Positions 1-64,000 of a stretch of 64,000 nt of DNA are shown here, in pieces. A program made the position numbers and the translations under genes. The first letter of the stretch is position 1, and each line of letters begins with the position of its first letter. Origin of the DNA: Natronorubrum daqingense (GTDB taxonomy: Archaea; Halobacteriota; Halobacteria; Halobacteriales; Natrialbaceae); NCBI RefSeq assembly GCF_001971705.1, contig NZ_CP019327.1, forward strand, positions 1,364,001 to 1,428,000, read 5' to 3'. Under the pieces are notes generated by a model. The model made no database searches and was not told the origin of the DNA. It saw only the letters and a program-made list of their open reading frames with translations.

Positions 1-685
1 ACTCGATGACGTCTTCGTTGGCTTCCGTGATCGGGTCGTCCGTGTGGATCTGGACGCCAGCATCCTCTAAGAGGTCTCGAAGGGCCTGCTGGACTTCTGG
101 ATCGTTACCCGGGAAGATTTCCTCGAGCGCTTCGACGAGGTGGATGTCGATGGGCGCACGGTGGTTGTCGCGGAATTCGGCGATTTCGCCGGCGGTCTGG
201 ATGCCCGAGAGTCCGGCACCGCCGATGACGACCTGTGCGGGGTCACCACGGGTTGCTTCCTGACTGGCGTCGCTGATGGCGTCGTGAATCTCGAGGGCGT
301 CGTCGAGACTCTTGAGCGTCAGGGAGTGGTCGTCGAGGCCGGGGATTCCGTAGTAGGCGGTCTGAGTCCCGAGGCCGACCATGACGTAATCGTACTCGAC
401 GTCGTCACCGTCGGCGAGTTCGACGACCTGCTCGTCGACGTCGAGGCCGGTGACTTCGTCGCGGATGAATCGCGTCGACGGGTCGGCGATGTCGTCGATC
501 GGGAACGTGATGTCCGATCGGACGCTCGGGTCGCGGATGACGCGGTGAGATTCGTGCAATACGAGGTGGTAGTCGACGTCAGCGATCCAGGTTAGCTGCG
601 CGCTTCCCCCGAGTTCCGATTGGAGCTTGTTGATCGCACCAGCACCGGCGTATCCGGCACCGAGCACGACGACGTTCTCAGTCAT
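1..685 (-). CDS. NAD(P)/FAD-dependent oxidoreductase, type II NADH dehydrogenase-like (3' end cut)
   Basis: The N-terminal 228 residues are visible; the C-terminus lies outside the window. A FAD-binding Rossmann motif (GAGYAG, residues 9-14) follows directly after the start, and a second dinucleotide-binding motif (GGAGLSG) lies near residue 160. This two-dinucleotide-fold layout is that of the single-subunit NADH:quinone oxidoreductase (Ndh-2) / sulfide:quinone reductase superfamily. Such enzymes pass electrons from NADH to membrane quinone without pumping protons. The start is the ATG at 685-683. No redox-active CxxxxC is visible in the part seen, which argues against a glutathione-reductase-type enzyme. 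Substrate assignment within the superfamily is uncertain. Confidence 0.8.
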   Translation of the reverse strand, partial: MTENVVVLGAGYAGAGAINKLQSELGGSAQLTWIADVDYHLVLHESHRVIRDPSVRSDITFPIDDIADPSTRFIRDEVTGLDVDEQVVELADGDDVEYDYVMVGLGTQTAYYGIPGLDDHSLTLKSLDDALEIHDAISDASQEATRGDPAQVVIGGAGLSGIQTAGEIAEFRDNHRAPIDIHLVEALEEIFPGNDPEVQQALRDLLEDAGVQIHTDDPITEANEDVIE

Positions 686-819
686 AGCTGACAGTCTGGC
701 ACACTACGATACAAAGGTGTTGAAACGAATACAACAGTGGCTGGTGTTACCAAAGCACGGTGTTCGTCGATACCTCGCCAGATTGCGTCGGTCCGCGATG
801 TCGAGAAGTGACGGCTCCT

Positions 820-1740
820 TCAGAGGATTCGGTTCCCGAACGCGCTCGCGGTGAGTTCGGCCGCGAGTCTGGCCGTTTCGTTTCGTTCGTCCAGTATGGG
901 GTTCACTTCCACGACGTCCATCGACCGAACGACACCCTCGCGTCCGTGGCGAGTGGCGACGGTCTCGAGTGCTGCGTGGGCTTCGCGATAGGTGACGCCG
1001 CCGCGAACCGGAGTGCCGACGCCGGGGGCGGTTTTGGGGTCGAGCCAATCGAGGTCGAGACTGACGTGGACGCCGTCGGTCCCACTCGTCGCGACGTCGA
1101 GGGCATCTTCGACGACGGCCGTCATGCCGTACTCGTCGATGTCGGCCATCGTAAACGCAGTCATCTCGCTCTCTCGGACGAGTTCGCGTTCGCGGTCGTC
1201 GATGCTCCGAAGGCCGACGTAGACGATCGATTCCTCGCGCACACGCGGTGCGTGCGCCCAGTCGACGTCGCCAAACGCTCCCCTACCGAGCGTCGCGGCG
1301 AGTGGCATCCCGTGGACGTTTCCGCTGGGTGAGGTCGCAGGTGTATTCAAATCGGCGTGCGCGTCGAACCAGATCGCACCGAGGTCGGCGTCGCGGGCGG
1401 ACCCACGCATCGAACCGATGGCGACCGAGTGGTCGCCGCCGAGTACGAGCGGAAACTCGCCGTTCTCGAGTGCCGATTCGACGCGCTCGCCGAGGCGTGT
1501 ACAGACGTCCTCGACTTCCCGGAGGAATTTCGCGTGTCCGTCAGCCGGTTGCTCCGCGTCCGGGTCCCGCTCTTCGGCCCGCGGGATAGACAGGTCGCCG
1601 TCGTCGATCGTCGTCACGCCGGCGTCCTCGAGTCGATCGGCGAGCCCCGCGTATCTAATCGCAGACGGCCCCATATCGACGCCCCGCCGATCGGCCCCGT
1701 AATCCATCGGCGCGCCGAGTATTCTGACTGTTTCACTCAT
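820..1740 (-). CDS. rocF: Arginase (ureohydrolase family)
   Basis: Predicted to hydrolyse arginine to ornithine and urea at a binuclear manganese centre. The 306-residue length is usual for the family. The metal-ligand motifs are in order: GGDHSVAIG, then WFDAHADLNTP, then SLDLDWLDP near the C-terminal third; NVHGMPLA is also arginase-like. I chose the ATG at 1740 (MSETVRILG) because it starts directly on the conserved first beta strand; the frame stays open upstream to 1875 but that extension looks non-conserved. It is transcribed away from the metalloregulator gene, 78 nt apart. Agmatinase or formimidoglutamase activity cannot be excluded, but the NVHGMPLA region favours arginase. Confidence 0.88.
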   Translation of the reverse strand: MSETVRILGAPMDYGADRRGVDMGPSAIRYAGLADRLEDAGVTTIDDGDLSIPRAEERDPDAEQPADGHAKFLREVEDVCTRLGERVESALENGEFPLVLGGDHSVAIGSMRGSARDADLGAIWFDAHADLNTPATSPSGNVHGMPLAATLGRGAFGDVDWAHAPRVREESIVYVGLRSIDDRERELVRESEMTAFTMADIDEYGMTAVVEDALDVATSGTDGVHVSLDLDWLDPKTAPGVGTPVRGGVTYREAHAALETVATRHGREGVVRSMDVVEVNPILDERNETARLAAELTASAFGNRIL

Positions 1741-1801
1741 ACTCACTCGTACACGGTGGTCCCGTTTGATGGTAGCGGTCGAGATGGCGACAGATTTAGG
1801 G

Positions 1802-1815
1802 TTAGACGGGGCTAA
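1802..1815. promoter_or_regulatory. Imperfect DtxR/MntR-type operator upstream of the metalloregulator
   Basis: TTAGACGGGGCTAA has the outer TTAG/CTAA half-sites of the perfect palindrome at 2596-2609. It lies just after a TATA-like ATTTAG (about 1793-1798) and just before the GTG start at 1819. A repressor bound here would cover the transcription start, suggesting autoregulation. The regulatory role is inferred. Confidence 0.6.
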
Positions 1816-1818
1816 TTC

Positions 1819-2508
1819 GTGAGTACGATGATGCTGAGTGACGTGATGGAAGACTACCTCAAAGCGATCTACCAACTCCAGCGAGAGACCGACGACCGTA
1901 TCAAGACGTCGGCGATCGCCGAGGAGTTAGACGTCACGTCACCGACCGTCACCAGCATGCTCGACAAACTCGAGGATCGCGGACTCGTCGACCGCGAGAA
2001 GTACCGCGGCGTCACGTTGACGGACGAAGGCGAAACGGTTGCACTCGAGGTCGTCCGTCACCACCGGTTGCTCGAGGCGTACCTCACCGAACACCTCGAC
2101 TACGACTGGGCGGAAGTTCACGAGGAAGCCGACCGACTCGAGCACCACATTAGCGAAAACTTCGAGGCTCGGGTCGCCGACGCGCTGGATCAGCCGACGG
2201 TGGATCCACACGGGTCCCCGATTCCCAGCGCTGATCTCGAGCCGCCAGAGCGTCCCTCCGGCGAATCGGTGATGGAATTTTCCGAAGGCGACGCCGTCGT
2301 CGTCGAAGAAGTCGCCGACCGGGACCCGGACGTCCTCTCGTATCTCGCCGAACACGGCGTCGAACCCGGCGTCGAACTCGAGATCGTCGAGGTTGCACCG
2401 TTTGGCATGGTAACGGCACAGTCGGCCAATCGCGACGAGCCAGTTTCGCTGCCCGAGGCCGTCGCACATCATGTTCGCGTATCACAGCCCGCTGAGGTCC
2501 AGCAGTAG
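1819..2508 (+). CDS. mntR: Metal-dependent transcriptional regulator, DtxR/MntR family
   Basis: A 229-residue three-domain regulator: winged HTH (residues ~10-70), metal-binding dimerisation domain (~75-140) and C-terminal SH3/FeoA-like domain (~155-225). Alignment by eye to DtxR places site-1 ligands at H82, E86 and H101, and site-2 ligands at D12, D105, E108 and H109. The iron regulators DtxR/IdeR carry Met and Cys where this protein has D12 and D105. Hard acidic ligands are MntR-like, so manganese is the likelier co-repressor. The GTG at 1819 fits a leaderless transcript from the TATA-like element at ~1793; an ATG at 1828 is the alternative. Palindromic sites lie before this gene and before the ZIP transporter that follows. 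Confidence 0.88.
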   Translation: MSTMMLSDVMEDYLKAIYQLQRETDDRIKTSAIAEELDVTSPTVTSMLDKLEDRGLVDREKYRGVTLTDEGETVALEVVRHHRLLEAYLTEHLDYDWAEVHEEADRLEHHISENFEARVADALDQPTVDPHGSPIPSADLEPPERPSGESVMEFSEGDAVVVEEVADRDPDVLSYLAEHGVEPGVELEIVEVAPFGMVTAQSANRDEPVSLPEAVAHHVRVSQPAEVQQ

Positions 2509-2595
2509 TTTAGCTGTTCGTTTGCCGGTATCACCGTTCTCGAATGCTGATAGTGACGATCGCTACCGGGAGTAATCAATTGGCAAGCTATAAGT

Positions 2596-2609
2596 TTAGA
2601 CGCGTCTAA
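2596..2609. promoter_or_regulatory. Perfect 14-bp palindromic operator upstream of the ZIP transporter
   Basis: TTAGACGCGTCTAA is a perfect inverted repeat starting 1 nt after a TATA box (TATAAG, 2589-2594), so it covers the expected transcription start near 2616. It matches the half-sites at 1802-1815. Archaeal DtxR-family repressors bind similar TTAG-N-CTAA elements. I infer that the product of the adjacent regulator gene binds here to repress uptake when metal is sufficient. Confidence 0.75.
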
Positions 2610-2660
2610 TGATTTGTTGATGATGAATCTCGCATACAGACGTGGAGGTGGCTCACCTTC

Positions 2661-3626
2661 ATGACGAGCCGCACTCTCCCCGATCTCCCGCGGTGGCTAC
2701 AACTCGTCAGCCCAGTTATCGTTCTCGGTGCCGTGTTCGGAGCACTCTATCTGACTTCCCCGTTTGGCGACCTCTCCGGTGTCGAGGAAGCGAGTACGCT
2801 CGAGATCCTCTGGATGTTAACTGTAATCGGTGCCATCGCCGGGATCATCCCCGTCGCAATCGGCATGCTCTGGTTCCCGTTCATCCGGGATCTCGATCCA
2901 CGGTATTTACACGCCTTTCTGGCGCTCGCAGCCGGTGTCCTCGCCTTCATCGCCGTCGAGATGACCGAAGACATGATCTTCGATTACGGCCTCGAGGTCG
3001 AGAGCGCGACGCTCGCGGGAAGTACGATCGACGGAACGATCCTCGCTGCGACGGCCGCGATCCTTGGAGTGGGCGGTACGTTCGTGGTCATGTACGCCGC
3101 GAGCGAGTGGCGACAACGAAAGATGGCGTCGCCCCAGAAGAGCGGCCTCGAGATCGCCTACCTCGTCGCACTGGCGCTCGGACTCCACAGTATCGGCGAG
3201 GGACTCGGAATCGGCGTCGCCTACATTCAGGGTGACGCGTCGCTGTTGATGCTCCTCGTCCTCGCGTTCATCATGCACAACGTGATGGAGGGGCCAACCA
3301 TCGTCGCAGCGGTCGCCCGCGAACGGGAAACGCCGCCGCTTCGTCACTTCGCCGCGATGGGCGTCATCGCCGGCGGTCCCGTTATCCTTGGCGGCTGGAT
3401 CGGCAGCTTCGCGGAGTCGAATCTGCTCGCCGTCCTGTTCTTCGCTATCGCGATCGGTGCGATTTTGCAGGTGCTCCTCGAGGTCGCCGACCTCATTCGC
3501 TTCGACGCCGAGGCGGTTCTGACGCGAACGAACGCCGCCACGTTTTCGTTCGGCTTCATTGTCATGTTCTTCCTCGAAGATGTGCTGACCGAGGTCCTTC
3601 TCGAGGGCTGGCTCGTCCCTGCCTAA
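2661..3626 (+). CDS. ZIP-family divalent metal transporter
   Basis: A 321-residue membrane protein with about eight hydrophobic segments. The ZIP metal-site signatures are present: HSIGEGLGIG in the TM4 region and HNVMEGPTI in the TM5 region, both supplying the His/Glu ligands of the transport site. The ATG at 2661 is preceded by a strong Shine-Dalgarno GGAGGTG (2644-2650), unlike the many leaderless genes here. The promoter carries the perfect palindrome described above and the gene follows a Mn-type MntR/DtxR regulator. Import of manganese (possibly also zinc or iron) under repression by that regulator is therefore the best reading; the substrate itself cannot be read from sequence. Confidence 0.88.
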   Translation: MTSRTLPDLPRWLQLVSPVIVLGAVFGALYLTSPFGDLSGVEEASTLEILWMLTVIGAIAGIIPVAIGMLWFPFIRDLDPRYLHAFLALAAGVLAFIAVEMTEDMIFDYGLEVESATLAGSTIDGTILAATAAILGVGGTFVVMYAASEWRQRKMASPQKSGLEIAYLVALALGLHSIGEGLGIGVAYIQGDASLLMLLVLAFIMHNVMEGPTIVAAVARERETPPLRHFAAMGVIAGGPVILGGWIGSFAESNLLAVLFFAIAIGAILQVLLEVADLIRFDAEAVLTRTNAATFSFGFIVMFFLEDVLTEVLLEGWLVPA

Positions 3627-3769
3627 TTTTTTCAACACGTCCGTCCGTGAAGGTGGCCGTATCAACCAAAACAAAACGCCTTACTATGGCCGGTTCAAAC
3701 ACAAGAATCTGAGCGTATCCGACCAACTCACCCGTCGGGTTTAAGGAAATCAATTACGAAGATCATAGT

Positions 3770-4303
3770 ATGTCATCAATCGAACTCACCCCCAGCCAGA
3801 AAAAGATTCTCCGCGCATTGACAAATCTCCACAAAGAATCGGAAGCAGCGATCAAAGGCGAGGATATCGCCGAGCAAGTCGATCGGAATCCGGGGACCAT
3901 TCGCAACCAGATGCAGAGTCTGAAAGCGCTCCAACTCGTCGAAGGTGTACCGGGGCCAAAAGGTGGCTACAAGCCGACTGCCTCGGCCTACGAGGCACTC
4001 GAGATTCAACAGATGGACGATCCGGCGTCCGTCCCACTCGAGCACGAAGGCGAGGCAGTCGAAGACGTCATCGTCGAAGAGATCGATCTCTCGAGCGTTC
4101 ACCATCCGGAACTCTGTCGTGCCGAGATCCACATTCAGGGGGCAATGAGTGATATCTCCGAGGACGACGCCGTCATCGTCGGCCCAACGCCACTCTCGAA
4201 ACTCCGTATCGAGGGCCGCGTCGACGGCAAAGACGACACGAACAACATTCTCATCTTGCGCATCGAGGATATGGTCGCACCGGCCGAAGAACCGGCCCAC
4301 TGA
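3770..4303 (+). CDS. Winged-HTH transcriptional regulator with conserved C-terminal domain
   Basis: 177 residues. The N-terminal ~75 residues form a winged helix (helices around residues 8-20, 30-37 and 44-55; wing GPKGGYKPT). A C-terminal domain of about 90 residues follows; its segment with VHHPELCRAEIHI and GPTPLSKLRIEGRV looks like a beta-rich sensor or oligomerisation module. I recall near-identical haloarchaeal proteins annotated loosely as Rrf2-like regulators; no ligand is known to me. A TATA-like TTTAAG at 3740-3745 places the transcription start at or next to the ATG, so the mRNA is probably leaderless. It stands alone and converges on gyrA. Confidence 0.75.
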   Translation: MSSIELTPSQKKILRALTNLHKESEAAIKGEDIAEQVDRNPGTIRNQMQSLKALQLVEGVPGPKGGYKPTASAYEALEIQQMDDPASVPLEHEGEAVEDVIVEEIDLSSVHHPELCRAEIHIQGAMSDISEDDAVIVGPTPLSKLRIEGRVDGKDDTNNILILRIEDMVAPAEEPAH

Positions 4304-4488
4304 GCCAAGCCGACGCGCTCTTCCATTCTTCTCACAGTAGTCTCTCGAGTGTGAGCGCGTGCTCTCTCGAAAATTCGCCGTGACTTCTCGGAGTCGACCA
4401 CTGCCAGTCGATCGTCGAATACTATCGCAGAAATCCCGTCGTCGCTTCCAGTCGGGATCAGCGAGCGACCAGAAAAAACGCGCCGTGA

Positions 4489-6960
4489 TCAGTGTTCGTC
4501 GTCAGCGGCGACTGCGGCGGGGATGTCGTCGACGCTCGCGACGGCGTCACCTTCGTCGACATCCATAACGATCACGCCCATCGTATTCCGGCCGACTTCC
4601 GAGATTTCGTCGGCTCGAGTGCGGACGATCTGTCCGCGCTCGCTCATCAACACGAGGTGGTCGGCGTCGGAGACGGCTTTGACGGTCGTGACCGGGCCGT
4701 TTCGCTCGCCGGTTTTGATGTCGATCAGTCCCTTTCCGTATCGCGATTGCGTGCGATACTCGGCGAGGCGAGTCCGTTTGCCGTAGCCGTTTCGCGTCAC
4801 GGTCAACAGCGCCTGTCCGTCGTCCTCGTCGGTTGCGACGAGTCCTGCGACGGCGTCCTCGCCCTCGAGTTTGATACCGTTGACACCGCGTGCGGTTCGG
4901 CCCATCGCACGGGCTTCGGATTCGTCGAAGCGGATCGTCATGCCGCCTTCCGTTGCGATGACGAGATCCTGTGAACCATCGGTGACCTCGACGTCGACGA
5001 GTTCGTCGCCATCCTCTAAGTCGGCCGCGATGATTCCCGTCGAGCGAATGTTGTCGAACTCTTCGCCGGCCGTTCGCTTGACGTAGCCGTGGCGAGTCGC
5101 CATCGTGACGTACTCCTCGTCGCCGAAGGCGTCGGTGTCGACGATGGCCGTGATCTCCTCTCGCGGATCGAGGTCGAGGATGTTGACGGCCGATTTCCCG
5201 CGGGCGGTTCGGCCCATCTCGGGAATTTCGTAGGTCTTGAGCTGATAGACCTTCCCCTGATTCGTAAAGCACAGGAGGAAGTCGTGGGTGTTCGCCTGGA
5301 ACACCGTCGTCACGCGGTCGTCTTCCTTGACGTCCGCGCCGATGATGCCTTTCCCGCCTCGACCCTGGGGGTCGAACTGGTCGATCGGCATCCGCTTGAC
5401 GTAGTCGTCTTCGGTCATGACGACGAAGACCTCTTCTTCCGGGATGAGGTCCTCGTGCGTGACCGTTCCCGTGTCCTCGATGATCGACGTCCGTCGGTCG
5501 TCGTCGTACTCGTCTTTGACCTCGCGAAGTTCGTCTTTGATAACCGTGAGCAGTTCGGACTCGCTCTCGAGGATCGAGGTCAGCCGTTCGATCTCGGCGG
5601 TCACGTCGTCGTACTCGTCTTCGATCTCGGCCGCTTCCATCGACGTGAGACTCCCCAGTTGCATCCGAACGATGTGTGCAGCCTGGTCTTCGGAGAAGTC
5701 AAATTCGGACTGCAGTCCAGCTCTCGCATCGTCGCGGTCCTCGGAGTTCTGGATGAGGTCGACGACATCGTCGACGTTCTCGAGTGCCTTCAGTCGGCCC
5801 TCGAGGATGTGCGCGCGGTCTTCGGCCTCGCCGAGGTCGTACTCACTGCGCCGGCGGACGACGTTTCGTCGGTGGGTGATGTACTCCTCTAAGGTTTCTC
5901 TCAGCGAGAGAACCTGTGGTTGGCCGTCGACCAGCGAGAGGTTGATGACGCCGAAGGTCCGCTCGAGGTGGTTCTCGAGGAGTTGGTTCTTGACGACCTC
6001 GACGTTCGCGCCGCGTTTGCACTCGACGACGACGCGGACGCCGTCGCGGTCGGATTCGTCTCGCAGGTCGGAGACGCCCTCGATCTTCCCTTCGGTAACG
6101 TCTTCGGCGATTCGTTCGACCAATCGAGCTTTGTTCGACTGGTAGGGAAGTTCGGTAATGACGATGCGCTCGCGGCCGTTCTTCCACTCTTCGACCTCGA
6201 ACTCGGCGCGAACGCGGATGCGCCCGCGGCCGGTCTTGTACGCCGAGTAGATGGCGTCGCGGCCGACGATGTTCGCACCGGTCGGGAAGTCTGGCCCCTT
6301 GACGTGGTCCATCAGGTCCTCGACGGTCGCGTCGGGGTTGTCGATCAACTCGATCGTGGCGTCGATGACCTCGCCTAAGTTGTGTGGCGGAATGTTCGTC
6401 GACATGCCAACGGCGATCCCCGAGGAGCCGTTGACGAGGAGGTTCGGGAACGCTGCGGGCAGGACGTCGGGTTCCTGTAAGCGATCGTCGTAGTTCGCCG
6501 AGAAGTCGACCGTGTCCTTTCCGATATCCTCGAGCAGTTCCTCGGAAACGGGGGCCATTCGAGCCTCCGTGTACCGGGGTGCTGCGGCCGGATCGCCGTC
6601 CATCGAACCAAAGTTCCCCTGGCCGTCGACGAGCGGGTAGCGCATCGAGAAGTCCTGGGCCATGCGGACCAGTGTGTCGTAGATCGCGCTGTCCCCGTGG
6701 GGGTGGTAGTCACCCATCGTCTCCCCGACGATCGAGGAGGACTTGCGGTGACTCGAGCCGCTGGTGACGCCCATCTCGTGCATCGCGTAGAGGATGCGTC
6801 GGTGGACTGGTTTCAACCCGTCCCGAACGTCCGGGAGGGCTCGACCCGCGATAACGGACATCGCGTAGTCGATGTAGCTCTGTTCCATCTCGTCTTCGAT
6901 GCGGACGTTTTCGACCGCCCGCGCTTCGATATCAGTCGGATCGGGGACGTCTGAACTCAT
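4489..6960 (-). CDS. gyrA: DNA gyrase subunit A
   Basis: 823 residues, the normal GyrA length. GyrA cuts and rejoins DNA in the A2B2 enzyme that introduces negative supercoils with ATP. The catalytic tyrosine is Y130 (APRYTEARM). In the quinolone region the equivalents of E. coli S83 and D87 are S91 and D95 ([10 protein letters not shown]), the drug-sensitive residues. A GyrA-box (QGRGGKG) in the C-terminal beta-pinwheel supports true gyrase rather than Topo IV. The gene starts 18 nt after the gyrB stop, so the two form an operon read from the gyrB promoter. Confidence 0.98.
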
Positions 6961-6978
6961 GTATGTACCTCAGTCATC

Positions 6979-8913
6979 TTAGATGTCAATCCATTCCGCT
7001 TCCGGCGCGTTGTCCTTGATGAACTGCTTTCGGGGTTCGACGGCGTCGCCCATCAACACCGAGAACATCTTGTCGGCCGCAGCCGCGTCCTCGACGGTGA
7101 TCTGCTTGAGAATCCGGTTGTCGGGATTCATCGTCGTCTCCCAGAGCTGTTCGGGGTTCATCTCGCCCAGTCCCTTGAACCGCTGGACCTGGGTTGGATT
7201 GCCGTCGCACTTCTCTTCGACGATCTCGTCGCGTTCGGCGTCTGTCATCGCGTCGTAGGTTTCCCCGCGGTAGCGAATACGGTACAGCGGCGGCTGAGTC
7301 GCGTAGACGTAGCCACCCTCGAGCAGCGGACGCATGTGCCGGTAGAAGAACGTCAGCATCAGCGTCCGGATGTGCGCCCCGTCGACGTCGGCGTCCGTCG
7401 CCATGATGATCTTCTTGTAGCGCACGTCTTCGACGTCGAACTCGTCGCCGATCCCCGCGCCGATGGCGGTGATCATGTTCCGTATCTCGTCGTTTTCGAG
7501 AATGCGATCGAGACGGTGTTTCTCGACGTTCAAGATCTTCCCCTTGATGGGAAGTACCGCCTGGAACTCCGGATTTCGAGCCTGCTTCGCGCTGCCGCCT
7601 GCGGAGTCACCCTCCGCGATGAACAGTTCTGCTTTCTCTGGATCTTTGGTCTGGCAGTCGGCCAGCTTTCCGGGGAGCGAGGTGGACTCGAGGGCGGACT
7701 TCCGGCGCGTCAACTCTTCGGCTTTCTGAGCCGCTTTCCGGGCTTTCGCGGCCTCGACGGCCTTCATCACGATGGCCTGTGCGGTGTCTGGGTGTTCCTC
7801 GAAGTACGTTCCCAGCCCCTCGTGCATCGCGCTCTCGACGATGCCACGAACTTCCGAGTTACCGAGTTTGGTCTTCGTCTGGCCTTCGAACTGCGGGTCT
7901 GGATGTTTGATCGAGATGACCGCAGTGAGTCCTTCGCGGATATCTTCACCCTTGAGGTTCTCCTCCAGGTCGGAGAGCAAGTCGTTGTCCTGTGCGTAGT
8001 CGTTTATGGTCCGCGTGAGGGCTGTTTTGAAGCCGGTGAGGTGAGTGCCGCCTTCACGCGTGTTGATGTTGTTCGCAAAGGCGTGGATCGAGCCCTGCAG
8101 TTCCTCGGTGGCCTGCATCGCGACTTCGATCTGAATGTTCTGTTCTTGGTCCTCGAAGTAGATGATGTCCTCGTGCATCGCCGAGCGCGTCTCGTTGAGG
8201 TAGGTGACGAACTCGCGGATGCCGCCCTCGTACTCGTAGGTCTCTTCGACGATTCCCTCGCCCTCTCCGGCCGCTTCGCGCTCGTCGCGCAGCGTGATCC
8301 GCACGTCGGAGTTGAGGAAGGCGAGTTCCCGAAGCCGATTCGAGAGCGTCGAGAACGAGAACCCATCCGATTCGAAGATTCCGGTGTCGGGCCAGAACCG
8401 GACCTGCGTTCCGGTCTCTTCGTCCGCATCCATGTCTCGAACGCGCTCCATGTCGCCGACGGGTTCGCCGCCTTCGAAGGCGTGTTCGAAGACGCTCCCG
8501 TTGCGTTTAACCTCGGCCTCGAGGCGCTCGGAGAGCGCGTTGACGACGCTCACGCCGACGCCGTGGAGGCCGCCGGAGACCTGGTAGGACTTATTGTCGA
8601 ACTTCCCACCTGCGTGGAGGACAGTTAGAATCACCTCGAGTGCGGGGCGATCGTACTCTTCGTGCGTATCGACGGGGATACCACGGCCGTCGTCTGCGAC
8701 GCTCACCGAGTCATCCTCGTGGATGGTGACGGTGATGTCGTCGCAGTGGCCGGCCAGTGCCTCGTCGATCGAATTGTCCACCACTTCGTAGACGAGATGG
8801 TGGAGTCCTCGAGAATCGGTAGAGCCGATGTACATCGCTGGCCGTTTTCTGACGGCTTCCAGGCCTTCTAGGACCTGAATTTGACCAGCGCCGTACTCGC
8901 TTTCCTGGGACAT
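6979..8913 (-). CDS. gyrB: DNA gyrase subunit B
   Basis: 644 residues: GHKL ATPase, transducer and TOPRIM/tail domains. The visible ATP-site motifs are NSIDEALAGH, DGRGIPVD and GGLHGVGVSV; the TOPRIM motifs are AEGDSAGGSA and DADVDGAHI. I chose the ATG at 8913 (MSQESEYGAGQ); an upstream in-frame start at 8985 would add a basic, non-conserved stretch that covers the promoter. A TATA-like TTTTATTA (minus strand, 8953-8946) puts transcription only a few nucleotides before this ATG. It is first gene of gyrB-gyrA. Haloarchaeal GyrB is the classical novobiocin target. Confidence 0.98.
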   Translation of the reverse strand: MSQESEYGAGQIQVLEGLEAVRKRPAMYIGSTDSRGLHHLVYEVVDNSIDEALAGHCDDITVTIHEDDSVSVADDGRGIPVDTHEEYDRPALEVILTVLHAGGKFDNKSYQVSGGLHGVGVSVVNALSERLEAEVKRNGSVFEHAFEGGEPVGDMERVRDMDADEETGTQVRFWPDTGIFESDGFSFSTLSNRLRELAFLNSDVRITLRDEREAAGEGEGIVEETYEYEGGIREFVTYLNETRSAMHEDIIYFEDQEQNIQIEVAMQATEELQGSIHAFANNINTREGGTHLTGFKTALTRTINDYAQDNDLLSDLEENLKGEDIREGLTAVISIKHPDPQFEGQTKTKLGNSEVRGIVESAMHEGLGTYFEEHPDTAQAIVMKAVEAAKARKAAQKAEELTRRKSALESTSLPGKLADCQTKDPEKAELFIAEGDSAGGSAKQARNPEFQAVLPIKGKILNVEKHRLDRILENDEIRNMITAIGAGIGDEFDVEDVRYKKIIMATDADVDGAHIRTLMLTFFYRHMRPLLEGGYVYATQPPLYRIRYRGETYDAMTDAERDEIVEEKCDGNPTQVQRFKGLGEMNPEQLWETTMNPDNRILKQITVEDAAAADKMFSVLMGDAVEPRKQFIKDNAPEAEWIDI

Positions 8914-8945
8914 GTAAAACCTGGTTTCTGGTAGTGTTCGGGCAC

Positions 8946-8953
8946 TAATAAAA
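8946..8953 (-). promoter_or_regulatory. TATA box of gyrB-gyrA
   Basis: TTTTATTA on the minus strand, about 35 nt upstream of the gyrB ATG, in a GC-rich surrounding. The spacing predicts a transcription start near 8922 and a leader of about 10 nt. No separate promoter is evident before gyrA. Confidence 0.55.
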
Positions 8954-9105
8954 GTCACGTACGCGCGCGGGCGAGCACGGAGCAATATGTGATTACGCTT
9001 TAAGAGGTCTACAGCCCCACAGTCGCGGACGCAACTCGGTTATCGCATGCCGACGGGTAATGGCTCGTTGGAAACCGATAGACCGACCGTACTCGGCCCC
9101 GAGCG

Positions 9106-10866
9106 TTAGAACCCGATCGCCTGTCCATCCCGTCGTGGATCGGAACCGCCGATCAACGTTCCATCCGAATCGCGGTAGATGAACTGTGCGCCACCGAAGT
9201 GATTCGCATCCGGTTCGAAGTACTCCGACTCAAGGACGATTTCGTGGCCTCGCTCGCGCAACGAGTCGACGGTCTCCTCGGGCAGTCGCGTCGTCTCGAG
9301 GGCGACCTCGTGGCCGTCCTCGAATCTAAATCGGGGAACGTCGATCGCTGCCTGGGGGTTCAACCCGGACTCGAACGTGTTAGCCAGCAACTGGAGGTGT
9401 CCCTGTGGCATCATCGATCCACCCATGACGCCGAACGAAGCACGAAACTCGCCGTTCTCGGCGAGCATGCCGGGGATGAGCGTGTGGAACGGACGCTTTC
9501 TCGGTTCGATCGCGTTCGGGTCCGCCGAGTCGAGACTAAACTCTGTCGCGTGGTTTTGGAGCGTGAAGCCGCCGACGACGAGGCCACTGCCGAAGGGCTT
9601 GTAGCCGCTGGTGAGCATCGAGACGGCGTTTCCGTTCCGGTCGACGACGGTGAGATAGACCGTATTCGAATTCGGTGTGTCGCCGGCCTCGGGTTCGTAC
9701 TCCCCGACCGACTCGCCGATCTCTGTTGCACGCTCGCGAGCGTACGCTTCGTCGAGTTTCGACTCGAGCGGGACGTCCGCGTCGAGTGGGTCCCCGAGGT
9801 ACTCCTCGGCGTCCGTGAAGGCGATTTTGATCGCTTCGATCAGTTTGTGGAGTCGGTCTGGATCGGTCGGTTCGTCGGGCAACTCGAGGTGCTCGACGAT
9901 GTTCAACGCCTCGAGTGCGACGACGCCGATCGTGTTGGGTGGGTGTTCGAGTACCTCGTACCCCTGGTATTCCGTGCTGATCGGGTCGTTCCAGTTGCTC
10001 TCGAACCCCTCCAGGTCCTCGAGTTCGAGTAACCCATCGTGTTCTTGCACGCGATTGACGATCTGTTGTCCTAACTGCCCTCCGTACATCGTCTCAATGC
10101 CCTCGTTTGCAATTCGCTCGAGCGATTCCGCGAGCGCGCGATTCGTGAAGACGGATTCGGGAGGCAGCGTTTCACCGTTCTCGAGGTAGGTCTCTCGAAA
10201 CGACTCGAACGAGGCGACTCTCGGCGCGGCGGCTTCCCACTGGGTGGCGATGTACTCGGTGATCGGGACGCCGTCCCTGGCGTGTTGAATCGCTGGCTGA
10301 AGCACGTCGGCGAACGGGAGGTCCCCGTAGCGATCCGACAGCCGATAGAGCCCGTCGACGACGCCGGGGACCGTTACAGATAGTGGCCCTTCGGACGGAA
10401 TACTCGGAGACGCGTCCCCGTCCGTCTCGTCAATTTTCTCGCGATAGGTTTCGACGTCGGCGGCGGCCGGTGCGTAGCCCGTTCCGTTGAGCGCCTTGTA
10501 CTCGCCGTCGAAGTGCGTGAGCGCGACGACATCGCCGCCGAGCGTGGTCATGTGTGGTTCGACGAACGCGAGTTCGGCCGCGACGGCGACGGCCGCATCG
10601 GCCGCGTTTCCACCGTTCTGAAGGACGCGAACCCCCGTCTCTGCCGCCAGTGGATGGCTCGTCGCGACCATTCCGTTTCGGGCCATGACGGCCGAGCGAC
10701 GGCCGATAAACTGCCACGGGTACTCGAATTCACCCGTCGAAGACGGACTATACTCGTTGCGTTCGGCGGCCCCGATACCACTCCCACCCGGTGCGTTGGC
10801 CCCGATAACACCGGTTACTGCCGTTTCAGAACCGAATCGCTCGAGGAACGTCCGTCTGTTTGTCAC
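9106..10866 (-). CDS. ggt: Gamma-glutamyltransferase with Tat-type signal
   Basis: An Ntn-hydrolase of about 586 residues that cleaves or transfers gamma-glutamyl groups, normally outside the membrane. The likely nucleophile is the Thr in NTVYLTVVD, in the place of the canonical TTHF motif where the proenzyme self-cleaves; GGSMMPQG corresponds to the oxyanion/substrate loop. I prefer the GTG at 10866, which gives a compact Tat signal (MTNRRTFLERFG) followed by an Ala/Gly-rich segment. The frame runs to 11010 but that part is Ser/Arg-rich and implausible. Haloarchaea use gamma-glutamylcysteine rather than glutathione as their main thiol, so external gamma-glutamyl peptide scavenging is a reasonable role, but inferred. 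Confidence 0.85.
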   Translation of the reverse strand: MTNRRTFLERFGSETAVTGVIGANAPGGSGIGAAERNEYSPSSTGEFEYPWQFIGRRSAVMARNGMVATSHPLAAETGVRVLQNGGNAADAAVAVAAELAFVEPHMTTLGGDVVALTHFDGEYKALNGTGYAPAAADVETYREKIDETDGDASPSIPSEGPLSVTVPGVVDGLYRLSDRYGDLPFADVLQPAIQHARDGVPITEYIATQWEAAAPRVASFESFRETYLENGETLPPESVFTNRALAESLERIANEGIETMYGGQLGQQIVNRVQEHDGLLELEDLEGFESNWNDPISTEYQGYEVLEHPPNTIGVVALEALNIVEHLELPDEPTDPDRLHKLIEAIKIAFTDAEEYLGDPLDADVPLESKLDEAYARERATEIGESVGEYEPEAGDTPNSNTVYLTVVDRNGNAVSMLTSGYKPFGSGLVVGGFTLQNHATEFSLDSADPNAIEPRKRPFHTLIPGMLAENGEFRASFGVMGGSMMPQGHLQLLANTFESGLNPQAAIDVPRFRFEDGHEVALETTRLPEETVDSLRERGHEIVLESEYFEPDANHFGGAQFIYRDSDGTLIGGSDPRRDGQAIGF

Positions 10867-11058
10867 AGCGTCGATACCTGAAGCACCGACTAAACGGTTA
10901 TTGGTGATCGCTCTGTCCGTCTGTGGTGTCTGACACTCTCGTGACGAAGACGAAATTCGGCGACGAGAACGACTGCTGAACAGTCTCTCCTGTTGAGGGT
11001 GGCCCGCCAATCAGAAGAGTCACAACCCCCGCCACGAGCGTCTCACCAACGCCCGCAG

Positions 11059-11838
11059 ATGCTTGGATTTCCGTTCGAACTCACTCTCGTCTTGTTGCTC
11101 GTCTCGATCGCCTTCTTCGCCGGCATCGGAATCACGACGATCGGTCCCGGTGGCATCTTCGTCACCATCGCCCTCTACTCGCTGACGCCGCTCGCCTCGG
11201 GCGAGGTCGCGGGGACCGCCCACGCGACGTTCGTCGTCACCGGTCTCGTCGGTAGCGTCGCCTACCTCTACTCCGGCGAGATGGACACCGGCGAGAGTCG
11301 CGCGATCGCCGTTATTTTGAGCGCCTCGAGTATCGTCGGTGCCCTCGCCGGGGCGTACATCAACTCGTTCGTGCCGCGAGCCGTGTTCGGAATCCTGCTC
11401 GGAGCCGTGTCGATGGCCGTCGGCGCTATTATCCTCTATCGAGAACGACGAGGCTTCACCCCGTTGTACGACCTCGACGCACTCGAGCGACAGGGGCAAC
11501 TCGCGCTCGCGGGTCTCGGCGTGCTTCTTGGCGTCTGTAGCGGCCTGTTGGGGATCGGTGGGCCCGTGTTGGCCGTCCCGGCCCTGGTGTTGATCGGCGT
11601 CCCCATGTTACTCGCCGTCGCCGTCGCGCAGGTCCAGTCGATCTTTATCGCGGCGTTTGCCACCGCAGGGTACGCCTTGCAGGGAGAGGTTATCTTACCA
11701 CTTGCCGTCGCCATCGGCTCTCCGCTGCTCCTCGGCGTCGTCATGGGGTGGAAGATCGCCTATATGATCGAACCGGAACGCCTCAAGGTCGTCCTCGGGG
11801 TCGTCCTCCTCGGCGTCGGTCCGTACCTCGCGCTGTAG
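11059..11838 (+). CDS. TSUP (TauE/SafE) family membrane permease
   Basis: 259 residues, about eight transmembrane helices, with the two-fold repeat of the TSUP family: TIGPGGIF in the first half and LLGIGGPVLAVP in the second are the paired glycine-rich motifs. Family members export or take up sulfite, sulfonates, thiosulfate or other small anions. The ATG at 11059 (MLGFPFELT) places the first helix directly at the N-terminus; an upstream in-frame start would add a charged non-conserved stretch. It is divergent from ggt and no substrate clue is present nearby. Confidence 0.82.
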   Translation: MLGFPFELTLVLLLVSIAFFAGIGITTIGPGGIFVTIALYSLTPLASGEVAGTAHATFVVTGLVGSVAYLYSGEMDTGESRAIAVILSASSIVGALAGAYINSFVPRAVFGILLGAVSMAVGAIILYRERRGFTPLYDLDALERQGQLALAGLGVLLGVCSGLLGIGGPVLAVPALVLIGVPMLLAVAVAQVQSIFIAAFATAGYALQGEVILPLAVAIGSPLLLGVVMGWKIAYMIEPERLKVVLGVVLLGVGPYLAL

Positions 11839-11946
11839 CGCGCGTGTCGACGTGAGATGGTCGTTCAGGCAGTCCGGCCGAGTGTCGGCACCATCGTGCC
11901 AGACACTGAAGTCACTCGCTGTCGATTCTCCGTTCGACTACCGGTT

Positions 11947-12393
11947 ATGCCCACCCGGATCCTTATCCCGTTCGACGACTCCGAACCCGCACGCCAGGCC
12001 CTCGAGTACGCCGTCGACCTCTTTCCCGACGGCGAGTTCGTCGCGTTGACCGTCGTCGACGTGACGACGATGCCGTTCATCCCGAACAGTGCAACCGACG
12101 CGCAAGCTCGTGACCGACTCGAGGAACTCTTCGGAGAATCGGACGAATCCACCTCCGTCGACGATCACCTGCAAACCGCCGAATCGCTCGCGAACGAATT
12201 GGGCGTCGACCTCGAGACGCGAATGCGACTCGGATCGCCGGCCCAAGAAATAGTCGAGTTCGCCGAGACCGAATCGATCGACCACGTGGTGATCGGAAGT
12301 CGCGGCCGCTCCGGTATGCGACGCGTCGTTCTCGGGAGTGTCGCCGAAGTCGTCGTCCGACACTCCCCAGCGCCGGTGACGGTCGTTCGCTAA
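11947..12393 (+). CDS. Universal stress protein UspA family
   Basis: A 148-residue single-domain Usp. The ATP-binding class signature GSRGRSGMRRVVLGSVAE sits near the C-terminus, ending with VVVRHSPAPVTVVR, and the N-terminus begins with the family strand ILIPFDDSE. The start is the ATG at 11947; the frame is open upstream but with no conserved sequence. It follows the TSUP permease by 108 nt, so may or may not be cotranscribed. Role: nucleotide-binding stress response or signalling protein; the specific stress is unknown. Confidence 0.9.
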   Translation: MPTRILIPFDDSEPARQALEYAVDLFPDGEFVALTVVDVTTMPFIPNSATDAQARDRLEELFGESDESTSVDDHLQTAESLANELGVDLETRMRLGSPAQEIVEFAETESIDHVVIGSRGRSGMRRVVLGSVAEVVVRHSPAPVTVVR

Positions 12394-12528
12394 TCGGGAT
12401 TGCTCTCCTGCGTTACTCTCGTAGCGTATCTGTCACTACCTACATTCAGTCCAGAAAAAATCAACAATCGAGATTGTAGGGACAATCGCCAAAATCCACT
12501 TACCACCAGTGCTGGTAGCCACACCCGA

Positions 12529-13776
12529 ATGCTTCCAGTTGTCGCACTTGTGCTCGCGTTCGTCGCACTCGTGATCGTGCTCGAGGTCGTCTCGTACGCC
12601 TCACTCAAACGGATCCCCGCCGTTGCAACGGAAGAGTTTCCGGAGATCGACCGAACGCTGTTGGACAAATTCAGCAGCTACGATCCGGAGTTAGGGTGGT
12701 CTCCACAGCCAAACAGGGAAAAGCAAAAAGACACGGGTGATCACCTCCCTGGCGAAGAAGTTCGCAGCGTCGTCACGTACTCGACCGACGAGTACGGAAG
12801 CCGCGTGTGCGTCCCGAAAGACCGGGACGAAGACGCCGAACTCACCGTTTCGACGTACGGAGATTCGTACTGTTTCTGCAGAGAGGTCGACGACGACGAG
12901 ACGTTTCAACACTATCTCTCGACGGACCTCGACACCCACGTCTCGAACTACGGCGGCGGCAACTACGGTCTCGATCAGGCGCTGATGCGGCTCAAGCGCC
13001 AGTACCCCGACGAAGAGACCGACTACGTGTTCATGGTCGTCACCGCCGCATCGATCGCCAGAATCCTCTCCGTCTGGAAACACTACCAGGAGTTCGGCAA
13101 CATCCTCGCCGTCAAGCCCCGATACGTACTCGAGAACGGCTCGCTCGAGCGCGTCGAGAACCCCGTCCAGGAGAAAGAGGAACTGCTCGACTTGCCGGCC
13201 AAAGCCGACGTCTTGCGGGAGTACGACTTCCACTACGATCACTGGTTCAAACCACACTACGCGACGTTTCCGTACACGTCAGACTTCCTCGATAGGCCAG
13301 AGTACCTTCGGTACGCCCTCTACACGGGAGGGAAGGAACTCGAGCGCCGCGCCGGGCGGTCGGTTCCGGGTGTCGACTTCGATCAGGCACAGACGCAGTC
13401 AGCGCTGCGAATGGAACGCCCTCGCGTCCACTATCACGAACGACTATTCGAGACGCACGAACCACTCTTCGACGCGCAGATCGAGGAGTTCGTCGACTAC
13501 GCGGACGAACAGGAGTTCACGCCGGTGTTCGTGATGGTTCAACAGCTTCGATACGCAACCTACGAGTCTGAACACGGCCCGATATACGGCGACCTGATGG
13601 ACCGACTGGACGAATCGTACGACGACCTCGAGACGATCGACATGGCTCGACACTTAGACCCTGACGACGGCGTCGAGTCGCTGTACGTCGAACGTGGGGA
13701 GGGTGGACACTACAGTCCGGAGACGAATCAACAGATCGCAGACGTGCTGGCTTCGGTGATCGACGAAGAGCCCTGA
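12529..13776 (+). CDS. SGNH/GDSL-like hydrolase domain protein with N-terminal membrane anchor
   Basis: 415 residues. An N-terminal hydrophobic helix (residues ~2-25) is followed by a soluble domain. The motif GDSYCF resembles block I of SGNH hydrolases (nucleophile Ser), NYGGGNYGLDQ resembles the following Gly/Asn oxyanion block, and GGHYSPETNQQIA near the C-terminus resembles the block V His. The pattern is closest to AlgJ/AlgX-type or capsule-cluster SGNH proteins that acetylate or deacetylate polysaccharides, but that is family-level inference. The start ATG at 12529 sits at the beginning of the anchor helix. It lies alone between uspA and an HTH regulator. Confidence 0.65.
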   Translation: MLPVVALVLAFVALVIVLEVVSYASLKRIPAVATEEFPEIDRTLLDKFSSYDPELGWSPQPNREKQKDTGDHLPGEEVRSVVTYSTDEYGSRVCVPKDRDEDAELTVSTYGDSYCFCREVDDDETFQHYLSTDLDTHVSNYGGGNYGLDQALMRLKRQYPDEETDYVFMVVTAASIARILSVWKHYQEFGNILAVKPRYVLENGSLERVENPVQEKEELLDLPAKADVLREYDFHYDHWFKPHYATFPYTSDFLDRPEYLRYALYTGGKELERRAGRSVPGVDFDQAQTQSALRMERPRVHYHERLFETHEPLFDAQIEEFVDYADEQEFTPVFVMVQQLRYATYESEHGPIYGDLMDRLDESYDDLETIDMARHLDPDDGVESLYVERGEGGHYSPETNQQIADVLASVIDEEP

Positions 13777-13854
13777 CGGAGCAATCCATCGTCGAACGTG
13801 CACCGAACGTGGTGTGATAAGGATTTACCACCCCGAGGTGAGACAGTACGGTTG

Positions 13855-14511
13855 ATGGCAGCTGAGGCGACGTTTACGGTTCCGGCAGCGCAGTTCCCAC
13901 TCGGGACGGTTTTCGATCAACTGCCGAGTGTCACGGTCGAACTCGAGCGAATTATTCCCGCACAGGACGTCGTCGTCCCGTACTTCTGGGTCCGCGGGAC
14001 GACGGTCGACGACGTGGAGAACTCGTTCACCGAGCATCCGGGAGTCGAGGACATTCGATTCGTCGATTCCGTCGACGATCAACACCTCCTGCGCGCCGAG
14101 TGGACCCTCGAGTACGACGGCGTATTGCGGGCGATTTCAGAGGGGAACGTGGCGCTCATCGAAGCCGTCGGGACGAGCGACCAGTGGACGTTCGAAACCC
14201 GCGCCGATACCCGACAAGATATCTCGGAGTTCCAGAACCGATGTCGGGAGTACGGTGTCCCGATTCGACTGACGAAGCTACACGCGCTCACGCCACTCGA
14301 GTCCGATATCAGCGGGACGCTCACGGACACACAACTGGAGACCCTGGTGCTCGCGTACGACCGGGGATACTTCAACTCACCTCGCGACGTGACGATGGCG
14401 GAACTCGGAGCCGAACTCGGCATCTCACAGCAAGCCGTGGCGTCTCGCATTCGGCGTGGGCTCGATCAACTCCTCGAGACGACGCTTGCCGACGTCACCT
14501 CGAACGAGTAA
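13855..14511 (+). CDS. Bacterio-opsin activator-type HTH_10 transcriptional regulator
   Basis: 218 residues. A BAT-like sensory domain occupies residues ~1-155, and the C-terminal HTH_10 domain has the usual sequence: LTDTQLETLVLAYDRGYF, then a recognition helix in LGISQQAVASRIRRG. Haloarchaeal genomes carry many paralogues; few have known targets. I chose the ATG at 13855 (MAAEATFTVP), since the strand TFTVP is the normal domain beginning. A frame extension to 13798 exists but looks unrelated. It is followed 88 nt later by a second small regulator on the same strand. Confidence 0.88.
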   Translation: MAAEATFTVPAAQFPLGTVFDQLPSVTVELERIIPAQDVVVPYFWVRGTTVDDVENSFTEHPGVEDIRFVDSVDDQHLLRAEWTLEYDGVLRAISEGNVALIEAVGTSDQWTFETRADTRQDISEFQNRCREYGVPIRLTKLHALTPLESDISGTLTDTQLETLVLAYDRGYFNSPRDVTMAELGAELGISQQAVASRIRRGLDQLLETTLADVTSNE

Positions 14512-14599
14512 CCGGCCCGCCGACACTCCTCCACCGCTTATAAACGAATTGTATTTTCAACAACCACCCTCAACATCGCCGACAGATTTGGCTCATCGT

Positions 14600-14965
14600 A
14601 TGGGTGGAACGCGGATTACTGTTGACACCATATTCGAATTGTGTCGAAGTAGACACCGTCGCCTCGTTCTCGCGAAACTGTCGAATCGATCTCGACCGAT
14701 GACGGTCGACGAACTCACTGCGGTGCTCGTCGAACACGAGCGAACGCAACCGTCCCACTCGTCATCGGCGAACGAATCTGATCGCGTCGCCCTGTCGCTT
14801 CATCACGTCCACCTTCCCAAATTAGCCGCACACGACCTCATCGAATACGACCGCACCGACGGGTATCTCGAGCCGACAGCCACGTTCGACCGCCACGAAT
14901 CCAAGATAACTGCCGTCATCGACGCGACCGAGTCGACGTTCGACACCCCACGAGATTGCCAGTAA
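14600..14965 (+). CDS. DUF7344-type winged-HTH protein
   Basis: 121 residues. It has the haloarchaeal small-regulator pattern: a helix with FELCRSRHRRLVLAKL, a MTVDEL turn, then ALSLHHVHLPKLAAHDLIEYD and a short wing ending EPTATF. Such proteins are DNA-binding winged helices with unknown targets. I chose the ATG at 14600; the frame is open further upstream but that stretch overlaps the previous gene out of phase and looks like noise. Its location after an HTH_10 regulator suggests a small regulatory cluster. Confidence 0.75.
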   Translation: MGGTRITVDTIFELCRSRHRRLVLAKLSNRSRPMTVDELTAVLVEHERTQPSHSSSANESDRVALSLHHVHLPKLAAHDLIEYDRTDGYLEPTATFDRHESKITAVIDATESTFDTPRDCQ

Positions 14966-15159
14966 TCCGTTCCGTCCCACTCGCCTCTCTTGACACACAG
15001 CGTGTCGTCCCGCACAGTCGGATTCGACAGTGCCGAGACGGTCGTTCAGCGCCACGAATCGAAGTCCCTGCTCGAGACCGATTTCTGTGGGCTCGGTGAT
15101 AAACACGTGTCAGTACCCGGGGTGTCGTTGACAGGGGAGAGTGTCGTAGCGATTGTACG

Positions 15160-16161
15160 ATGGAGTGGCTGTATCTGGCTCTGGGAGTGGTCGTGCTCGT
15201 CGCTGTGGTCGTCGATATTCTCTGGACGACGCTCTGGGTCGACGGTGGGTCCGGTCCCCTTTCAGCGCGGTTGACCACGTGGACCTGGCGTGGTCTCCGG
15301 CGAGTGAGCAGTGATCACCCACTGGGGTTGAGTCTCGCCGGCCCATTGATCCTCGCGTTGACGCTCGCGATGTGGATCGCGTTACTGTGGCTCGGATGGA
15401 CGTTGCTCTTCGCCGGTGACGAAACCGCGCTCGTCAGCACCCACACCGGCGATCCAGCGGACTGGTCCGGACGGTTCTACTACGTCGCGTACACGATGTT
15501 TACGAACGGGAACGGCGACTACACCCCGACGACAGGAGCGTGGGAAATCGCGAGTTCGCTGACGACCGCGACGGGGATGGCGTTCGTGACGCTCGGCGTC
15601 TCATACATCCTCACCGTGCTCGGTGCCGTCTCCGAAAAACGCTCGTTCGCGAGCGACGTCACCGGCCTCGGCGAGCGAAGCGAAGCCTTCGTTCGCGCCG
15701 GGTGGACCGACGAGGACGAATTTTCCGGGCTGGACCTCCCACTCGAGTCGCTGTCGGCCCAACTCTCCGTCCTCGCCGATCAGCACAAGGCGTACCCGAT
15801 TCTCCACTACTACCACAGCGAACGCCCCTCTCGAGCCTCCGCGATGGCCGTCCCCATCTTCGACGAGGCGCTGACCATCTTCCGCCACGGCGTCAGCGAG
15901 GAGCACCAACCGAATCCGACGTTAGTCGAGAACGCTCGCTCGAGCGTCGATAGCTACCTGGATACGCTCGACACGGCGTTCATCGACCCCGCCGACGAGG
16001 TGCCGCCACCACCCGCTCTCGAGCGCGTTCGCGAGGAACAGATTCGGACCGCCGCCGACGGCGAGTTCGAGTCGGCCCTCGATGACCTCTCTATGCGCCG
16101 TCGAAAGCTCCTCGGCGTAGTCCGCGCCGATGCGTGGTACTGGCCGCCACTCGAGGAGTGA
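15160..16161 (+). CDS. Two-pore-helix type ion channel (Ion_trans_2-like) with variant filter
   Basis: 333 residues. Transmembrane helices lie at about 3-23 and 53-80, then a pore loop, then a helix at about 130-155. The pore loop contains TNGNGDYTP (residues 115-123), aligned with the potassium filter TVGYGDxxP, so the central aromatic is replaced by Asn118. The C-terminal ~180 residues are soluble and acidic and contain no recognisable RCK/TrkA domain. The ATG at 15160 begins directly with a hydrophobic helix. Selectivity for potassium cannot be assumed. Its stop codon lies inside a short tandem duplication. Confidence 0.72.
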   Translation: MEWLYLALGVVVLVAVVVDILWTTLWVDGGSGPLSARLTTWTWRGLRRVSSDHPLGLSLAGPLILALTLAMWIALLWLGWTLLFAGDETALVSTHTGDPADWSGRFYYVAYTMFTNGNGDYTPTTGAWEIASSLTTATGMAFVTLGVSYILTVLGAVSEKRSFASDVTGLGERSEAFVRAGWTDEDEFSGLDLPLESLSAQLSVLADQHKAYPILHYYHSERPSRASAMAVPIFDEALTIFRHGVSEEHQPNPTLVENARSSVDSYLDTLDTAFIDPADEVPPPPALERVREEQIRTAADGEFESALDDLSMRRRKLLGVVRADAWYWPPLEE

Positions 16162-16194
16162 TTGAGCTGGTACTCGAGGAGTGATTGGGTTGGT
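16149..16194 (+). repeat. 23-bp tandem duplication across the channel gene stop codon
   Basis: Two adjacent 23-bp units (16149-16171 and 16172-16194) differ at only two positions. The first contains the end of the channel gene including its TGA (16159-16161). The second copy recreates the same codons and stop downstream, so the protein is unaffected. It looks like a recent slippage or duplication event. Confidence 0.85.
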
Positions 16195-16341
16195 ACCTGG
16201 GGATAAATCGCGCTTTTCGAGTCCCTCACACGAGTTACCCGGCCAACAGGAACGCACCGTCCGCCGCCCAACGTCGTCGCCGCATTCACTTTCACTCCGG
16301 TAACACACAGCTTTTAGCCCCGCCGTTAGTATGGAGGGACA

Positions 16342-18825
16342 ATGACGTCGTTTCAGTCGACACTCGAGGACGAGGGGGGGATCGCGGAGGAGTTGGCCGA
16401 GAGCCAGCAGGCGATCTCGATCGCCGAGTTCTTCGAGAAGAACAAGCACATGCTCGGCTTCGACAGCGGCGCTCGAGGCCTCGTCACGGCCGTCAAAGAA
16501 GCCGTCGACAACGCCTTGGACGCCGCCGAAGAGGCGGGTATTCTCCCGGATATCTACGTCGAAATCGAGGAAGCGGGCGACTACTATCGATTGATCGTCG
16601 AAGACAACGGGCCCGGAATTACGAAGGAATCGCTCCCCAAAGTGTTCGGGAAGCTCCTCTACGGGTCTCGGTTCCACGCCCGCGAACAATCTCGCGGACA
16701 ACAGGGGATCGGGATCTCTGCGGCCGTGCTCTACTCTCAACTCACCAGCGGGAAACCGGCGAAGATCACGAGTCGGCCACAGGGGGCGAGTGACGCCCAG
16801 TACTTCGAACTCATCGTCGACACCGACTCGAACGAACCGGAGATCAGCATCGACGAGACCACCTCCTGGGACCGCCCACACGGCACCCGGATCGAACTCG
16901 AGATGGAGGGGAACATGCGCGCCCGCAGCCAGCTTCACGACTACATCAAACACACCGCCGTCGTGAACCCCCACGCGCGTCTCGAACTGCGCGAGCCACA
17001 GGAGCACTTCAAGTTCGAGCGGGCGACGGACCAACTCCCCGAGGAAACGGAGGAGATTCGCCCGCACCCCCACGGGGTCGAACTCGGTACCGTGATGAAG
17101 ATGCTGTCGGCGACCGACTCGCAGACGGCTTCCGGCTTCCTCCAAGAAGAGTTCACCCGCGTCGGCAAGAAGACCGCCGAGTCGGTCATCGACGAGTTCC
17201 GCGATCGGCACTTCGGCCGCGAGATGCGCTGGCGTCCGCCTGCCGGCCACGAATCGATCGATATCGAAGCGGCGATCACCGAGGCGACGGCGAACAAAGG
17301 TGCCGACGCGACGGCCGCCTTCGCCGAACAGATCGCAACCGGCGTCGGTGATACCGACCGAATCGCCCACCACGAACTACACGAGGTCGTCGAGACGGCC
17401 GCCGATACCGTCGCGGACGAACACGGAACGACGTTCGGTGACACCGTTCGCGAGAACGCCCTCGAGGTCGTCTGGAACACGCTGATCGACGCCCGCGAGG
17501 ACGACTCCGCCGGCGAGGATGCCGAGGACGCCGACGACGCTCAGTCGCGACTCGTCGCGGACCTCTACGAACTCACCGACGACGCGACGAGCACCCGAAA
17601 AGACGACGAGGTGATTCACGCCTTCGCCGAACGCCTCGCCGCGAAATTCGAGGACGAACACGCGGGGGACGGCGACGGTCGTAACGTCCGACACCGCCTC
17701 TCCCGACGCGACCTTCGCGACCACGTCGATCGCGCTGCGGAACTCACCGAAGAGTACGACGACGTCACCTTCGGCGACACCGCACGCGAGAACGTGACCG
17801 AGGCCATCTGGGATCTCATGGTCACCGTTCCGGACGACCCGCCGCTCGTCCGCGAGTTCAACGGCGACCGCGACGCGAGCAGCGACCTCGTCGAGGGAAT
17901 GCGCTCGACTGACATTATGGCTCCGCCGACTCGCTGTCTCGCCCCTATCACCGAGGATCTCATCTCTGCCGGCCTCGAGAAGGAGTTCGACGCCGACTTC
18001 TACTCCTCTGCGACTCGAGACGCCGAAGTTCACGGCGGTGACCCGTTCATCGTCGAAGCCGGGATCGCCTACGGCGGCGACCTCGAGGCCGACGGAAGCG
18101 TGGACGTCATGCGGTTTGCGAACCGCGTCCCGCTGGTCTACCAACGCGGTGCGTGTGCGACGACCGACGTCGTCAAAGCTATCGGGTGGCGAAATTACGG
18201 GCTCGATCACCCCGGGGGCTCCGGCCTGCCAAACGGCCCGGCCGTCATCATGGTCCACGTCGCCTCGACGAACGTTCCGTTCACGAGCGAGTCGAAAGAC
18301 GCCGTCGCGAACGTTCCCGAGATGGAAGACGAGATCGAACTGGCGATTCGGGAGGCTGCACGCGAACTCAAGAGTTACCTCAACAAACGCCGCTCGATGG
18401 AACAACGCCGGAAGAAGCAGAACGTCCTCGGCAAGATTCTGCCTGAGATGGCGACGAAGGTCGCCGAGGTAACCGGACGCGACGAACCCGACATCGACGA
18501 CGCCATCGCCCGAATCATGAACAACGTCCTCGTCGAGCGCTCGGTGAGCGAAAACGGGACCAGTCAATCCGTCTCCGTCACCATCGAGAACAACTCGAAT
18601 ACGAGCGAATCGCTCGAAATCACCGAAATTGTTACGGCCGAACCGACGACGATTCCCGACGACGCCAGCGTCGTCGAGATGGACGGCGAGTGGTTCCTCA
18701 AGTGGGAACCGGACGTCTCGAGTGGTGAGGAAGCCACACTCGAGTACGAAGTGGCCGACGACGCATCGTACGACCTCGACGTGAAGGGTGTCGAAGCGGA
18801 GAAACTGACGGTGAGTGACCAATGA
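16342..18825 (+). CDS. top6B: DNA topoisomerase VI subunit B
   Basis: 827 residues. The ATPase subunit of the A2B2 type IIB enzyme that relaxes and decatenates DNA. The GHKL motifs are [17 protein letters not shown] and [10 protein letters not shown] in the first 145 residues. An H2TH and transducer domain follow, and an extra C-terminal beta domain (after ~730) has Ig-like character. The protein is much longer than the ~530-residue Sulfolobus subunit because of an acidic insert at ~340-510 containing two related copies of an ~35-residue segment (near 343-380 and 460-493), each with FGDT-x-REN. It overlaps top6A by 4 nt (ATGA). Confidence 0.97.
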
Positions 18826-19913
18826 GCGCAGATTCCGACGAGCAAGCACGAGAACAGTTAATCGACCTCGCAGCACAGTTTTACGATCAGTTCGAACTGG
18901 GCGAAATTCCCCACATGTCCGTCCCGACGCGGACGAAGAACAACATCGAGTACAGCGAAGCGGAGGACGTCTGGGTGTACGGCGACCGCGAGTCGACCCG
19001 ATCGGCGAACTCCGTTCGCGGGGCTCGAAAGCTGCTCAAGGCCGTCTACACTATCGAGTTCCTCGCGAACCAACTCGATCAAGATCGATCCTCCACCCTG
19101 CGTGAACTGTACTACCTCTCGGAGAGTTGGGACAACAAGGAAGCGCAGTTCAACGATCAAGACGAGTCCAACGGGCTGATCGAGGACCTCGAGATCGTTT
19201 CGGGGGTCACTCGTGAGGACTTTCACATGCGCCCGGAGGAATCCGGCGCGACGATCATGGGCCCCCTGCACCTTCGCGAGCAAACCCGTCGCGGCGAACG
19301 CGAAATCCACTGTCAGAAAGACGTCGGCGAAGGTGGGTATCAGATCCCGAACAATCCCGACACGATCGAGTTCCTCGACTCGGAGGCCGACTTCATTCTG
19401 GCGGTCGAGACCGGTGGTATGCGCGACCGCCTCGTCGAAAACGGCTTCGACGACGAGTACAACGCCCTCATCGTCCACCTCAAGGGACAACCCGCCCGTG
19501 CAACTCGTCGGATCATCAAGCGACTCCACGACGAACTCGGCATTCCTGTCACCGTCTTCGCCGACGGTGACCCCTGGTCGTATCGGATCTACGGCTCCGT
19601 CGCCTACGGGTCGATCAAATCGGCTCACCTCTCGGAATACCTCGCAACTCCGGAAGCCGAGTACATCGGCATCCAACCCGCCGACATCGTCGAGTACGAA
19701 CTCCCGACCGACCCGCTCAGCGACTCCGACATCAACGCCCTCGAGAGCGAACTCGAGGACCCGCGCTTCCAGACTGACTACTGGGAAGAACAGATCGAAC
19801 TCCAACTCGAGATCGAGAAGAAGTCCGAACAACAGTCGCTCGCTGCACGCGGGCTGGACTTCGTGACGGAAACGTACCTTCCCGAGCGACTCGACGAGAT
19901 GGGCGTCATCTAA
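18822..19913 (+). CDS. top6A: DNA topoisomerase VI subunit A (Spo11 homologue)
   Basis: 363 residues. DNA-cleaving subunit. The catalytic tyrosine is in [11 protein letters not shown] of the winged-helix 5Y-CAP domain, and the TOPRIM metal residues are in AVETGGM and [11 protein letters not shown]. Its start overlaps the top6B stop by 4 nt, consistent with coupled translation in one operon. Subunit length and motif order are normal. Confidence 0.97.
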
Positions 19914-19974
19914 GCTCCGTTTCGGCACCTCTCTCCGACTCTATCGCTCTTTTCGAGCGCAGTGTTCTCGAGGC

Positions 19975-20691
19975 TCAGTGGTCGTCTGGATCGTCAAGCA
20001 CGACCGGGACACCACGGTTTGCGACATCGACGACGAACGCGTCCGCGTCGACCTCGATCGCCTCGAACGTATCGTAATGAACCGGCAGGACGAGATCCGG
20101 CTCGAGCGTTTCTGCGAGTGCTGCGGCGTCGTGGCGATCCATCGTGAACGTCCCCCCAACGGGCGGCATGAAGAGATCGACGTCCATCGTCTCGTGACTC
20201 TCGAGTGCGTCGGTGTCACCCGGCCAGAACGCCGTGACGCCGTCGACGGTAACCGCGAATCCACACCCCCGTCCTTCGGGGTGATACGGGTCGCCGCGTT
20301 CGTCGACGTGTGGTCCGTCGGGAGCGTTGTACGCCGGCGTCGTGAACAGATCGAGCGGGCCGAGGATGAACGACTCGTCCGCGCGGACGCGTTCGACCTC
20401 GTAGGGTAACTCTTCGGGCTGTTCGACCGGTCGATCGAGTTCCGTCGCGTCGATCGACTCGTGGACGACGACGATCGCGTTTTCGTGAGCCACCCGTCGG
20501 ATCGAGTCGGAATCGTAGTGGTGGTCGTGACTGACGAGGACGAGATCGCCATCGTTCGGTTCGTGGCCCTCGAGCGTTCCGTACGCCTCGGGTCCGGGAT
20601 CGATGTAGATCACGGTCCCCGTTCGCCCCTCGAGACGGATCGTGGCGAGACCGTACCAGTCGACGGTCACCGCACCAAATCTAACGGTCAT
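19975..20691 (-). CDS. Metallo-beta-lactamase-fold hydrolase (UPF0173/UlaG-like)
   Basis: 238 residues. The metal ligands are visible as HDHHYDSDS, FWPGDTDAL and LPVHYDTF, the pattern of the short UPF0173/UlaG-type MBL proteins. Function of most family members is unknown; lactonase or phosphodiesterase activity is possible. The ATG at 20691 (MTVRFGAV) begins at the first beta strand. It converges with top6A and is followed on the same strand by the gene read from 21507, so the two may be cotranscribed (78 nt apart). Confidence 0.83.
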   Translation of the reverse strand: MTVRFGAVTVDWYGLATIRLEGRTGTVIYIDPGPEAYGTLEGHEPNDGDLVLVSHDHHYDSDSIRRVAHENAIVVVHESIDATELDRPVEQPEELPYEVERVRADESFILGPLDLFTTPAYNAPDGPHVDERGDPYHPEGRGCGFAVTVDGVTAFWPGDTDALESHETMDVDLFMPPVGGTFTMDRHDAAALAETLEPDLVLPVHYDTFEAIEVDADAFVVDVANRGVPVVLDDPDDH

Positions 20692-20769
20692 ACGAGTGAG
20701 TTCGAGGGAGTGAGTCGAAAAAGATTCGAAACAGGTGTTCTCTGAGTAGCGAACGCTTCGCACTCAGGC

Positions 20770-21507
20770 TCAGGGGACGCGAACGCTGTGCTCGAGCGTC
20801 CCGACGCCTTCGACTTCGATTTCTACCTCGTCGCCGTCCTCGAGCGGGCCAACTCCTTCGGGTGTGCCCGTTGCGATGACGTCTCCGGGCTCGAGGGTCA
20901 TGTACGTCGTAATCTCCGCGATGAGTTCCGGAATGGAGAAGATCAGCTGTGTGCGCGATCCGTCCTGTTTGAGTTCGCCGTTGACTCGCGAGCGGACTGC
21001 CGCGTCCTCGGGGACTTCGTCGGGTGTGGCCAGCACCGGTCCGATCGGCGCAGCGCCGTCGAACGCTTTCCCGCGGACCCAGTTTTGTTCCTGGCGTTGA
21101 TCGTCCCGGTTCGAGACGTCGTTGACGCAGGTGAAGCCCTCGACGACGTCCATCGCGTCCGCTTCGGGGACGTGACGGCACTGTTCGCCGATGACGACGC
21201 CGAGTTCGGCCTCGTGATCGATACGCTCCTTTCCGGCGGGGACGGTAACGGTATCCCCGTGGCTCGCGAGCGTGTTCGGCGGCTTCAAGAACAACAGCGG
21301 CCGGTCGGGAACGTCAGAGCCCATCTCGTCCGCGTGGTCGGCGTAGTTCCGACCGATACAGACGACCTTCGAGGACTCGCTCGGTGGGAGGACGTCGATG
21401 GCCTCGTCCTCGAGGCTATAACTCTCGTTTGCGAAGTGAACGTGGCCGTCGTCGTACTCGCCGCGGCGGATTGCGCCGGCCGGATCGCGGAATCGGACGT
21501 ATTTCAT
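20770..21507 (-). CDS. Fumarylacetoacetate hydrolase family protein
   Basis: 245 residues, a single FAH domain. The signature GRNYADHADEMG is followed by the metal ligands in DHEAELGVVIGEQ and the conserved TGTPEGVGPLEDGD. Family members are acylpyruvases, 2-keto-pentenoate hydratase/decarboxylases or oxaloacetate decarboxylases. Without pathway neighbours the substrate is undetermined. The ATG at 21507 (MKYVRFRD) starts the domain; an upstream in-frame start adds nine residues. It is upstream of the MBL-fold hydrolase on the same strand. Confidence 0.88.
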   Translation of the reverse strand: MKYVRFRDPAGAIRRGEYDDGHVHFANESYSLEDEAIDVLPPSESSKVVCIGRNYADHADEMGSDVPDRPLLFLKPPNTLASHGDTVTVPAGKERIDHEAELGVVIGEQCRHVPEADAMDVVEGFTCVNDVSNRDDQRQEQNWVRGKAFDGAAPIGPVLATPDEVPEDAAVRSRVNGELKQDGSRTQLIFSIPELIAEITTYMTLEPGDVIATGTPEGVGPLEDGDEVEIEVEGVGTLEHSVRVP

Positions 21508-21733
21508 GAGCGAAGGGTTGTGGCGATGGGTCAAAAGCGTTGAGATGGCGGTGGTGTCGGTTGGACATCAGAAGATGCCAGAAAAAGACAGTGGTGCGGT
21601 ACTGTATGTCACGACGGAGTTGGAACGGAACGCTTTTTACTAGGCCTCGGCAATCACTGATTGCAGATCAAGTCACGCACCATTGGCGAGATGGACACCG
21701 TCCGTCGAAGCCCGGCGCGTGAACGATGTGAAC

Positions 21734-21808
21734 GCTCCGTTGGTGTAGTCCGGCCAATCATTTCGGCCTTTCGAGCCGATGACCAGGGTTCAAATCCCTG
21801 ACGGAGCA
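21734..21808 (+). tRNA. tRNA-Glu (anticodon TTC)
   Basis: 75 nt. Acceptor stem GCTCCGT pairs with ACGGAGC; discriminator A at 21808; no encoded CCA. The anticodon stem TCGGC/GCCGA closes the loop CTTTCGA, giving anticodon TTC. The T-arm is GGG TTCAAAT CCC. A TATA-like TTTTTA lies about 100 nt upstream (21634-21639), so a precursor with a leader is possible. A degenerate copy of its 3' end follows at 21897-21918. Confidence 0.95.
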
Positions 21809-21918
21809 CTCTTCTGAACGAACAACGTGAGTGAAGAAGGAGCGCACGCTCTGGGTTTGAACCACGGAAATCCGAGCGGTAAGGAGGATTTGCATCGGGT
21901 TCAAATCCCTGGCGGACA
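21809..21918 (+). repeat. tRNA-Glu trailing unit (degenerate): hairpin, antisense T-arm, 3'-end copy
   Basis: Directly after the tRNA come a short hairpin (CTCTTCT at 21809-21815 with AGAAGGAG at 21835-21842, one bulge), an antisense T-arm-like GGGTTTGAACC (21853-21863), a small inverted repeat (AAATCC 21868-21873 / GGATTT 21886-21891), and GGGTTCAAATCCCTG (21897-21911), which repeats the tRNA T-arm, followed by a diverged acceptor half. It cannot form a tRNA. The layout matches the units after tRNA-Ser and tRNA-Val but is more decayed. Confidence 0.7.
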
Positions 21919-22187
21919 CCCTTCCGACGTTCAACCTTTTGAGTTACGTCTACGATATTTGTTGTGTCTCGGTTTCTGATCGTGGAGTGGCAGCACTCGA
22001 GTTTCAGGCGATGGTGACTATTTCAGTACATAACACACGACCTTCTCGCCGTCTACATTCGTGTCCTTTCGATCTACAATTAGCTCTACTAATTGCTATC
22101 GACGATCAATATCTCAACCACGTTCGAACTCAATACAGCTACTGGCCAATGTATTTTTAATGGTGTATTTCCTTGGATAGGAAAACG

Positions 22188-23507
22188 ATGGGACGCTTTC
22201 GCCTTTCTACGAATGAGCGGGCTCTTTCGCCGGTTATCGGGACGGTGCTTATGGTCGGTATTACAGTGACGCTGATGGCGATGGTTGGGGCCGTCGTCTT
22301 ACAGGGGACACCGGCTGAAGCGAATTCGGAAATGGAAGTCGTTTACCAAGAAGACCACGACGGCGATAATACGCTGCTACAGGTTGGTGTGGCGTCAGGC
22401 GAGGGAGAACTTGACCTAGTCGCAGGTAATGAAGACGTTTGCGACTGGGACGGCCCGATGAACGTCGAAACAGGAGACACTGTTACTATGACGTGTTCTG
22501 AAAGCGATCTACCAGTAGCTGACTCCGTTTCCGTCATTCACGATGGTGGACAGTCAGAAGTTATCGACGAGATTGATATCGAAGGGAATGCACCGGAGTT
22601 CTTGACTAGTCTCAGTACAGAGACGAGTATTCAAAATGGCCAGTACACAATAGAAGCCACCGGACAAGTCGAGAACAACGGCAATGCAGCAGGGGAACAA
22701 GATGTTGTGCTTGAAGTCGTCGGCGAAAAATCAGAAACTGAGACCGTTATTCTTGACGAAGGGCAGACTGGATACCTAGACACAAAATGGGAAACTCCAA
22801 TCAGCCAGGCAGACGACCAAACTGTCCAGATCCAGAGTGAAGACGACTCTGAAACCTCGAATATCGCGTTTGGTGAGTTCGTTATTACCGACGTTGAGAC
22901 ACCAGACGAAACCTTCGAAGGTGAACCGACAGAAATCGAAGCCGAAATCGAAAATACAGGTGAGGAAACCGACGTGCAAGACATCGAGTTCGAAATCATC
23001 AACGAAGGGGGTAATGGCGATGAAACCGTTGACACCCACCACAATCTCGAGCTTGGCGCAGGTGAATCCGAGACGGTGACGTTCGAGTGGGAACCAGCGG
23101 AGGAAAATAACGAACGAACGTATTCGTCAGTTGTTAGTACTGAGGACAATCACCAACCAGGTAATCCAATTCACGTTGATACAGTTCCGGTACCAGAGTT
23201 CGACAGCGTGACAGCAGAGGCCACTGAAGACCATAATCCGGGGCCCAACGATCCACCTAGTGTAGTGGAATTTAAGCACGATATCGAAAGTGAGCCCGCC
23301 GATATCGATATTGAGTTCGCTGTAGATGTTAATGAAGACGGTAATACGGAAACTGAGTCAGTAACGGAGACTGACGAAACAGTTGTAATCGAACTCGATG
23401 TCGACGGTCATGATGACGATTATCCAGCAGAAGTCACAGCGACCGTCGGTGAAACGGAGTGTACAACGACGATCAACGAAAACGACGGTGTCGTCGACGT
23501 TTGCTAA
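22188..23507 (+). CDS. Archaeal type IV pilin-like surface protein with CARDB-like repeats
   Basis: 439 residues. The N-terminus carries the archaeal pilin signature NERALSPVIGTVLMVGI followed by a hydrophobic segment, expected to be processed by prepilin peptidase. The remainder is very acidic and contains beta-rich CARDB-like modules (around residues 150-230 and 240-330, each with an E-x-EN-x-G motif), typical of extracellular adhesion or structural domains. The ATG at 22188 agrees with a TATA-like TTTTTAA at 22154-22160; an earlier TTG at 22173 would fall before the transcription start. The gene is AT-richer than its neighbours and holds four CTAG tetranucleotides, suggesting transfer. The final Cys residues may form a disulfide. 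Confidence 0.82.
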   Translation: MGRFRLSTNERALSPVIGTVLMVGITVTLMAMVGAVVLQGTPAEANSEMEVVYQEDHDGDNTLLQVGVASGEGELDLVAGNEDVCDWDGPMNVETGDTVTMTCSESDLPVADSVSVIHDGGQSEVIDEIDIEGNAPEFLTSLSTETSIQNGQYTIEATGQVENNGNAAGEQDVVLEVVGEKSETETVILDEGQTGYLDTKWETPISQADDQTVQIQSEDDSETSNIAFGEFVITDVETPDETFEGEPTEIEAEIENTGEETDVQDIEFEIINEGGNGDETVDTHHNLELGAGESETVTFEWEPAEENNERTYSSVVSTEDNHQPGNPIHVDTVPVPEFDSVTAEATEDHNPGPNDPPSVVEFKHDIESEPADIDIEFAVDVNEDGNTETESVTETDETVVIELDVDGHDDDYPAEVTATVGETECTTTINENDGVVDVC

Positions 23508-23571
23508 TCAATCCGGTTAGATAGTACAATATTCTAAGCGGAGGTATTACGATTTAGTGACCGATTCCCGG

Positions 23572-23844
23572 CTACTGAAACGTCGTTTTGGTTGTCGTTG
23601 ACTTCTCGAGTACATCCTCAATCTCAGAGGCAGCAAACACGTTGTTTCGATCGGACTCGTTGAGACGACGGAAGTGGTACGTCTCGGCACGGTCGAAGAC
23701 CAGTTCGGTGAGGCGTCGTGAACGCTCGTACGGGATTTCGCTCACAGCGACTAAAATTGCGTCGGTTGGTTTGTATCCTTCAATTCGCAGTTTTGACATC
23801 GAGCAATCTGCGGGAAGTTTCAGATATCCTCCGTCGACGGTCAC
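23572..23844 (-). CDS. Hypothetical protein, 90 residues
   Basis: I do not recognise it. It has a mixed composition: an N-terminal beta-like stretch (GGYLKLP), then KLRIEGYKPTDAILVAV and a charged helix RSRRLTELVFDRAETYHF. No Cys cluster, signal peptide or membrane segment is seen apart from one Cys. The GTG at 23844 is preceded by GGAG at a suitable distance; an internal ATG at 23799 would give 75 residues. It converges with the pilin-like gene and is followed upstream on the same strand by the zinc-ribbon gene. Confidence 0.5.
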   Translation of the reverse strand: MTVDGGYLKLPADCSMSKLRIEGYKPTDAILVAVSEIPYERSRRLTELVFDRAETYHFRRLNESDRNNVFAASEIEDVLEKSTTTKTTFQ

Positions 23845-23900
23845 TCATTTCGTCTCCAACCCTGCTCGTTTGAGTGAGTCCGTTTGTACCGTTAGGCCTG

Positions 23901-24020
23901 TCACTCCTCAAGTTCAGATATCTCGAGTCGTCGTTCACAGTTGTGACACTGGTATCCGCCCTCGATGTGTTCGTAGACGCGTTCACCGCAGCGTTGGCAT
24001 CGCCAGCGGGGATGTTTCAT
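23901..24020 (-). CDS. 39-residue zinc-ribbon micro-protein
   Basis: A short frame starting with ATG at 24020 encodes MKHPRWRCQRCGERVYE and continues through YQCHNCERRLEISELEE. Two CxxC knuckles (CQRC and CHNC, 14 residues between them) form a complete rubredoxin-type zinc ribbon, and the protein ends shortly after. Small zinc-finger proteins of this size are common in haloarchaea and can act in nucleic-acid or protein contacts. Its spacing of 56 nt before the 90-residue gene on the same strand allows cotranscription. Confidence 0.72.
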   Translation of the reverse strand: MKHPRWRCQRCGERVYEHIEGGYQCHNCERRLEISELEE

Positions 24021-24161
24021 TGGTTGGGATGGGGCACCGAATAGTGATAAGGCCACGGGCTGTCAGTTGGGCTACCGATACGTCTGGACGCTCGAGCAGT
24101 CGATCATCGCCATCTCTGGTCCGGCGATGGAATTACCTTCGCCCCTCGAGTATCGTCCGCT

Positions 24162-24653
24162 ATGGACGACCACACCAGTGACCCCTCGGTGGCTCCGCCG
24201 TCCGGGGATTCCGTTCCAACTGGCTGGAACACCTCCGAGGGACGCTGGGAGCACGCAACGCTTCGCCGGGCAACTGTACACGGCGTTCGACTGTTCAACG
24301 CCGGCGCGTACCACGAGAGTCACGATTGCTTCGAACTCGAGTGGTACAATTACGGCCGCGGAACGGCCGAAAGCGCGTTCTGTCACGGAATGGTCCAGGT
24401 TGCCGCCGGCGCGTACAAGCACGTTGACTTTCAAAACGACGACGGCATGCGCTCGCTCTTTCGAACGGCGTTGCAGTATCTCCAGCATACTCCGCGCGAT
24501 TTCTACGGCGTTGACGTACTCGACGTTCGGACGGTGATCACGAACGCACTCGAGGACCCTGCACAAATCGACGACTGGCAGATCCGTCTCGACGGCGACG
24601 AACCGACCGCTCGAGCGATCGATTTCGAGTACGTTCAGGAACTCGAAGAGTGA
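24162..24653 (+). CDS. DUF309 family protein
   Basis: 163 residues. The DUF309 core is clear: a helix with [20 protein letters not shown], a second helix with [17 protein letters not shown], and a later [13 protein letters not shown]. The conserved His/Glu residues on the two helices suggest a small helical bundle with a possible metal or active site, but no function is established. The first ~25 residues are a disordered N-terminal extension. It is flanked by the zinc-ribbon gene (divergent) and an AstE/AspA-like gene downstream on the same strand. Confidence 0.82.
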
Positions 24654-24789
24654 GACAGTCGATTCAGACACGCATCGGCCGTCGGAACGCAGATAGTGTG
24701 GATAATTCACATCCTCCGTGGTCCGTGAGAGAGTCTCGTCCGGGTATGAGACCGAATCGCCTTTTGGCGCTGAGTCCAACTAGTCGGTA

Positions 24790-25587
24790 ATGAACGTTGC
24801 ACAGCTCGGGTCGGGAACGCCTGAGATTGCTGTCGTTGCAGGTGTTCACGGAGACGAGCCATGTGGTGTTCGGGCCGTCAGACGATTGCTCGAGGAGCGC
24901 CCGACCGTTGCACGGCCGGTCAAGCTCATCATCGTGAACGAAAAGGCACTCGAGCGACAGGTCCGATTCGTCGATGAAGACCTGAATCGAGCGTTTCCGG
25001 GGGATCCAGACGCGGCGACCCACGAGGGTCGCCTCGCTGCTTGGCTGGTCGAAGAACTCGATGGCTGTCTGACCTTTTCGATGCACTCGACGCAGAGTCA
25101 CGCCGAACCGTTCGCGATCGTCAACGAGGTGACCGACCGAGCGCGTGAACTCGTGCCGCAGTTGCCGGTTGCAGCGATGGTCGAGACGAGCAACTTTGCG
25201 GAGGGGCGGCTCTTCTCCGAAATCGATACGATCGAGGTCGAGTGTGGCCTGCAGGGGTCCGAAACGGCTGCTCAGAACGCGGACCGATTGATGCGGGCGT
25301 TTCTCACCGCCGTCGGTGCGCTCCCGGGCGACACGATCCATCGAGAGCTCCCAGTCTACCGATTGACGGACGTTATTCGGAAAGAGCGAGCCGAGACCTA
25401 CGAAGTCTTCGTCGACAACTTCACGGAAGTGAAGCCGGGCGATCCATTCGCCGCTGCCGACGGTAACCGACAGGTCGCAGAGGAGGCGTTCTATCCGATT
25501 CTCATGTCCTCGAACGGCTATCGGAACGTGTTCGGATACGCAGCAGAGAAACTCGAGACCGTGTCGTCTCAGTCGACTGCCGAGTAA
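24790..25587 (+). CDS. Succinylglutamate desuccinylase/aspartoacylase family zinc hydrolase
   Basis: 265 residues, M14-like zinc carboxypeptidase fold. Metal and active-site motifs: GVHGDEPCG (His and Glu ligands), DEDLNRAFPGDP (substrate-binding Asn-Arg), MHSTQSH (third ligand) and IEVECGLQG (catalytic Glu). A C-terminal beta barrel follows after residue ~190. It deacylates an N-acyl amino acid or related amide; the natural substrate is not evident from the neighbours. The ATG at 24790 starts directly at the first strand. Confidence 0.85.
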   Translation: MNVAQLGSGTPEIAVVAGVHGDEPCGVRAVRRLLEERPTVARPVKLIIVNEKALERQVRFVDEDLNRAFPGDPDAATHEGRLAAWLVEELDGCLTFSMHSTQSHAEPFAIVNEVTDRARELVPQLPVAAMVETSNFAEGRLFSEIDTIEVECGLQGSETAAQNADRLMRAFLTAVGALPGDTIHRELPVYRLTDVIRKERAETYEVFVDNFTEVKPGDPFAAADGNRQVAEEAFYPILMSSNGYRNVFGYAAEKLETVSSQSTAE

Positions 25588-25676
25588 CCCGGCGGTAGGT
25601 CGTGCGTCGGCGTCCGAGATGGACACAAGTTTCCCCGGGTCGGTAGGTTTGATACGCTGGCACCCCTTTCCGGTGC

Positions 25677-26234
25677 ATGATGAGTGCAACACTCACTATC
25701 GGGTTGCTCGCGGAGCTGTTCCCGAACGGGATCAGCCACTACGCGCTCGGGGGGTTGTTAGTCGGACTCGGGGTTGCCGTCATTTACCTCGGAACGGGGA
25801 TCGCTGCAGGAGCGAGTACGTTCTTGGAGTCGACGCTCTCCTACGGCTCGAGCCTCTCGCAATTTCAACAGTATCGCGCGTCGCGTGACTGGCGCGTCGT
25901 GTTCACGCTCGGTATCGTCGCCGGTGCGGCCGTCTACGCGTTGACGTTCCAGTCGGGTCTGGTTTCGAGTGGGTTGCAGTCGGGCGCAACGACTGGTGAA
26001 CTTCGTGACGTCGGCGGGATTACGATCTGGTTGACCGACGTCCAGCCGTGGCGGCTGTTCCTCGGGGGCATTCTGATCGGAATCGGCACGCGCGTCGGGA
26101 AGGGCTGTACGTCGGGCCACGGTGTCTGTGGCGTCGGATCCGCCTCGAGTGCGTCGTTCGTCGGTGTCGCGACGTTTCTCCTGATTGCGATTGGAACGGC
26201 TCAATTGGTGCAGGCCGTGGGGGTGAGCCCGTAA
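25677..26234 (+). CDS. YeeE/YedE family membrane protein, N-terminal-half type
   Basis: 185 residues with about five transmembrane helices. It carries the family signature GKGCTSGHGVCG, whose cysteine is used in thiosulfate-transporting relatives (YeeE/TsuA) to relay the sulfur anion. Full-length bacterial members hold two such halves; here the second half is the next gene. The two frames overlap (TAATG at 26232-26236), so they are probably translated together and assemble as one transporter. Uptake of thiosulfate or another sulfur species is the likely role. Confidence 0.85.
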   Translation: MMSATLTIGLLAELFPNGISHYALGGLLVGLGVAVIYLGTGIAAGASTFLESTLSYGSSLSQFQQYRASRDWRVVFTLGIVAGAAVYALTFQSGLVSSGLQSGATTGELRDVGGITIWLTDVQPWRLFLGGILIGIGTRVGKGCTSGHGVCGVGSASSASFVGVATFLLIAIGTAQLVQAVGVSP

Positions 26235-26701
26235 TGAGCGCCGACCACGAGCAACATCCGTTGTTCCTTCCGCTGGTGTTTGCTGGCGGTCTCATCTTCG
26301 GCTTCGGGCTCGGATTCAGTCACATGGCACAGCCGGAGGTCGTTCTGAACTTCCTCACGTTCGAGGACTTAGGGCTGCTGTTCGTCATGTTCGGTGCGGC
26401 TGTCGTAACGGGACTCACGTTCTTCGGCGTGAAGCTCTTCCGGAGTGATGCCCCGTTGACCGGCACCGTTTACGGACGTCGACTGAAGACGCTAGATACG
26501 AACGTCGTTCTCGGGGGCGGAATCTTCGGCGTCGGCTGGGGACTTTCCGGGATCTGTCCCGGAGCAGCCTACGCCAGTCTCGGCGTGGGTAACATCTTCA
26601 TCCTCTATGGAATCGCGGGCATGTTCGTCGGTGCGTACATTCAGGGCTACTGGCGCTCGACGAGCGCCGGGACAGACGCGTCGACACCCACAGCGGAGTG
26701 A
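26234..26701 (+). CDS. YeeE/YedE family membrane protein, C-terminal-half type
   Basis: 155 residues, about four transmembrane helices. The second YeeE/YedE signature GVGWGLSGICPGAA is present, with the conserved Cys. FSHMAQPEVVLNFL near the N-terminus is typical of the second-half subfamily. The ATG overlaps the stop of the preceding gene, which supports a two-component transporter. The longer open frame upstream of this ATG is out of phase with the first gene and is not real. Confidence 0.85.
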   Translation: MSADHEQHPLFLPLVFAGGLIFGFGLGFSHMAQPEVVLNFLTFEDLGLLFVMFGAAVVTGLTFFGVKLFRSDAPLTGTVYGRRLKTLDTNVVLGGGIFGVGWGLSGICPGAAYASLGVGNIFILYGIAGMFVGAYIQGYWRSTSAGTDASTPTAE

Positions 26702-26817
26702 GAGTGGACGAATTTTCACGCTCGAATCATCGAGAGAGTCTCGAGGCCCGACATCTCGGTGACCAGTTCGGATATGATGACGCAAGGTCTATCCCCCTTC
26801 GTCGACATATCTCAGAC

Positions 26818-27162
26818 ATGGAGTTCCCACCGAACCAGGGCCTCGATCAGGACGAAGTCGACGAACAGGTAGATGACCTCCTCGCCGACAACGACGTCGT
26901 CCTCTTCATGAAGGGGACCGAACTCATGCCACAGTGTGGCTACTCGCGCAAAGCGCTCGGGCTCATCTCCCAACACCGGGAGGAGTTCGAAACGGTCGAC
27001 GTCCTCGACTCACTCGACGAGTACCGCGCCGCACTCAACCGTCACAGTGGCTGGGAGACGATCCCTCAGACGTTCGTCGACGGCGAGTTCGTCGGTGGAT
27101 CTGACGTTCTCGAAGAACTCGAGGAGCGCGGAGAATTAGACGAGACGCTCGAAACAGCGTAA
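26818..27162 (+). CDS. Monothiol glutaredoxin-family protein
   Basis: 114 residues, thioredoxin fold. MKGTELMPQCGYSRKA matches the Grx4/GrxD monothiol class (usually CGFS), with Tyr for Phe; ETIPQTFVDGEFVGGSD is the cis-Pro and GG substrate region. Relatives bind and deliver 2Fe-2S clusters. The ATG at 26818 gives the normal N-terminus; the frame is open upstream. It lies 116 nt after the sulfur-transporter pair, so a link to sulfur or cluster metabolism is suggestive only. Haloarchaea lack glutathione, so the cluster co-ligand thiol must differ. Confidence 0.88.
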   Translation: MEFPPNQGLDQDEVDEQVDDLLADNDVVLFMKGTELMPQCGYSRKALGLISQHREEFETVDVLDSLDEYRAALNRHSGWETIPQTFVDGEFVGGSDVLEELEERGELDETLETA

Positions 27163-27284
27163 GTAACACACGCAATCCGATAGTACATGTATCCGGATTG
27201 ATTCGAGGCGTATTCAATAGCAGGTCATATAAGTCACGCGCTCGTACTAGGAACTCAGCGACTATCGCCGCAGACCATCCACTC

Positions 27285-27866
27285 ATGTCAACAGAGGAAT
27301 CCAGACACGTATATCGGCTGCATTCGACGCTCGAATTGCCCCTCGAAGACCTACGCGAACACATCGACGAAGCCACATACCCAGATGGGGTCGCCGACGT
27401 GGAGATAACGCGGCGAAATAATACTCTCATTCTCAAAGCTGTCGCCGAGGATGAATCCGTCAGTAAGTATACGCCAACTGCGCAACTCAAAGCGAGTGTC
27501 ACCGAAAACCGGGTGTACGAAGAGGATCCGGAGGAGCGCCGGAACTCGTTCCGCTGGGACGAGGAGGAAGAAGAGGAAATCGAATCCGAACTCGTCGAGT
27601 TCGCCGCGTTCAAAGGCGACCGCGAGACGGTCCTCCAGAACTCCTTGTTGCAGTACCAGATGTTCCTCGTGCTCTGTGAAATCGCGGAGGCGGCGGAGAA
27701 AGGGACGCTGACCGCGATTTCAGAACACAGCGGCGACCTCGAGGCGACGCGAATCGTCGAAGGTGAAGCGCGTCCCGCAGATATCGAGGTCGTCGAAGGG
27801 CCTCGAGAACACTCCTCCGGCCAAAACGGCGTCAACTGGCGAGACAACAAGTTCATCAGCGACTAG
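27285..27866 (+). CDS. Conserved haloarchaeal protein (DUF7110-like)
   Basis: 193 residues, soluble, strongly acidic. The N-terminal ~60 residues (VYRLHSTLELPLEDLREHID) look like a small alpha/beta domain; a run of seven acidic residues then leads into a helical segment with LQNSLLQYQMFLVLCEIAEAAEKGTL. I recall haloarchaeal proteins with this beginning under a DUF7110-type name, with moderate certainty. No function is known. I chose ATG 27285; the frame is open to 27198 without conserved features. Confidence 0.65.
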   Translation: MSTEESRHVYRLHSTLELPLEDLREHIDEATYPDGVADVEITRRNNTLILKAVAEDESVSKYTPTAQLKASVTENRVYEEDPEERRNSFRWDEEEEEEIESELVEFAAFKGDRETVLQNSLLQYQMFLVLCEIAEAAEKGTLTAISEHSGDLEATRIVEGEARPADIEVVEGPREHSSGQNGVNWRDNKFISD

Positions 27867-27999
27867 CCGAGTGGAGTGGAGTTCGGTAGCGAGTCGAGTG
27901 AATTCGAGAAAGAGTGTCCGTTCTCAGCCGATTCGGTTTCGCGACTGGAGATCCTTCACGAGTCGATAGGTTTCGTCTCGAGAGCGAGTGCTCCGACCG

Positions 28000-28431
28000 T
28001 TAGGCCGAGTCGTAGACGGTGAACTCGCGCCAGTGTCGGAAACACCACATTCCGAGCCCAGTACAGACGAGGCCACACGCGAGCAAGTACACGATCAACT
28101 GTGAACTGACGATCTGATCGGGATTCGACAGTCCGTAGCGCAGCCCCTCGATGGAGAAGGCGACCAAGATTCCACTGCCAAGCGCGATTCCCGTCGTCGC
28201 AATCAGGACGGTTACCCCGTCGGCGTCGTCTTCGTCGAGTCTCCATAGGATTGTCACGAACGCGATAGCTGTGAGGAGTACGTAGTACTGCAGTCTATCA
28301 CTACTGGCTGTCACATCACCGGACAGCAGTGCGACAGCTCCGACCATCGCTGCCGTCAAGAGTATCGTGACACCGGCAATCGCCCCGAACACGCGATTAT
28401 TGATTCTCTCGAGTGTCCGCTTCCAGTTCAT
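28000..28431 (-). CDS. Four-helix membrane protein of unknown function
   Basis: 143 residues. Hydrophobic segments lie at about 14-35, 45-62, 72-95 and 108-128, with a charged loop (RLDEDDADG) between the second and third. No motif identifies a family. The ATG is at 28431 and the gene is divergent from the HerA-like ATPase, 96 nt apart, so the two may share a control region. Confidence 0.6.
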   Translation of the reverse strand: MNWKRTLERINNRVFGAIAGVTILLTAAMVGAVALLSGDVTASSDRLQYYVLLTAIAFVTILWRLDEDDADGVTVLIATTGIALGSGILVAFSIEGLRYGLSNPDQIVSSQLIVYLLACGLVCTGLGMWCFRHWREFTVYDSA

Positions 28432-28497
28432 GTCCCTTCAAGTACACCCATCCGAGAAAAACGTTGAGGTATCGAACAGCAATATTGACATGAAGTA

Positions 28498-28504
28498 TTT
28501 ATAG
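28498..28504 (+). promoter_or_regulatory. TATA box of the HerA-like ATPase gene
   Basis: TTTATAG lies about 26 nt upstream of the ATG at 28528, predicting transcription starting at the start codon itself (leaderless mRNA), a common haloarchaeal arrangement. Confidence 0.55.
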
Positions 28505-28527
28505 CACGAATTCGAAGGATCGAGCGA

Positions 28528-30024
28528 ATGCCCGATTCCGTCGAAAAATTGGCAGTGTCGACCGACGACTTCGCGTTTCCAGCGGAGGAAATCCTCACAG
28601 GGCGGGGATTCATCACTGGCAAGTCGGGCAGCGGCAAGTCGAACACGGCGAGCGTCGTCGTCGAAGAGTTGCTCGATCGGAATCTCCCGTTATTGCTCGT
28701 CGATACCGACGGGGAGTACGTCGGTTTGCAAGAGACCTACGAGAACCTCATGCACGTCGGTGGCGCCGATCGCTGTGACCTCCAGATCGACAGCGAGAGC
28801 GCGGACAAACTGACGTCGTACGCGCTCGAAGAGCACGTTCCGATCGTGCTCGATATTTCGACGTACCACGACGAGGAGGAAACGGCGGCGGTTCTCGAGG
28901 CGACAGTCGAGGCCCTGTTCATCGCCGAACACGAGTACCGAATTCCGTTCTTGCTCTTGCTCGAGGAAGCCCACGAGTTTATCCCACAACAGGGTGGAAC
29001 CGCGGGAAGCAATCTGAAGTCCTTGTTGATTCGAGTGGCAAAACGCGGCCGGAAGCGGGGTCTTGGTATCTGTGCGCTCTCCCAGCGACCTGCCGCGGTC
29101 GACAAGGACTTCATCACCCAGTGTAACTGGTTCGTCTGGCACCGCCTGACCTGGGAGAACGACACGGCCGTCGTTTCCCGAATTATCGGGACCGAGTCCG
29201 CCGAGACGGTACAGACGTTAGACGACGGTGAAGCACTCGTGCAGACGGACTGGGCTGAGTCGGTCGACCGCGTTCAGTTTCGACTCCGGCGAACCGACGA
29301 TGTCGGTTCGACGCCGTCACTCGAGGATCTCGATCGAACGCGTCGAACCGACCAGCCGAACGATGTCAACGGTCCCGATTCGACGTCGGCATCCGGTGGC
29401 CCTGCAGATTCGTCGTCCGAATCTTCGAATCAGTCGACGTCGTCCGAGTCTTCGAGTCAGTCGACGTCGTCCGAGTCTTCGAGTCAGTCGACGTCGTCCG
29501 AGTCTTCGAGTCAGTTGACATCGTCCGAATCTTCAGGTCAGTTGACGTCGTCGTCGAGTCAGTCGGCGTTATCCACCTCGAGTCGAGCAGACAGACCGGG
29601 AGCGTCTGCGTCGAAAACGGACGTGAGTGGAGGGGTTGGTGCCCACACCGCGGAGCGGACCGAAATTCGCTACGACGAATCGACTACGTCTGCGTCGTCG
29701 CTCTCCGTCCCCGATCAAAAACCGTCACTCGAGCGACGACTCGACCGGCACAACCCGCCGGAGAACACCGCAGAGCCGCTGTGGGAACTCGGTGCGATGG
29801 TCGTCTACCTCTACGACTTACTCGTCTGGTATCACCTGTCTGCCATTTCGACACTCGAGGCCCGGTACGCTCGCTCGATCAGACGGGTCAAAACCGCACT
29901 CGTCAGTCGACACTACGCCCGCCGACCACGTCGCTACGAACAGTACCTGTATCGACTGGGTGCACTCCTCACGGTACTCCTCTGTTATGGACTCCTCATC
30001 TTGAGTGTGCTCGTATTGGTCTGA
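28528..30024 (+). CDS. HerA/VirB4-like (DUF87) ATPase with Ser-rich repeat linker and C-terminal membrane anchor
   Basis: 498 residues. Residues ~1-255 are a RecA-like motor: Walker A GKSGSGKSNT, Walker B FLLLLEEAHEF, and a later SQRPAAVDKDF sensor region, as in HerA/FtsK-superfamily DNA or protein translocases. A disordered linker (~270-390) contains a Ser/Gln/Glu repeat encoded by a 27-bp tandem repeat. The C-terminal ~90 residues hold an amphipathic stretch and a strong transmembrane helix at the end (about 475-498). This order places a motor domain on the cytoplasmic membrane face. HerA partners NurA and Mre11/Rad50 are not nearby, so a role in DNA-end resection is not supported. Confidence 0.78.
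   Translation: MPDSVEKLAVSTDDFAFPAEEILTGRGFITGKSGSGKSNTASVVVEELLDRNLPLLLVDTDGEYVGLQETYENLMHVGGADRCDLQIDSESADKLTSYALEEHVPIVLDISTYHDEEETAAVLEATVEALFIAEHEYRIPFLLLLEEAHEFIPQQGGTAGSNLKSLLIRVAKRGRKRGLGICALSQRPAAVDKDFITQCNWFVWHRLTWENDTAVVSRIIGTESAETVQTLDDGEALVQTDWAESVDRVQFRLRRTDDVGSTPSLEDLDRTRRTDQPNDVNGPDSTSASGGPADSSSESSNQSTSSESSSQSTSSESSSQSTSSESSSQLTSSESSGQLTSSSSQSALSTSSRADRPGASASKTDVSGGVGAHTAERTEIRYDESTTSASSLSVPDQKPSLERRLDRHNPPENTAEPLWELGAMVVYLYDLLVWYHLSAISTLEARYARSIRRVKTALVSRHYARRPRRYEQYLYRLGALLTVLLCYGLLILSVLVLV
29434..29541 (+). repeat. 27-bp in-frame tandem repeat in the ATPase linker
   Basis: Three identical 27-bp units (29434-29460, 29461-29487, 29488-29514) and one diverged unit (29515-29541), each coding for a nine-residue Ser-rich block (STSSESSSQ); partial units flank them. 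Identity at the DNA level indicates recent expansion, so length probably varies between strains. Confidence 0.9.
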
Positions 30025-30185
30025 TCTGGCCTCACTCGAGCGCGACGAGGTGGCGAAGCGATTTTCGACAGCCTGCGACCTCGAGTATGCGTGACGTACA
30101 GGGTCGCGCCACCCCTCGAGTCCCTTCCCTACGAGCCACGGCCACGTTCGGTCGCGCGGGTACGCTTCAAAATGCCTGCGGTCGA

Positions 30186-30941
30186 TTAGTCGGAGGGTGT
30201 CGGAATCGATTGCCCGACGGCCGGTCCCCGCTCGGTTCGGTAGACGCTCGTGCTGAGCGTTCGAGCCAAATCGGTGTTGGCGTCGACCACGATACGGACT
30301 GTCTCGCCGTCGACCGTATTGATGGTGAGGAACGTCTCGTGACGCCGCTCGAGCCGGGGTGGTTCGATCCGATCGGAGTGGCGAGCGGCGTACGCTACGA
30401 GTGCCAGACCCCCCACCGTAACGAGCGCGTATAGTGGGGTGAAGACACTCGTCACGAAGACGGCGACGCCCACGAGCGCGGCCAGGGCGAGAATTCCCGC
30501 CCCGACGAGGACCGATTCGTACGATCGGTCGACGCGTGACCGGCCGCGAACGCGTTGGACGCCTGCTGTAATCGCGACCGTACCGACGGCGAGGGCGATC
30601 GTCGCCAGTATTTGATTCACATCGAGTGCAAACGCAAGTGTGAGGCCGATGCTGACGGCGCTCAAGACGGCCAGCCCGCCCAACAGCGGCGTTCGGTGCG
30701 ACCGTTCGCCGTCGCTTCGATACTGGGTCTTCGTCCGTCGGTTGCTGTGAATCGAACAGATGTACTCGAAGGGAATGGCGATGTACTCGCCCGCGTTCGA
30801 GACGCAGAGTATTCGCCGGTCGGTAACGCCGACCGTGGCCCCACCGCGTAATGGCGTCTCGAGCACGCTCCCGGAGGTGAGATCCTGCACCGATTCGCCG
30901 TCGGCCAGATGGGCCGTGAACTGTTTTTCGGCAGATCTCAT
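30186..30941 (-). CDS. PH-domain-like membrane protein
   Basis: 251 residues. An N-terminal bPH-like domain (LTSGSVLETPL, GATVGVTDRRILCVSN, IPFEYICSIHSNRR) is followed by about four transmembrane helices (residues ~85-200) and a second beta-rich segment (ETFLTINTVDGETVRIVVD). Short prokaryotic PH domains attached to membrane helices are usual in this family, with unknown ligand. I chose the ATG at 30941 (MRSAEKQFT); an alternative ATG at 30971 adds ten residues. It converges with the HerA-like gene. Confidence 0.68.
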   Translation of the reverse strand: MRSAEKQFTAHLADGESVQDLTSGSVLETPLRGGATVGVTDRRILCVSNAGEYIAIPFEYICSIHSNRRTKTQYRSDGERSHRTPLLGGLAVLSAVSIGLTLAFALDVNQILATIALAVGTVAITAGVQRVRGRSRVDRSYESVLVGAGILALAALVGVAVFVTSVFTPLYALVTVGGLALVAYAARHSDRIEPPRLERRHETFLTINTVDGETVRIVVDANTDLARTLSTSVYRTERGPAVGQSIPTPSD

Positions 30942-31330
30942 TCGCGATAGTGATAGCCCGAACCGATACATAGTAAGTCGCTGCCTTTTCGCGGTGTCGT
31001 TCGAGAATGCGCGTCGTGATCACGCCGCCGATCGTTTCCTCACGTGAACGTCACGCCGTCGTGAGTTCGCCGAGGGTCGGACGAGCAGTTCCGTTCGTTT
31101 TGCCGGTCCGTTCGTTTCATCGGTCGACCGCCTCAGCGATTCGAGTCAACCCGTTATCGATCCGTTTCGTTCTTCCCCCCGTTGGTGTCCCTCCAGAACT
31201 CGAGTGTTCGCTCGAGTCGCACTCCTTCGTACATGGGGGCGTGAAGATGCTACCGTAACGTCGAACTGACTCGTCAATTGACGAAATAACGAACGACAAT
31301 ATCATATGGGCGGACCAGTATGAAAGAGAT
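30942..31330. other. Non-coding stretch upstream of HMG-CoA synthase
   Basis: About 390 nt between divergently read genes. I see no convincing coding frame. It holds a perfect 14-bp palindrome at 31271-31284 and AT-richer sequence just before the start codon, so it probably contains promoters for both flanking genes. Confidence 0.6.
31271..31284. promoter_or_regulatory. Perfect 14-bp palindrome upstream of hmgB
   Basis: TCGTCAATTGACGA is a perfect inverted repeat 46 nt before the ATG of HMG-CoA synthase. Position and symmetry suit an operator. A few such palindromes are expected by chance in a window of this size, so the role is tentative. Confidence 0.35.
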
Positions 31331-32668
31331 ATGACTGCAGTCGGTATCGACGCCGTCGAAATCTGGACCGGGAATCTCAAACTCGACTTACCCGGGACGT
31401 TCGCCCCCGAAAAGGACGAAGATCCCGAGAAGTACACCAAGGGGCTCGGCCTCAATGCCAGTTCGTTCCCCGACAGTTACGAAGATATCGTCACGATGGG
31501 AGCGAACGCCGCCCACCGACTGATGGAACGCAAGGGCCTCGAGCCGGACGATATCGGCCGAATCGACGTCGCAACCGAGAGCGCGTTCGATAACTCGAAG
31601 CCAGTTTCGACGTACGTCGCTGGCTGCCTCGAGCAGGTGTTCGAGGGCGACTTCCACCACGCGAACAAGGGGGAGCGAAAGTTCGCCTGTATCGCTGGGA
31701 CGCAGAGTCTCGACGACGCGTACAACTGGATCCGCGCGGGCCGGAATCGAGGTCGCTCGGCGCTGGTCATCGCAACCGATACGGCGCTGTACGCACGCGG
31801 TGACGCCGGTGAGGCGACGCAGGGTGCGGGTGCCGTCGCGATGCTCATCAGCGAGGACCCGGATTTCGTCACGCTCTCGACCGAGCAGGGCTACGGCTCT
31901 GCGGACGAAACGGACTTCCTCAAGCCGAATCAGCAGTTCCCCTCCGTCGACGGCAAACGCTCGGTACAGGTTTACCTCGCTCGCATGCGCGAAGCGTTAC
32001 AGGACTACGAGCAGGTTGCGGGAGACGTTCACCCCGACGACCTCTCGTTCATCCCGTTCCACACGCCGTTCCCCGGCATGGTCCGCAAAGCCGGCTTGCT
32101 CGGGTACCGACACATAACGCGCGACACCTCGTTCGAAGACGATTTGGCCGACGAAATCGGCCGCCAACCCCGTTCCGAGGCGTTCGACACCGACGAGGAG
32201 TTTCACGACGCGCTTCGGGAATACATGGACGCGCTCAAGGACACAGACGCCTACCAGGAGTGGTACGCGGAGACAATCGATCCGACACTCACCCTCTCTC
32301 GAGAGGTCGGCAACTGGTACACCGGCTCCGTTCACATCGCCCGAATCAGCGCGCTCAAACACGCCCTCGAAGCGGGCCGTGACATGACGGGGGAGCAACT
32401 CCTCGTCGGCTCCTACGGCAGTGGTGCCCAAGCCGAAATCCACTCCGAGATCGTCCAGGACGGCTGGGAAGCGGAGATTGAGTCACTAAATATCGACAGC
32501 CAACTCGAGGACCGCTACGACCTCTCCTGGGCGGACTACGAGGAGGTCCACGACGTCCACAATCACGACATGGACGTCGACGTCGAGGAATTCACTGCAC
32601 CCGATTCGGAGTTCGTCTTCGATGGGTGGGGTCGGATGGGCGAACGAAAGTATCGGTACGTCGAGTAG
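31331..32668 (+). CDS. hmgB: Hydroxymethylglutaryl-CoA synthase
   Basis: 445 residues, thiolase fold. It condenses acetyl-CoA with acetoacetyl-CoA to HMG-CoA, the entry step of the mevalonate pathway for archaeal isoprenoid lipids. The nucleophile is C120 (KFACIAGTQS), the His is in FIPFHTPFPGMV, and NWYTGSVH is the conserved C-terminal motif. The length matches eukaryotic-like and haloarchaeal enzymes rather than the shorter bacterial MvaS. The start ATG at 31331 gives the family N-terminus (MTAVGIDAVEIW). It is monocistronic, with a possible operator upstream. Confidence 0.96.
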   Translation: MTAVGIDAVEIWTGNLKLDLPGTFAPEKDEDPEKYTKGLGLNASSFPDSYEDIVTMGANAAHRLMERKGLEPDDIGRIDVATESAFDNSKPVSTYVAGCLEQVFEGDFHHANKGERKFACIAGTQSLDDAYNWIRAGRNRGRSALVIATDTALYARGDAGEATQGAGAVAMLISEDPDFVTLSTEQGYGSADETDFLKPNQQFPSVDGKRSVQVYLARMREALQDYEQVAGDVHPDDLSFIPFHTPFPGMVRKAGLLGYRHITRDTSFEDDLADEIGRQPRSEAFDTDEEFHDALREYMDALKDTDAYQEWYAETIDPTLTLSREVGNWYTGSVHIARISALKHALEAGRDMTGEQLLVGSYGSGAQAEIHSEIVQDGWEAEIESLNIDSQLEDRYDLSWADYEEVHDVHNHDMDVDVEEFTAPDSEFVFDGWGRMGERKYRYVE

Positions 32669-32810
32669 ACCCGATTCGTTCGTCATCGTTTTTGCAACCG
32701 TCAGTTGTTCCAGTCGAATCGGTTCAGGTCCTACCGACACCCTCCTAGATCTGTCGAAAAACGGTGACGTGAGCGCAAGGTATTTCTTCGCCCGGAAAGG
32801 TGCGTGAGTC

Positions 32811-33482
32811 ATGGCTCGACAATCGTATCAAGAACAACTCACGGAACTCCGAGAGGATATTCTCTACATGAGTGAGATTGTTATGGAGCGTCTTCGGATG
32901 GGGCTCGATGCCCTCGAGCAGAAAGACGAAGCGCTCGCTCGAGAAGTGATGGAGGGTGACGGCGAGATCAATCGCATGTATCTGGAGTTAGAACAGCAGT
33001 GTATCGACCTGCTGGCGCTTCAACAACCCGTTGCGAGCGATCTGCGCTTTATCGCCGCGTCGTTCAAAATCATCACTGACCTCGAGCGAATCGCCGACCT
33101 CGCGGTCAACCTCGGTGAGTACACGCTCGAGGCTCAGGAGAACCTCTTTCCCGACGTCGACGTCCAGGAGATGGGCGAGTTGACGCTCGAGATGGTCGAA
33201 GACGCGATGATCGCCTACGACGTGGAGGATACCGACTCCTGTCGCGAACTCGCCGATCGAGACGACGATCTCGATCACTTCGCCGAGCGAGCCAGCGAAA
33301 TCGTCGTTCGCGACCTGATCGAACGCGAACTCGACTCCCCAGAAGAGATCGAAGCGCTCTTGCAGGACGTTTCACGGCTCCTTCTGACGATTCGCGATCT
33401 CGAGCGCGTTGGCGACCACTCCGTCAATATCGCCGCCCGAACGGTGTACATGGTTGAAAACGACGACGAACTGATCTACTGA
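32811..33482 (+). CDS. phoU: PhoU family phosphate regulatory protein
   Basis: 223 residues, all helical, with the two three-helix-bundle repeats of PhoU. Each repeat carries an acidic E/D-rich metal-binding motif: DLERIADLAVN (around 85-95) and DLERVGDHSVN (around 195-205). PhoU proteins restrain high-affinity phosphate uptake or signalling. No pst transporter genes are next to it here, so the partner must lie elsewhere. The gene stands alone between hmgB and the convergent ABC importer operon. Confidence 0.93.
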   Translation: MARQSYQEQLTELREDILYMSEIVMERLRMGLDALEQKDEALAREVMEGDGEINRMYLELEQQCIDLLALQQPVASDLRFIAASFKIITDLERIADLAVNLGEYTLEAQENLFPDVDVQEMGELTLEMVEDAMIAYDVEDTDSCRELADRDDDLDHFAERASEIVVRDLIERELDSPEEIEALLQDVSRLLLTIRDLERVGDHSVNIAARTVYMVENDDELIY

Positions 33483-33541
33483 TCCGGTGATCTACGGACC
33501 GCGTCTGTACCGAATTTCCTTCCTTCGAAGACGGTGTGGGT

Positions 33542-34312
33542 TCAGGTGAGTCGATCGCCGAGGTAGCCTGCGGCGATCATGACGACGACCAGCACCGTCG
33601 CCAGCGCGCTGATCTCCGGGCTGAGACCGGTTCCAATCTGGTTGTAGATGTAGATCGGCACGGTCTGTGAGCCAGCCCCCGTGAGGAACTGCGTCGCCGT
33701 GAACTCGCCGAAGGAGATCACGAACGCCAGCAACATACCGGCGGCGACCGCCGGTGCCAGCAGGGGCAACGTGACGTTACACACCGTCTCGATGTTACTC
33801 GCCCCGAGCGTCCGGGAGGCGTCCTCGAGTTGCGTATCGAAGGTGAGCAGTCGAGAACGCACGATCAAGAAGACGAACGGGAACGTCAGGACGGTGTGCG
33901 TCAAGATGATGACGGGGTAGCCACTGGACATCCCGACCGTGCCGCCGAATCGCAACAGCGCGAGGCCGATGATGACCGGCGAGATCATGATCGGGAGCAA
34001 CATTACCGTTGCGAGCGTCTCCTTGTAGGGAATCTCGCTCCTGACGAAGCCAAACGCCGTCGCCGTCCCGATCGCTCCGGCCAGGAGCGATGCGGCAACG
34101 CCGACGATCACGCTCGAGATAATGCTATCGTAGATTCGCGAGTTGTAGAGGAGTTCGACGTACCACTCGAGGGTCACGCCGTCGTAGGGAATCGTCGGTT
34201 GCTCGCTGACGGTAAACGAGGTCAACACGACGATGACGACCGGCAATAACAGGAGGACGTAGACGAGTCCGAGCACCGGCAGTAGTCCGAGTCGCTCGAG
34301 TCGTTCGTTCAT
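33542..34312 (-). CDS. potC: ABC transporter permease, PotC-like
   Basis: 256 residues, six transmembrane helices. The EAA-loop region (LEDASRTLGASNIETVCNVTLPLLAPA) that contacts the ATPase is clear, and the helix pattern is that of spermidine/putrescine PotC. The start overlaps the stop of the preceding permease by 4 nt (ATGA), so both are cotranslated. It is last gene of the solute-binding protein, ATPase, permease, permease operon. Confidence 0.88.
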   Translation of the reverse strand: MNERLERLGLLPVLGLVYVLLLLPVVIVVLTSFTVSEQPTIPYDGVTLEWYVELLYNSRIYDSIISSVIVGVAASLLAGAIGTATAFGFVRSEIPYKETLATVMLLPIMISPVIIGLALLRFGGTVGMSSGYPVIILTHTVLTFPFVFLIVRSRLLTFDTQLEDASRTLGASNIETVCNVTLPLLAPAVAAGMLLAFVISFGEFTATQFLTGAGSQTVPIYIYNQIGTGLSPEISALATVLVVVMIAAGYLGDRLT

Positions 34313-35154
34313 AGGTCGCCGAGCACCTCCGAGACGTTCGCGAAGTGGTTGAACAGGCCGACGAGGATCAACAGGCCACCCGTAAACACGACGGACATGG
34401 CGGAGGCGAGTGGTACGCTGTAGCCCTGTGCGTCGGCGATTCGGTTAGCCATCATGAGGTTCTCGGAACTGCCGAGGAACGACGGCGCGAGGTACGACCC
34501 GGCGGCGAGAATGAACACGAACAGCGTCGCCGCGATGACTCCGGGGTAGCTCAGCGGCAAAATCACCGTTCGAAGCGTCTGGAGTTGACTCGCCCCGAGC
34601 GTGTGAGAGGCGTTTATCAGTTCGTCGTCGATCGATCGGAGGGAGTTGTAGATCGGTAAGACCGCGAAGGGCAACAACGCACAGACGAGTCCGAGGATGA
34701 CGCCGTTGCGAGAGAACAGAAACCCGAAGTCGGTGCCGAACACCTGCTGGACCGGCCCCGAGGAGATGAAGAACAACCGAACCCCGAAGAACCGGATGAT
34801 GATCGCGATCCACAGCGGCAAGAGGACTAACGAGAGCAACAGGATCGCCCGTTTCGACTTGAACGCGATGTAGTACGCGCTCAGGTAGCCAAGGACCAGA
34901 CAGATGGCCGTCGTGAGGAATGCGTACAGGAACGTCCGCACCAGTGTTTCGCCGTAGACGCCGCTCAACGCCGTTTCGTAGTACGCAAAGAGCGCCCCGT
35001 CGCCGAAGTTGAGACTCTCGACGAGGAGGTACAAGACGGGGACGATGAAGAAGACGGTGAGCCACACGACTCCGAGTCCGACGAGCGTCCGCGCCGACAC
35101 GCGTTTGCGGAGCGCTGGTGGGAGCGAAACCGAATCGAGCCTGATCGTCCTCAT
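34309..35154 (-). CDS. potB: ABC transporter permease, PotB-like
   Basis: 281 residues with six transmembrane helices and the EAA loop INASHTLGASQLQTLRTVILPLS. PotB-type permeases form the channel with PotC. It overlaps the ATPase gene by 4 nt at its start and PotC by 4 nt at its end. The N-terminus is basic, inside-facing. Confidence 0.88.
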   Translation of the reverse strand: MRTIRLDSVSLPPALRKRVSARTLVGLGVVWLTVFFIVPVLYLLVESLNFGDGALFAYYETALSGVYGETLVRTFLYAFLTTAICLVLGYLSAYYIAFKSKRAILLLSLVLLPLWIAIIIRFFGVRLFFISSGPVQQVFGTDFGFLFSRNGVILGLVCALLPFAVLPIYNSLRSIDDELINASHTLGASQLQTLRTVILPLSYPGVIAATLFVFILAAGSYLAPSFLGSSENLMMANRIADAQGYSVPLASAMSVVFTGGLLILVGLFNHFANVSEVLGDL

Positions 35155-36233
35155 AGCACGATCACGTCCGCCGGATCGAATTCGATGCCGATCTCGTCAC
35201 CGTCCTCGAGGTCTATCGAGGCGTCACCGTAGGCGGTGACGACGGTGCCGTCCTCGAGGGTCGCTTCGATCTCGTTTCGGTGGCCGAGGTACTCGATGTG
35301 GGTGATCGTCGCCGAGAAACTGTTCGCCGATTGCGCCGTCGGCGACTCGAGGACCGTGATCTCTTCCGGACGAACGTACAGCGAGCGCTGCCCGTCCTCG
35401 AAGTCGGCCGATGTATCGACGTGGACCTGCAGGTCGCCGACGCTAATGGGAGTCGCGTCCGACGCCATTACCTGTCCGTCTCCCTCGAGTCCACGCGACG
35501 ATTGTGCCGGCGCTCCGGTGAACTTCGTGGACTTGCCGACGAATTCCGCGACGAACTCGGTCTCTGGATCTCGGTAGAGTTCCTTGGGCGTCCCTTCCTG
35601 CTCTTTTTTCCCTTCGTTCATCACGATCACGCGGTCGGACATCGAGAGGGCTTCGGCCTGATCGTGCGTGACGTGTAACGTCGTGACGTCGACTTCCCGT
35701 TGGATCTTCTTGATCTCGTTTCGCATCGTCTCGCGCAGGACGCGGTCGAGCCCGGTCAGCGGTTCGTCGAGCAACAGAATGTCGGGTTCGTACGCGAGCG
35801 CACGGGCGAGCGAGAGGCGGCGCTGTTGTCCGCCGGAGAGTTCGGTCGGCTTGTGATCGCCGTGGCCGTCGAGTTCGACCATCTCGAGGAATCGCTCGGC
35901 CTGTTCGTCGTGATCGCGACCCTCGAATTCCTGCATCTTCAACCCGTACGTAATGTTCTCGTGGGCCGTCATGTGCGGGAACAACGCGGAGTGTTGGAAC
36001 ACGAATCCGATGTTCCGTTCGTTCGTCGGCACGTCCGTCACGTCCTCACCGCGAAGGTAGACCGTCCCGTCCGTCGCGTCGCGAAGGCCAGCGATAGCGT
36101 GGAGTGTCGTACTCTTCCCACAGCCACTCGGTCCGAGCAAGGTCGCGAACTCACCTTGCTCGAGTTTGAACGAGAGGTCGTCGACGGCGAGGAGTGACCC
36201 GTAGGTCTTCGTCAATCCGCTTACTTCGAGCAT
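35151..36233 (-). CDS. potA: ABC transporter ATP-binding protein, PotA-like
   Basis: 360 residues. Walker A GPSGCGKST, Q-loop in FVFQHSAL, signature LSGGQQRR, Walker B ILLLDEPLTGLD, and the H-loop in LHVTHDQAEA. A TOBE domain occupies the last ~110 residues, as in importers for polyamines, iron and similar solutes. The ATG at 36233 (MLEVSGLTKTYG) is the family start; the frame is open far upstream but overlaps the binding-protein gene out of phase. It is second in the operon. Confidence 0.92.
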   Translation of the reverse strand: MLEVSGLTKTYGSLLAVDDLSFKLEQGEFATLLGPSGCGKSTTLHAIAGLRDATDGTVYLRGEDVTDVPTNERNIGFVFQHSALFPHMTAHENITYGLKMQEFEGRDHDEQAERFLEMVELDGHGDHKPTELSGGQQRRLSLARALAYEPDILLLDEPLTGLDRVLRETMRNEIKKIQREVDVTTLHVTHDQAEALSMSDRVIVMNEGKKEQEGTPKELYRDPETEFVAEFVGKSTKFTGAPAQSSRGLEGDGQVMASDATPISVGDLQVHVDTSADFEDGQRSLYVRPEEITVLESPTAQSANSFSATITHIEYLGHRNEIEATLEDGTVVTAYGDASIDLEDGDEIGIEFDPADVIVL

Positions 36234-36259
36234 TATTGTGAAAGTGTCTCTGTCGGAGG

Positions 36260-37339
36260 TTATCCGGTGATGTTGGCGAAATCCTGTTCGATCCGTTCGA
36301 TGTTTTCGACGACGAGTTCCCAGTCGAAGGTCAACACGTCGTCCGCGTCGAGAGATTCGAAGCGGCCCTCGAGTTCGTCGTGGTCGCCCTCGAGGGGAAT
36401 CGGGTAGTAGTGGTGTTCGACCATCTCGAGGGCCGTCTCTTCCTCGTAGATCCAGTTGAGCAGGTCGTAGGCCTCTTCGTGCATGTCGCTCTCCTCGAGA
36501 ATCGAGAAGGCGACGGACCAGCTGATACAGCCCTCTTCGGGGATGACGTAGTCGACGGGGTCGCCGTCCTCCGCGAGCGTCTCGACGCGACCACCCCACG
36601 CGTCGGCGACGTAGGCTTCCTCCTCGCTGAGGTCGCCCATGAAGTCCTGGCCCGAATCCCAGTACTGGTAGACGTACTGATCCATCTCCTCGATTTCGTC
36701 CATGACCTCGTCGTAGAGGTCGTCGTCCTCGAGCGCGTCAGCGACGTCGATACCCAGCGCTGCACACGAGTTCCCGAATCGCGTTGGGCCGCTGCTAAAC
36801 AGCGTCACTTCGCCTTCCAGGTCAGGGTCTTTGATGTCGTCCCAGGAGGTGATCTCGTCGACTTCGTTCGTGTTGTATCCGATTCCCTGGGCGGAGACGT
36901 GATAGAACAGTCCTTTGTCGCCGAAGAACTCCTGATCTTGCCACTCTTCTTGGATGTTCTCCGTGTAATTCGGGACTTCGTCGTAGTCGATGTCGAGCAA
37001 CAGATCCTCGTCGGCGTACTGGACGGAATCCAGCGCGTATCCGTAGGGTGAGAGCGTCACGATATCGTATCCCCCAGGGTCCGTCGACATCTGCTCCATC
37101 ATGTCAGTGTCGTCCGGCTGTTCGTCGAACTCGATATCGATATCGTTCTCGTCTTCCCACTCTTGGAGCACCTCTATTTCGGCGTCCTGTATCGCACCGC
37201 CGCGATTGAGATAGGTCAATGTCTCTCCACTCCCAAGGCACCCAGCTAACGCCACCGCAGACGCCCCAGCACCGAGTTGGAGGTACGATCGTCGCGACAT
37301 TCCACGTGTGGGGTTCTCTCCCGTACTAACGTCACGCAT
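36260..37339 (-). CDS. potD: Extracellular solute-binding lipoprotein, PotD-like
   Basis: About 359 residues. It has a Tat signal with lipobox: SRRSYLQLGAGAS followed by ALAGC, so the mature protein is a lipid-anchored binding protein, as usual in haloarchaea. The fold-level pattern (DIVTLSPYGY, WDDIKDPDLEG, DAWGGRVETL) is that of spermidine/putrescine periplasmic-binding proteins. Starts at 37339, 37363 or 37300 are possible; a TATA-like TTATAT around 37378-37383 puts transcription near 37355, favouring 37339. It is first gene of the operon. The substrate may be a polyamine, but related proteins bind other compounds. Confidence 0.85.
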   Translation of the reverse strand: MRDVSTGENPTRGMSRRSYLQLGAGASAVALAGCLGSGETLTYLNRGGAIQDAEIEVLQEWEDENDIDIEFDEQPDDTDMMEQMSTDPGGYDIVTLSPYGYALDSVQYADEDLLLDIDYDEVPNYTENIQEEWQDQEFFGDKGLFYHVSAQGIGYNTNEVDEITSWDDIKDPDLEGEVTLFSSGPTRFGNSCAALGIDVADALEDDDLYDEVMDEIEEMDQYVYQYWDSGQDFMGDLSEEEAYVADAWGGRVETLAEDGDPVDYVIPEEGCISWSVAFSILEESDMHEEAYDLLNWIYEEETALEMVEHHYYPIPLEGDHDELEGRFESLDADDVLTFDWELVVENIERIEQDFANITG

Positions 37340-37604
37340 ACTCAGGCCGAGTTTCCCTGACATAATTAATCTTTCGAGATATAATACAAACAGAGGAAGG
37401 ATATACACTACGTGATTGAACAATAGTAACACTAGTTTCCCCTGACTGACCAGCAGTAATATCTCGATATTTTCTGATCTTCAACCTTCTCTCGGCAAAA
37501 GTGACTAAATAAGATAAGACTCGCTACAGCGAGTGTTTTTACAATAATCCAGACTAGTGGAATAAAACCCGACAACTCGACACTGACTCTCTCACCCGAA
37601 CTGG

Positions 37605-37985
37605 TTACGAGTGTGACGCTCGAGGCGGGACGCCAGTCAACAACTGCGCGACGTCGTCGATATTCCGGGTGTCTAAGAGTAACTCGGCCGCCTTCCGCAC
37701 GGAAAATGTCGCATCCAATTCGACGCCGTGACACCGAGCGTAACACTCGAGCCAGTGATTGAGCGCTCGCTCGAGCGCCTCGAATTCGGCGGGTGAGAGG
37801 TGAACGAACCGGTCGCCAGTTCGAGCGTCGACGTAAAGCAAGATCGCTCTGCCGGCACCTTCCCGCAGATACGACGACGGATCGACGGCAGCCGGGTCGT
37901 CCTCGCCGTCGCGTCTCGCGAGCGCACGGCTGTCTCGGAGGGCCTGGCGCTCGAGCGCGGCGATGCGCGGGCCGTAGCGAGACAC
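37605..37985 (-). CDS. Small protein in the fix operon, unknown function
   Basis: 126 residues, GTG start at 37985, only 2 nt after the fixCX stop, so almost certainly cotranscribed. The N-terminus is a charged helix (RIAALERQALRDSRALARRD). The middle contains ILLYVDARTGDRFVHLSPAEFEALERALNHWL, a beta-hairpin plus helix, and two Cys in LECYARCHG. I do not recognise a family. Its position suggests an accessory to the FixABCX flavoprotein complex. Much longer open frames in this region are antisense or out-of-phase noise. Confidence 0.62.
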   Translation of the reverse strand: MSRYGPRIAALERQALRDSRALARRDGEDDPAAVDPSSYLREGAGRAILLYVDARTGDRFVHLSPAEFEALERALNHWLECYARCHGVELDATFSVRKAAELLLDTRNIDDVAQLLTGVPPRASHS

Positions 37986-37987
37986 GG

Positions 37988-39751
37988 CTACCCCTCTCGG
38001 TACTCGACGCCCTTGCCGCCGCGGGGGTGTTCCCAGTCGGTGTCTGCGACGACGGCGCAGGTCCCACACTCGATACACGGTTGGGTATCGAGGCTGATCA
38101 GCGTCTCTGCAGTGCCGTTCGTCTGAACCGTCTCGGCGCGATAACAACCGGCACCGAAATCTTGTGCGCTGACTGGACAGGCACTCACTGCAGCACCGCT
38201 CGCGGCCGCGGACTCGTCGAGCAGTTCGATGTGGGGATTGCCCACGTCCGTATCGTAGGTGAGATCCCCGATTCGTTCCTCGAGCGTCGGCGGTTCGACG
38301 CCGTTGTCCCAGCGGATCGTCCGCCCGTGTTCTTCGGCGATGACCGTCGGCAGCGTCACGTAGCCGGTGTTCGTGTCGGGCAACATCGACACGAGGAACG
38401 GAGAGTTGTAGGCTCGTTTCATCAGCCGCTTCGCGATCGGGTTGCCGACGGCGAGCGAGCCGACGGGCGACTCGAGCACGCGGTCGACGGCACTCGCCAC
38501 CGCGTCGCGTTCGCCGACGGTTCGGCTGAGTTCGTAGCGACGGGGGCGGAGTTTGTCCATCGTTCCCGACTTCTCGAGCATCTGCGTGTAGCGACGACCC
38601 GCGGCTTCGGGGTGGGAGTTGCCCCGCGTAACGACGAACGCGTCGGCTGCGAGCGCGCCCGCGGTGATCGCGTGGTTCATCCCCTTGATGATCGGCCCCT
38701 GGGCTTGCATCTGCCCGGCGGCGTCGCCGACGAGCACGAGTCGGTCTCGATAGGGTTCCCGATGGGCCACCTTCTTCGAGTCGGGGACGAGTTTCGCCGC
38801 GTACTCGCGTTCGTGGTACTCGTCGCCCAGCCACTGGGCCAGCAGCGGATGGGTGAGCAACGCGTCGAGCAGTTCGTGCGGTTCTGCTTGCTCCTCGACG
38901 AGACTGTCGAGGTGGAAGACGGTTCCGATCGACAGCGAGTCCTCGTTGGTGTAGAGGAAGCCGCCGCCGCGGACGTCGGAGAAGAGGTCGCCCGAAAACA
39001 GGTGGGCTGCGCCTTCGTCGGCGTCGATACCGAACCGGTTGTCGATGGCGTCGGGGTCCATATCGACGACGGCTTTGACCCCCTGGAACCACTCGTTCGG
39101 TTCGTCCCAGTTCATCAATCCCGCATCGCGAGCGAGTTCGGAGTTAACCCCATCGGCGGCCACGATCACGTCCGCCGTGATCGGCTCAAGTTCGTCGCAG
39201 GTGACGCCGACGATCTCACCATCTGCTCGCGGGCTCTGCCCGCTCGCACGGTCCGATGGACGCGTGACGCGTCCATCGCTGTTCTCCCTGAGGAGACCGT
39301 TTACTCGAACGTCGGTGAGCACGCCCCCACCCGTCTCGCTGGTTTTCTCGTGGACGCGGGTCTCGAGCCACGAGTCCATCTCTCGGCGGAGCACGGCGTC
39401 ACACCAGTCGGTGTCGTGCTCGTGGAGATCCGTGAGGTCGTAGCTCTTGACGCGATTGCCCGCGATGTTGTGGATCGTGTACTCCGTGACGGGGCGTTCG
39501 CTCGCCGCCTCGCGAAAGCCGTCGAAGAGGTCGTCTGCCGTGTAGGCGGCCGACTCCTCGGCGTAGACAAGTCCGCCGGAGACGTTCTTCGATCCCGCCT
39601 CCGTGCCGCGTTCGAGGACGAGCGTTTCGACGCCGTGGTCTGCCAACCGGGCCGCCGCTGCGGCACCGCCAGGTCCACAGCCGACCACGATCGCTTCGTA
39701 GTGTTCGTACTCGCTCTCCGTCGCCGTCGTCGACTCCGTTCGTACACTCAT
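37988..39751 (-). CDS. fixC: FixC-FixX fusion: ETF-quinone oxidoreductase-like flavoprotein with C-terminal ferredoxin domain
   Basis: 587 residues. The first ~470 are a FixC/ETF-QO FAD protein: GCGPGGAAAAARLADHG near the N-terminus, a later LVLVGDAAGQMQAQG for FAD. The last ~90 residues match FixX, a separate gene in bacteria: CPVSAQDFGAG, then PCIECGTCAVV and DWEHPRGGKGVEY, giving four Cys for a 4Fe-4S cluster. Fusion fixes the ratio and places the cluster beside the flavin. It takes electrons from the FixAB heterodimer to quinone or, in bifurcating systems, to ferredoxin. The start overlaps the fixB stop by 1 nt (TGATG). Confidence 0.92.
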   Translation of the reverse strand: MSVRTESTTATESEYEHYEAIVVGCGPGGAAAAARLADHGVETLVLERGTEAGSKNVSGGLVYAEESAAYTADDLFDGFREAASERPVTEYTIHNIAGNRVKSYDLTDLHEHDTDWCDAVLRREMDSWLETRVHEKTSETGGGVLTDVRVNGLLRENSDGRVTRPSDRASGQSPRADGEIVGVTCDELEPITADVIVAADGVNSELARDAGLMNWDEPNEWFQGVKAVVDMDPDAIDNRFGIDADEGAAHLFSGDLFSDVRGGGFLYTNEDSLSIGTVFHLDSLVEEQAEPHELLDALLTHPLLAQWLGDEYHEREYAAKLVPDSKKVAHREPYRDRLVLVGDAAGQMQAQGPIIKGMNHAITAGALAADAFVVTRGNSHPEAAGRRYTQMLEKSGTMDKLRPRRYELSRTVGERDAVASAVDRVLESPVGSLAVGNPIAKRLMKRAYNSPFLVSMLPDTNTGYVTLPTVIAEEHGRTIRWDNGVEPPTLEERIGDLTYDTDVGNPHIELLDESAAASGAAVSACPVSAQDFGAGCYRAETVQTNGTAETLISLDTQPCIECGTCAVVADTDWEHPRGGKGVEYREG

Positions 39752-41319
39752 CAGTCGTCACCTCCGCTACCGTCGGCAACTGCCTCGAGTTCGATTTCGC
39801 CCGATTTGACCGCGTCCGTGAGTCGTGGAAGCACCTCGAAGAGGTCGCCCTCGAGGAAGTAGTCCGAAAAGTCCCGTATTCGGGCGTCCGTGTCCGTGTT
39901 GATCGCGACGATCGTGTCGGATTCGTCCATGCCAACTTTGTGCTGGACGGCCCCGGAGACGCCCGCTGCGACGTACAACTCGGGGGCGACGACCTGTCCG
40001 GTTTCGCCGATCTGGCGCTCTTCTTTCGAGTACTGCTCGACGTGGCCCTCGAACTGGTACGACGAGGTGACGATCCCCCGCGTAATACCGAGTTCGGCGT
40101 CTCCGAAGGCGTCGACGAGCTCGAGGCCGAGTTCCATTCCCTCGGTGGGGTCGTCCGCGATTCCGCGCCCGAGACAGACGACCACGTCGTGGCCCGTGAG
40201 GTCGACGCCGGCCTCGAGTTGATCGTGTTCGGTGATCTCGACGCGGAACCACTCGTCGGCGAGTTCCATGTCGTGTTCGATCACGAGTCCGTCCCGATCG
40301 TAATCGGGTTCGATGGGGTCGAAGCTCCCCGGGATGATCGACGCGCCCTGCGGGTGGAATTCCCGATTCGGGTTGTCGAGACAGAGGATCGTCGAGTACT
40401 CGAAGCCCGAGAAGTCCGGGCGCTTCATGTGTAAGACCTTCTCGAAGGTCTTCTTCACGCCGGGTTCGCCGGTCTTGACCGGGTTCGAGACCTCCTCTGC
40501 CTCGATGAAAAGGTCCGAACAGTCGGAGGCGAGGCCCGAATCGAGTTCTGCCTGCACCTTCGCCGAGAGGTCCCGCCCGTTGTTCGTCGCCGGGAACAGG
40601 ATGTACCGAGGCTTGTCGTACTCGCGCCAGTCTGTACTCTCGACGGTCCCTTCGCCGCGGGCCATGTGGGCCGAGATTTCGGTGTAGGGTTTGTGGAGGA
40701 ACCGCTCGAGACGGTCGTCGTCGTGATACACTGCGACGTCCGCGCCGTAAGCGATGCATTCCTCGGCGAGACTCTCGCAGTCGTCGCCCATCAGGAACGC
40801 GACGACGCGTTCTTCCTCGTACTCCTCCTCGAACTGGTCCATCAGTCCGCGCGCCTTGCCGAGCATTTCCCGCGAGACCTCGAGCAACTCGCCTTGTTGC
40901 GTCTCACAGAAGACCCACATGTCGGCGTACTCCCCGTCAGCGAGCGCGCGAACGTGCTTCTTGTCGCGCGTTTCCTCGGCCGGTTCGGACTCGTCTTCGT
41001 CTTCCGACGCTCCCGGCTCCTCGCCTTCCGTCTCCGCCACCGCTTCGACTTCCTCGCCGTCTGCTTCCTCGCCGACGTCTTCTTTCGTCTCCTCGTATTC
41101 GCCTTCGGTCTCAGTTCCTTCTTCGACGCCGTCGGTTTCGTCCGAGTCGATCTCGCCGGTCGCCTCGAGTCTGGCGTGAATCGCTTCCCGAGCCGTTTCT
41201 CGGTTTTGTCCCGCCTGTTCGGCCTCGAGAATCGCCTGGAGTTCCGACGATTCCTCGATCGTCTCGAGTTCCTCGGTCAGTTCGTCGACGGTGTGGTCGT
41301 CGGGGTCGATTGCAGTCAT
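39751..41319 (-). CDS. fixB: Electron transfer flavoprotein subunit alpha (FixB)
   Basis: 522 residues, longer than the usual ~320. The C-terminal FAD domain is standard: VAAGVSGAVQHKVGM and INTDTDARIRDFSDY. The extra length is an N-terminal ~120-residue highly acidic segment (runs of Glu/Asp) preceded by a short helix (DELTEELETIEESSEL), common in haloarchaeal EtfA. A GTG at 41325 just upstream would overlap the fixA stop; I chose the ATG at 41319. It forms a heterodimer with FixA and receives electrons from dehydrogenases or NADH. Confidence 0.9.
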   Translation of the reverse strand: MTAIDPDDHTVDELTEELETIEESSELQAILEAEQAGQNRETAREAIHARLEATGEIDSDETDGVEEGTETEGEYEETKEDVGEEADGEEVEAVAETEGEEPGASEDEDESEPAEETRDKKHVRALADGEYADMWVFCETQQGELLEVSREMLGKARGLMDQFEEEYEEERVVAFLMGDDCESLAEECIAYGADVAVYHDDDRLERFLHKPYTEISAHMARGEGTVESTDWREYDKPRYILFPATNNGRDLSAKVQAELDSGLASDCSDLFIEAEEVSNPVKTGEPGVKKTFEKVLHMKRPDFSGFEYSTILCLDNPNREFHPQGASIIPGSFDPIEPDYDRDGLVIEHDMELADEWFRVEITEHDQLEAGVDLTGHDVVVCLGRGIADDPTEGMELGLELVDAFGDAELGITRGIVTSSYQFEGHVEQYSKEERQIGETGQVVAPELYVAAGVSGAVQHKVGMDESDTIVAINTDTDARIRDFSDYFLEGDLFEVLPRLTDAVKSGEIELEAVADGSGGDD

Positions 41320-41321
41320 AC

Positions 41322-42191
41322 TCACTCACCCGCCTCCGCGGCGTAGGGTTGGAATTCCTCGAGCACCGTGCGTAACTCGTCTCCGTCGTCGGGATCGATC
41401 ATCGTCGCGTCGCGCTCGGAGGGAGCCTTCGGAATCGGATCGACCGACGAAACGATGGTCGGCGAGCCGTCGAGGCCGATGTAGTCGGGATCGAGGTGGA
41501 GGTCCTCGTGATCCCACGTCGTCAGGTACTCGTCGTGGTCGGCGGCGCGCTCGGTGGTCTCCGCCCTGAGTCGCTTGTGGGTCAGTCGGTGCGACGCGGT
41601 TCTGTAGCTGGGTTCGAACTCCGGGTCGGTGACCACGAAACACGGAAGGGGCGCTTCGACGGTTTCGATCTCGTCGACGTCGCCCTCGACGAGTCGCTTC
41701 GCGCGCAGTCGCCGCTCCTCCGGGTCTATGTCGAGCGCGAGGACGTGCGTCACGATCGGCCAGTCCATCGCCCACGCCGTCTGCGGCCCGGTCTGGCCGG
41801 TCTCGCCGTCAGCCGTCTTGAAGCCGGCAAAGACGAGATCGACGTCCGCGACTTCCTCCTGGTACGTCTCGAGGCCCGCGCTGAGCGTGATCGCCGTCGC
41901 CCACGTGTCGGAGGCGGCGAGTTCTCGGTCGGAGAGCAGGTAGCTGTCGTCGGTGTACACCGTTTCCATCGCCCCTTTCAGGACGTCGCTGTACCCTGGC
42001 GGACCCATGCTCATTCCGGTGACGTGCCCGCCGTGGCGGATTTTCGTCTGGAGTGCGGCCTGGACGGCCACCTCGTCGTTCGGGTTCATCACCGTCGGCG
42101 TCTTGCCCCGCTCTAAGTGCCCGTCTTCGTCGAACGAGACGGCCCCCTCCGAGAAGTCCGGCACGCCTTTGGTCAGAACAATCGATCGCAT
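41322..42191 (-). CDS. fixA: Electron transfer flavoprotein subunit beta (FixA)
   Basis: 289 residues with the ETF-beta pattern: MNPNDEVAVQAALQ and VFAGFKTADGETGQTGPQTAW (AMP/FAD-binding region). It is first gene of the fixA-fixB-fixCX operon. GGAGGAGACG just before the ATG is a strong Shine-Dalgarno. The bifurcating FAD of Fix-type EtfB is usually bound here; the sequence is compatible but I cannot prove bifurcation. No nitrogenase genes are nearby, so the Fix name does not imply nitrogen fixation. Confidence 0.92.
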   Translation of the reverse strand: MRSIVLTKGVPDFSEGAVSFDEDGHLERGKTPTVMNPNDEVAVQAALQTKIRHGGHVTGMSMGPPGYSDVLKGAMETVYTDDSYLLSDRELAASDTWATAITLSAGLETYQEEVADVDLVFAGFKTADGETGQTGPQTAWAMDWPIVTHVLALDIDPEERRLRAKRLVEGDVDEIETVEAPLPCFVVTDPEFEPSYRTASHRLTHKRLRAETTERAADHDEYLTTWDHEDLHLDPDYIGLDGSPTIVSSVDPIPKAPSERDATMIDPDDGDELRTVLEEFQPYAAEAGE

Positions 42192-42410
42192 CGTCTCCTC
42201 CGTCTATAGTGTGTGTCTTTCACTCCCATACCTGGTATCACCTATCGCAATTATCAGTATTAAGAATAGGGGTGAAAATCACCGAAAATTCGAGTAGCGG
42301 TGTTCGATCATCCACGCTCGAGTGACTGTCGTGGAAACCGTGGACGAAACGTTGTCGTGATGTTGAAGAACGACCAAAAAACGGAAGACGGCGACGGGGT
42401 CCGTCAGTCG

Positions 42411-43292
42411 CTATTCGACGTCGCGCTCGGCCGTTCCCATCGAGATCTCGCCGTCGGCGCGGATCGTCCCGTCGACTTCGGCGTCAGGGCCGAGTTCTAG
42501 GTCCACACACGAGACGTCGCCGAGAATTCGCCCGTCGTCTTCGACGGTAACGTCACCATTCCGAGTCGTCAGATCGCCGTGAATGCGCGTGTCGCCGCCG
42601 ACGGTGACGTCACCTCGAGCCCGGAGGCTACCGAAAATCGTGGTTCCCGCTCCGACGTCGATCGTTTCGGCGCGGATATTGCCGTGGAGGCGACACTCCT
42701 CGCCGATCGTCGCTGGAGTGGAGACGCGCCAGGCGTCGTCGCTGACGGTCGCGTTCCGGGGGATCACAAGCGGTTCGACCTCGGGTTGTGCGTCCCCCTC
42801 TTCGTCGACGAGTTCGGAGACGAGTCGCTGGGCGGTGTCCTCTTCGCCGACGAGGAGGAGGTGCTTGAGGTAGACGAACAATAATACGATCGTCGGCATG
42901 GGGTTTCGGATGACGATCCAGCCGTTCGCCTCGAACCCCTCCTCGATTTCGACGTCGTCGCCGATGTCTAAGTCGCCCGCAACTTTCATTTCGCCGCTGA
43001 TGTGAACGCGTTCGCCGATATAGGCGTCCTGACCGACGAGGACGTTTTCGGCGACGTCACACCACATGTCGAGTCGGCAGTCGCCGCCGGCTTCGATCGC
43101 GCCGCCGAACTCGACGCTCTCGCCGGCGAGGACGTTTCGGCCGCGCACGCCGAACTCGATCGTGGTCCGGGAGCCAACGAGGACGTCGCCGTCGGTTACG
43201 AGGTCGACTTCCTTGACTTCCGTCCCGTCGGGAACGACCAGTTCGTCGAGGGGATCCCTGCTGAAGGCCACACTTCGGCCCAAAGGAGGCAT
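42411..43292 (-). CDS. Polymer-forming (bactofilin-like) beta-helix protein with internal hydrophobic segment
   Basis: 293 residues. Short beta-solenoid turns of about 17-18 residues repeat in two halves: residues ~28-125 and ~178-285, each with V/I at regular spacing and Gly turns (for example HISGEMKVAGDLDIGDDVEI). Between the halves lie a hydrophobic stretch (PTIVLLFVYLKHLLLVG, ~133-150) and an acidic linker. This matches haloarchaeal proteins annotated polymer-forming cytoskeletal protein, relatives of bactofilin. The internal hydrophobic helix would let the filament sit on the membrane. It is transcribed toward the fix operon on the same strand but separated by about 220 nt. Confidence 0.75.
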   Translation of the reverse strand: MPPLGRSVAFSRDPLDELVVPDGTEVKEVDLVTDGDVLVGSRTTIEFGVRGRNVLAGESVEFGGAIEAGGDCRLDMWCDVAENVLVGQDAYIGERVHISGEMKVAGDLDIGDDVEIEEGFEANGWIVIRNPMPTIVLLFVYLKHLLLVGEEDTAQRLVSELVDEEGDAQPEVEPLVIPRNATVSDDAWRVSTPATIGEECRLHGNIRAETIDVGAGTTIFGSLRARGDVTVGGDTRIHGDLTTRNGDVTVEDDGRILGDVSCVDLELGPDAEVDGTIRADGEISMGTAERDVE

Positions 43293-43397
43293 CCCCTAAT
43301 AAACCTCGCGCGTCGTCCGTCGGCCGTCAGACGCACGTCGGACGCAGTTGCGGGTGAGTCGTCTCCCTTTTATGACTCCTGGCCCGTACACTCGAGT

Positions 43398-43595
43398 ATG
43401 ACTACACTCGCGTTCGACGAAGACGGCGTCGACGTCGTCTACGAAGGCACCGAATTCCGCCTCGAGCGAGCCCTCATCGAAGAGGCGACGGAGAAAGCCT
43501 ACTACGACGTGACGGACCACGAAGTGTTGAAAATCGTCGCCGAACAGCCGAATCTGCAGGGCGAGCCGCGTCGCGTCGGCGACATTCTCGAGTAG
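43398..43595 (+). CDS. DUF5800 family small protein
   Basis: 65 residues, very acidic, one domain. MTTLAFDEDGVDVVYEG followed by YDVTDHEVLKIVAEQPNLQG matches the haloarchaeal DUF5800 pattern as I recall it. No function known. The ATG at 43398 is chosen over far upstream in-frame ATGs, which would overlap the divergent bactofilin-like gene. Confidence 0.78.
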   Translation: MTTLAFDEDGVDVVYEGTEFRLERALIEEATEKAYYDVTDHEVLKIVAEQPNLQGEPRRVGDILE

Positions 43596-43691
43596 ACTCA
43601 GTGTGGATTTTCCTGTTCGGTCTCGAGTGCTCGGTAGCAGTGGGTGACTTGAGGACGAGACCGACTCACATCCGGGGAGAAAAATCGAAAC

Positions 43692-43700
43692 GGGTAAAAA
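43692..43700 (+). promoter_or_regulatory. Promoter of tRNA-Ser
   Basis: CGAAA (BRE-like, 43686-43690) followed by GGTAAAAA lies about 30 nt upstream of the tRNA 5' end, the normal distance for an archaeal tRNA promoter. Confidence 0.5.
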
Positions 43701-43724
43701 CGTCTCGCGGGTACGTACGAGTGA

Positions 43725-43809
43725 GCCGAGATAGCCTAGCCCGGCCAAGGCGGTAGATTCGAAATCTACTGTCCTCACGGACTCGGGAGTTCAAATCTCC
43801 CTCTCGGCG
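43725..43809 (+). tRNA. tRNA-Ser (anticodon CGA)
   Basis: 85 nt. Acceptor GCCGAGA/TCTCGGC with discriminator G at 43809; no encoded CCA. Anticodon stem GTAGA/TCTAC closes TTCGAAA, giving CGA. A long variable arm (TGTCCTCACGGACTC region) confirms a class II serine tRNA. T-arm GGGAG TTCAAAT CTCCC. Followed directly by a hairpin and a second copy of the last 22 nt. Confidence 0.96.
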
Positions 43810-43958
43810 CTTTTCACGACGCAACACGGCGAGCGTAGCGAGCCACTGCGTCGTGAAAACGCGAACGGGGAGTTTGAAGTAGACGAGTCGCAGCCCGGGA
43901 AGCGAACGGAGTGAGCGACCCGGACCGTCTCGGTGTAGTTCAAATCTCCCTCTCGGCG
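43810..43958 (+). repeat. tRNA-Ser trailing unit: 13-bp hairpin, antisense T-arm, mirror motif, 22-nt tRNA 3'-end copy
   Basis: The 13-bp arms TTTTCACGACGCA (43811-43823) and TGCGTCGTGAAAA (43847-43859) are perfect inverted repeats. Then GGGGAGTTTGAAGT-AGACG (43867-43885) is a partial antisense of the tRNA T-arm, a 40-nt core contains AGCGAACGGAGTGAGCG, CGTCT pairs with AGACG, the 6 nt CGGTGT follow, and the last 22 nt (43937-43958) equal 43788-43809 of the tRNA exactly, ending at the discriminator base. The unit cannot encode a whole tRNA. Less clear remnants (hairpin-like TTTCGCGAAC, GTTTGACC) continue to about 44045, perhaps a decayed second unit. Confidence 0.85.
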
Positions 43959-44094
43959 TTCTTTCGCGAACAAACCCGCGAGCCCCGCGTAGCGTGTGCT
44001 CGCATCCGTGAGCGAGCCACTGGCTGGCGTTTGACCGGCGAGTCCTCACGCTCGAGGCGATCAGGCCGTATCACCGCGCTTTTCCCGTCCGATA

Positions 44095-44244
44095 GTGTCG
44101 TCCCCGGACGTGGTTCGACTCTCTACACTCGTCATCCTCGCCGGGATCGTGCTCGTGATCGTGCCGATACCACCGATCGGAATCACGTTGGGTCCTATCT
44201 TGATTCTCGTCGGCCTCGCGCTCCGGCTCGTCGCTGGCGTCTGA
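44095..44244 (+). CDS. 49-residue small membrane protein
   Basis: A GTG-started short frame at 44095 encodes two hydrophobic helices: the first with STLVILAGIVLVIVP, the second with GPILILVGLALRLVAGV, joined by a PIPPIGIT turn. Codon third positions are GC-rich as in native genes. I recall haloarchaeal small proteins with the same IPPxG hairpin pattern but no function. It could be read with the SafE-like gene 169 nt downstream. An absence of Shine-Dalgarno is consistent with a leaderless message. Confidence 0.55.
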   Translation: MSSPDVVRLSTLVILAGIVLVIVPIPPIGITLGPILILVGLALRLVAGV

Positions 44245-44413
44245 GCATCGTCGTCGCGGTCGACATCGACCCGTACGACGTCAATCGATCTGTTCGCCGC
44301 TCATTTTTGCCCAGACGGTACGGGTACGATCGTCGAACGTCGGTGCTCGAGCGAAACGCACTACACTGTCTGGTGGCTAGGTCGACGTACGAAACTGCGA
44401 TTGCTACTCAGCT

Positions 44414-45223
44414 ATGGACCCGCTCACGCTCCTGGGAGTCGACGTCGTGTTGTTCTTGCTGATCGGCATACTCGCGGGTGCACACTGTATCGGGATGTGC
44501 GGCCCGCTCGTAACGGTGTACGCCGGTCGGATGAGCCCGGAGCACGACGCGAGTGCGGGCAGCCCACAGGACACTCGCTCGAGTCACCTGACGACGTACG
44601 AGGTTCGCCAGCACGCGCTGTTCAACCTCGGTCGAACGGCGAGCTACACGCTTCTGGGAGCAGCGTTCGGCGCACTTGGTGGACTCCTGTTCGTCACGAC
44701 GGCAGAGTTGACGCCGATCGTGGAGGCGACCCGCGGCGGCGTCGGACTCGTCATCGGCGCGTTCGTCATCGCGACGGGCCTGTACTACGTGCGCGGGCGG
44801 ACGACCGGCGGAATTCGACTCCCCGGCCTCGAGCGGCTCACTGGTTGGCTGACGAAACACGTCGATCGACTCGCGAACGGCCCCGGAATCGTCGGCCTCG
44901 GGGCGCTCCACGGGCTGTTGCCCTGTCCGATCCTCTACCCGGCGTTCCTCTACGCGTTCGCGACGGGGTCGCCGACGAGCGGGGCGCTCGCACTCGCCGC
45001 GCTCGGGATCGGGACGGTGCCGACTGTGTTCGCGTACGGAACCGTTATCGACTCGGTGAGCGTCGTTCACCGACAACGGGTCCACCGGCTCCTCGGGGTC
45101 GCGTTCGTCGTCCTCGGGTACATCCTGCTCGCACACGGGTTGATGAGCCTGGGCATCCACGTCCCACACCCGGAGCTGCCGTTCTACGACGGCCTCGAGA
45201 CCGGCGGACACGACCACCACTGA
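44414..45223 (+). CDS. SafE/DsbD-like urease-accessory/CcoH-type membrane protein
   Basis: 269 residues, six hydrophobic helices. AGAHCIGMCGPLV near the N-terminus and GLLPCPILYPAFLYAFATG in the middle are the paired motifs of the SafE-type sulfite-exporter/CycZ-DsbD family, with Cys pairs that bind metal or transfer electrons. In many bacteria this family sits beside a copper P-type ATPase of the CcoI type, and here the next gene, 45 nt downstream, is one. Together they probably handle copper for a heme-copper oxidase. C-terminal His residues (GGHDHH) may bind metal. Confidence 0.75.
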   Translation: MDPLTLLGVDVVLFLLIGILAGAHCIGMCGPLVTVYAGRMSPEHDASAGSPQDTRSSHLTTYEVRQHALFNLGRTASYTLLGAAFGALGGLLFVTTAELTPIVEATRGGVGLVIGAFVIATGLYYVRGRTTGGIRLPGLERLTGWLTKHVDRLANGPGIVGLGALHGLLPCPILYPAFLYAFATGSPTSGALALAALGIGTVPTVFAYGTVIDSVSVVHRQRVHRLLGVAFVVLGYILLAHGLMSLGIHVPHPELPFYDGLETGGHDHH

Positions 45224-45268
45224 CGAACGCTCTCAGATTACCATCGATGACCACACACTGACGATCAC

Positions 45269-47731
45269 ATGACACCCGCACCCGACACCGAAGATCGAAC
45301 CGGCTGTACGCTGTGTGAGCTTCCCGTCGAGGAGAGCGGCGTCACCGTGGACGGCAACGCGTTCTGTTGTGCGGGCTGTCGCGACGTTTACGAGACCCTC
45401 GGCGACATCGAGACGGTCGACGCAGACGACGTTCGCGAGGCTCGCACGGAAGGCGACGAGGAACGGTCCGTCCCGCCGGATCACGAGACGACGTTCCTCG
45501 AGGTCGACGGGATGTACTGTGCGACCTGCGAGGCGTTCATCGAGTCCGTCGCGACGGCCACCGACGGCGTGAGTCACGCGAGCTCGAGTTACGTCACCGA
45601 TACGGCGCGGATCGATCACGATCCCGAGCGGGTGTCGGTCGAGGATCTGAAAGCGGAGATCAGTCGACTCGGCTACAGCGCGTACGACCGCGAGGATTCG
45701 ATCAGCCGCCGTCGCGCGAACAACTGGGAGATGGGGCGAATCGCGGTCGGCGTGATGATGGGGATGATGGTGATGTTGCAGTACATCATCATCATCTATC
45801 CGACCTACTTCGGGGGGCTCTTCTACGACGAGCGAACGACCGAGTTCTTCACGGAGACGCTCGCGAGCGACCTCGCGACGCCGTTTTACCTGATGATCGG
45901 TGCGCTGACGACGATCATTCTTGTCATCACCGGCAAGCCGATTCTGCAGGGCGCGTACGTCGCGGTGAAGACGCGCTCGCCGAACATGGACTTACTCGTC
46001 GCGATCGCGGCGGGCAGCGCGTGGCTCTACAGCACGCTCTCGATCGCCGTTAGCGGCCCCCACATTTACTACGACGTGACCGTCGCGATCATCGTCATCG
46101 TCTCCGTCGGGAGCTACTACGAGTCCGAGATCAAGCGCAAGGCCACCGAGCGACTCTCCGACCTGACGACCGTGCAGGTCGACGAGGCCCGGCGACTCAC
46201 AGCGCACGGCGAGACCGAAGACGTGGCACTCGAGGACCTCGAGGCGGGCGACCGAGTCGTCGTCCGATCCGGCGAACGCGTCCCGATCGACGGGAGAGTC
46301 GTCGACGGCGAAGCGGCGGTCGACGAGGCCGTCGTAACGGGTGAATCGCTGCCCGTCACGAAAACCGACGGCCACGACGTCGTCGGCGGATCGACGGTCT
46401 CGAACGGCGCGCTCACGATCGAGGTCGGCGAGGACGCGACGAGCACGCTCGACCGAATCAGCGAACTCGTCTGGGACCTCCAGAGTGGCACCCACGGCAT
46501 CCAGAAACTCGCCGACAAACTGGCCACCATCTTCGTTCCGCTCGTGTTGGTCCTCTCCGTGGTCGTAACGACCATCTACCTCCTGACGGGCGCTGGCATC
46601 GCGGACGCGTTGCTCGTCGGCCTCACCGTCTTGATCGTCTCCTGTCCCTGCGCGCTCGGCCTCGCAACTCCGCTGGCCGTCGCCGCCGGGATTCGAGACG
46701 CCCTCGAGCGATCGATCGTCGTCTTCGACGACAGCGTCTTCGAACGCCTGCGTAGCGCGGAGACGGTCGTCTTCGACAAGACCGGAACGCTCACGACGGG
46801 GGACATGACCGTCGTCGAGACGGACTGCGACGGCGACCTCCTCGAGCAGGCGGCGACGCTCGAGGCCCAGTCGTCTCACCCGATCGGTGCGGCGATCGCC
46901 GCCGAACGCGCGGTTCCAGACGGCGGCGCGGTCGAGTCCGACGCGGCCAGCGAGCGAGTACAGGAGGCCGACGAAGCGGACGCCAGTGCCGAACGCGTCG
47001 ACTCTTTCGAGAGTCATCGGAAGGGCGTTTCGGGGGTCGTCGACGGCGAAGAGGTCGTCGTCGGCCATCCGGATCTGTTCCGCGACCGGGGCTGGACGGT
47101 TCCTGACGAAATCTCCGACCGGGTCGCGGCGGGCCGTGAAACCGGACGCGTCCCGGTCGCCGTCGGTCGCGATGGTCGGGCAGAGGGGGTCGTCGTCGTC
47201 GGCGACGACCTTCGCGAGGGCTGGGAGGAGACGCTCACGGCGATTTCGGACGCCGACGCCGACGTGGTCGTCCTCACCGGTGACGACGCGCAGGCGGCGA
47301 GTCGGTTCCGCGAGCACGCGGCCGTCGACCAGGTGTTCGCCGGCGTTCCACCGGAGGGGAAAGCCGAGACCGTCGACCGACTCTCCGCGACGGGCGACAC
47401 GGTGATGGTCGGCGACGGGACGAACGACGCACCCGCGCTCGCCGCGGCGGACCTCGGCATCGCCCTCGGCGGCGGAACGGCGATGGCCGCCGACGCGGCG
47501 GACGTCGCCCTCGTCGACGACGCGCTCTCGTCCGTCGAGACCGTCTTCGAGTTGGCGCAGGCGACAGACCGTCGCGTGAAGGGGAACATCGGCTGGGCCT
47601 TCTGCTACAACGGCATCGCGATCCCGCTCGCGGTGACAGGCCTGCTCAACCCCCTGTTCGCGGCGATCGCGATGGGGCTGAGCAGTCTCCTCGTCGTGAC
47701 GAACTCCTCGAGAGCGTTGCTCGAGGGGTAG
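45269..47731 (+). CDS. FixI/CcoI-type copper P-type ATPase
   Basis: 820 residues. An N-terminal Cys-rich domain (CTLCELPVEESG, FCCAGCRDVYETLG) of the kind found in CcoI/FixI-type pumps is followed by an HMA domain (GMYCATCEAFIE, ~84-95), six or more transmembrane helices with the metal-gate CPC in SCPCALGLA, the phosphorylation site DKTGTLTTG, and GDGTNDAPAL. P1B-1 ATPases export Cu(I), here probably for maturation of terminal oxidase. It follows the SafE-like gene by 45 nt, so a two-gene unit is likely. Confidence 0.93.
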   Translation: MTPAPDTEDRTGCTLCELPVEESGVTVDGNAFCCAGCRDVYETLGDIETVDADDVREARTEGDEERSVPPDHETTFLEVDGMYCATCEAFIESVATATDGVSHASSSYVTDTARIDHDPERVSVEDLKAEISRLGYSAYDREDSISRRRANNWEMGRIAVGVMMGMMVMLQYIIIIYPTYFGGLFYDERTTEFFTETLASDLATPFYLMIGALTTIILVITGKPILQGAYVAVKTRSPNMDLLVAIAAGSAWLYSTLSIAVSGPHIYYDVTVAIIVIVSVGSYYESEIKRKATERLSDLTTVQVDEARRLTAHGETEDVALEDLEAGDRVVVRSGERVPIDGRVVDGEAAVDEAVVTGESLPVTKTDGHDVVGGSTVSNGALTIEVGEDATSTLDRISELVWDLQSGTHGIQKLADKLATIFVPLVLVLSVVVTTIYLLTGAGIADALLVGLTVLIVSCPCALGLATPLAVAAGIRDALERSIVVFDDSVFERLRSAETVVFDKTGTLTTGDMTVVETDCDGDLLEQAATLEAQSSHPIGAAIAAERAVPDGGAVESDAASERVQEADEADASAERVDSFESHRKGVSGVVDGEEVVVGHPDLFRDRGWTVPDEISDRVAAGRETGRVPVAVGRDGRAEGVVVVGDDLREGWEETLTAISDADADVVVLTGDDAQAASRFREHAAVDQVFAGVPPEGKAETVDRLSATGDTVMVGDGTNDAPALAAADLGIALGGGTAMAADAADVALVDDALSSVETVFELAQATDRRVKGNIGWAFCYNGIAIPLAVTGLLNPLFAAIAMGLSSLLVVTNSSRALLEG

Positions 47732-47791
47732 GTGACTCGTTGCGACAGAACAGTCACTGCAGTAATTTGTCGTGACCTCGTAGGGTGGGCT

Positions 47792-49117
47792 ATGTCCGAT
47801 CGATCCACGCCGTCCCGGTGGTTCTCCGAACGCCCCGGATTGAGCCTACTCACGATCCTCAGCACCGCCCTTGCGGTTTTGATTATCCTTCCGTATCTCC
47901 AGTACGTTCTCCTCGCCATCGTGCTCGCGTACGTTCTCATGCCGGCCCAGCGTCGCCTCGAGCAGTACGTGCGCTCGATGACGGCCGCGCTCGTGCTCGT
48001 CGCTGTCGCCATCCTCGTTATTCTCCTGCCGGTGATGTACGTCCTCGCGATTGCCCTTCGGGAGGCACTCCAGTTGCTCACGGCCATCCAGGAGGGAACA
48101 CTCGGGATGGCAGACATCGAACAGCGACTCGAGGCGACGGGGTACGTCATCGACCTGAGCGATCTCTACGAAACGTATCAAGAGCCGATCGGGACGGCCG
48201 CACAGGGGCTCGCGACGAGTGGGATCGAACTCGTCAGTGGGCTGCCAGGATTGCTCATCGGGTTGACGGTCACGCTGTTCGTGCTCTTTGCACTGCTCCG
48301 TGATGGGGATCGACTCGTTGTGTGGATACAACAGGTGCTCCCTATCGAGGCAGAGATCCAAGAGGAACTGCTGACGGAACTGGATCGGCTCATGTGGGCG
48401 TCGGTTGTCGGAAACGTTCTAGTTGCCGCGATTCAGGCCCTCGCACTCGGCATCGGGTTGGCCGTGCTTGGCCTTCCAGCTGTCGTCTTCTTGACGGTCG
48501 CGACGTTCGTCCTCGCACTCTTGCCACTCGTCGGCGCGTTCGGTGTCTGGGTGCCGGTCGCACTCTACCTCCTCGTGGTCGGCGATTTCGTCGGTGCCGG
48601 TGCGCTCGTCATCTACGGCTCGATCGTTAGCGCCTCGGACACCTACCTTCGACCGGCGCTCATCGGCCGAACGAGCGCGTTCAACTCCGCGATCATCGTC
48701 GTCGGTATCTTTGGAGGGATCATCATCTTCGGCGCAGTCGGATTGTTCGTCGGCCCCGTGATCCTCGGCGGCGCGAAAGTCACACTGGACGTCTTCGCTC
48801 GAGAACAGACCGCCGAATTGAAACCGCCGATCGGGCCCGGAAGCGATCGGCCAGCCGCGGACCCGGCCGTCGATACGTCCGCACAGACAGGAGTCAGAGC
48901 GGTGATCGAAGACGCGACACCGGCCGATGCCGATACTCGAGTGGAATCGGCCGGTTCACAGGCACCATCGGAGAGACAACCGGACGATGGTGATGGTGAC
49001 GAAGGCGACGATGCGAGCGAGAGCGACGACGAAAACGATGATGACGGTGACAGCGATGACGAAAGCGACGCGATCGACCTCGCCGAGGACGAACCTCGCG
49101 ACGGCAACGATCGATAG
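47792..49117 (+). CDS. AI-2E family transporter (PerM-like)
   Basis: 441 residues. Eight hydrophobic segments, with the family's central soluble region (residues ~90-180) and a long acidic tail of about 100 residues (DDGDGDEGDDASESDDEND region) after the last helix. VLALLPLVGAFGVWVP is a typical conserved helix. Family members are proposed exporters of AI-2 or sodium antiporters; the archaeal substrate is not known. The ATG at 47792 is chosen over an in-frame upstream start that would lie in the intergenic spacer 3' of the copper ATPase. Confidence 0.85.
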   Translation: MSDRSTPSRWFSERPGLSLLTILSTALAVLIILPYLQYVLLAIVLAYVLMPAQRRLEQYVRSMTAALVLVAVAILVILLPVMYVLAIALREALQLLTAIQEGTLGMADIEQRLEATGYVIDLSDLYETYQEPIGTAAQGLATSGIELVSGLPGLLIGLTVTLFVLFALLRDGDRLVVWIQQVLPIEAEIQEELLTELDRLMWASVVGNVLVAAIQALALGIGLAVLGLPAVVFLTVATFVLALLPLVGAFGVWVPVALYLLVVGDFVGAGALVIYGSIVSASDTYLRPALIGRTSAFNSAIIVVGIFGGIIIFGAVGLFVGPVILGGAKVTLDVFAREQTAELKPPIGPGSDRPAADPAVDTSAQTGVRAVIEDATPADADTRVESAGSQAPSERQPDDGDGDEGDDASESDDENDDDGDSDDESDAIDLAEDEPRDGNDR

Positions 49118-49393
49118 CCGAGAAAGGGCTCGAGTTGCGAGTCGAGGCGAGCCTCGAGAACTATTGAGCGAGACCGAATGCGATCGGGTCTGATAGAACA
49201 GTGACAGCTACTGCACCGGACTGTCGTTGGTTTCTACACACTTCCAGTCTCATCGAAGAGGTGCGTTCATTACCCCGTGCGCGTAAGTGCCAGATATCAT
49301 GTCTCGAGTCGACCATCCACACTCATGTGGGAGAAGTGAGGGGTTTGCTGACCGACACTCACGCCAGACGGTCGACCGGGGCCACAACTAACA

Positions 49394-50731
49394 ATGGATG
49401 GATCACACGCAACGGGGAGTCCGTACGCTCCCCATACGGACGCGGAACAGTCTGCAATGCTCGAGGCCGTCGGAGTCGACTCGGAAGCTGAACTCTTCGA
49501 TATTCCGGAGACCGTCCGGTTCGACGGCGAGTTCGACATCGCGTCTCGATCGGAACAGGAAACGAGACGACTCGTTCGCTCGACGTTGGCACAAAACGAC
49601 GACCTAACGGAACTGCTCGGCCGCGGGCATTACGGCTACTACGTCCCGTCGCTCGTCGATCACCTCGCGGATCGCTCGGAGTTTCTGACCTCTTACACGC
49701 AGTATCAACCGGAGGTCTCCCAGGGCTTTCTGCAGGCGCTCTTCGAGTTCCAGTCGCTGCTCGTCGAGTTGACCGGCCTCGAAATCGCCAACTGCTCGAT
49801 GTACGACGCCGCGACGGCACTCGGGGAAGCCGCGACGCTCGCCGAGCGCGTCCGCTCTACCAGCGGCCATCGCGTGCTCGTTCCCGACCAGTTACTCGAG
49901 GGCCGGCGTTCGACGCTCGAGAACTACGTCGCCGGCACCGATCTCGCAGTCGAGGCGTACGCGACGGCCGACGGAACGGTCGACGTCGGCGCTCTCGAAG
50001 AACAGGTCGACGACGAGGTCGTCATGGTGTACGCGGAGAACCCGACGATCCGCGGAACGATCGAGGAACGCCTCGAGTCCATCGGCTCGCTCGCGGGCGA
50101 GGTCGACGCGCTGTTCGTCCTCGGCTCCGATCCCGTCGCCCTCTCCGTCCTCAAGCGCCCCGCCGACGTCGGTGCCGACGTCGTCATCGGCGACGCGAGC
50201 GTCCTCGGCCTGCCGACGAGCTATGGAATGGGACTCGGGCTCTTCGCGTGTCGCGAGGAGTACCTCCGGCAGGTTCCCGGCCGACTGGTCGGCGTCAGCG
50301 AGGACGCGACCGACCGCCGGGCGTTCACGCTCACCCTCCAGACGCGCGAACAGCACATCCGCCGCGAGCGAGCGACGAGTAACATCTGCACGAATCAGGC
50401 GTGGGTCGCACTCCGCACGGCGATGCACGCGGCCTCGCTCGGTCCCAACGGCATGGTCGATCTCGCCAACCGCGGCGTCACTCGAGCGACGGATCTCGCG
50501 AACCGAATCGACGAGATTCCCGGCGTCGACGCGCCGATTCACGACCGCCACCACATTCGCGAGTTCGTCGCGCGGACCGACCAGCCCGCGAACGTCCTCG
50601 CGGCCGACCTCGAGGACCGAGGCTTCGCCGTCCACGTCGTCGGCGACCACGAAATCCAGCTTTGTGTCGCGGGCGTCTCCGACGACCAACTCGACTCGTT
50701 CGCCGCGGCGCTCGAGGAGGTGGCACGATGA
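49394..50731 (+). CDS. gcvPA: Glycine dehydrogenase (decarboxylating) subunit 1 (GcvPA)
   Basis: 445 residues. The N-terminal half of the P-protein of the glycine cleavage system, encoded separately in archaea and many bacteria. Characteristic regions: [21 protein letters not shown], and [16 protein letters not shown] near residue 135. It lacks the PLP lysine, which lies in subunit 2. It overlaps gcvPB by 4 nt (ATGA). T- and H-protein genes are not in this window. Confidence 0.94.
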
Positions 50732-52263
50732 GCGACCGCGCGGAGGAGTCGCTCGAGGGGGCGGAACAAGTTCGCTACGACCAGGCGCGCTACGTCGAGG
50801 ACGGCCAGTACGAGCCGTTGCTCTCCGAAAAGGATCTGACTCGAGTCGACATCGGCGACACGGGTTCGGATGCGGACGGGAGCGACGACGGAGCGAGCGC
50901 GGACTCGCCGCTCCCCGACGACCTGACGCGTGACTCACTCGAGTTGCCCGAACTCTCCGAGCCGGAACTCGCTCGCCACTACACGCGCCTCTCACAGATG
51001 ATCTACGGCATCGACAGCGGCCCCTATCCGCTTGGCTCGTGTACGATGAAGTACAACCCCAAGTTCACCGAAGACGTGGCGGCGCTGCCCTCGGGTGCCG
51101 TCCACCCCGACCGGTCAGAGCGGTCGATTCAGGGCACGCTCGAGGTTCTCTACCGGCTACAGGACTACCTCGGTCGGATCGGTGGCATGGACGCCGTCAC
51201 GCTCCAGCCGCCGGCCGGTGCCGCCGGCGAGTTCGTCGGCATCCGCGTCGCCGCGGCCTACCACGAGCACAACGGCGAGGGCCACCGCGACGAGGTCATC
51301 GTCCCCGAGAGCGCACACGGAACGAACTTCGCGACCGCAGCACTCGGGGGCTACGACGTGGTCTCCCTGCCGAGTGACGACGACGGCCGCGTGGATCTGG
51401 ATGCGCTCGAGGCGGCCCTTTCGGAGAACACGGCGGCGCTCATGCTCACGAACCCGAACACGCTCGGCCTCTTCGAGCGCGACATCGAGGAGATCGCGGA
51501 GATGGTCCACGACGTGGGTGGGTTGCTCTACTACGACGGCGCGAACCTCAACGCCCTCCTCGGCCGGGCACGGCCGGGCGACATGGGATTCGACGTGATG
51601 CACTACAACGTCCACAAGACGTTCGCGACGCCCCACGGTGGCGGCGGTCCCGGTGCCGGCCCGGTCGGCGTCGTCGATGAGTTGGCCCCGTTCCTGCCCG
51701 CGCCTCGAGTGCGCGAGGCTGACGAGGACGGCGAGGGCGACGAATCGACGTACGAACTGTTCGATCCCGAGCAAACGATCGGCCACGTCCACGGCTATCA
51801 GGGCAACTGGCTCGTACTCGTCAAGGCATTCGCGTACATCGCGCGTCTCGGCGACGAGGGACTGACGGACGCCAGCGCGAAGGCGGTGCTCAACGCGAAC
51901 TACCTCGCGAGTCAGATCGAGTACGACGTGCCCTACGAGCCGTTCCACCACGAGTTCGTCGCCAGCGCGGGCGACCAGGACGCAGCGGACGTCGCGAAAC
52001 GAATGCTCGACTACGGTGTCCACCCGCCGACGACCAAGTGGCCCGAAATCGTCCCCGAGGCGCTGATGACCGAGCCGACGGAAATCGAGAGCAAGGACAC
52101 GTTAGATCGACTCGCCGCCGCGTTCAACGCCGTCGTCGACGAAGACGACGCGACGCTCGAGGCTGCCCCCGACCGAACCACGGCCCGGCGGATCGACCAG
52201 ACAGCCGCGGCGCGGAGTCCGCGACTCTCGTGGCACGCACTCGACGACGCAGACGAGCGCTAA
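50728..52263 (+). CDS. gcvPB: Glycine dehydrogenase (decarboxylating) subunit 2 (GcvPB)
   Basis: 511 residues. It carries the PLP-binding lysine in [20 protein letters not shown] and the [10 protein letters not shown] region. It decarboxylates glycine and passes the methylamine group to the lipoyl H-protein, together with GcvPA. The N-terminal ~50 residues are an acidic extension. The 4-nt overlap with gcvPA implies coupled translation. Confidence 0.94.
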
Positions 52264-52331
52264 CGCTCGCCACAATTTTCGCGAGCAACGGCCCCCTTCT
52301 CGAGTGAACTGTGTTAGACGTCGTGTCTACG

Positions 52332-54131
52332 CTATCGCGACGATTGTGACCGCGAAGACGACTGCAATCCGTCGCCGAGGTGCTCGAGCAACGCGGGGTG
52401 TAAGGAACCGTTCGAACCGAGCAGTGCCGCCCTGGCTTCAGTGTCGAAGTCGAACTCGAACCGTTCGCCCGACTGGTCAGTTATCGTCGCGCCCGCCTCT
52501 CGAGCGATGACGAGACCGGCGGCGATATCCCACGGATAGGTGTCGTGCTCCCAGACGGCGTCCGCGCTGGCGCTCGCGAGGTAACAGAGGTTGAGCGCCG
52601 CGGAGCCGAGTCGCCGGACGCCGCGCGATTCCTGGTAAAAGTGGGAAAGAAAGCTCCCATCGGGGTCGTATCCCGAAATGAGCATGCTCTCGTCGAGGCG
52701 GTCGCGGTCGGTCGTCTCGATCGGGTCGCCGTCTCGCCAGGCACCTTGGCCGGCGATACCGGTAAAGAGTTCGTCGGTCTCCGGGACGTAGACGACGCCC
52801 AGAACTGGCCTATCGTGGTCTATCAGTGCGACCGAAATCGAGTAGTTTGGATTCCCGTGCGCGAAGTTTCCGGTGCCGTCGAGCGGGTCGACGACCCACG
52901 TGTAGTTCGAGTCGCCACTTCGGTCGCGGGTCCCCTCCTCTGAAAAGAGACCGTGCTCTGGAAACTCGTTGTCGATGACCGTCGAGATAATTCGATCCGC
53001 CTGATGGTCGGCTTCGGTGGCAATATCCGATTTGTCCGTCTTGTGGTCGATCGACTCGACCTGTCCGTGGAGTTCGCGCAGGGGTTCGCCGGCAGCCTGC
53101 GCCGCTTCCGTCGCGACCGTGAGCGCGCGTTCGACGGTCCCGGCGGCCTCGTCGGAGCGGCTGCCATCACCGGCGGCCGAGTCGTGCCGAGCGCGGATCG
53201 ACGTTCGACTCGAGTCAGTCGCGTCGATCGGCGGGGACGTCGCTGCTGGAGCCTCGCGTTTTTTGTCGCGGGGGACGTCCGCGTCTCGGACATCCCAGCC
53301 GAGTTTCTTCGTAATCGCAGTGAAAAAGTGATCGTCGTAGCTGGTTCTGACGACGTGTGCGAGTGTGTCCGCCCCCGTGACGACCACCTCGTCGCCGACC
53401 TCGAGAAGTGTCTGTGCGCGTCCGCCGTCGACGAGCAGGTTCGCACCCCCCCGTGAGATAATTCGCAACTCCGTCTCGGGGGAGACGACGATCGGCCGGA
53501 CGCCCAGTTTGTGGGTGTGGAGGGGGACGAGTTGGAGCGTGTGGTTGTTCACCGGATAGTGGACGGGTCCGTTCGCAGAGAGCGAGATGCCAGTCGAACC
53601 GGTCGGCGTCGAGACGGCGAGTCCGGTCCCCTCGAACTCGCCGACGTACTCGTCGTCCGCGTAGACGTCCAGACGAGTCACTTTTCGATCGATCGGATCG
53701 TCGGGCGGGACCTGCTGGATCATCACGTCGTTGATCCCCGTCGCCTCGACGCCCGGCGCATTCACGTACACCTGCTGGCGGCTGTCGACTGCGGCTCGAC
53801 CCCGAAGGACCTCCTCGAGTGCGTCCTCGAGGTCTTCGGGTTCGACTCGAGCCAGAAACGCGAGCGTCCCCGTGTTGACGCCTAACTGTGGAATCTTCCG
53901 CGGGGCGAACGTCTTGATGCCCTCGAGAAAGGTGCCATCGCCGCCGAGCGTCACGCCGAGGGTCGCGCGGCTCTCGTCGTAGACGTCTCCGATGTCGTCT
54001 CCGACGTCGACCGTCGTCAGTTCGATCCCGCTTTGCTCCGTCCACGCGGTGAGCGTCTCGAGGGGCTCGTCGCTGTCGGGACTCACGATCGCGATGATCT
54101 CGTCCGTCGTCGCGAGCCTCCGTCCTTGCAT
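52332..54131 (-). CDS. NAD kinase fused to inositol-monophosphatase-type phosphatase
   Basis: 599 residues. Residues ~10-285 are an NAD kinase: GGDGTFLEG (63-71), NTGTLAFLA, and TPTGSTGISLSANGP. A linker (~290-335) is followed by an IMPase/FBPase-type domain: WVVDPLDGTGNF and WDIAAGLVIAREAGA, the latter two holding metal ligands. Some archaea carry NAD kinase and NADP phosphatase in one chain (Methanocaldococcus MJ0917 has the opposite domain order), so this protein may both make and remove NADP. The phosphatase substrate is not proven. A single start at 54131 fits the kinase N-terminus. Confidence 0.88.
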   Translation of the reverse strand: MQGRRLATTDEIIAIVSPDSDEPLETLTAWTEQSGIELTTVDVGDDIGDVYDESRATLGVTLGGDGTFLEGIKTFAPRKIPQLGVNTGTLAFLARVEPEDLEDALEEVLRGRAAVDSRQQVYVNAPGVEATGINDVMIQQVPPDDPIDRKVTRLDVYADDEYVGEFEGTGLAVSTPTGSTGISLSANGPVHYPVNNHTLQLVPLHTHKLGVRPIVVSPETELRIISRGGANLLVDGGRAQTLLEVGDEVVVTGADTLAHVVRTSYDDHFFTAITKKLGWDVRDADVPRDKKREAPAATSPPIDATDSSRTSIRARHDSAAGDGSRSDEAAGTVERALTVATEAAQAAGEPLRELHGQVESIDHKTDKSDIATEADHQADRIISTVIDNEFPEHGLFSEEGTRDRSGDSNYTWVVDPLDGTGNFAHGNPNYSISVALIDHDRPVLGVVYVPETDELFTGIAGQGAWRDGDPIETTDRDRLDESMLISGYDPDGSFLSHFYQESRGVRRLGSAALNLCYLASASADAVWEHDTYPWDIAAGLVIAREAGATITDQSGERFEFDFDTEARAALLGSNGSLHPALLEHLGDGLQSSSRSQSSR

Positions 54132-54234
54132 ACCTCACTTCACGAACAGGGGTCAGAAGTACGTTTGTACTGTTTCCCGTCGTCGGGGCGTCCACTCGGG
54201 TAGAAACGGGTCGGTTGGGGTGGGCGACCGGACC

Positions 54235-54411
54235 TTACGTCGCACTCGAGTCGACAGCCGTCCCGTTGTCGCCGATTCGCACGAAGCCGTAGTCGCAGTT
54301 CGGACAGTGCCACTTGACCTTCTCACCGAGGTGAACTTTCGTACTCGCCGCACGGTAGAAGGTCTGCTCTCCGTCACAGTCCGGACAGTAGTGATCGAGT
54401 TCCATGGCCAT
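54235..54411 (-). CDS. 58-residue zinc-ribbon protein (DUF7838-like)
   Basis: Two CxxC pairs (CPDC at ~9 and CPNC at ~40) form one zinc ribbon; HYCPDCDGEQTFYRA and WHCPNCDYGFVRIG are the knuckles. Such haloarchaeal zinc ribbons are widespread small proteins of unknown role. The ATG at 54411 (MAMELDHYC) or 54405 starts the protein; the open frame further upstream is not conserved. It is divergent from the adenosyltransferase gene. Confidence 0.78.
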   Translation of the reverse strand: MAMELDHYCPDCDGEQTFYRAASTKVHLGEKVKWHCPNCDYGFVRIGDNGTAVDSSAT

Positions 54412-54568
54412 ACGAGCGACTTGTGCACGACATCTGTTTAACGTACCGGTTGGGCACACTCTCCTCGTCGTGACAGGGGGCGCGGCGACCGGCTCGAGTA
54501 GGGTCGCCTGTGGTGGACTATTTGCCACCCCGACAGCAGTTAAGTGGCCCCCAGCCGTCGACTCGCGT

Positions 54569-55102
54569 ATGTCTATTTACACCGGCCGCGGGGACGACGG
54601 ACAGACCGATCTTCGTGACATGACCCGCGTCTCGAAGACCAGCGCACGCATCGAAGCCTACGGTACCGTCGACGAACTCAACGCGCTCATCGGAACGATT
54701 CGGCCCACCGGCTACGACGACATCGACGACCAATTGCGAACCGTCCAGAACCACCTCCACGTCGTTCAAGCTGACTTCGCGAACCCGGATCCCGACGAGG
54801 AGGACCCGGCCATCCGCACGGAACACATCGAAACCGTCGAAGACTGGATCGACGCTTCCGACGACGAACTCGAGCCACTCACCTCGTTCATCCTCCCGAC
54901 CGGCAGCGAACACGGAGCGAAGCTCCACCACGCCAGAACGGTCTGTCGACGCGCCGAACGCCGCGCCGTCGCACTCGCCAGCGAGGAGGAGATCAACGAG
55001 CAGGCCGTCCAGTACCTGAACCGACTCTCCGACGGCCTGTTCACGTTCGGGCGAGTCGTCAACGCTCGAGACGAGACACCCGAGGAGTCGCCGGAGTATT
55101 GA
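54569..55102 (+). CDS. Cob(I)alamin adenosyltransferase, PduO type
   Basis: 177 residues, five-helix bundle. Motifs: YTGRGDDGQTDL (ATP phosphate loop), VSKTSARIEAYGTVDELNA, and FILPTGSEHGAKLHHARTVCRRAERR with the conserved Arg. It transfers the adenosyl group of ATP to cob(I)alamin to make coenzyme B12. The ATG at 54569 begins the conserved N-terminus. No cobalamin synthesis genes are adjacent; these are often elsewhere in haloarchaea. Confidence 0.93.
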   Translation: MSIYTGRGDDGQTDLRDMTRVSKTSARIEAYGTVDELNALIGTIRPTGYDDIDDQLRTVQNHLHVVQADFANPDPDEEDPAIRTEHIETVEDWIDASDDELEPLTSFILPTGSEHGAKLHHARTVCRRAERRAVALASEEEINEQAVQYLNRLSDGLFTFGRVVNARDETPEESPEY

Positions 55103-55200
55103 GCGTGGACTCGCGGGGAGCGGTGGTGGGCTCGAGGGTGAGCCGTTCGCTGGCCGCTGAAAGGAAGTCTTAAGTTTGACCCAGCGATATAATCGGCTGC

Positions 55201-55275
55201 GGGTTGGTGATCTAGTCCGGTTATGATACCTCCTTCACACGGAGGAAGTCGGCAGTTCAAATCTGCCCCAACCCA
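55201..55275 (+). tRNA. tRNA-Val (anticodon CAC)
   Basis: 75 nt. Acceptor GGGTTGG/CCAACCC, discriminator A at 55275. Anticodon stem CCTCC/GGAGG closes TTCACAC, giving CAC. T-arm GGCAG TTCAAAT CTGCC. A CTTAAG/TTTGAC promoter-like stretch lies about 30 nt upstream (55169-55180). Followed by a trailing unit closely like the one after tRNA-Ser. Confidence 0.96.
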
Positions 55276-55412
55276 TTTCTCGAGCGACAACCGACGAGGA
55301 GCGGCGCGACGAGTCCGTCGCTCGAGAAATGGAAACGGGTAGATTTGAACTAGACGAGCCGCGCGCAGCGAAGCGAGCACGTCTCGGCGGAGTTCAAATC
55401 TGCCCCAACCCA
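55276..55412 (+). repeat. tRNA-Val trailing unit: 13-bp hairpin, antisense T-arm, mirror motif, 22-nt tRNA 3'-end copy
   Basis: Perfect 13-bp arms TTTCTCGAGCGAC (55276-55288) and GTCGCTCGAGAAA (55317-55329). Then GGGTAGATTTGAACT (55337-55351) matches 14 of 15 positions of the reverse complement of 55391-55405; AGACG (55352-55356) pairs with CGTCT (55380-55384); a 23-nt core contains AGCGAAGCGAG; CGGCGG (55385-55390) is the unpaired 6 nt. The last 22 nt (55391-55412) repeat 55254-55275 of the tRNA exactly, ending with the discriminator base. Same layout as after tRNA-Ser, while its arms match its own host tRNA. The defence island begins after it. Confidence 0.88.
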
Positions 55413-55665
55413 CTCGGAGTTAGAACGGTTCCTACCGATTTACGAACGGGGTCGTTAGTTCCCATTTCGTTAGTATTCGCCATGTTCTCTAATTCGTGAT
55501 GACAGTCCGATTGTACACTTCGTTCGAACCACGAATGTAGCCAGACGCCATCTGGATTCCGGATAAGGAAACTCGTCATTTTGTGAGAATGTAGCGCTCG
55601 CATCTACCACACATTGAGTTTGCGGAATGTTTTATCGGGTTGGGGTTTAGAGAGAGTAGCAGCAA

Positions 55666-58600
55666 ATGCTCTCGCTGGATCCGATCGTCGACAATACTGA
55701 TTCGACACTCGAGGAGACGTACAGGAAGGTCGTCCCATTGAGTGAAGAGATCCGTATTTCGACAGGCTACTTCTACCTGTCCGGCTTCGATCTGGTTTCG
55801 GAGGACCTCGACCAGTTAGCCGATCCCGAGACGCTCGGCCGCTCACCGATGCGGGTTCTGATGGGACGAAAGACGGACCGCCGGACTGCTTCGGAGATCG
55901 AGGAAGGATTCTCGTTACGCGAGCAGTTCAGAGAAGAACTCCAGGAGGACATCGAGGGCCTAAACCGCGCTCAAATCGAACGTCTCGATCGGCTTCGGGA
56001 CTTCATCGCGAACGACCTCATCGACGTCCGAGTGCGAGTCCCGGAAGATGGCTACTTCCACGCGAAGGGTGCGTGTTTCAGAGCGCCACCAGATTCCGAA
56101 CGGGCGAAGGACCACGAAGAGGACAAACGCGGAGCGGTAACCATCGTCGGATCCTCGAATTTTTCAGCAAGCGGGCAGCGAAGGAACGTCGAGTTGAACA
56201 TGACGAGTCAGGATCGACGGGAGGCGGAAGCGTTCGAGGAGTGGTATGACAACCAGTGGGCAAACGCCGAGGAGTTCAGCGAGGACATCGTCGAGGTCAT
56301 CGAGACCAGTGACAAGTACCAAGAGTGGCGAGAGAAGCAGCGAGCCGAATCGGAAAGCGACCAGGACGAAGGCGAACTCGGGACCTATCTCGAGCCCTTC
56401 GAACTCTACAAGCTCCTCGCGTACGACGAACTCGGCGGAAACGTCAGCAGCCGAGACAGTCCGCTCTATCACTTTCAGCGGCTCGGGTACGAGAGCGCGA
56501 AAGAGAAGCTCTCCACGTACAACGGCTGTATCATCAGCGACAGTGTCGGTCTTGGGAAGTCGTTCATCGGTTCGGAACTCCTCTACGACTACCGACACCG
56601 AGGAGACAGCTGTCTCCTGATCGTTCCCGCGAACCTCACGGATCAGTGGGAACATCTGCTCCAGAACGAAACAGACGAGGACGGCGACCCGTTCTTCGGT
56701 CTCGAGGTCGACGGCGCGCACCTCGAGGTCATCAGTATATCCGACTTCCAGAACCGATCGTACGAGGAGGTGCAGAAACTGCGCGAGGCGTTCGACGTGG
56801 TACTTATCGACGAGGCCCACCGCTTTCGGAACTCCGGCAAATGGCGGCCGAATCCGAGCCACGACGACGATTACAAGGGAACGCGCAGACACGCCAACCT
56901 CCGGCAGCTCCGTGGCAAGACGATGATCATGCTGACAGCGACCCCGATCAACAACTCCGCGACGGACCTGCGGAACCTCATCAGCCTGTTCACAAGCAAA
57001 GAGGAGTTGCGAAACAAGTCCAGTCTCGACTTCGACGCGTTCGCTGAGTACATCGATCTCGCCGACCAGCGAAAGCGAATCGTCGCCGGGAACGAGGAGG
57101 CCGACGAGGAGACGGAACGTCGAATCACCGAGCAACTGCAACGCCGCGCGCTCGAAATATCGGACATCCTAAACGAAGTGATGGTCCTTCGGACGCGAAA
57201 ACACGTCAAGGACGAGGTTCAGGACGGTGAAGAGTTCGAGATGAGTTTCGAGCCGCCGAGACTCTCCAAGGAAGAGTACTCGCTGCCCACTGCCTACCAG
57301 CCCATCTATCGAATGCTTCCGGACGTGATGGACGCGCTTCACCTCCCACACATCACGATCAAGAACCCGCAAGGCGGGAGCACGCTGAAGGCGCTGTACA
57401 AGCTCAACCTGCTCAAGCGACTCGAGTCCTCGACGTACGCGTTCGTCCAGTCCCTCGAGACGCTACACGAGAGCGAACGTCGGCTCCTCGGCCTGCTCGA
57501 CGGCCTTCCCGAGGACGAGGACATCGACGCACTCCGGTCCCTGCAGGAGGAAGAGAACGCCTCTACGCTCGAGGACTTCGTCGAAGGCAAAGACGCCGCG
57601 ACGGATCTCGAGGAGACCCTAGAGGAGTTCGGATTCGACACGGGCGTCGTTCGGGCCGGCGAAACCGACGCGCCGGACGAACTGGCCGACGCAACCGTCC
57701 GAGAGGTGAAGCGATACATTCGAGAGGACCTGACGCTGCTCGCGTACTTCCTGTCGCAGTTCATCGGCGACGTCGCCCACGACGCTGGCGACGTCAGCGA
57801 TCACGCCGTCGAAACCAGAAGCTGGCTACACGAGCACGGCGCCGGAACGCTTCCAGAAGTGCCCGAAGAGGAACGGGATCCGGTCTTGTACCCGGACAAC
57901 GACCTTAGTAACGTCGACGGAGCGACCCGCGAGTTCTACGAGTCGGTCTTCAGCCTGCGCAAGTTTCGGGATCCGAAGATCGATCGGCTCGCCGAGATCC
58001 TCGGCGCGTACGACAAGAAGACCCTCGTCTTCACCCAGTACCGGGGGACCGCGGAGTACGTCCATCGAGCGCTCCGAGAGGACCCCGAGTCGCCGCTCAC
58101 CGACGCGAACAGCGCGGTCGTGAAAGGCGGCGACGAGAACAAGCGAGCGGTCGTCAAGCGGTTCGCACCCGAGGCGTCCGGCTACCAACAGACGCTCGCA
58201 GAATCCGACGAGAGCGAACTCCAGTACGTTGTCGCGACGGACACGTTGAGCGAGGGCGTGAACCTCCAAGACGTTAATGTGGTCGTGAACTACGACCTAC
58301 CGTGGAATCCGATGCGAATCGTCCAGCGCGTCGGCCGAGTCGATCGAATCGGGAGTACCGCGGAGAAGTACGTCCACAACTTCTACCCCGACGGAGACAT
58401 CGAAGCGGCGATCAAATTGCTGGAACGACTGCAGGCGAAGATCAACGATATCGCCCTTATCGTCGGAAAGGAGAACAACATCCTCGATCCGAACGAGGAC
58501 CAGATCCTCGAGCAGGCGGGCGTCGAAACGCAGAAAACGATCGGCGAACTCGAGGTCGAGGAGATCGAGCGCTCGCTCAGAGAGTCTCGCGACGTCGAGG

Positions 58601-59466
58601 ACATCAACGAGCTCGATGACACGAGCGTTAACCCGCTGCTGCGCAACGCGGGCAGCGACGAACAGGGGGCGTTCCAACGGTTCCGCCTCAAACACGAACT
58701 GAACGAAGAGTTCGGGCTCTCGACGGACGACTTCGAGTTCGCCGAGGAGTACTTCGACTCACCGGTTGGTGAGCGGGGATTCCTGTATACGAACGCGGTC
58801 GATCACGAGCGAGGACCGCGACCAGGTGTGTTCGGACTCGCGCACCTTTGGTTCGACGAGGAGGACGACGCGCCACTCGGACGGGTACGGAGGGCCTTCT
58901 ACTACAAACCATTCGGCGACGACGTGAAGGAACGACCCGTCCGGATGCTCGGGTTGACGCCGGCGGTGGACGGGGACCCGATCACCGACGAAGATCGAAC
59001 CGACCGCGTACTCACAGACCGAGGACAGATCGAGGACGTCGTCGATGCCCGCCTCGAGGAGATTCGCGACAGCCAGGTCGAAGGAGCGTACCTCCAAGGT
59101 GGTCAGCACTCGAAGGAACAAGAGACCCTCATCAGCTTCTGCCAGCAGTACGTCGAGCCGAGACGGGGTGACGATCCGGATCCGAGCGGAGAGTACGACA
59201 CTATCGAGGATCGCTCTCGCGAACTTCGCGGCCGACTGAGCGACGTCGGTCTCAAAAATACCGACGAGGACCGCGTACTCCGCGAAAAGTTCCGCGACGA
59301 CGCCGAGTACGACGCACTCACCGAGTGGCCCGTCGAGGAGTTTCTGGGGACGCTCGAGGCGTTTCTCGAGGAGTACGTCGACGGATCGACCGAGTATCAG
59401 GATACGCTCGTCGGCGAGAGCGAAGTTCGCGCTCGATTGGTGTGCTGGGGCGTCATCGGATCGTAG
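55666..59466 (+). CDS. PLD-nuclease / SNF2-family helicase fusion (defence-type)
   Basis: 1266 residues. An N-terminal phospholipase-D-like domain has one HxK site (YFHAKG, ~128-133) and a following GSSNFSASG (~163-171). A superfamily 2 motor follows: Walker A-like SDSVGLGKS (~289), DEAH in LIDEAHRF (~381), LTATPINNS (motif III), and motifs V and VI in SEGVNLQD and RVGRVDRIGS. Such fused proteins are common in prokaryotic defence islands (for example near DISARM- or RM-type genes), where the motor is thought to act on invading DNA. TTTTATC at 55629-55635 gives a leader of a few nucleotides. GC is somewhat lower than in housekeeping genes. Confidence 0.85.
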   Translation: MLSLDPIVDNTDSTLEETYRKVVPLSEEIRISTGYFYLSGFDLVSEDLDQLADPETLGRSPMRVLMGRKTDRRTASEIEEGFSLREQFREELQEDIEGLNRAQIERLDRLRDFIANDLIDVRVRVPEDGYFHAKGACFRAPPDSERAKDHEEDKRGAVTIVGSSNFSASGQRRNVELNMTSQDRREAEAFEEWYDNQWANAEEFSEDIVEVIETSDKYQEWREKQRAESESDQDEGELGTYLEPFELYKLLAYDELGGNVSSRDSPLYHFQRLGYESAKEKLSTYNGCIISDSVGLGKSFIGSELLYDYRHRGDSCLLIVPANLTDQWEHLLQNETDEDGDPFFGLEVDGAHLEVISISDFQNRSYEEVQKLREAFDVVLIDEAHRFRNSGKWRPNPSHDDDYKGTRRHANLRQLRGKTMIMLTATPINNSATDLRNLISLFTSKEELRNKSSLDFDAFAEYIDLADQRKRIVAGNEEADEETERRITEQLQRRALEISDILNEVMVLRTRKHVKDEVQDGEEFEMSFEPPRLSKEEYSLPTAYQPIYRMLPDVMDALHLPHITIKNPQGGSTLKALYKLNLLKRLESSTYAFVQSLETLHESERRLLGLLDGLPEDEDIDALRSLQEEENASTLEDFVEGKDAATDLEETLEEFGFDTGVVRAGETDAPDELADATVREVKRYIREDLTLLAYFLSQFIGDVAHDAGDVSDHAVETRSWLHEHGAGTLPEVPEEERDPVLYPDNDLSNVDGATREFYESVFSLRKFRDPKIDRLAEILGAYDKKTLVFTQYRGTAEYVHRALREDPESPLTDANSAVVKGGDENKRAVVKRFAPEASGYQQTLAESDESELQYVVATDTLSEGVNLQDVNVVVNYDLPWNPMRIVQRVGRVDRIGSTAEKYVHNFYPDGDIEAAIKLLERLQAKINDIALIVGKENNILDPNEDQILEQAGVETQKTIGELEVEEIERSLRESRDVEDINELDDTSVNPLLRNAGSDEQGAFQRFRLKHELNEEFGLSTDDFEFAEEYFDSPVGERGFLYTNAVDHERGPRPGVFGLAHLWFDEEDDAPLGRVRRAFYYKPFGDDVKERPVRMLGLTPAVDGDPITDEDRTDRVLTDRGQIEDVVDARLEEIRDSQVEGAYLQGGQHSKEQETLISFCQQYVEPRRGDDPDPSGEYDTIEDRSRELRGRLSDVGLKNTDEDRVLREKFRDDAEYDALTEWPVEEFLGTLEAFLEEYVDGSTEYQDTLVGESEVRARLVCWGVIGS

Positions 59467-59746
59467 TTCGATCAACTGGAAAGTCGATAACGATTCGTTC
59501 GGAGGGGGAGATCAGTTCGATCTCGTTTCGTCGTTACACACCACTCACAGATCGACTCCCTCAGATATATTTGCCAGTCGTCGCCGAGTGGTGATGACTC
59601 GAAGAGCGATGCAAGCGCGTCGCCAGTAACATTGACGACTATATGGTAGCCCCGTGGATTCGGACTTTCAGATTACCGATTGAGTCGACAGCTATGCCGC
59701 CGCGAGTGGACTTCTTACCCGACCGGATAGTTGGACGGAGACGTGC

Positions 59747-60658
59747 TCAGCTAACGCGACTTGCGAATACGTCCCTGAATCGCTCCCCCATCTCGAGGAA
59801 CCAATCGACGTACTCCACCCACCGTTCGTCGTCGCCGAGGTCAGCGTCTCGCTTGACCATCACGATGCCGTCTTTTCGCTCTTCGTCCGGGGGGAGCCAC
59901 TCGGCGGCTTGCCCGAGCTCATCGTCGATAGTTTCGCGCTCCGCTTCGAGGGAATCGTAAATCGCGTCGTCCTTGACGACGATTCGCGTGTCGATCCAGT
60001 CGTCGCGAACGTGGAGCCAGAACCGCATCTTCACGTCCTGGGTTCCCACGGGCTGGCCGTACCAGCTGCTCTTCGAAGGCTTCCGGGCCGAGAGCGGCGT
60101 CTGCTGGGCCTGAATCTCGTTGCGCACCGTCGTCCAGAACTCGAGGCGAAGCGCCTGCGTCTCGGTGAGCTCATCGCTCTGTTTGAGCGAGTCTTTCCAG
60201 GCGCTCGGCTCCTCAATGGGGTTGAGTTTGACCGCGGGCGGCGAGTCCCCGATCTGCCACACCTCGAGCCTGATCGCGAAGAAGTCGACGCCCTCGCGCG
60301 TGTTGTCGTTGAGCCACTGGACCGCGTCGACGTGTTCGTCGTCGAAACTCTCGGCAACCCAGACGACGACGTCACCCTCGACGCCCGACGCGTAGGCGAT
60401 CGACTTCCCTAGGTGGGCGTGATCGGAGCTCCGGAGCTGGTTCTCGACGACGACCTCGCGGTCGGTGTCCTCGTCTCGAGCTAGTAAGTCCAGTCGGTAC
60501 TTTCCGACCCACCGTTCGGTGTCGACGACTTCGAGGTTGAGCCCGAGGACATCCTCCAAGTGGTCGACGTTCTCGGCGAGCCAGGGGGTGAAGTCGGCCT
60601 CCTCGTCCGGCCAGTGGTCAGTCAAATCGCGTTGCTCGAGATCACCAAATCCGCTCAT
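59747..60658 (-). CDS. DUF4268 protein with PD-(D/E)XK-like nuclease domain
   Basis: 303 residues. The N-terminal ~130 residues carry a nuclease-like core: KYRLDLLARD, then EVVVENQLRSSDHAHLGK, where D and E-x-Q would replace the usual D...E-x-K. The rest is the DUF4268 domain (WTTVRNEIQAQ, RFWLHVRDDW). Family proteins occur in defence islands and their function is not established. A TATA-like TATATA (minus strand, 60686-60681) predicts a leaderless mRNA from ATG 60658. It is read in opposite direction to the flanking genes. Confidence 0.72.
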   Translation of the reverse strand: MSGFGDLEQRDLTDHWPDEEADFTPWLAENVDHLEDVLGLNLEVVDTERWVGKYRLDLLARDEDTDREVVVENQLRSSDHAHLGKSIAYASGVEGDVVVWVAESFDDEHVDAVQWLNDNTREGVDFFAIRLEVWQIGDSPPAVKLNPIEEPSAWKDSLKQSDELTETQALRLEFWTTVRNEIQAQQTPLSARKPSKSSWYGQPVGTQDVKMRFWLHVRDDWIDTRIVVKDDAIYDSLEAERETIDDELGQAAEWLPPDEERKDGIVMVKRDADLGDDERWVEYVDWFLEMGERFRDVFASRVS

Positions 60659-60811
60659 TGGATCCTCATCTCGAGCGCACTATATAGAAAGCTGCTACTT
60701 AGAGGACGAAATGAGAGTGACGCTTCCCTGAGAACCGGCGAGTATCTGCGATATCGTGAGTGCTTCCTCTCTAGCCAAGTTTATTATGACTAGATAACAC
60801 TCGTAACTGTA

Positions 60812-62602
60812 ATGGACACAATACCCACGAAGGAACGTTTGATTGAAGATCTACAGTCATTTGCGGAGGAAGTAGACGGCGTTCCGACTGTTCGTGGAAT
60901 GAGAAATGACGGTCCACATTCTCCTCATCATTACAAACAAGAGTTCGGGACGTGGCACGACGCGTTACGAGCGGCAGATATTCAGCCGACTCACGGAGTG
61001 ACACCGGATGTTGATCGGGACGCGCTAGTAACTGAACTACAGAAAGTTAACGAAATAACAGAACGCCCACCACGACGTGCTGACATCGATGAACACGGCC
61101 AATACCCGTATACACTCTACGACGAAGAGTTCGAGTCGTACATTCGCGCCCTCGAGGAAGCCGAGATAGACCCTGACGAGAAACAGTACCGATTTAGTTC
61201 GGTAGAAACGCCCGAAGAAAAGCAAGGATCCGCGAACATCGAAAAGTTACGGAGCAACGGACCAACCCCTTCCTCCGAGTTACCACAGGGACGGAGTACT
61301 AAAGATCGTCAGCTCGGGGTATGGAAGTTCGATATGAACTCCGGATCTACACAACCTGCAGATGCCATGTATTATATACACGAGGAACACCCACCCGAGT
61401 TGGTTCTTCGTCGGTTCTTCCAACACAATCTCCACGTACTGGAATACCGTGATGCCCACGGAATCAAGATGGCGATCAAGGACCACCAACCATCGTGGAA
61501 AGAAATTGGACGGAGGATCGTCGACGAACTGTTAGAAGAGGGAGCTACTCCAAGCGCTGAGTTTCAGAATCTGGTCGTGATACGGACTCACGACGATAGT
61601 GTACTGAATTACTGCTTCGATAGTTCCGTTTCTACGGTAGTCGACGTGGATGAACTCCCCGTCACAGCGGGAGGCCAGACTGGTACCAGACCGGTCTGGG
61701 GCTTCCCTCGAGAAACCCAGGATTTGTGGCGAACCCTGTCCGAACGTGATGGGTTGATATTCAGTACACAAGCAGGCACCCTCACTCACTACGTTCCAAT
61801 CGTCGAAAAACTCGAGAATACCGACGTTATGACCGAGTTGTGGGTCGAATACGAAAACGGGGTACGAAGCAACGGGATAGATCGGCCGTGGCCGTACCTG
61901 GTGATTGGTGGGGAGGTACAGGAGATCGATATCCAGGTGGAAGTTCTCCTCGAAGAGATCGGGTCGGAACGAACTGATGAGCCGATACAGTGGTTGGATG
62001 AAGAGGCGCTAAAGCCGTTTGTAAACACGTACGGGGACTTCGAGTCGTACGCGCGTCATTGTGAGTCTTCGGAGTCGGAAACTCCCAGCTCGCCAAACAG
62101 CACTGTCGACGATCGCTCTTCGCCTCAAGACGTAATAGACTCCCTGTTCCAGATCACTCCGAAAGACATTCCTCGAACTGAATCGAACTCCAGTCTCGGA
62201 GAGATAAATCACGGAACGCTCGAAGCCGCGTTCAGACGTGGGATACGCAACATCTATCAGAAGTGTTCCATCTGTGGCGATCTGCTCGAGTCTCCCGATG
62301 GAAGCCCGGATTTAGAAGCTGCACGTATCCTCCCGAAGGAACACGATGGACCAGCCGTACTCCAAAACGGACTTGGACTTTGTTCTCGCCATCACTGGGC
62401 GTTCACCAATGGATGGTTCGAGATCGACACGGATTACGAAATCCGCCTTCGAGAGTACCCTGAGCTACAGGGCTACGACGAGTTGAAGCAGTATGACGGC
62501 ACGTACCTACACGTGCCTACGGACGGATCACTCCAACCACATTCTCACTACATCCGGCAACGAAACCAAATCGGTACTACCACTACGACACGCAGTGAGT
62601 GA
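60812..62602 (+). CDS. HNH endonuclease with N-terminal homing-endonuclease-associated repeats
   Basis: 596 residues. Two N-terminal HNHR-like repeats (residues ~8-55 and ~70-115), each ending in a W/Y-x-x-A/I-L-x-x-A helix, probably bind DNA. A long middle region is unrecognised. The C-terminal HNH-type domain holds CSICGD and CSRHHWAFTNGWFE, with Cys pairs and His for zinc and catalysis. TATA-like TTTATTA at 60780-60786 indicates a leaderless message. AT-richer than native genes. It is likely a restriction or defence nuclease rather than a mobile homing enzyme, because it is not inserted in another gene. Confidence 0.75.
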   Translation: MDTIPTKERLIEDLQSFAEEVDGVPTVRGMRNDGPHSPHHYKQEFGTWHDALRAADIQPTHGVTPDVDRDALVTELQKVNEITERPPRRADIDEHGQYPYTLYDEEFESYIRALEEAEIDPDEKQYRFSSVETPEEKQGSANIEKLRSNGPTPSSELPQGRSTKDRQLGVWKFDMNSGSTQPADAMYYIHEEHPPELVLRRFFQHNLHVLEYRDAHGIKMAIKDHQPSWKEIGRRIVDELLEEGATPSAEFQNLVVIRTHDDSVLNYCFDSSVSTVVDVDELPVTAGGQTGTRPVWGFPRETQDLWRTLSERDGLIFSTQAGTLTHYVPIVEKLENTDVMTELWVEYENGVRSNGIDRPWPYLVIGGEVQEIDIQVEVLLEEIGSERTDEPIQWLDEEALKPFVNTYGDFESYARHCESSESETPSSPNSTVDDRSSPQDVIDSLFQITPKDIPRTESNSSLGEINHGTLEAAFRRGIRNIYQKCSICGDLLESPDGSPDLEAARILPKEHDGPAVLQNGLGLCSRHHWAFTNGWFEIDTDYEIRLREYPELQGYDELKQYDGTYLHVPTDGSLQPHSHYIRQRNQIGTTTTTRSE

Positions 62603-62621
62603 GGCGTTCAGGCAGTACGAA

Positions 62622-63185
62622 CTATCGTAACTGCTCTGTGATCTGCAAGAACCGGAACGCCGGCTCGCCGTAGGCTTTCGTCTCGTCGGCCGCGAGCGTC
62701 CGAAGCTCGTTGACGCACTCGGTGTACGTCTCGTTGATCACGAACTCGATGGACTCGCCGTGCTCAGCTTGGAACTCGCTGGACAGCACCTCGAGCCCGT
62801 CGGTTAGAATCCCGTCGACGACGTAGGGTGCCCAGAGCTGGAAGACGTACTCGTCGGCATCGTCGAATACCCTGGTCACGTAGCCGTGGTCGGATCGGAA
62901 CTTCGTTTCGAGCTTCTCGAGGGAGTACTGGTAGCTCTCGTTTCCGAAACTGGACCAGTTGTCGGTGTCGGGCGTTCCGGAGTACAACTTCCCGTTCAGG
63001 TGGGTGACTACCTCGCAGGCGTAGACGGTCTGGGTGCCATCGCTCGAGTCGATCGCGACGACGTCGATCTCCATCTGCTCGCCGTCCTCCTTCGACCTCG
63101 AGTTGTAGCTGACGACCTCGGCGTCGGTGACGACTTTGTGGTACGCGCCGACGATGAGTTCGCCGATCTGGGCGTTTGAAACCAT
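62622..63185 (-). CDS. PD-(D/E)XK-like nuclease adjacent to methylase
   Basis: 187 residues. IGELIVGAYHKVV at the start, MEIDVVAID followed by TVYACEVVTHLNG resembles the restriction-endonuclease core (E-x-D ... E-x-T in place of E-x-K). No other family is recognised. It starts 9 nt after the stop of the upstream methylase on the same strand, so the two are a likely operon and possibly a restriction-modification pair. It converges on the HNH gene. Confidence 0.6.
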   Translation of the reverse strand: MVSNAQIGELIVGAYHKVVTDAEVVSYNSRSKEDGEQMEIDVVAIDSSDGTQTVYACEVVTHLNGKLYSGTPDTDNWSSFGNESYQYSLEKLETKFRSDHGYVTRVFDDADEYVFQLWAPYVVDGILTDGLEVLSSEFQAEHGESIEFVINETYTECVNELRTLAADETKAYGEPAFRFLQITEQLR

Positions 63186-63194
63186 TCGTCTCGA

Positions 63195-64000
63195 TTACTC
63201 CATCGGCCCTGCTTCGTCGAGTTCGTCGTATTTCTCGAGCACCATGTCGAAATAGGCCTCGTCCATCAGCCGGGGGTTCTCGACGCGGTGGAAGTCCTCG
63301 AGTACGAACGCCGTGTCCTCGCGCTCGAGGCCGTAGGCGTGGAACGCCGCGGCGTCGATCTCGGCCTGGAGTGCCCGGCGCTCGGACGTCTCGGTCGCGG
63401 GGTCGATTCCGCCGAGTCGCTCGCGCATCTCGGCGAACGCCTCGCCGTAGCAGTTGAGGCGAGCGGCTCGAGCGGAGATGTAGTGGAACCAGTCGTCGCC
63501 GTCGGTGAGGCGGGGCATCTGGGACTCGAGGAATTTGTATTTGACAATATGGGTGTCGACCTTGGTCCGTATGAGAAAGTCGAAAGGAATACTGTTCAGT
63601 AACCCGAGATGGACAAACAGTTCTTTGTCAGTGAACTCCCGCTCATATGCATCATGAAGTGGGAAGTTTGACAAATTTTCCTCTGTAGGATTAATTCTAA
63701 ATGGTTTGATAGTCTGGACAGTGTGAAGACACGTTATATCTGGTGGCAACACCGAAGCAACTAACGTACGTTCGTTAGTGGAATTCGTAATGTCTCGATA
63801 TGCTATTCGGTAATCTGAACAGTCTAAGAGAATATCTTGTTCCTGAAGTTGCTTTCCTCGACGTTCTTCAAGTAAATCATTGACAAATTGGATCTGCGAT
63901 TTACTGGTAGAAGGGCCGTCAAAGTTCTCGTAGATTGATTTCTTTAAGGAACCTTTATTGAATTTCTTCTCCCGGATACGATTCTTGGTACTGTTTTCGG
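63195..64000 (-). CDS. N6-adenine DNA methyltransferase/restriction enzyme (Eco57I class), C-terminal part
   Basis: The frame is open from the window edge; about 268 C-terminal residues are seen and the catalytic NPPY motif lies outside. The visible part matches the target-recognition/C-terminal region of the Eco57I, PglX and DrmMI-type family: CSDYRIAYRDITNSTNERT, then LNSIPFDFLIRTKVDTHIVK. A GTG inside (63752) is not a start because the coding sequence continues upstream to the edge in frame. It is followed by the nuclease gene 9 nt later. Confidence 0.72.
   Translation of the reverse strand, partial: ENSTKNRIREKKFNKGSLKKSIYENFDGPSTSKSQIQFVNDLLEERRGKQLQEQDILLDCSDYRIAYRDITNSTNERTLVASVLPPDITCLHTVQTIKPFRINPTEENLSNFPLHDAYEREFTDKELFVHLGLLNSIPFDFLIRTKVDTHIVKYKFLESQMPRLTDGDDWFHYISARAARLNCYGEAFAEMRERLGGIDPATETSERRALQAEIDAAAFHAYGLEREDTAFVLEDFHRVENPRLMDEAYFDMVLEKYDELDEAGPME

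Follow-up and report, generated by a model that had tools for sequence, protein, structure and literature searches.

Mobile DNA has long been known to settle at tRNA genes, and decades of study have gone into haloarchaeal genomes. Casposons insert at tRNA 3' ends with a target-site duplication. In Escherichia coli, the rtT repeats stand in tandem behind tRNA-Tyr (tyrT), each with a copy of the tRNA 3' end. The attC sites of integrons are folded single-stranded recombination sites, whose inverted arms mimic the target site. REP/BIME sequences and the IS200/IS605-derived PATEs are short non-coding palindromes associated with Y1 HUH transposases, and PATEs are common in haloarchaea (PMC2817692, PMC3119063), where their insertion causes no target duplication (PMC3119063). 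The attachment sites used by archaeal integrases correspond to the part of the tRNA gene that is spanned by the copies described below (PMC8371274). Lastly, the Hvol-IV1 provirus of Haloferax volcanii reportedly carries two partial tRNA-Ala repeats at its end (PMC4390866).

The unit behind tRNA-Val(cac)

The window analysed here is a stretch of 64,000 nt from the genome of Natronorubrum daqingense (G000). The host gene, tRNA-Val(cac), lies on the + strand at 55201-55275 and is recognized by both ARAGORN and Rfam RF00005. Its 22-nt 3' end, from the T-loop to the discriminator (S0, 55254-55275), is the duplicated segment and recurs as an exact direct repeat. The elements that follow lie on the same strand. 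Hairpin 1 (hp1, 55276-55329) consists of an imperfect inner hairpin and a perfect 13-bp outer stem, whose arms occupy 55276-55288 and 55317-55329. Next comes an antisense copy of the T-arm (A, 55337-55351), which gives the inverted repeats I1 and I2 and has as possible partners S0, thereby extending hp1, or the downstream copy S1. The core hairpin (55352-55390) is of the AGAC...GTCT type, and core types of this family are common to several tRNAs; its edges are AGACG (55352-55356) and CGTCT (55380-55384), and six nucleotides further on the unit is closed by S1, an exact 22-nt copy of the tRNA 3' end (55391-55412). Every part of the fixed layout announced by the original prediction could be located.

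The same prediction described an inverted repeat between the antisense and sense T-arms. This repeat is indeed present but is longer than claimed, reaching into the tRNA and the hp1 arm: over 35 nt, 55254-55288 (T-arm, acceptor, and hp1 arm) pairs with 55317-55351 at 86%, so that the antisense arm can pair with the tRNA's own T-arm or with the copy. No shuffle of the 64-kb window contained a second copy of the 22-mer. Folded as RNA, the unit reaches -66.3 kcal/mol (z = -5.1 vs shuffles). With its 137 nt crossed by just one spurious open frame, it is too small to encode anything, as had been supposed. An island-like region, defensive or genomic, lies directly 3' of the unit (55666-63752) and holds an HKD+Snf2-type helicase (PADLOC C3a139, E = 2e-82), a DUF4268 protein (PDC-S11, E = 1e-104), a homing-repeat HNH protein, and a fragment similar to type IIG restriction enzymes.

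The closest described systems each share some of these traits. Like the haloarchaeal units, rtT repeats are tandem, directly downstream of a tRNA, and provided with a tRNA 3'-end copy; they differ in being confined to one locus and one lineage and in having a longer unit without an antisense T-arm, whereas the haloarchaeal units are found behind dozens of tRNAs throughout an archaeal order, and each of them fits the tRNA that it follows. Within the window, Rfam 15 at gathering score returned tRNA families only and no other RNA family, RtT included. The resemblance to attC sites lies in inverted arms that can form a double-stranded target mimic, strand-specific hairpin features, and tandem arrays; arms that fold into such a mimic on one strand are found here, in the form of a T-arm stem and biased loops. 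Unlike integron cassettes, the units hold no cassette genes, the target is the tRNA T-arm, and the whole tRNA 3' end is duplicated. With REP/BIME and PATE sequences they share a short non-coding palindromic nature with conserved imperfections and hairpins of the single-stranded-DNA type, but they are restricted to tRNAs and bring a 20-22-nt target duplication where PATEs bring none (PMC3119063). A Y1 transposase was considered as the motor and rejected: seven unit-bearing genomes have no PF01797 match, which is present in two unit-free genomes, G010 and G060, the latter with ten Y1 matches.

Integrative elements that target tRNAs (PMC8371274) likewise duplicate the tRNA 3' end and restore the gene. 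The direct repeats do resemble an attachment-site pair, as had been noted, and this look is shared with integrative elements; the units, however, come without integrase and without genes, and neither an integrase gene nor cargo lies between the repeats of the 137-nt unit. They further differ in their interior of about 100 nt, their two structured modules, and their presence at most tRNAs at once. Compared with casposons (PMC4046053), the target duplication is longer and the unit contains no Cas1, polymerase, or any other gene. The expectation that no named haloarchaeal element has this structure also held, none being found in the open-access papers searched.

Distribution and turnover of the units

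A survey of the N. daqingense genome, built from search matches and extracted stretches of 3' flank, places one to three units, each of 80-210 nt, behind about 30 of the 42 tRNA genes (at least 28). The order of parts is constant, from hp1 through A and the core to the sense copy (S), which runs up to the discriminator. Copies of the tRNA's own 3' end sit 80-230 nt downstream of the gene, and the tRNA-specific acceptor 14-mer has a match in its own flank at 29 of 42 genes, as against 6 of 1714 swapped pairs (0.35%). All three tRNAs of the window carry a unit. Behind tRNA-Glu(ttc) (21734-21808) the second unit extends over 21808-21919 with its copy at 21899-21918, and behind tRNA-Ser(cga) (43725-43809) the third extends over 43809-43958 with its copy at 43938-43957, both on the + strand. 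At Lys(ttt), units are exact duplicates.

A covariance model of hairpin 2 (hp2, model R1), trained on 23 units, gives 39 matches in this genome at E <= 0.0015. They include the tRNA-Glu(ttc) unit (G000:C1:1385850-1385918, E = 0.0015), the tRNA-Ser(cga) unit (G000:C1:1407867-1407957, E = 2.3e-13), and the tRNA-Val(cac) unit (55338-55411 of the window, + strand), whose E = 1.2e-16, obtained in its own genome, is not independent as this unit belongs to the training set. All matches but one (38/39) begin no more than 600 nt behind a tRNA on their own strand. Zones of this kind take up 0.4% of strand positions. The 39th match is a member of a displaced tRNA-Thr(cgt) array. Because 23 of the 39 extracted units are R1 training sequences, the independent support comes from the tRNA-based scan, which was made without the model. 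The original prediction would have yielded to chance or to simple insertion remnants had the layout followed only one or two tRNAs or been equally frequent at non-tRNA sites, and these counts do not refute it.

Several tRNA loci show other arrangements. At tRNA-Arg(gcg) and tRNA-Pro(ggg) (L048, L046), stretches of 100 nt and 60 nt are cleanly present or absent at the tRNA ends; they contain acceptor-end copies only, without an antisense T-arm, and are perhaps a second, shorter kind of unit. Other tRNAs, such as Ala(tgc), Cys, Ser(gct), Leu(cag), and Leu(gag) (L009, L037, L049, L050, and others), are free of units in the compared genomes, and their flanks are often strongly conserved among congeners, which suggests that insertion is not tolerated there. 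At tRNA-Thr(cgt), a 28-kb island (G000:C1:1918300-1947200; L300/L301) parts the tRNA from its unit array, with a PF00589 tyrosine integrase at the array end and a junction repeat of about CCCTCCACCGGCTT. At tRNA-Gly(tcc) (G000:C1:654200-657300; L299), a complete unit is followed 2.5 kb downstream by a further core and tRNA-end copy; a sensor-kinase-like and a helix-turn-helix-like gene lie in between, as if unit pieces flanked cargo.

Across the order, a covariance-model search finds R1 matches in 384 of 394 genomes and 91 of 95 genera, and most genomes score at or near 12, the highest number counted per genome. Copying of the own tRNA is likewise seen in a congener (19/43 tRNAs) and in another family (23/42). 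A sample of the phylum outside the order yields nothing but seven borderline single matches, all from one family and each the identical match at E about 2.5e-4 (G436, G452, G462, G483, G487, G491, and G546). Within the order, the R1 search finds three good-quality genomes free of units (G010, G060, and G285). Direct inspection of about 30 of their tRNA loci revealed no copy at any of them, with the T-loop targets present, and absence is thus all-or-none. When 84,980 species genomes were scanned for an exact pattern, 11 stretches came up, all of them haloarchaeal (Halosimplex, Halostagnicola, Haloterrigena, Halorussus, Halorientalis, Halovenus, Natrinema, and Haladaptatus), 10 of which carry the own-tRNA copy; Natronorubrum bangense has the same tRNA with its unit at 85.6% identity. 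Core patterns are absent from 2.9 million viral contigs, one unit compared with phage records gave no match, and a plasmid collection gave two matches only, both on Natrialbaceae megaplasmids that bear the tRNA gene itself.

Comparison with a close relative (G373), 97% identical at the tRNA-Val(cac) locus, shows how the units turn over. Many arrays differ by whole units that are added or missing exactly at the tRNA end, with precise indels at Ile, Arg(tcg), Met, Ser(cga), His, Asp, Glu, and Val(tac). The flank alignment picks up after exactly one unit length at Ile, Arg(tcg), Met, and Ser(cga), and within one or two bases of it at Glu, Asp, and Val(tac). The additional G373 unit at Ser(cga) lies between the tRNA and the older unit, the order of units at Leu(taa) is swapped, and tRNA-Val(cac) has no unit in G373, where the flank is unrelated. 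A more distant congener provides an occupied versus an empty site at Leu(caa). The best match of an hp1 or core is found at the same tRNA for 58-60% of units in G373 and for 9-24% in the more distant congener G314, despite 87-92% identity in some flanking stretches of the latter. Many of these whole-unit differences could be deletions between direct repeats.

The two modules are replaced independently. Between congeners, Ser(tga) has kept hp1 and exchanged its core, while Val(cac) has kept the core and exchanged hp1; in G023, the tandem pairs at Phe and Arg(cct) have a common hp1 and differing cores. Within one genome, different tRNAs carry cores of 89-92% identity, which extends from the T-loop of A through the T-loop of S and ends where the tRNA-specific stem starts. 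A resembles its own tRNA more than permutation would predict, as far as the T-loop and some four nucleotides past it; the sense copy matches through the acceptor end. Wherever drift has set the copy apart from its tRNA, A sides with the tRNA in 13 cases and with the copy in two, which shows that pairing between A and the copy is not maintained by compensation.

Hairpin character and rival explanations

The hairpins behave more like folded DNA than like RNA. Counted over 183 units, isolated mismatches of the G-T and A-C kinds are about equally frequent in hp1 stems (16:14), whereas the acceptor and T stems of the tRNAs give 64 G-T and 5 A-C in the same comparison; the preference for G-U over A-C expected of a functional RNA is thus missing in hp1. 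Unrestricted counts of G-T and A-C are 13 and 15 for hp1 and 60 and 54 for hp2. Core stems contain a recurrent C-A mismatch, and the clean mismatch test is therefore that of hp1 only. Among DNA mini-hairpins, GNA triloops and Py-GA-Pu pairs are known for their very high stability. C-GNA-G triloops occur 244 times on the tRNA-sense (top) strand and 60 times on the bottom strand, and predominate over GNRA or UUCG tetraloops, while a paired GA motif in hp1 is found in 144 units and on the opposite strand in 7. Under DNA parameters, the sense strand is the more stable one in 135 of the 183 units, and under RNA parameters in 139, a bias that would likewise be expected of an RNA. Taken together, the mismatch pattern and the strand-specific loops favour folded single-stranded DNA over functional RNA, and quasi-palindrome correction could add to the hairpin pattern.

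A role at the RNA level would make the unit a trailer of the tRNA precursor, a folded RNA that regulates maturation or gives rise to a small RNA; in the maturation variant, the antisense T-arm would pair alternately with the tRNA or with the decoy copy. The strong fold (z = -5.1), strand-specific loops with a stabler tRNA-sense strand, and a position directly behind tRNAs, where the antisense arm is able to pair with either partner, all agree with it. We nevertheless consider it quite unlikely: hp1 lacks the wobble preference of the tRNA stems, A follows the tRNA and not the drifted copy, the prevailing loops are GNA triloops rather than the GNRA or UUCG tetraloops, and presence per tRNA is erratic among congeners. 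The discrete small-RNA product that the original prediction implied is disfavoured by the same mismatch counts and by the failure of A to track the drifted copy. Of two specific RNA readings, an H/ACA or kink-turn interpretation of the hp1 GA pairs is disfavoured, as the stems do not behave like RNA, and a BHB intron as substrate of the splicing endonuclease was rejected, the folds having internal loops other than the 3-4-3 bulge-helix-bulge. In circRNA-seq of Haloferax volcanii, the seven BHB circles reported are tRNA introns, pre-rRNAs, and one mRNA leader (PMC7714728).

At the DNA level, the units may serve the host as decoy or spare attachment sites, or as insulators that shield tRNA genes from integrases or read-through. 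Their copies span the attachment-site part of tRNA genes (PMC8371274), they are kept in nearly every genome of the order, and N. daqingense tRNA loci do host islands. Yet the tRNA-Thr island inserted at the tRNA itself, shifting the array by 28 kb, so the decoys went unused there; the units are replaced rapidly, and shielding gives no reason for the antisense arm or for cores common to different tRNAs, which makes such a benefit unlikely. That the units are mutational by-products, old tRNA 3'-end duplications whose palindromic form is preserved by template switching and which homologous recombination between repeats reshuffles without any mobility enzyme, is very unlikely in our judgement. Direct repeats of 20-22 bp do permit precise deletion and tandem duplication, as in the exact Lys(ttt) duplicates, and equal G-T and A-C mismatches and the swapped order at Leu(taa) speak for it too. 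However, hp1 and core form recurrent order-wide families at different tRNAs instead of deriving from each flank, three genomes lack units in all-or-none fashion, and with no source of new units loss would be expected to prevail over time. Inverted triplication by template switching from the own flank was rejected as sole origin, the cores being common families unrelated to the upstream sequence of the tRNA. Remnants of ordinary tRNA-targeting elements, attL/attR pairs with a deleted interior, are the least probable source, hardly credible in spite of 22-nt repeats that look like att duplications and the two partial tRNA-Ala repeats reported at the end of Hvol-IV1 (PMC4390866). Such remnants would hardly show one common two-hairpin arrangement, with cores related to each other, behind about 30 tRNAs and in nearly all genomes; the genuine tRNA-Thr island has a separate junction outside the array, and the viral contigs and phage records gave no match to core patterns and to one unit, respectively.

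A proposed family of mobile cassettes

The units copy their own tRNA, come and go as wholes at exact borders, exchange hp1 and core independently, have cores in common between tRNAs with borders at the T-loop, show DNA-like mismatches and a strand bias, and are spread over the order, with absence being all-or-none. On these grounds, we propose that the units are haloarchaea-wide, short, non-coding, non-autonomous mobile DNA cassettes confined to tRNA gene 3' ends (probability roughly 0.58). Each insertion would duplicate the tRNA 3' end from T-loop to discriminator, which would leave the tRNA intact and provide the copy as the next junction, and a copy in that role would give both tandem arrays and precise loss. 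We infer that insertion, beyond deletion within arrays alone, is the source of new units. Mobility would act on the folded tRNA-sense DNA strand, through a single-stranded intermediate: in hairpin 2, the antisense and sense T-arms may form a double-stranded mimic of the tRNA T-arm, the presumed crossover site, and a putative trans-acting recombinase, encoded by the host or by an element, would recognise this mimic as folded attC sites are recognised in integrons. A full integron-like system, in which folded single-stranded cassettes mimic the T-arm, are moved into and out of most tRNA 3' ends by a haloarchaeal recombinase, pass on their cores between different tRNAs via the common T-loop, and use the tRNA genes for docking, is a more tentative and somewhat doubtful extension.

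No recombinase emerged from the Y1 and tyrosine-integrase families that were counted. The broad tyrosine-integrase family PF00589 is present in all genomes counted and uninformative on units, and its counts do not separate unit-bearing from unit-free genomes; nor was a larger autonomous version of the unit seen. The weak points of the cassette mechanism are the polarity of insertion and the tRNA-specificity of A. A simple insertion bringing its own sequence does not explain why A remains tRNA-specific a few nucleotides past the T-loop, which would call for copying or for quasi-palindrome correction as a further step.

No prior description of the units was found in the open-access literature searched, and the traces met there are incidental, such as the tRNA-Ala repeats reported at the end of the H. 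volcanii provirus (PMC4390866). A repeat family that appears undescribed in these papers stands behind most tRNA genes in about 97% of the sampled genomes of the order, and it accounts for the 'partial tRNA copies' encountered in the annotation of tRNA loci, which may be mistaken for attachment sites. Its existence raises the questions of which enzyme moves the units, why they keep to tRNA ends only, and whether they influence how tRNAs are expressed or how viruses and plasmids integrate. The units resemble a type of mobile DNA not described before, whose entry leaves the target gene intact; should they prove to be mobile, they could be regarded as a new non-autonomous family of mobile DNA.
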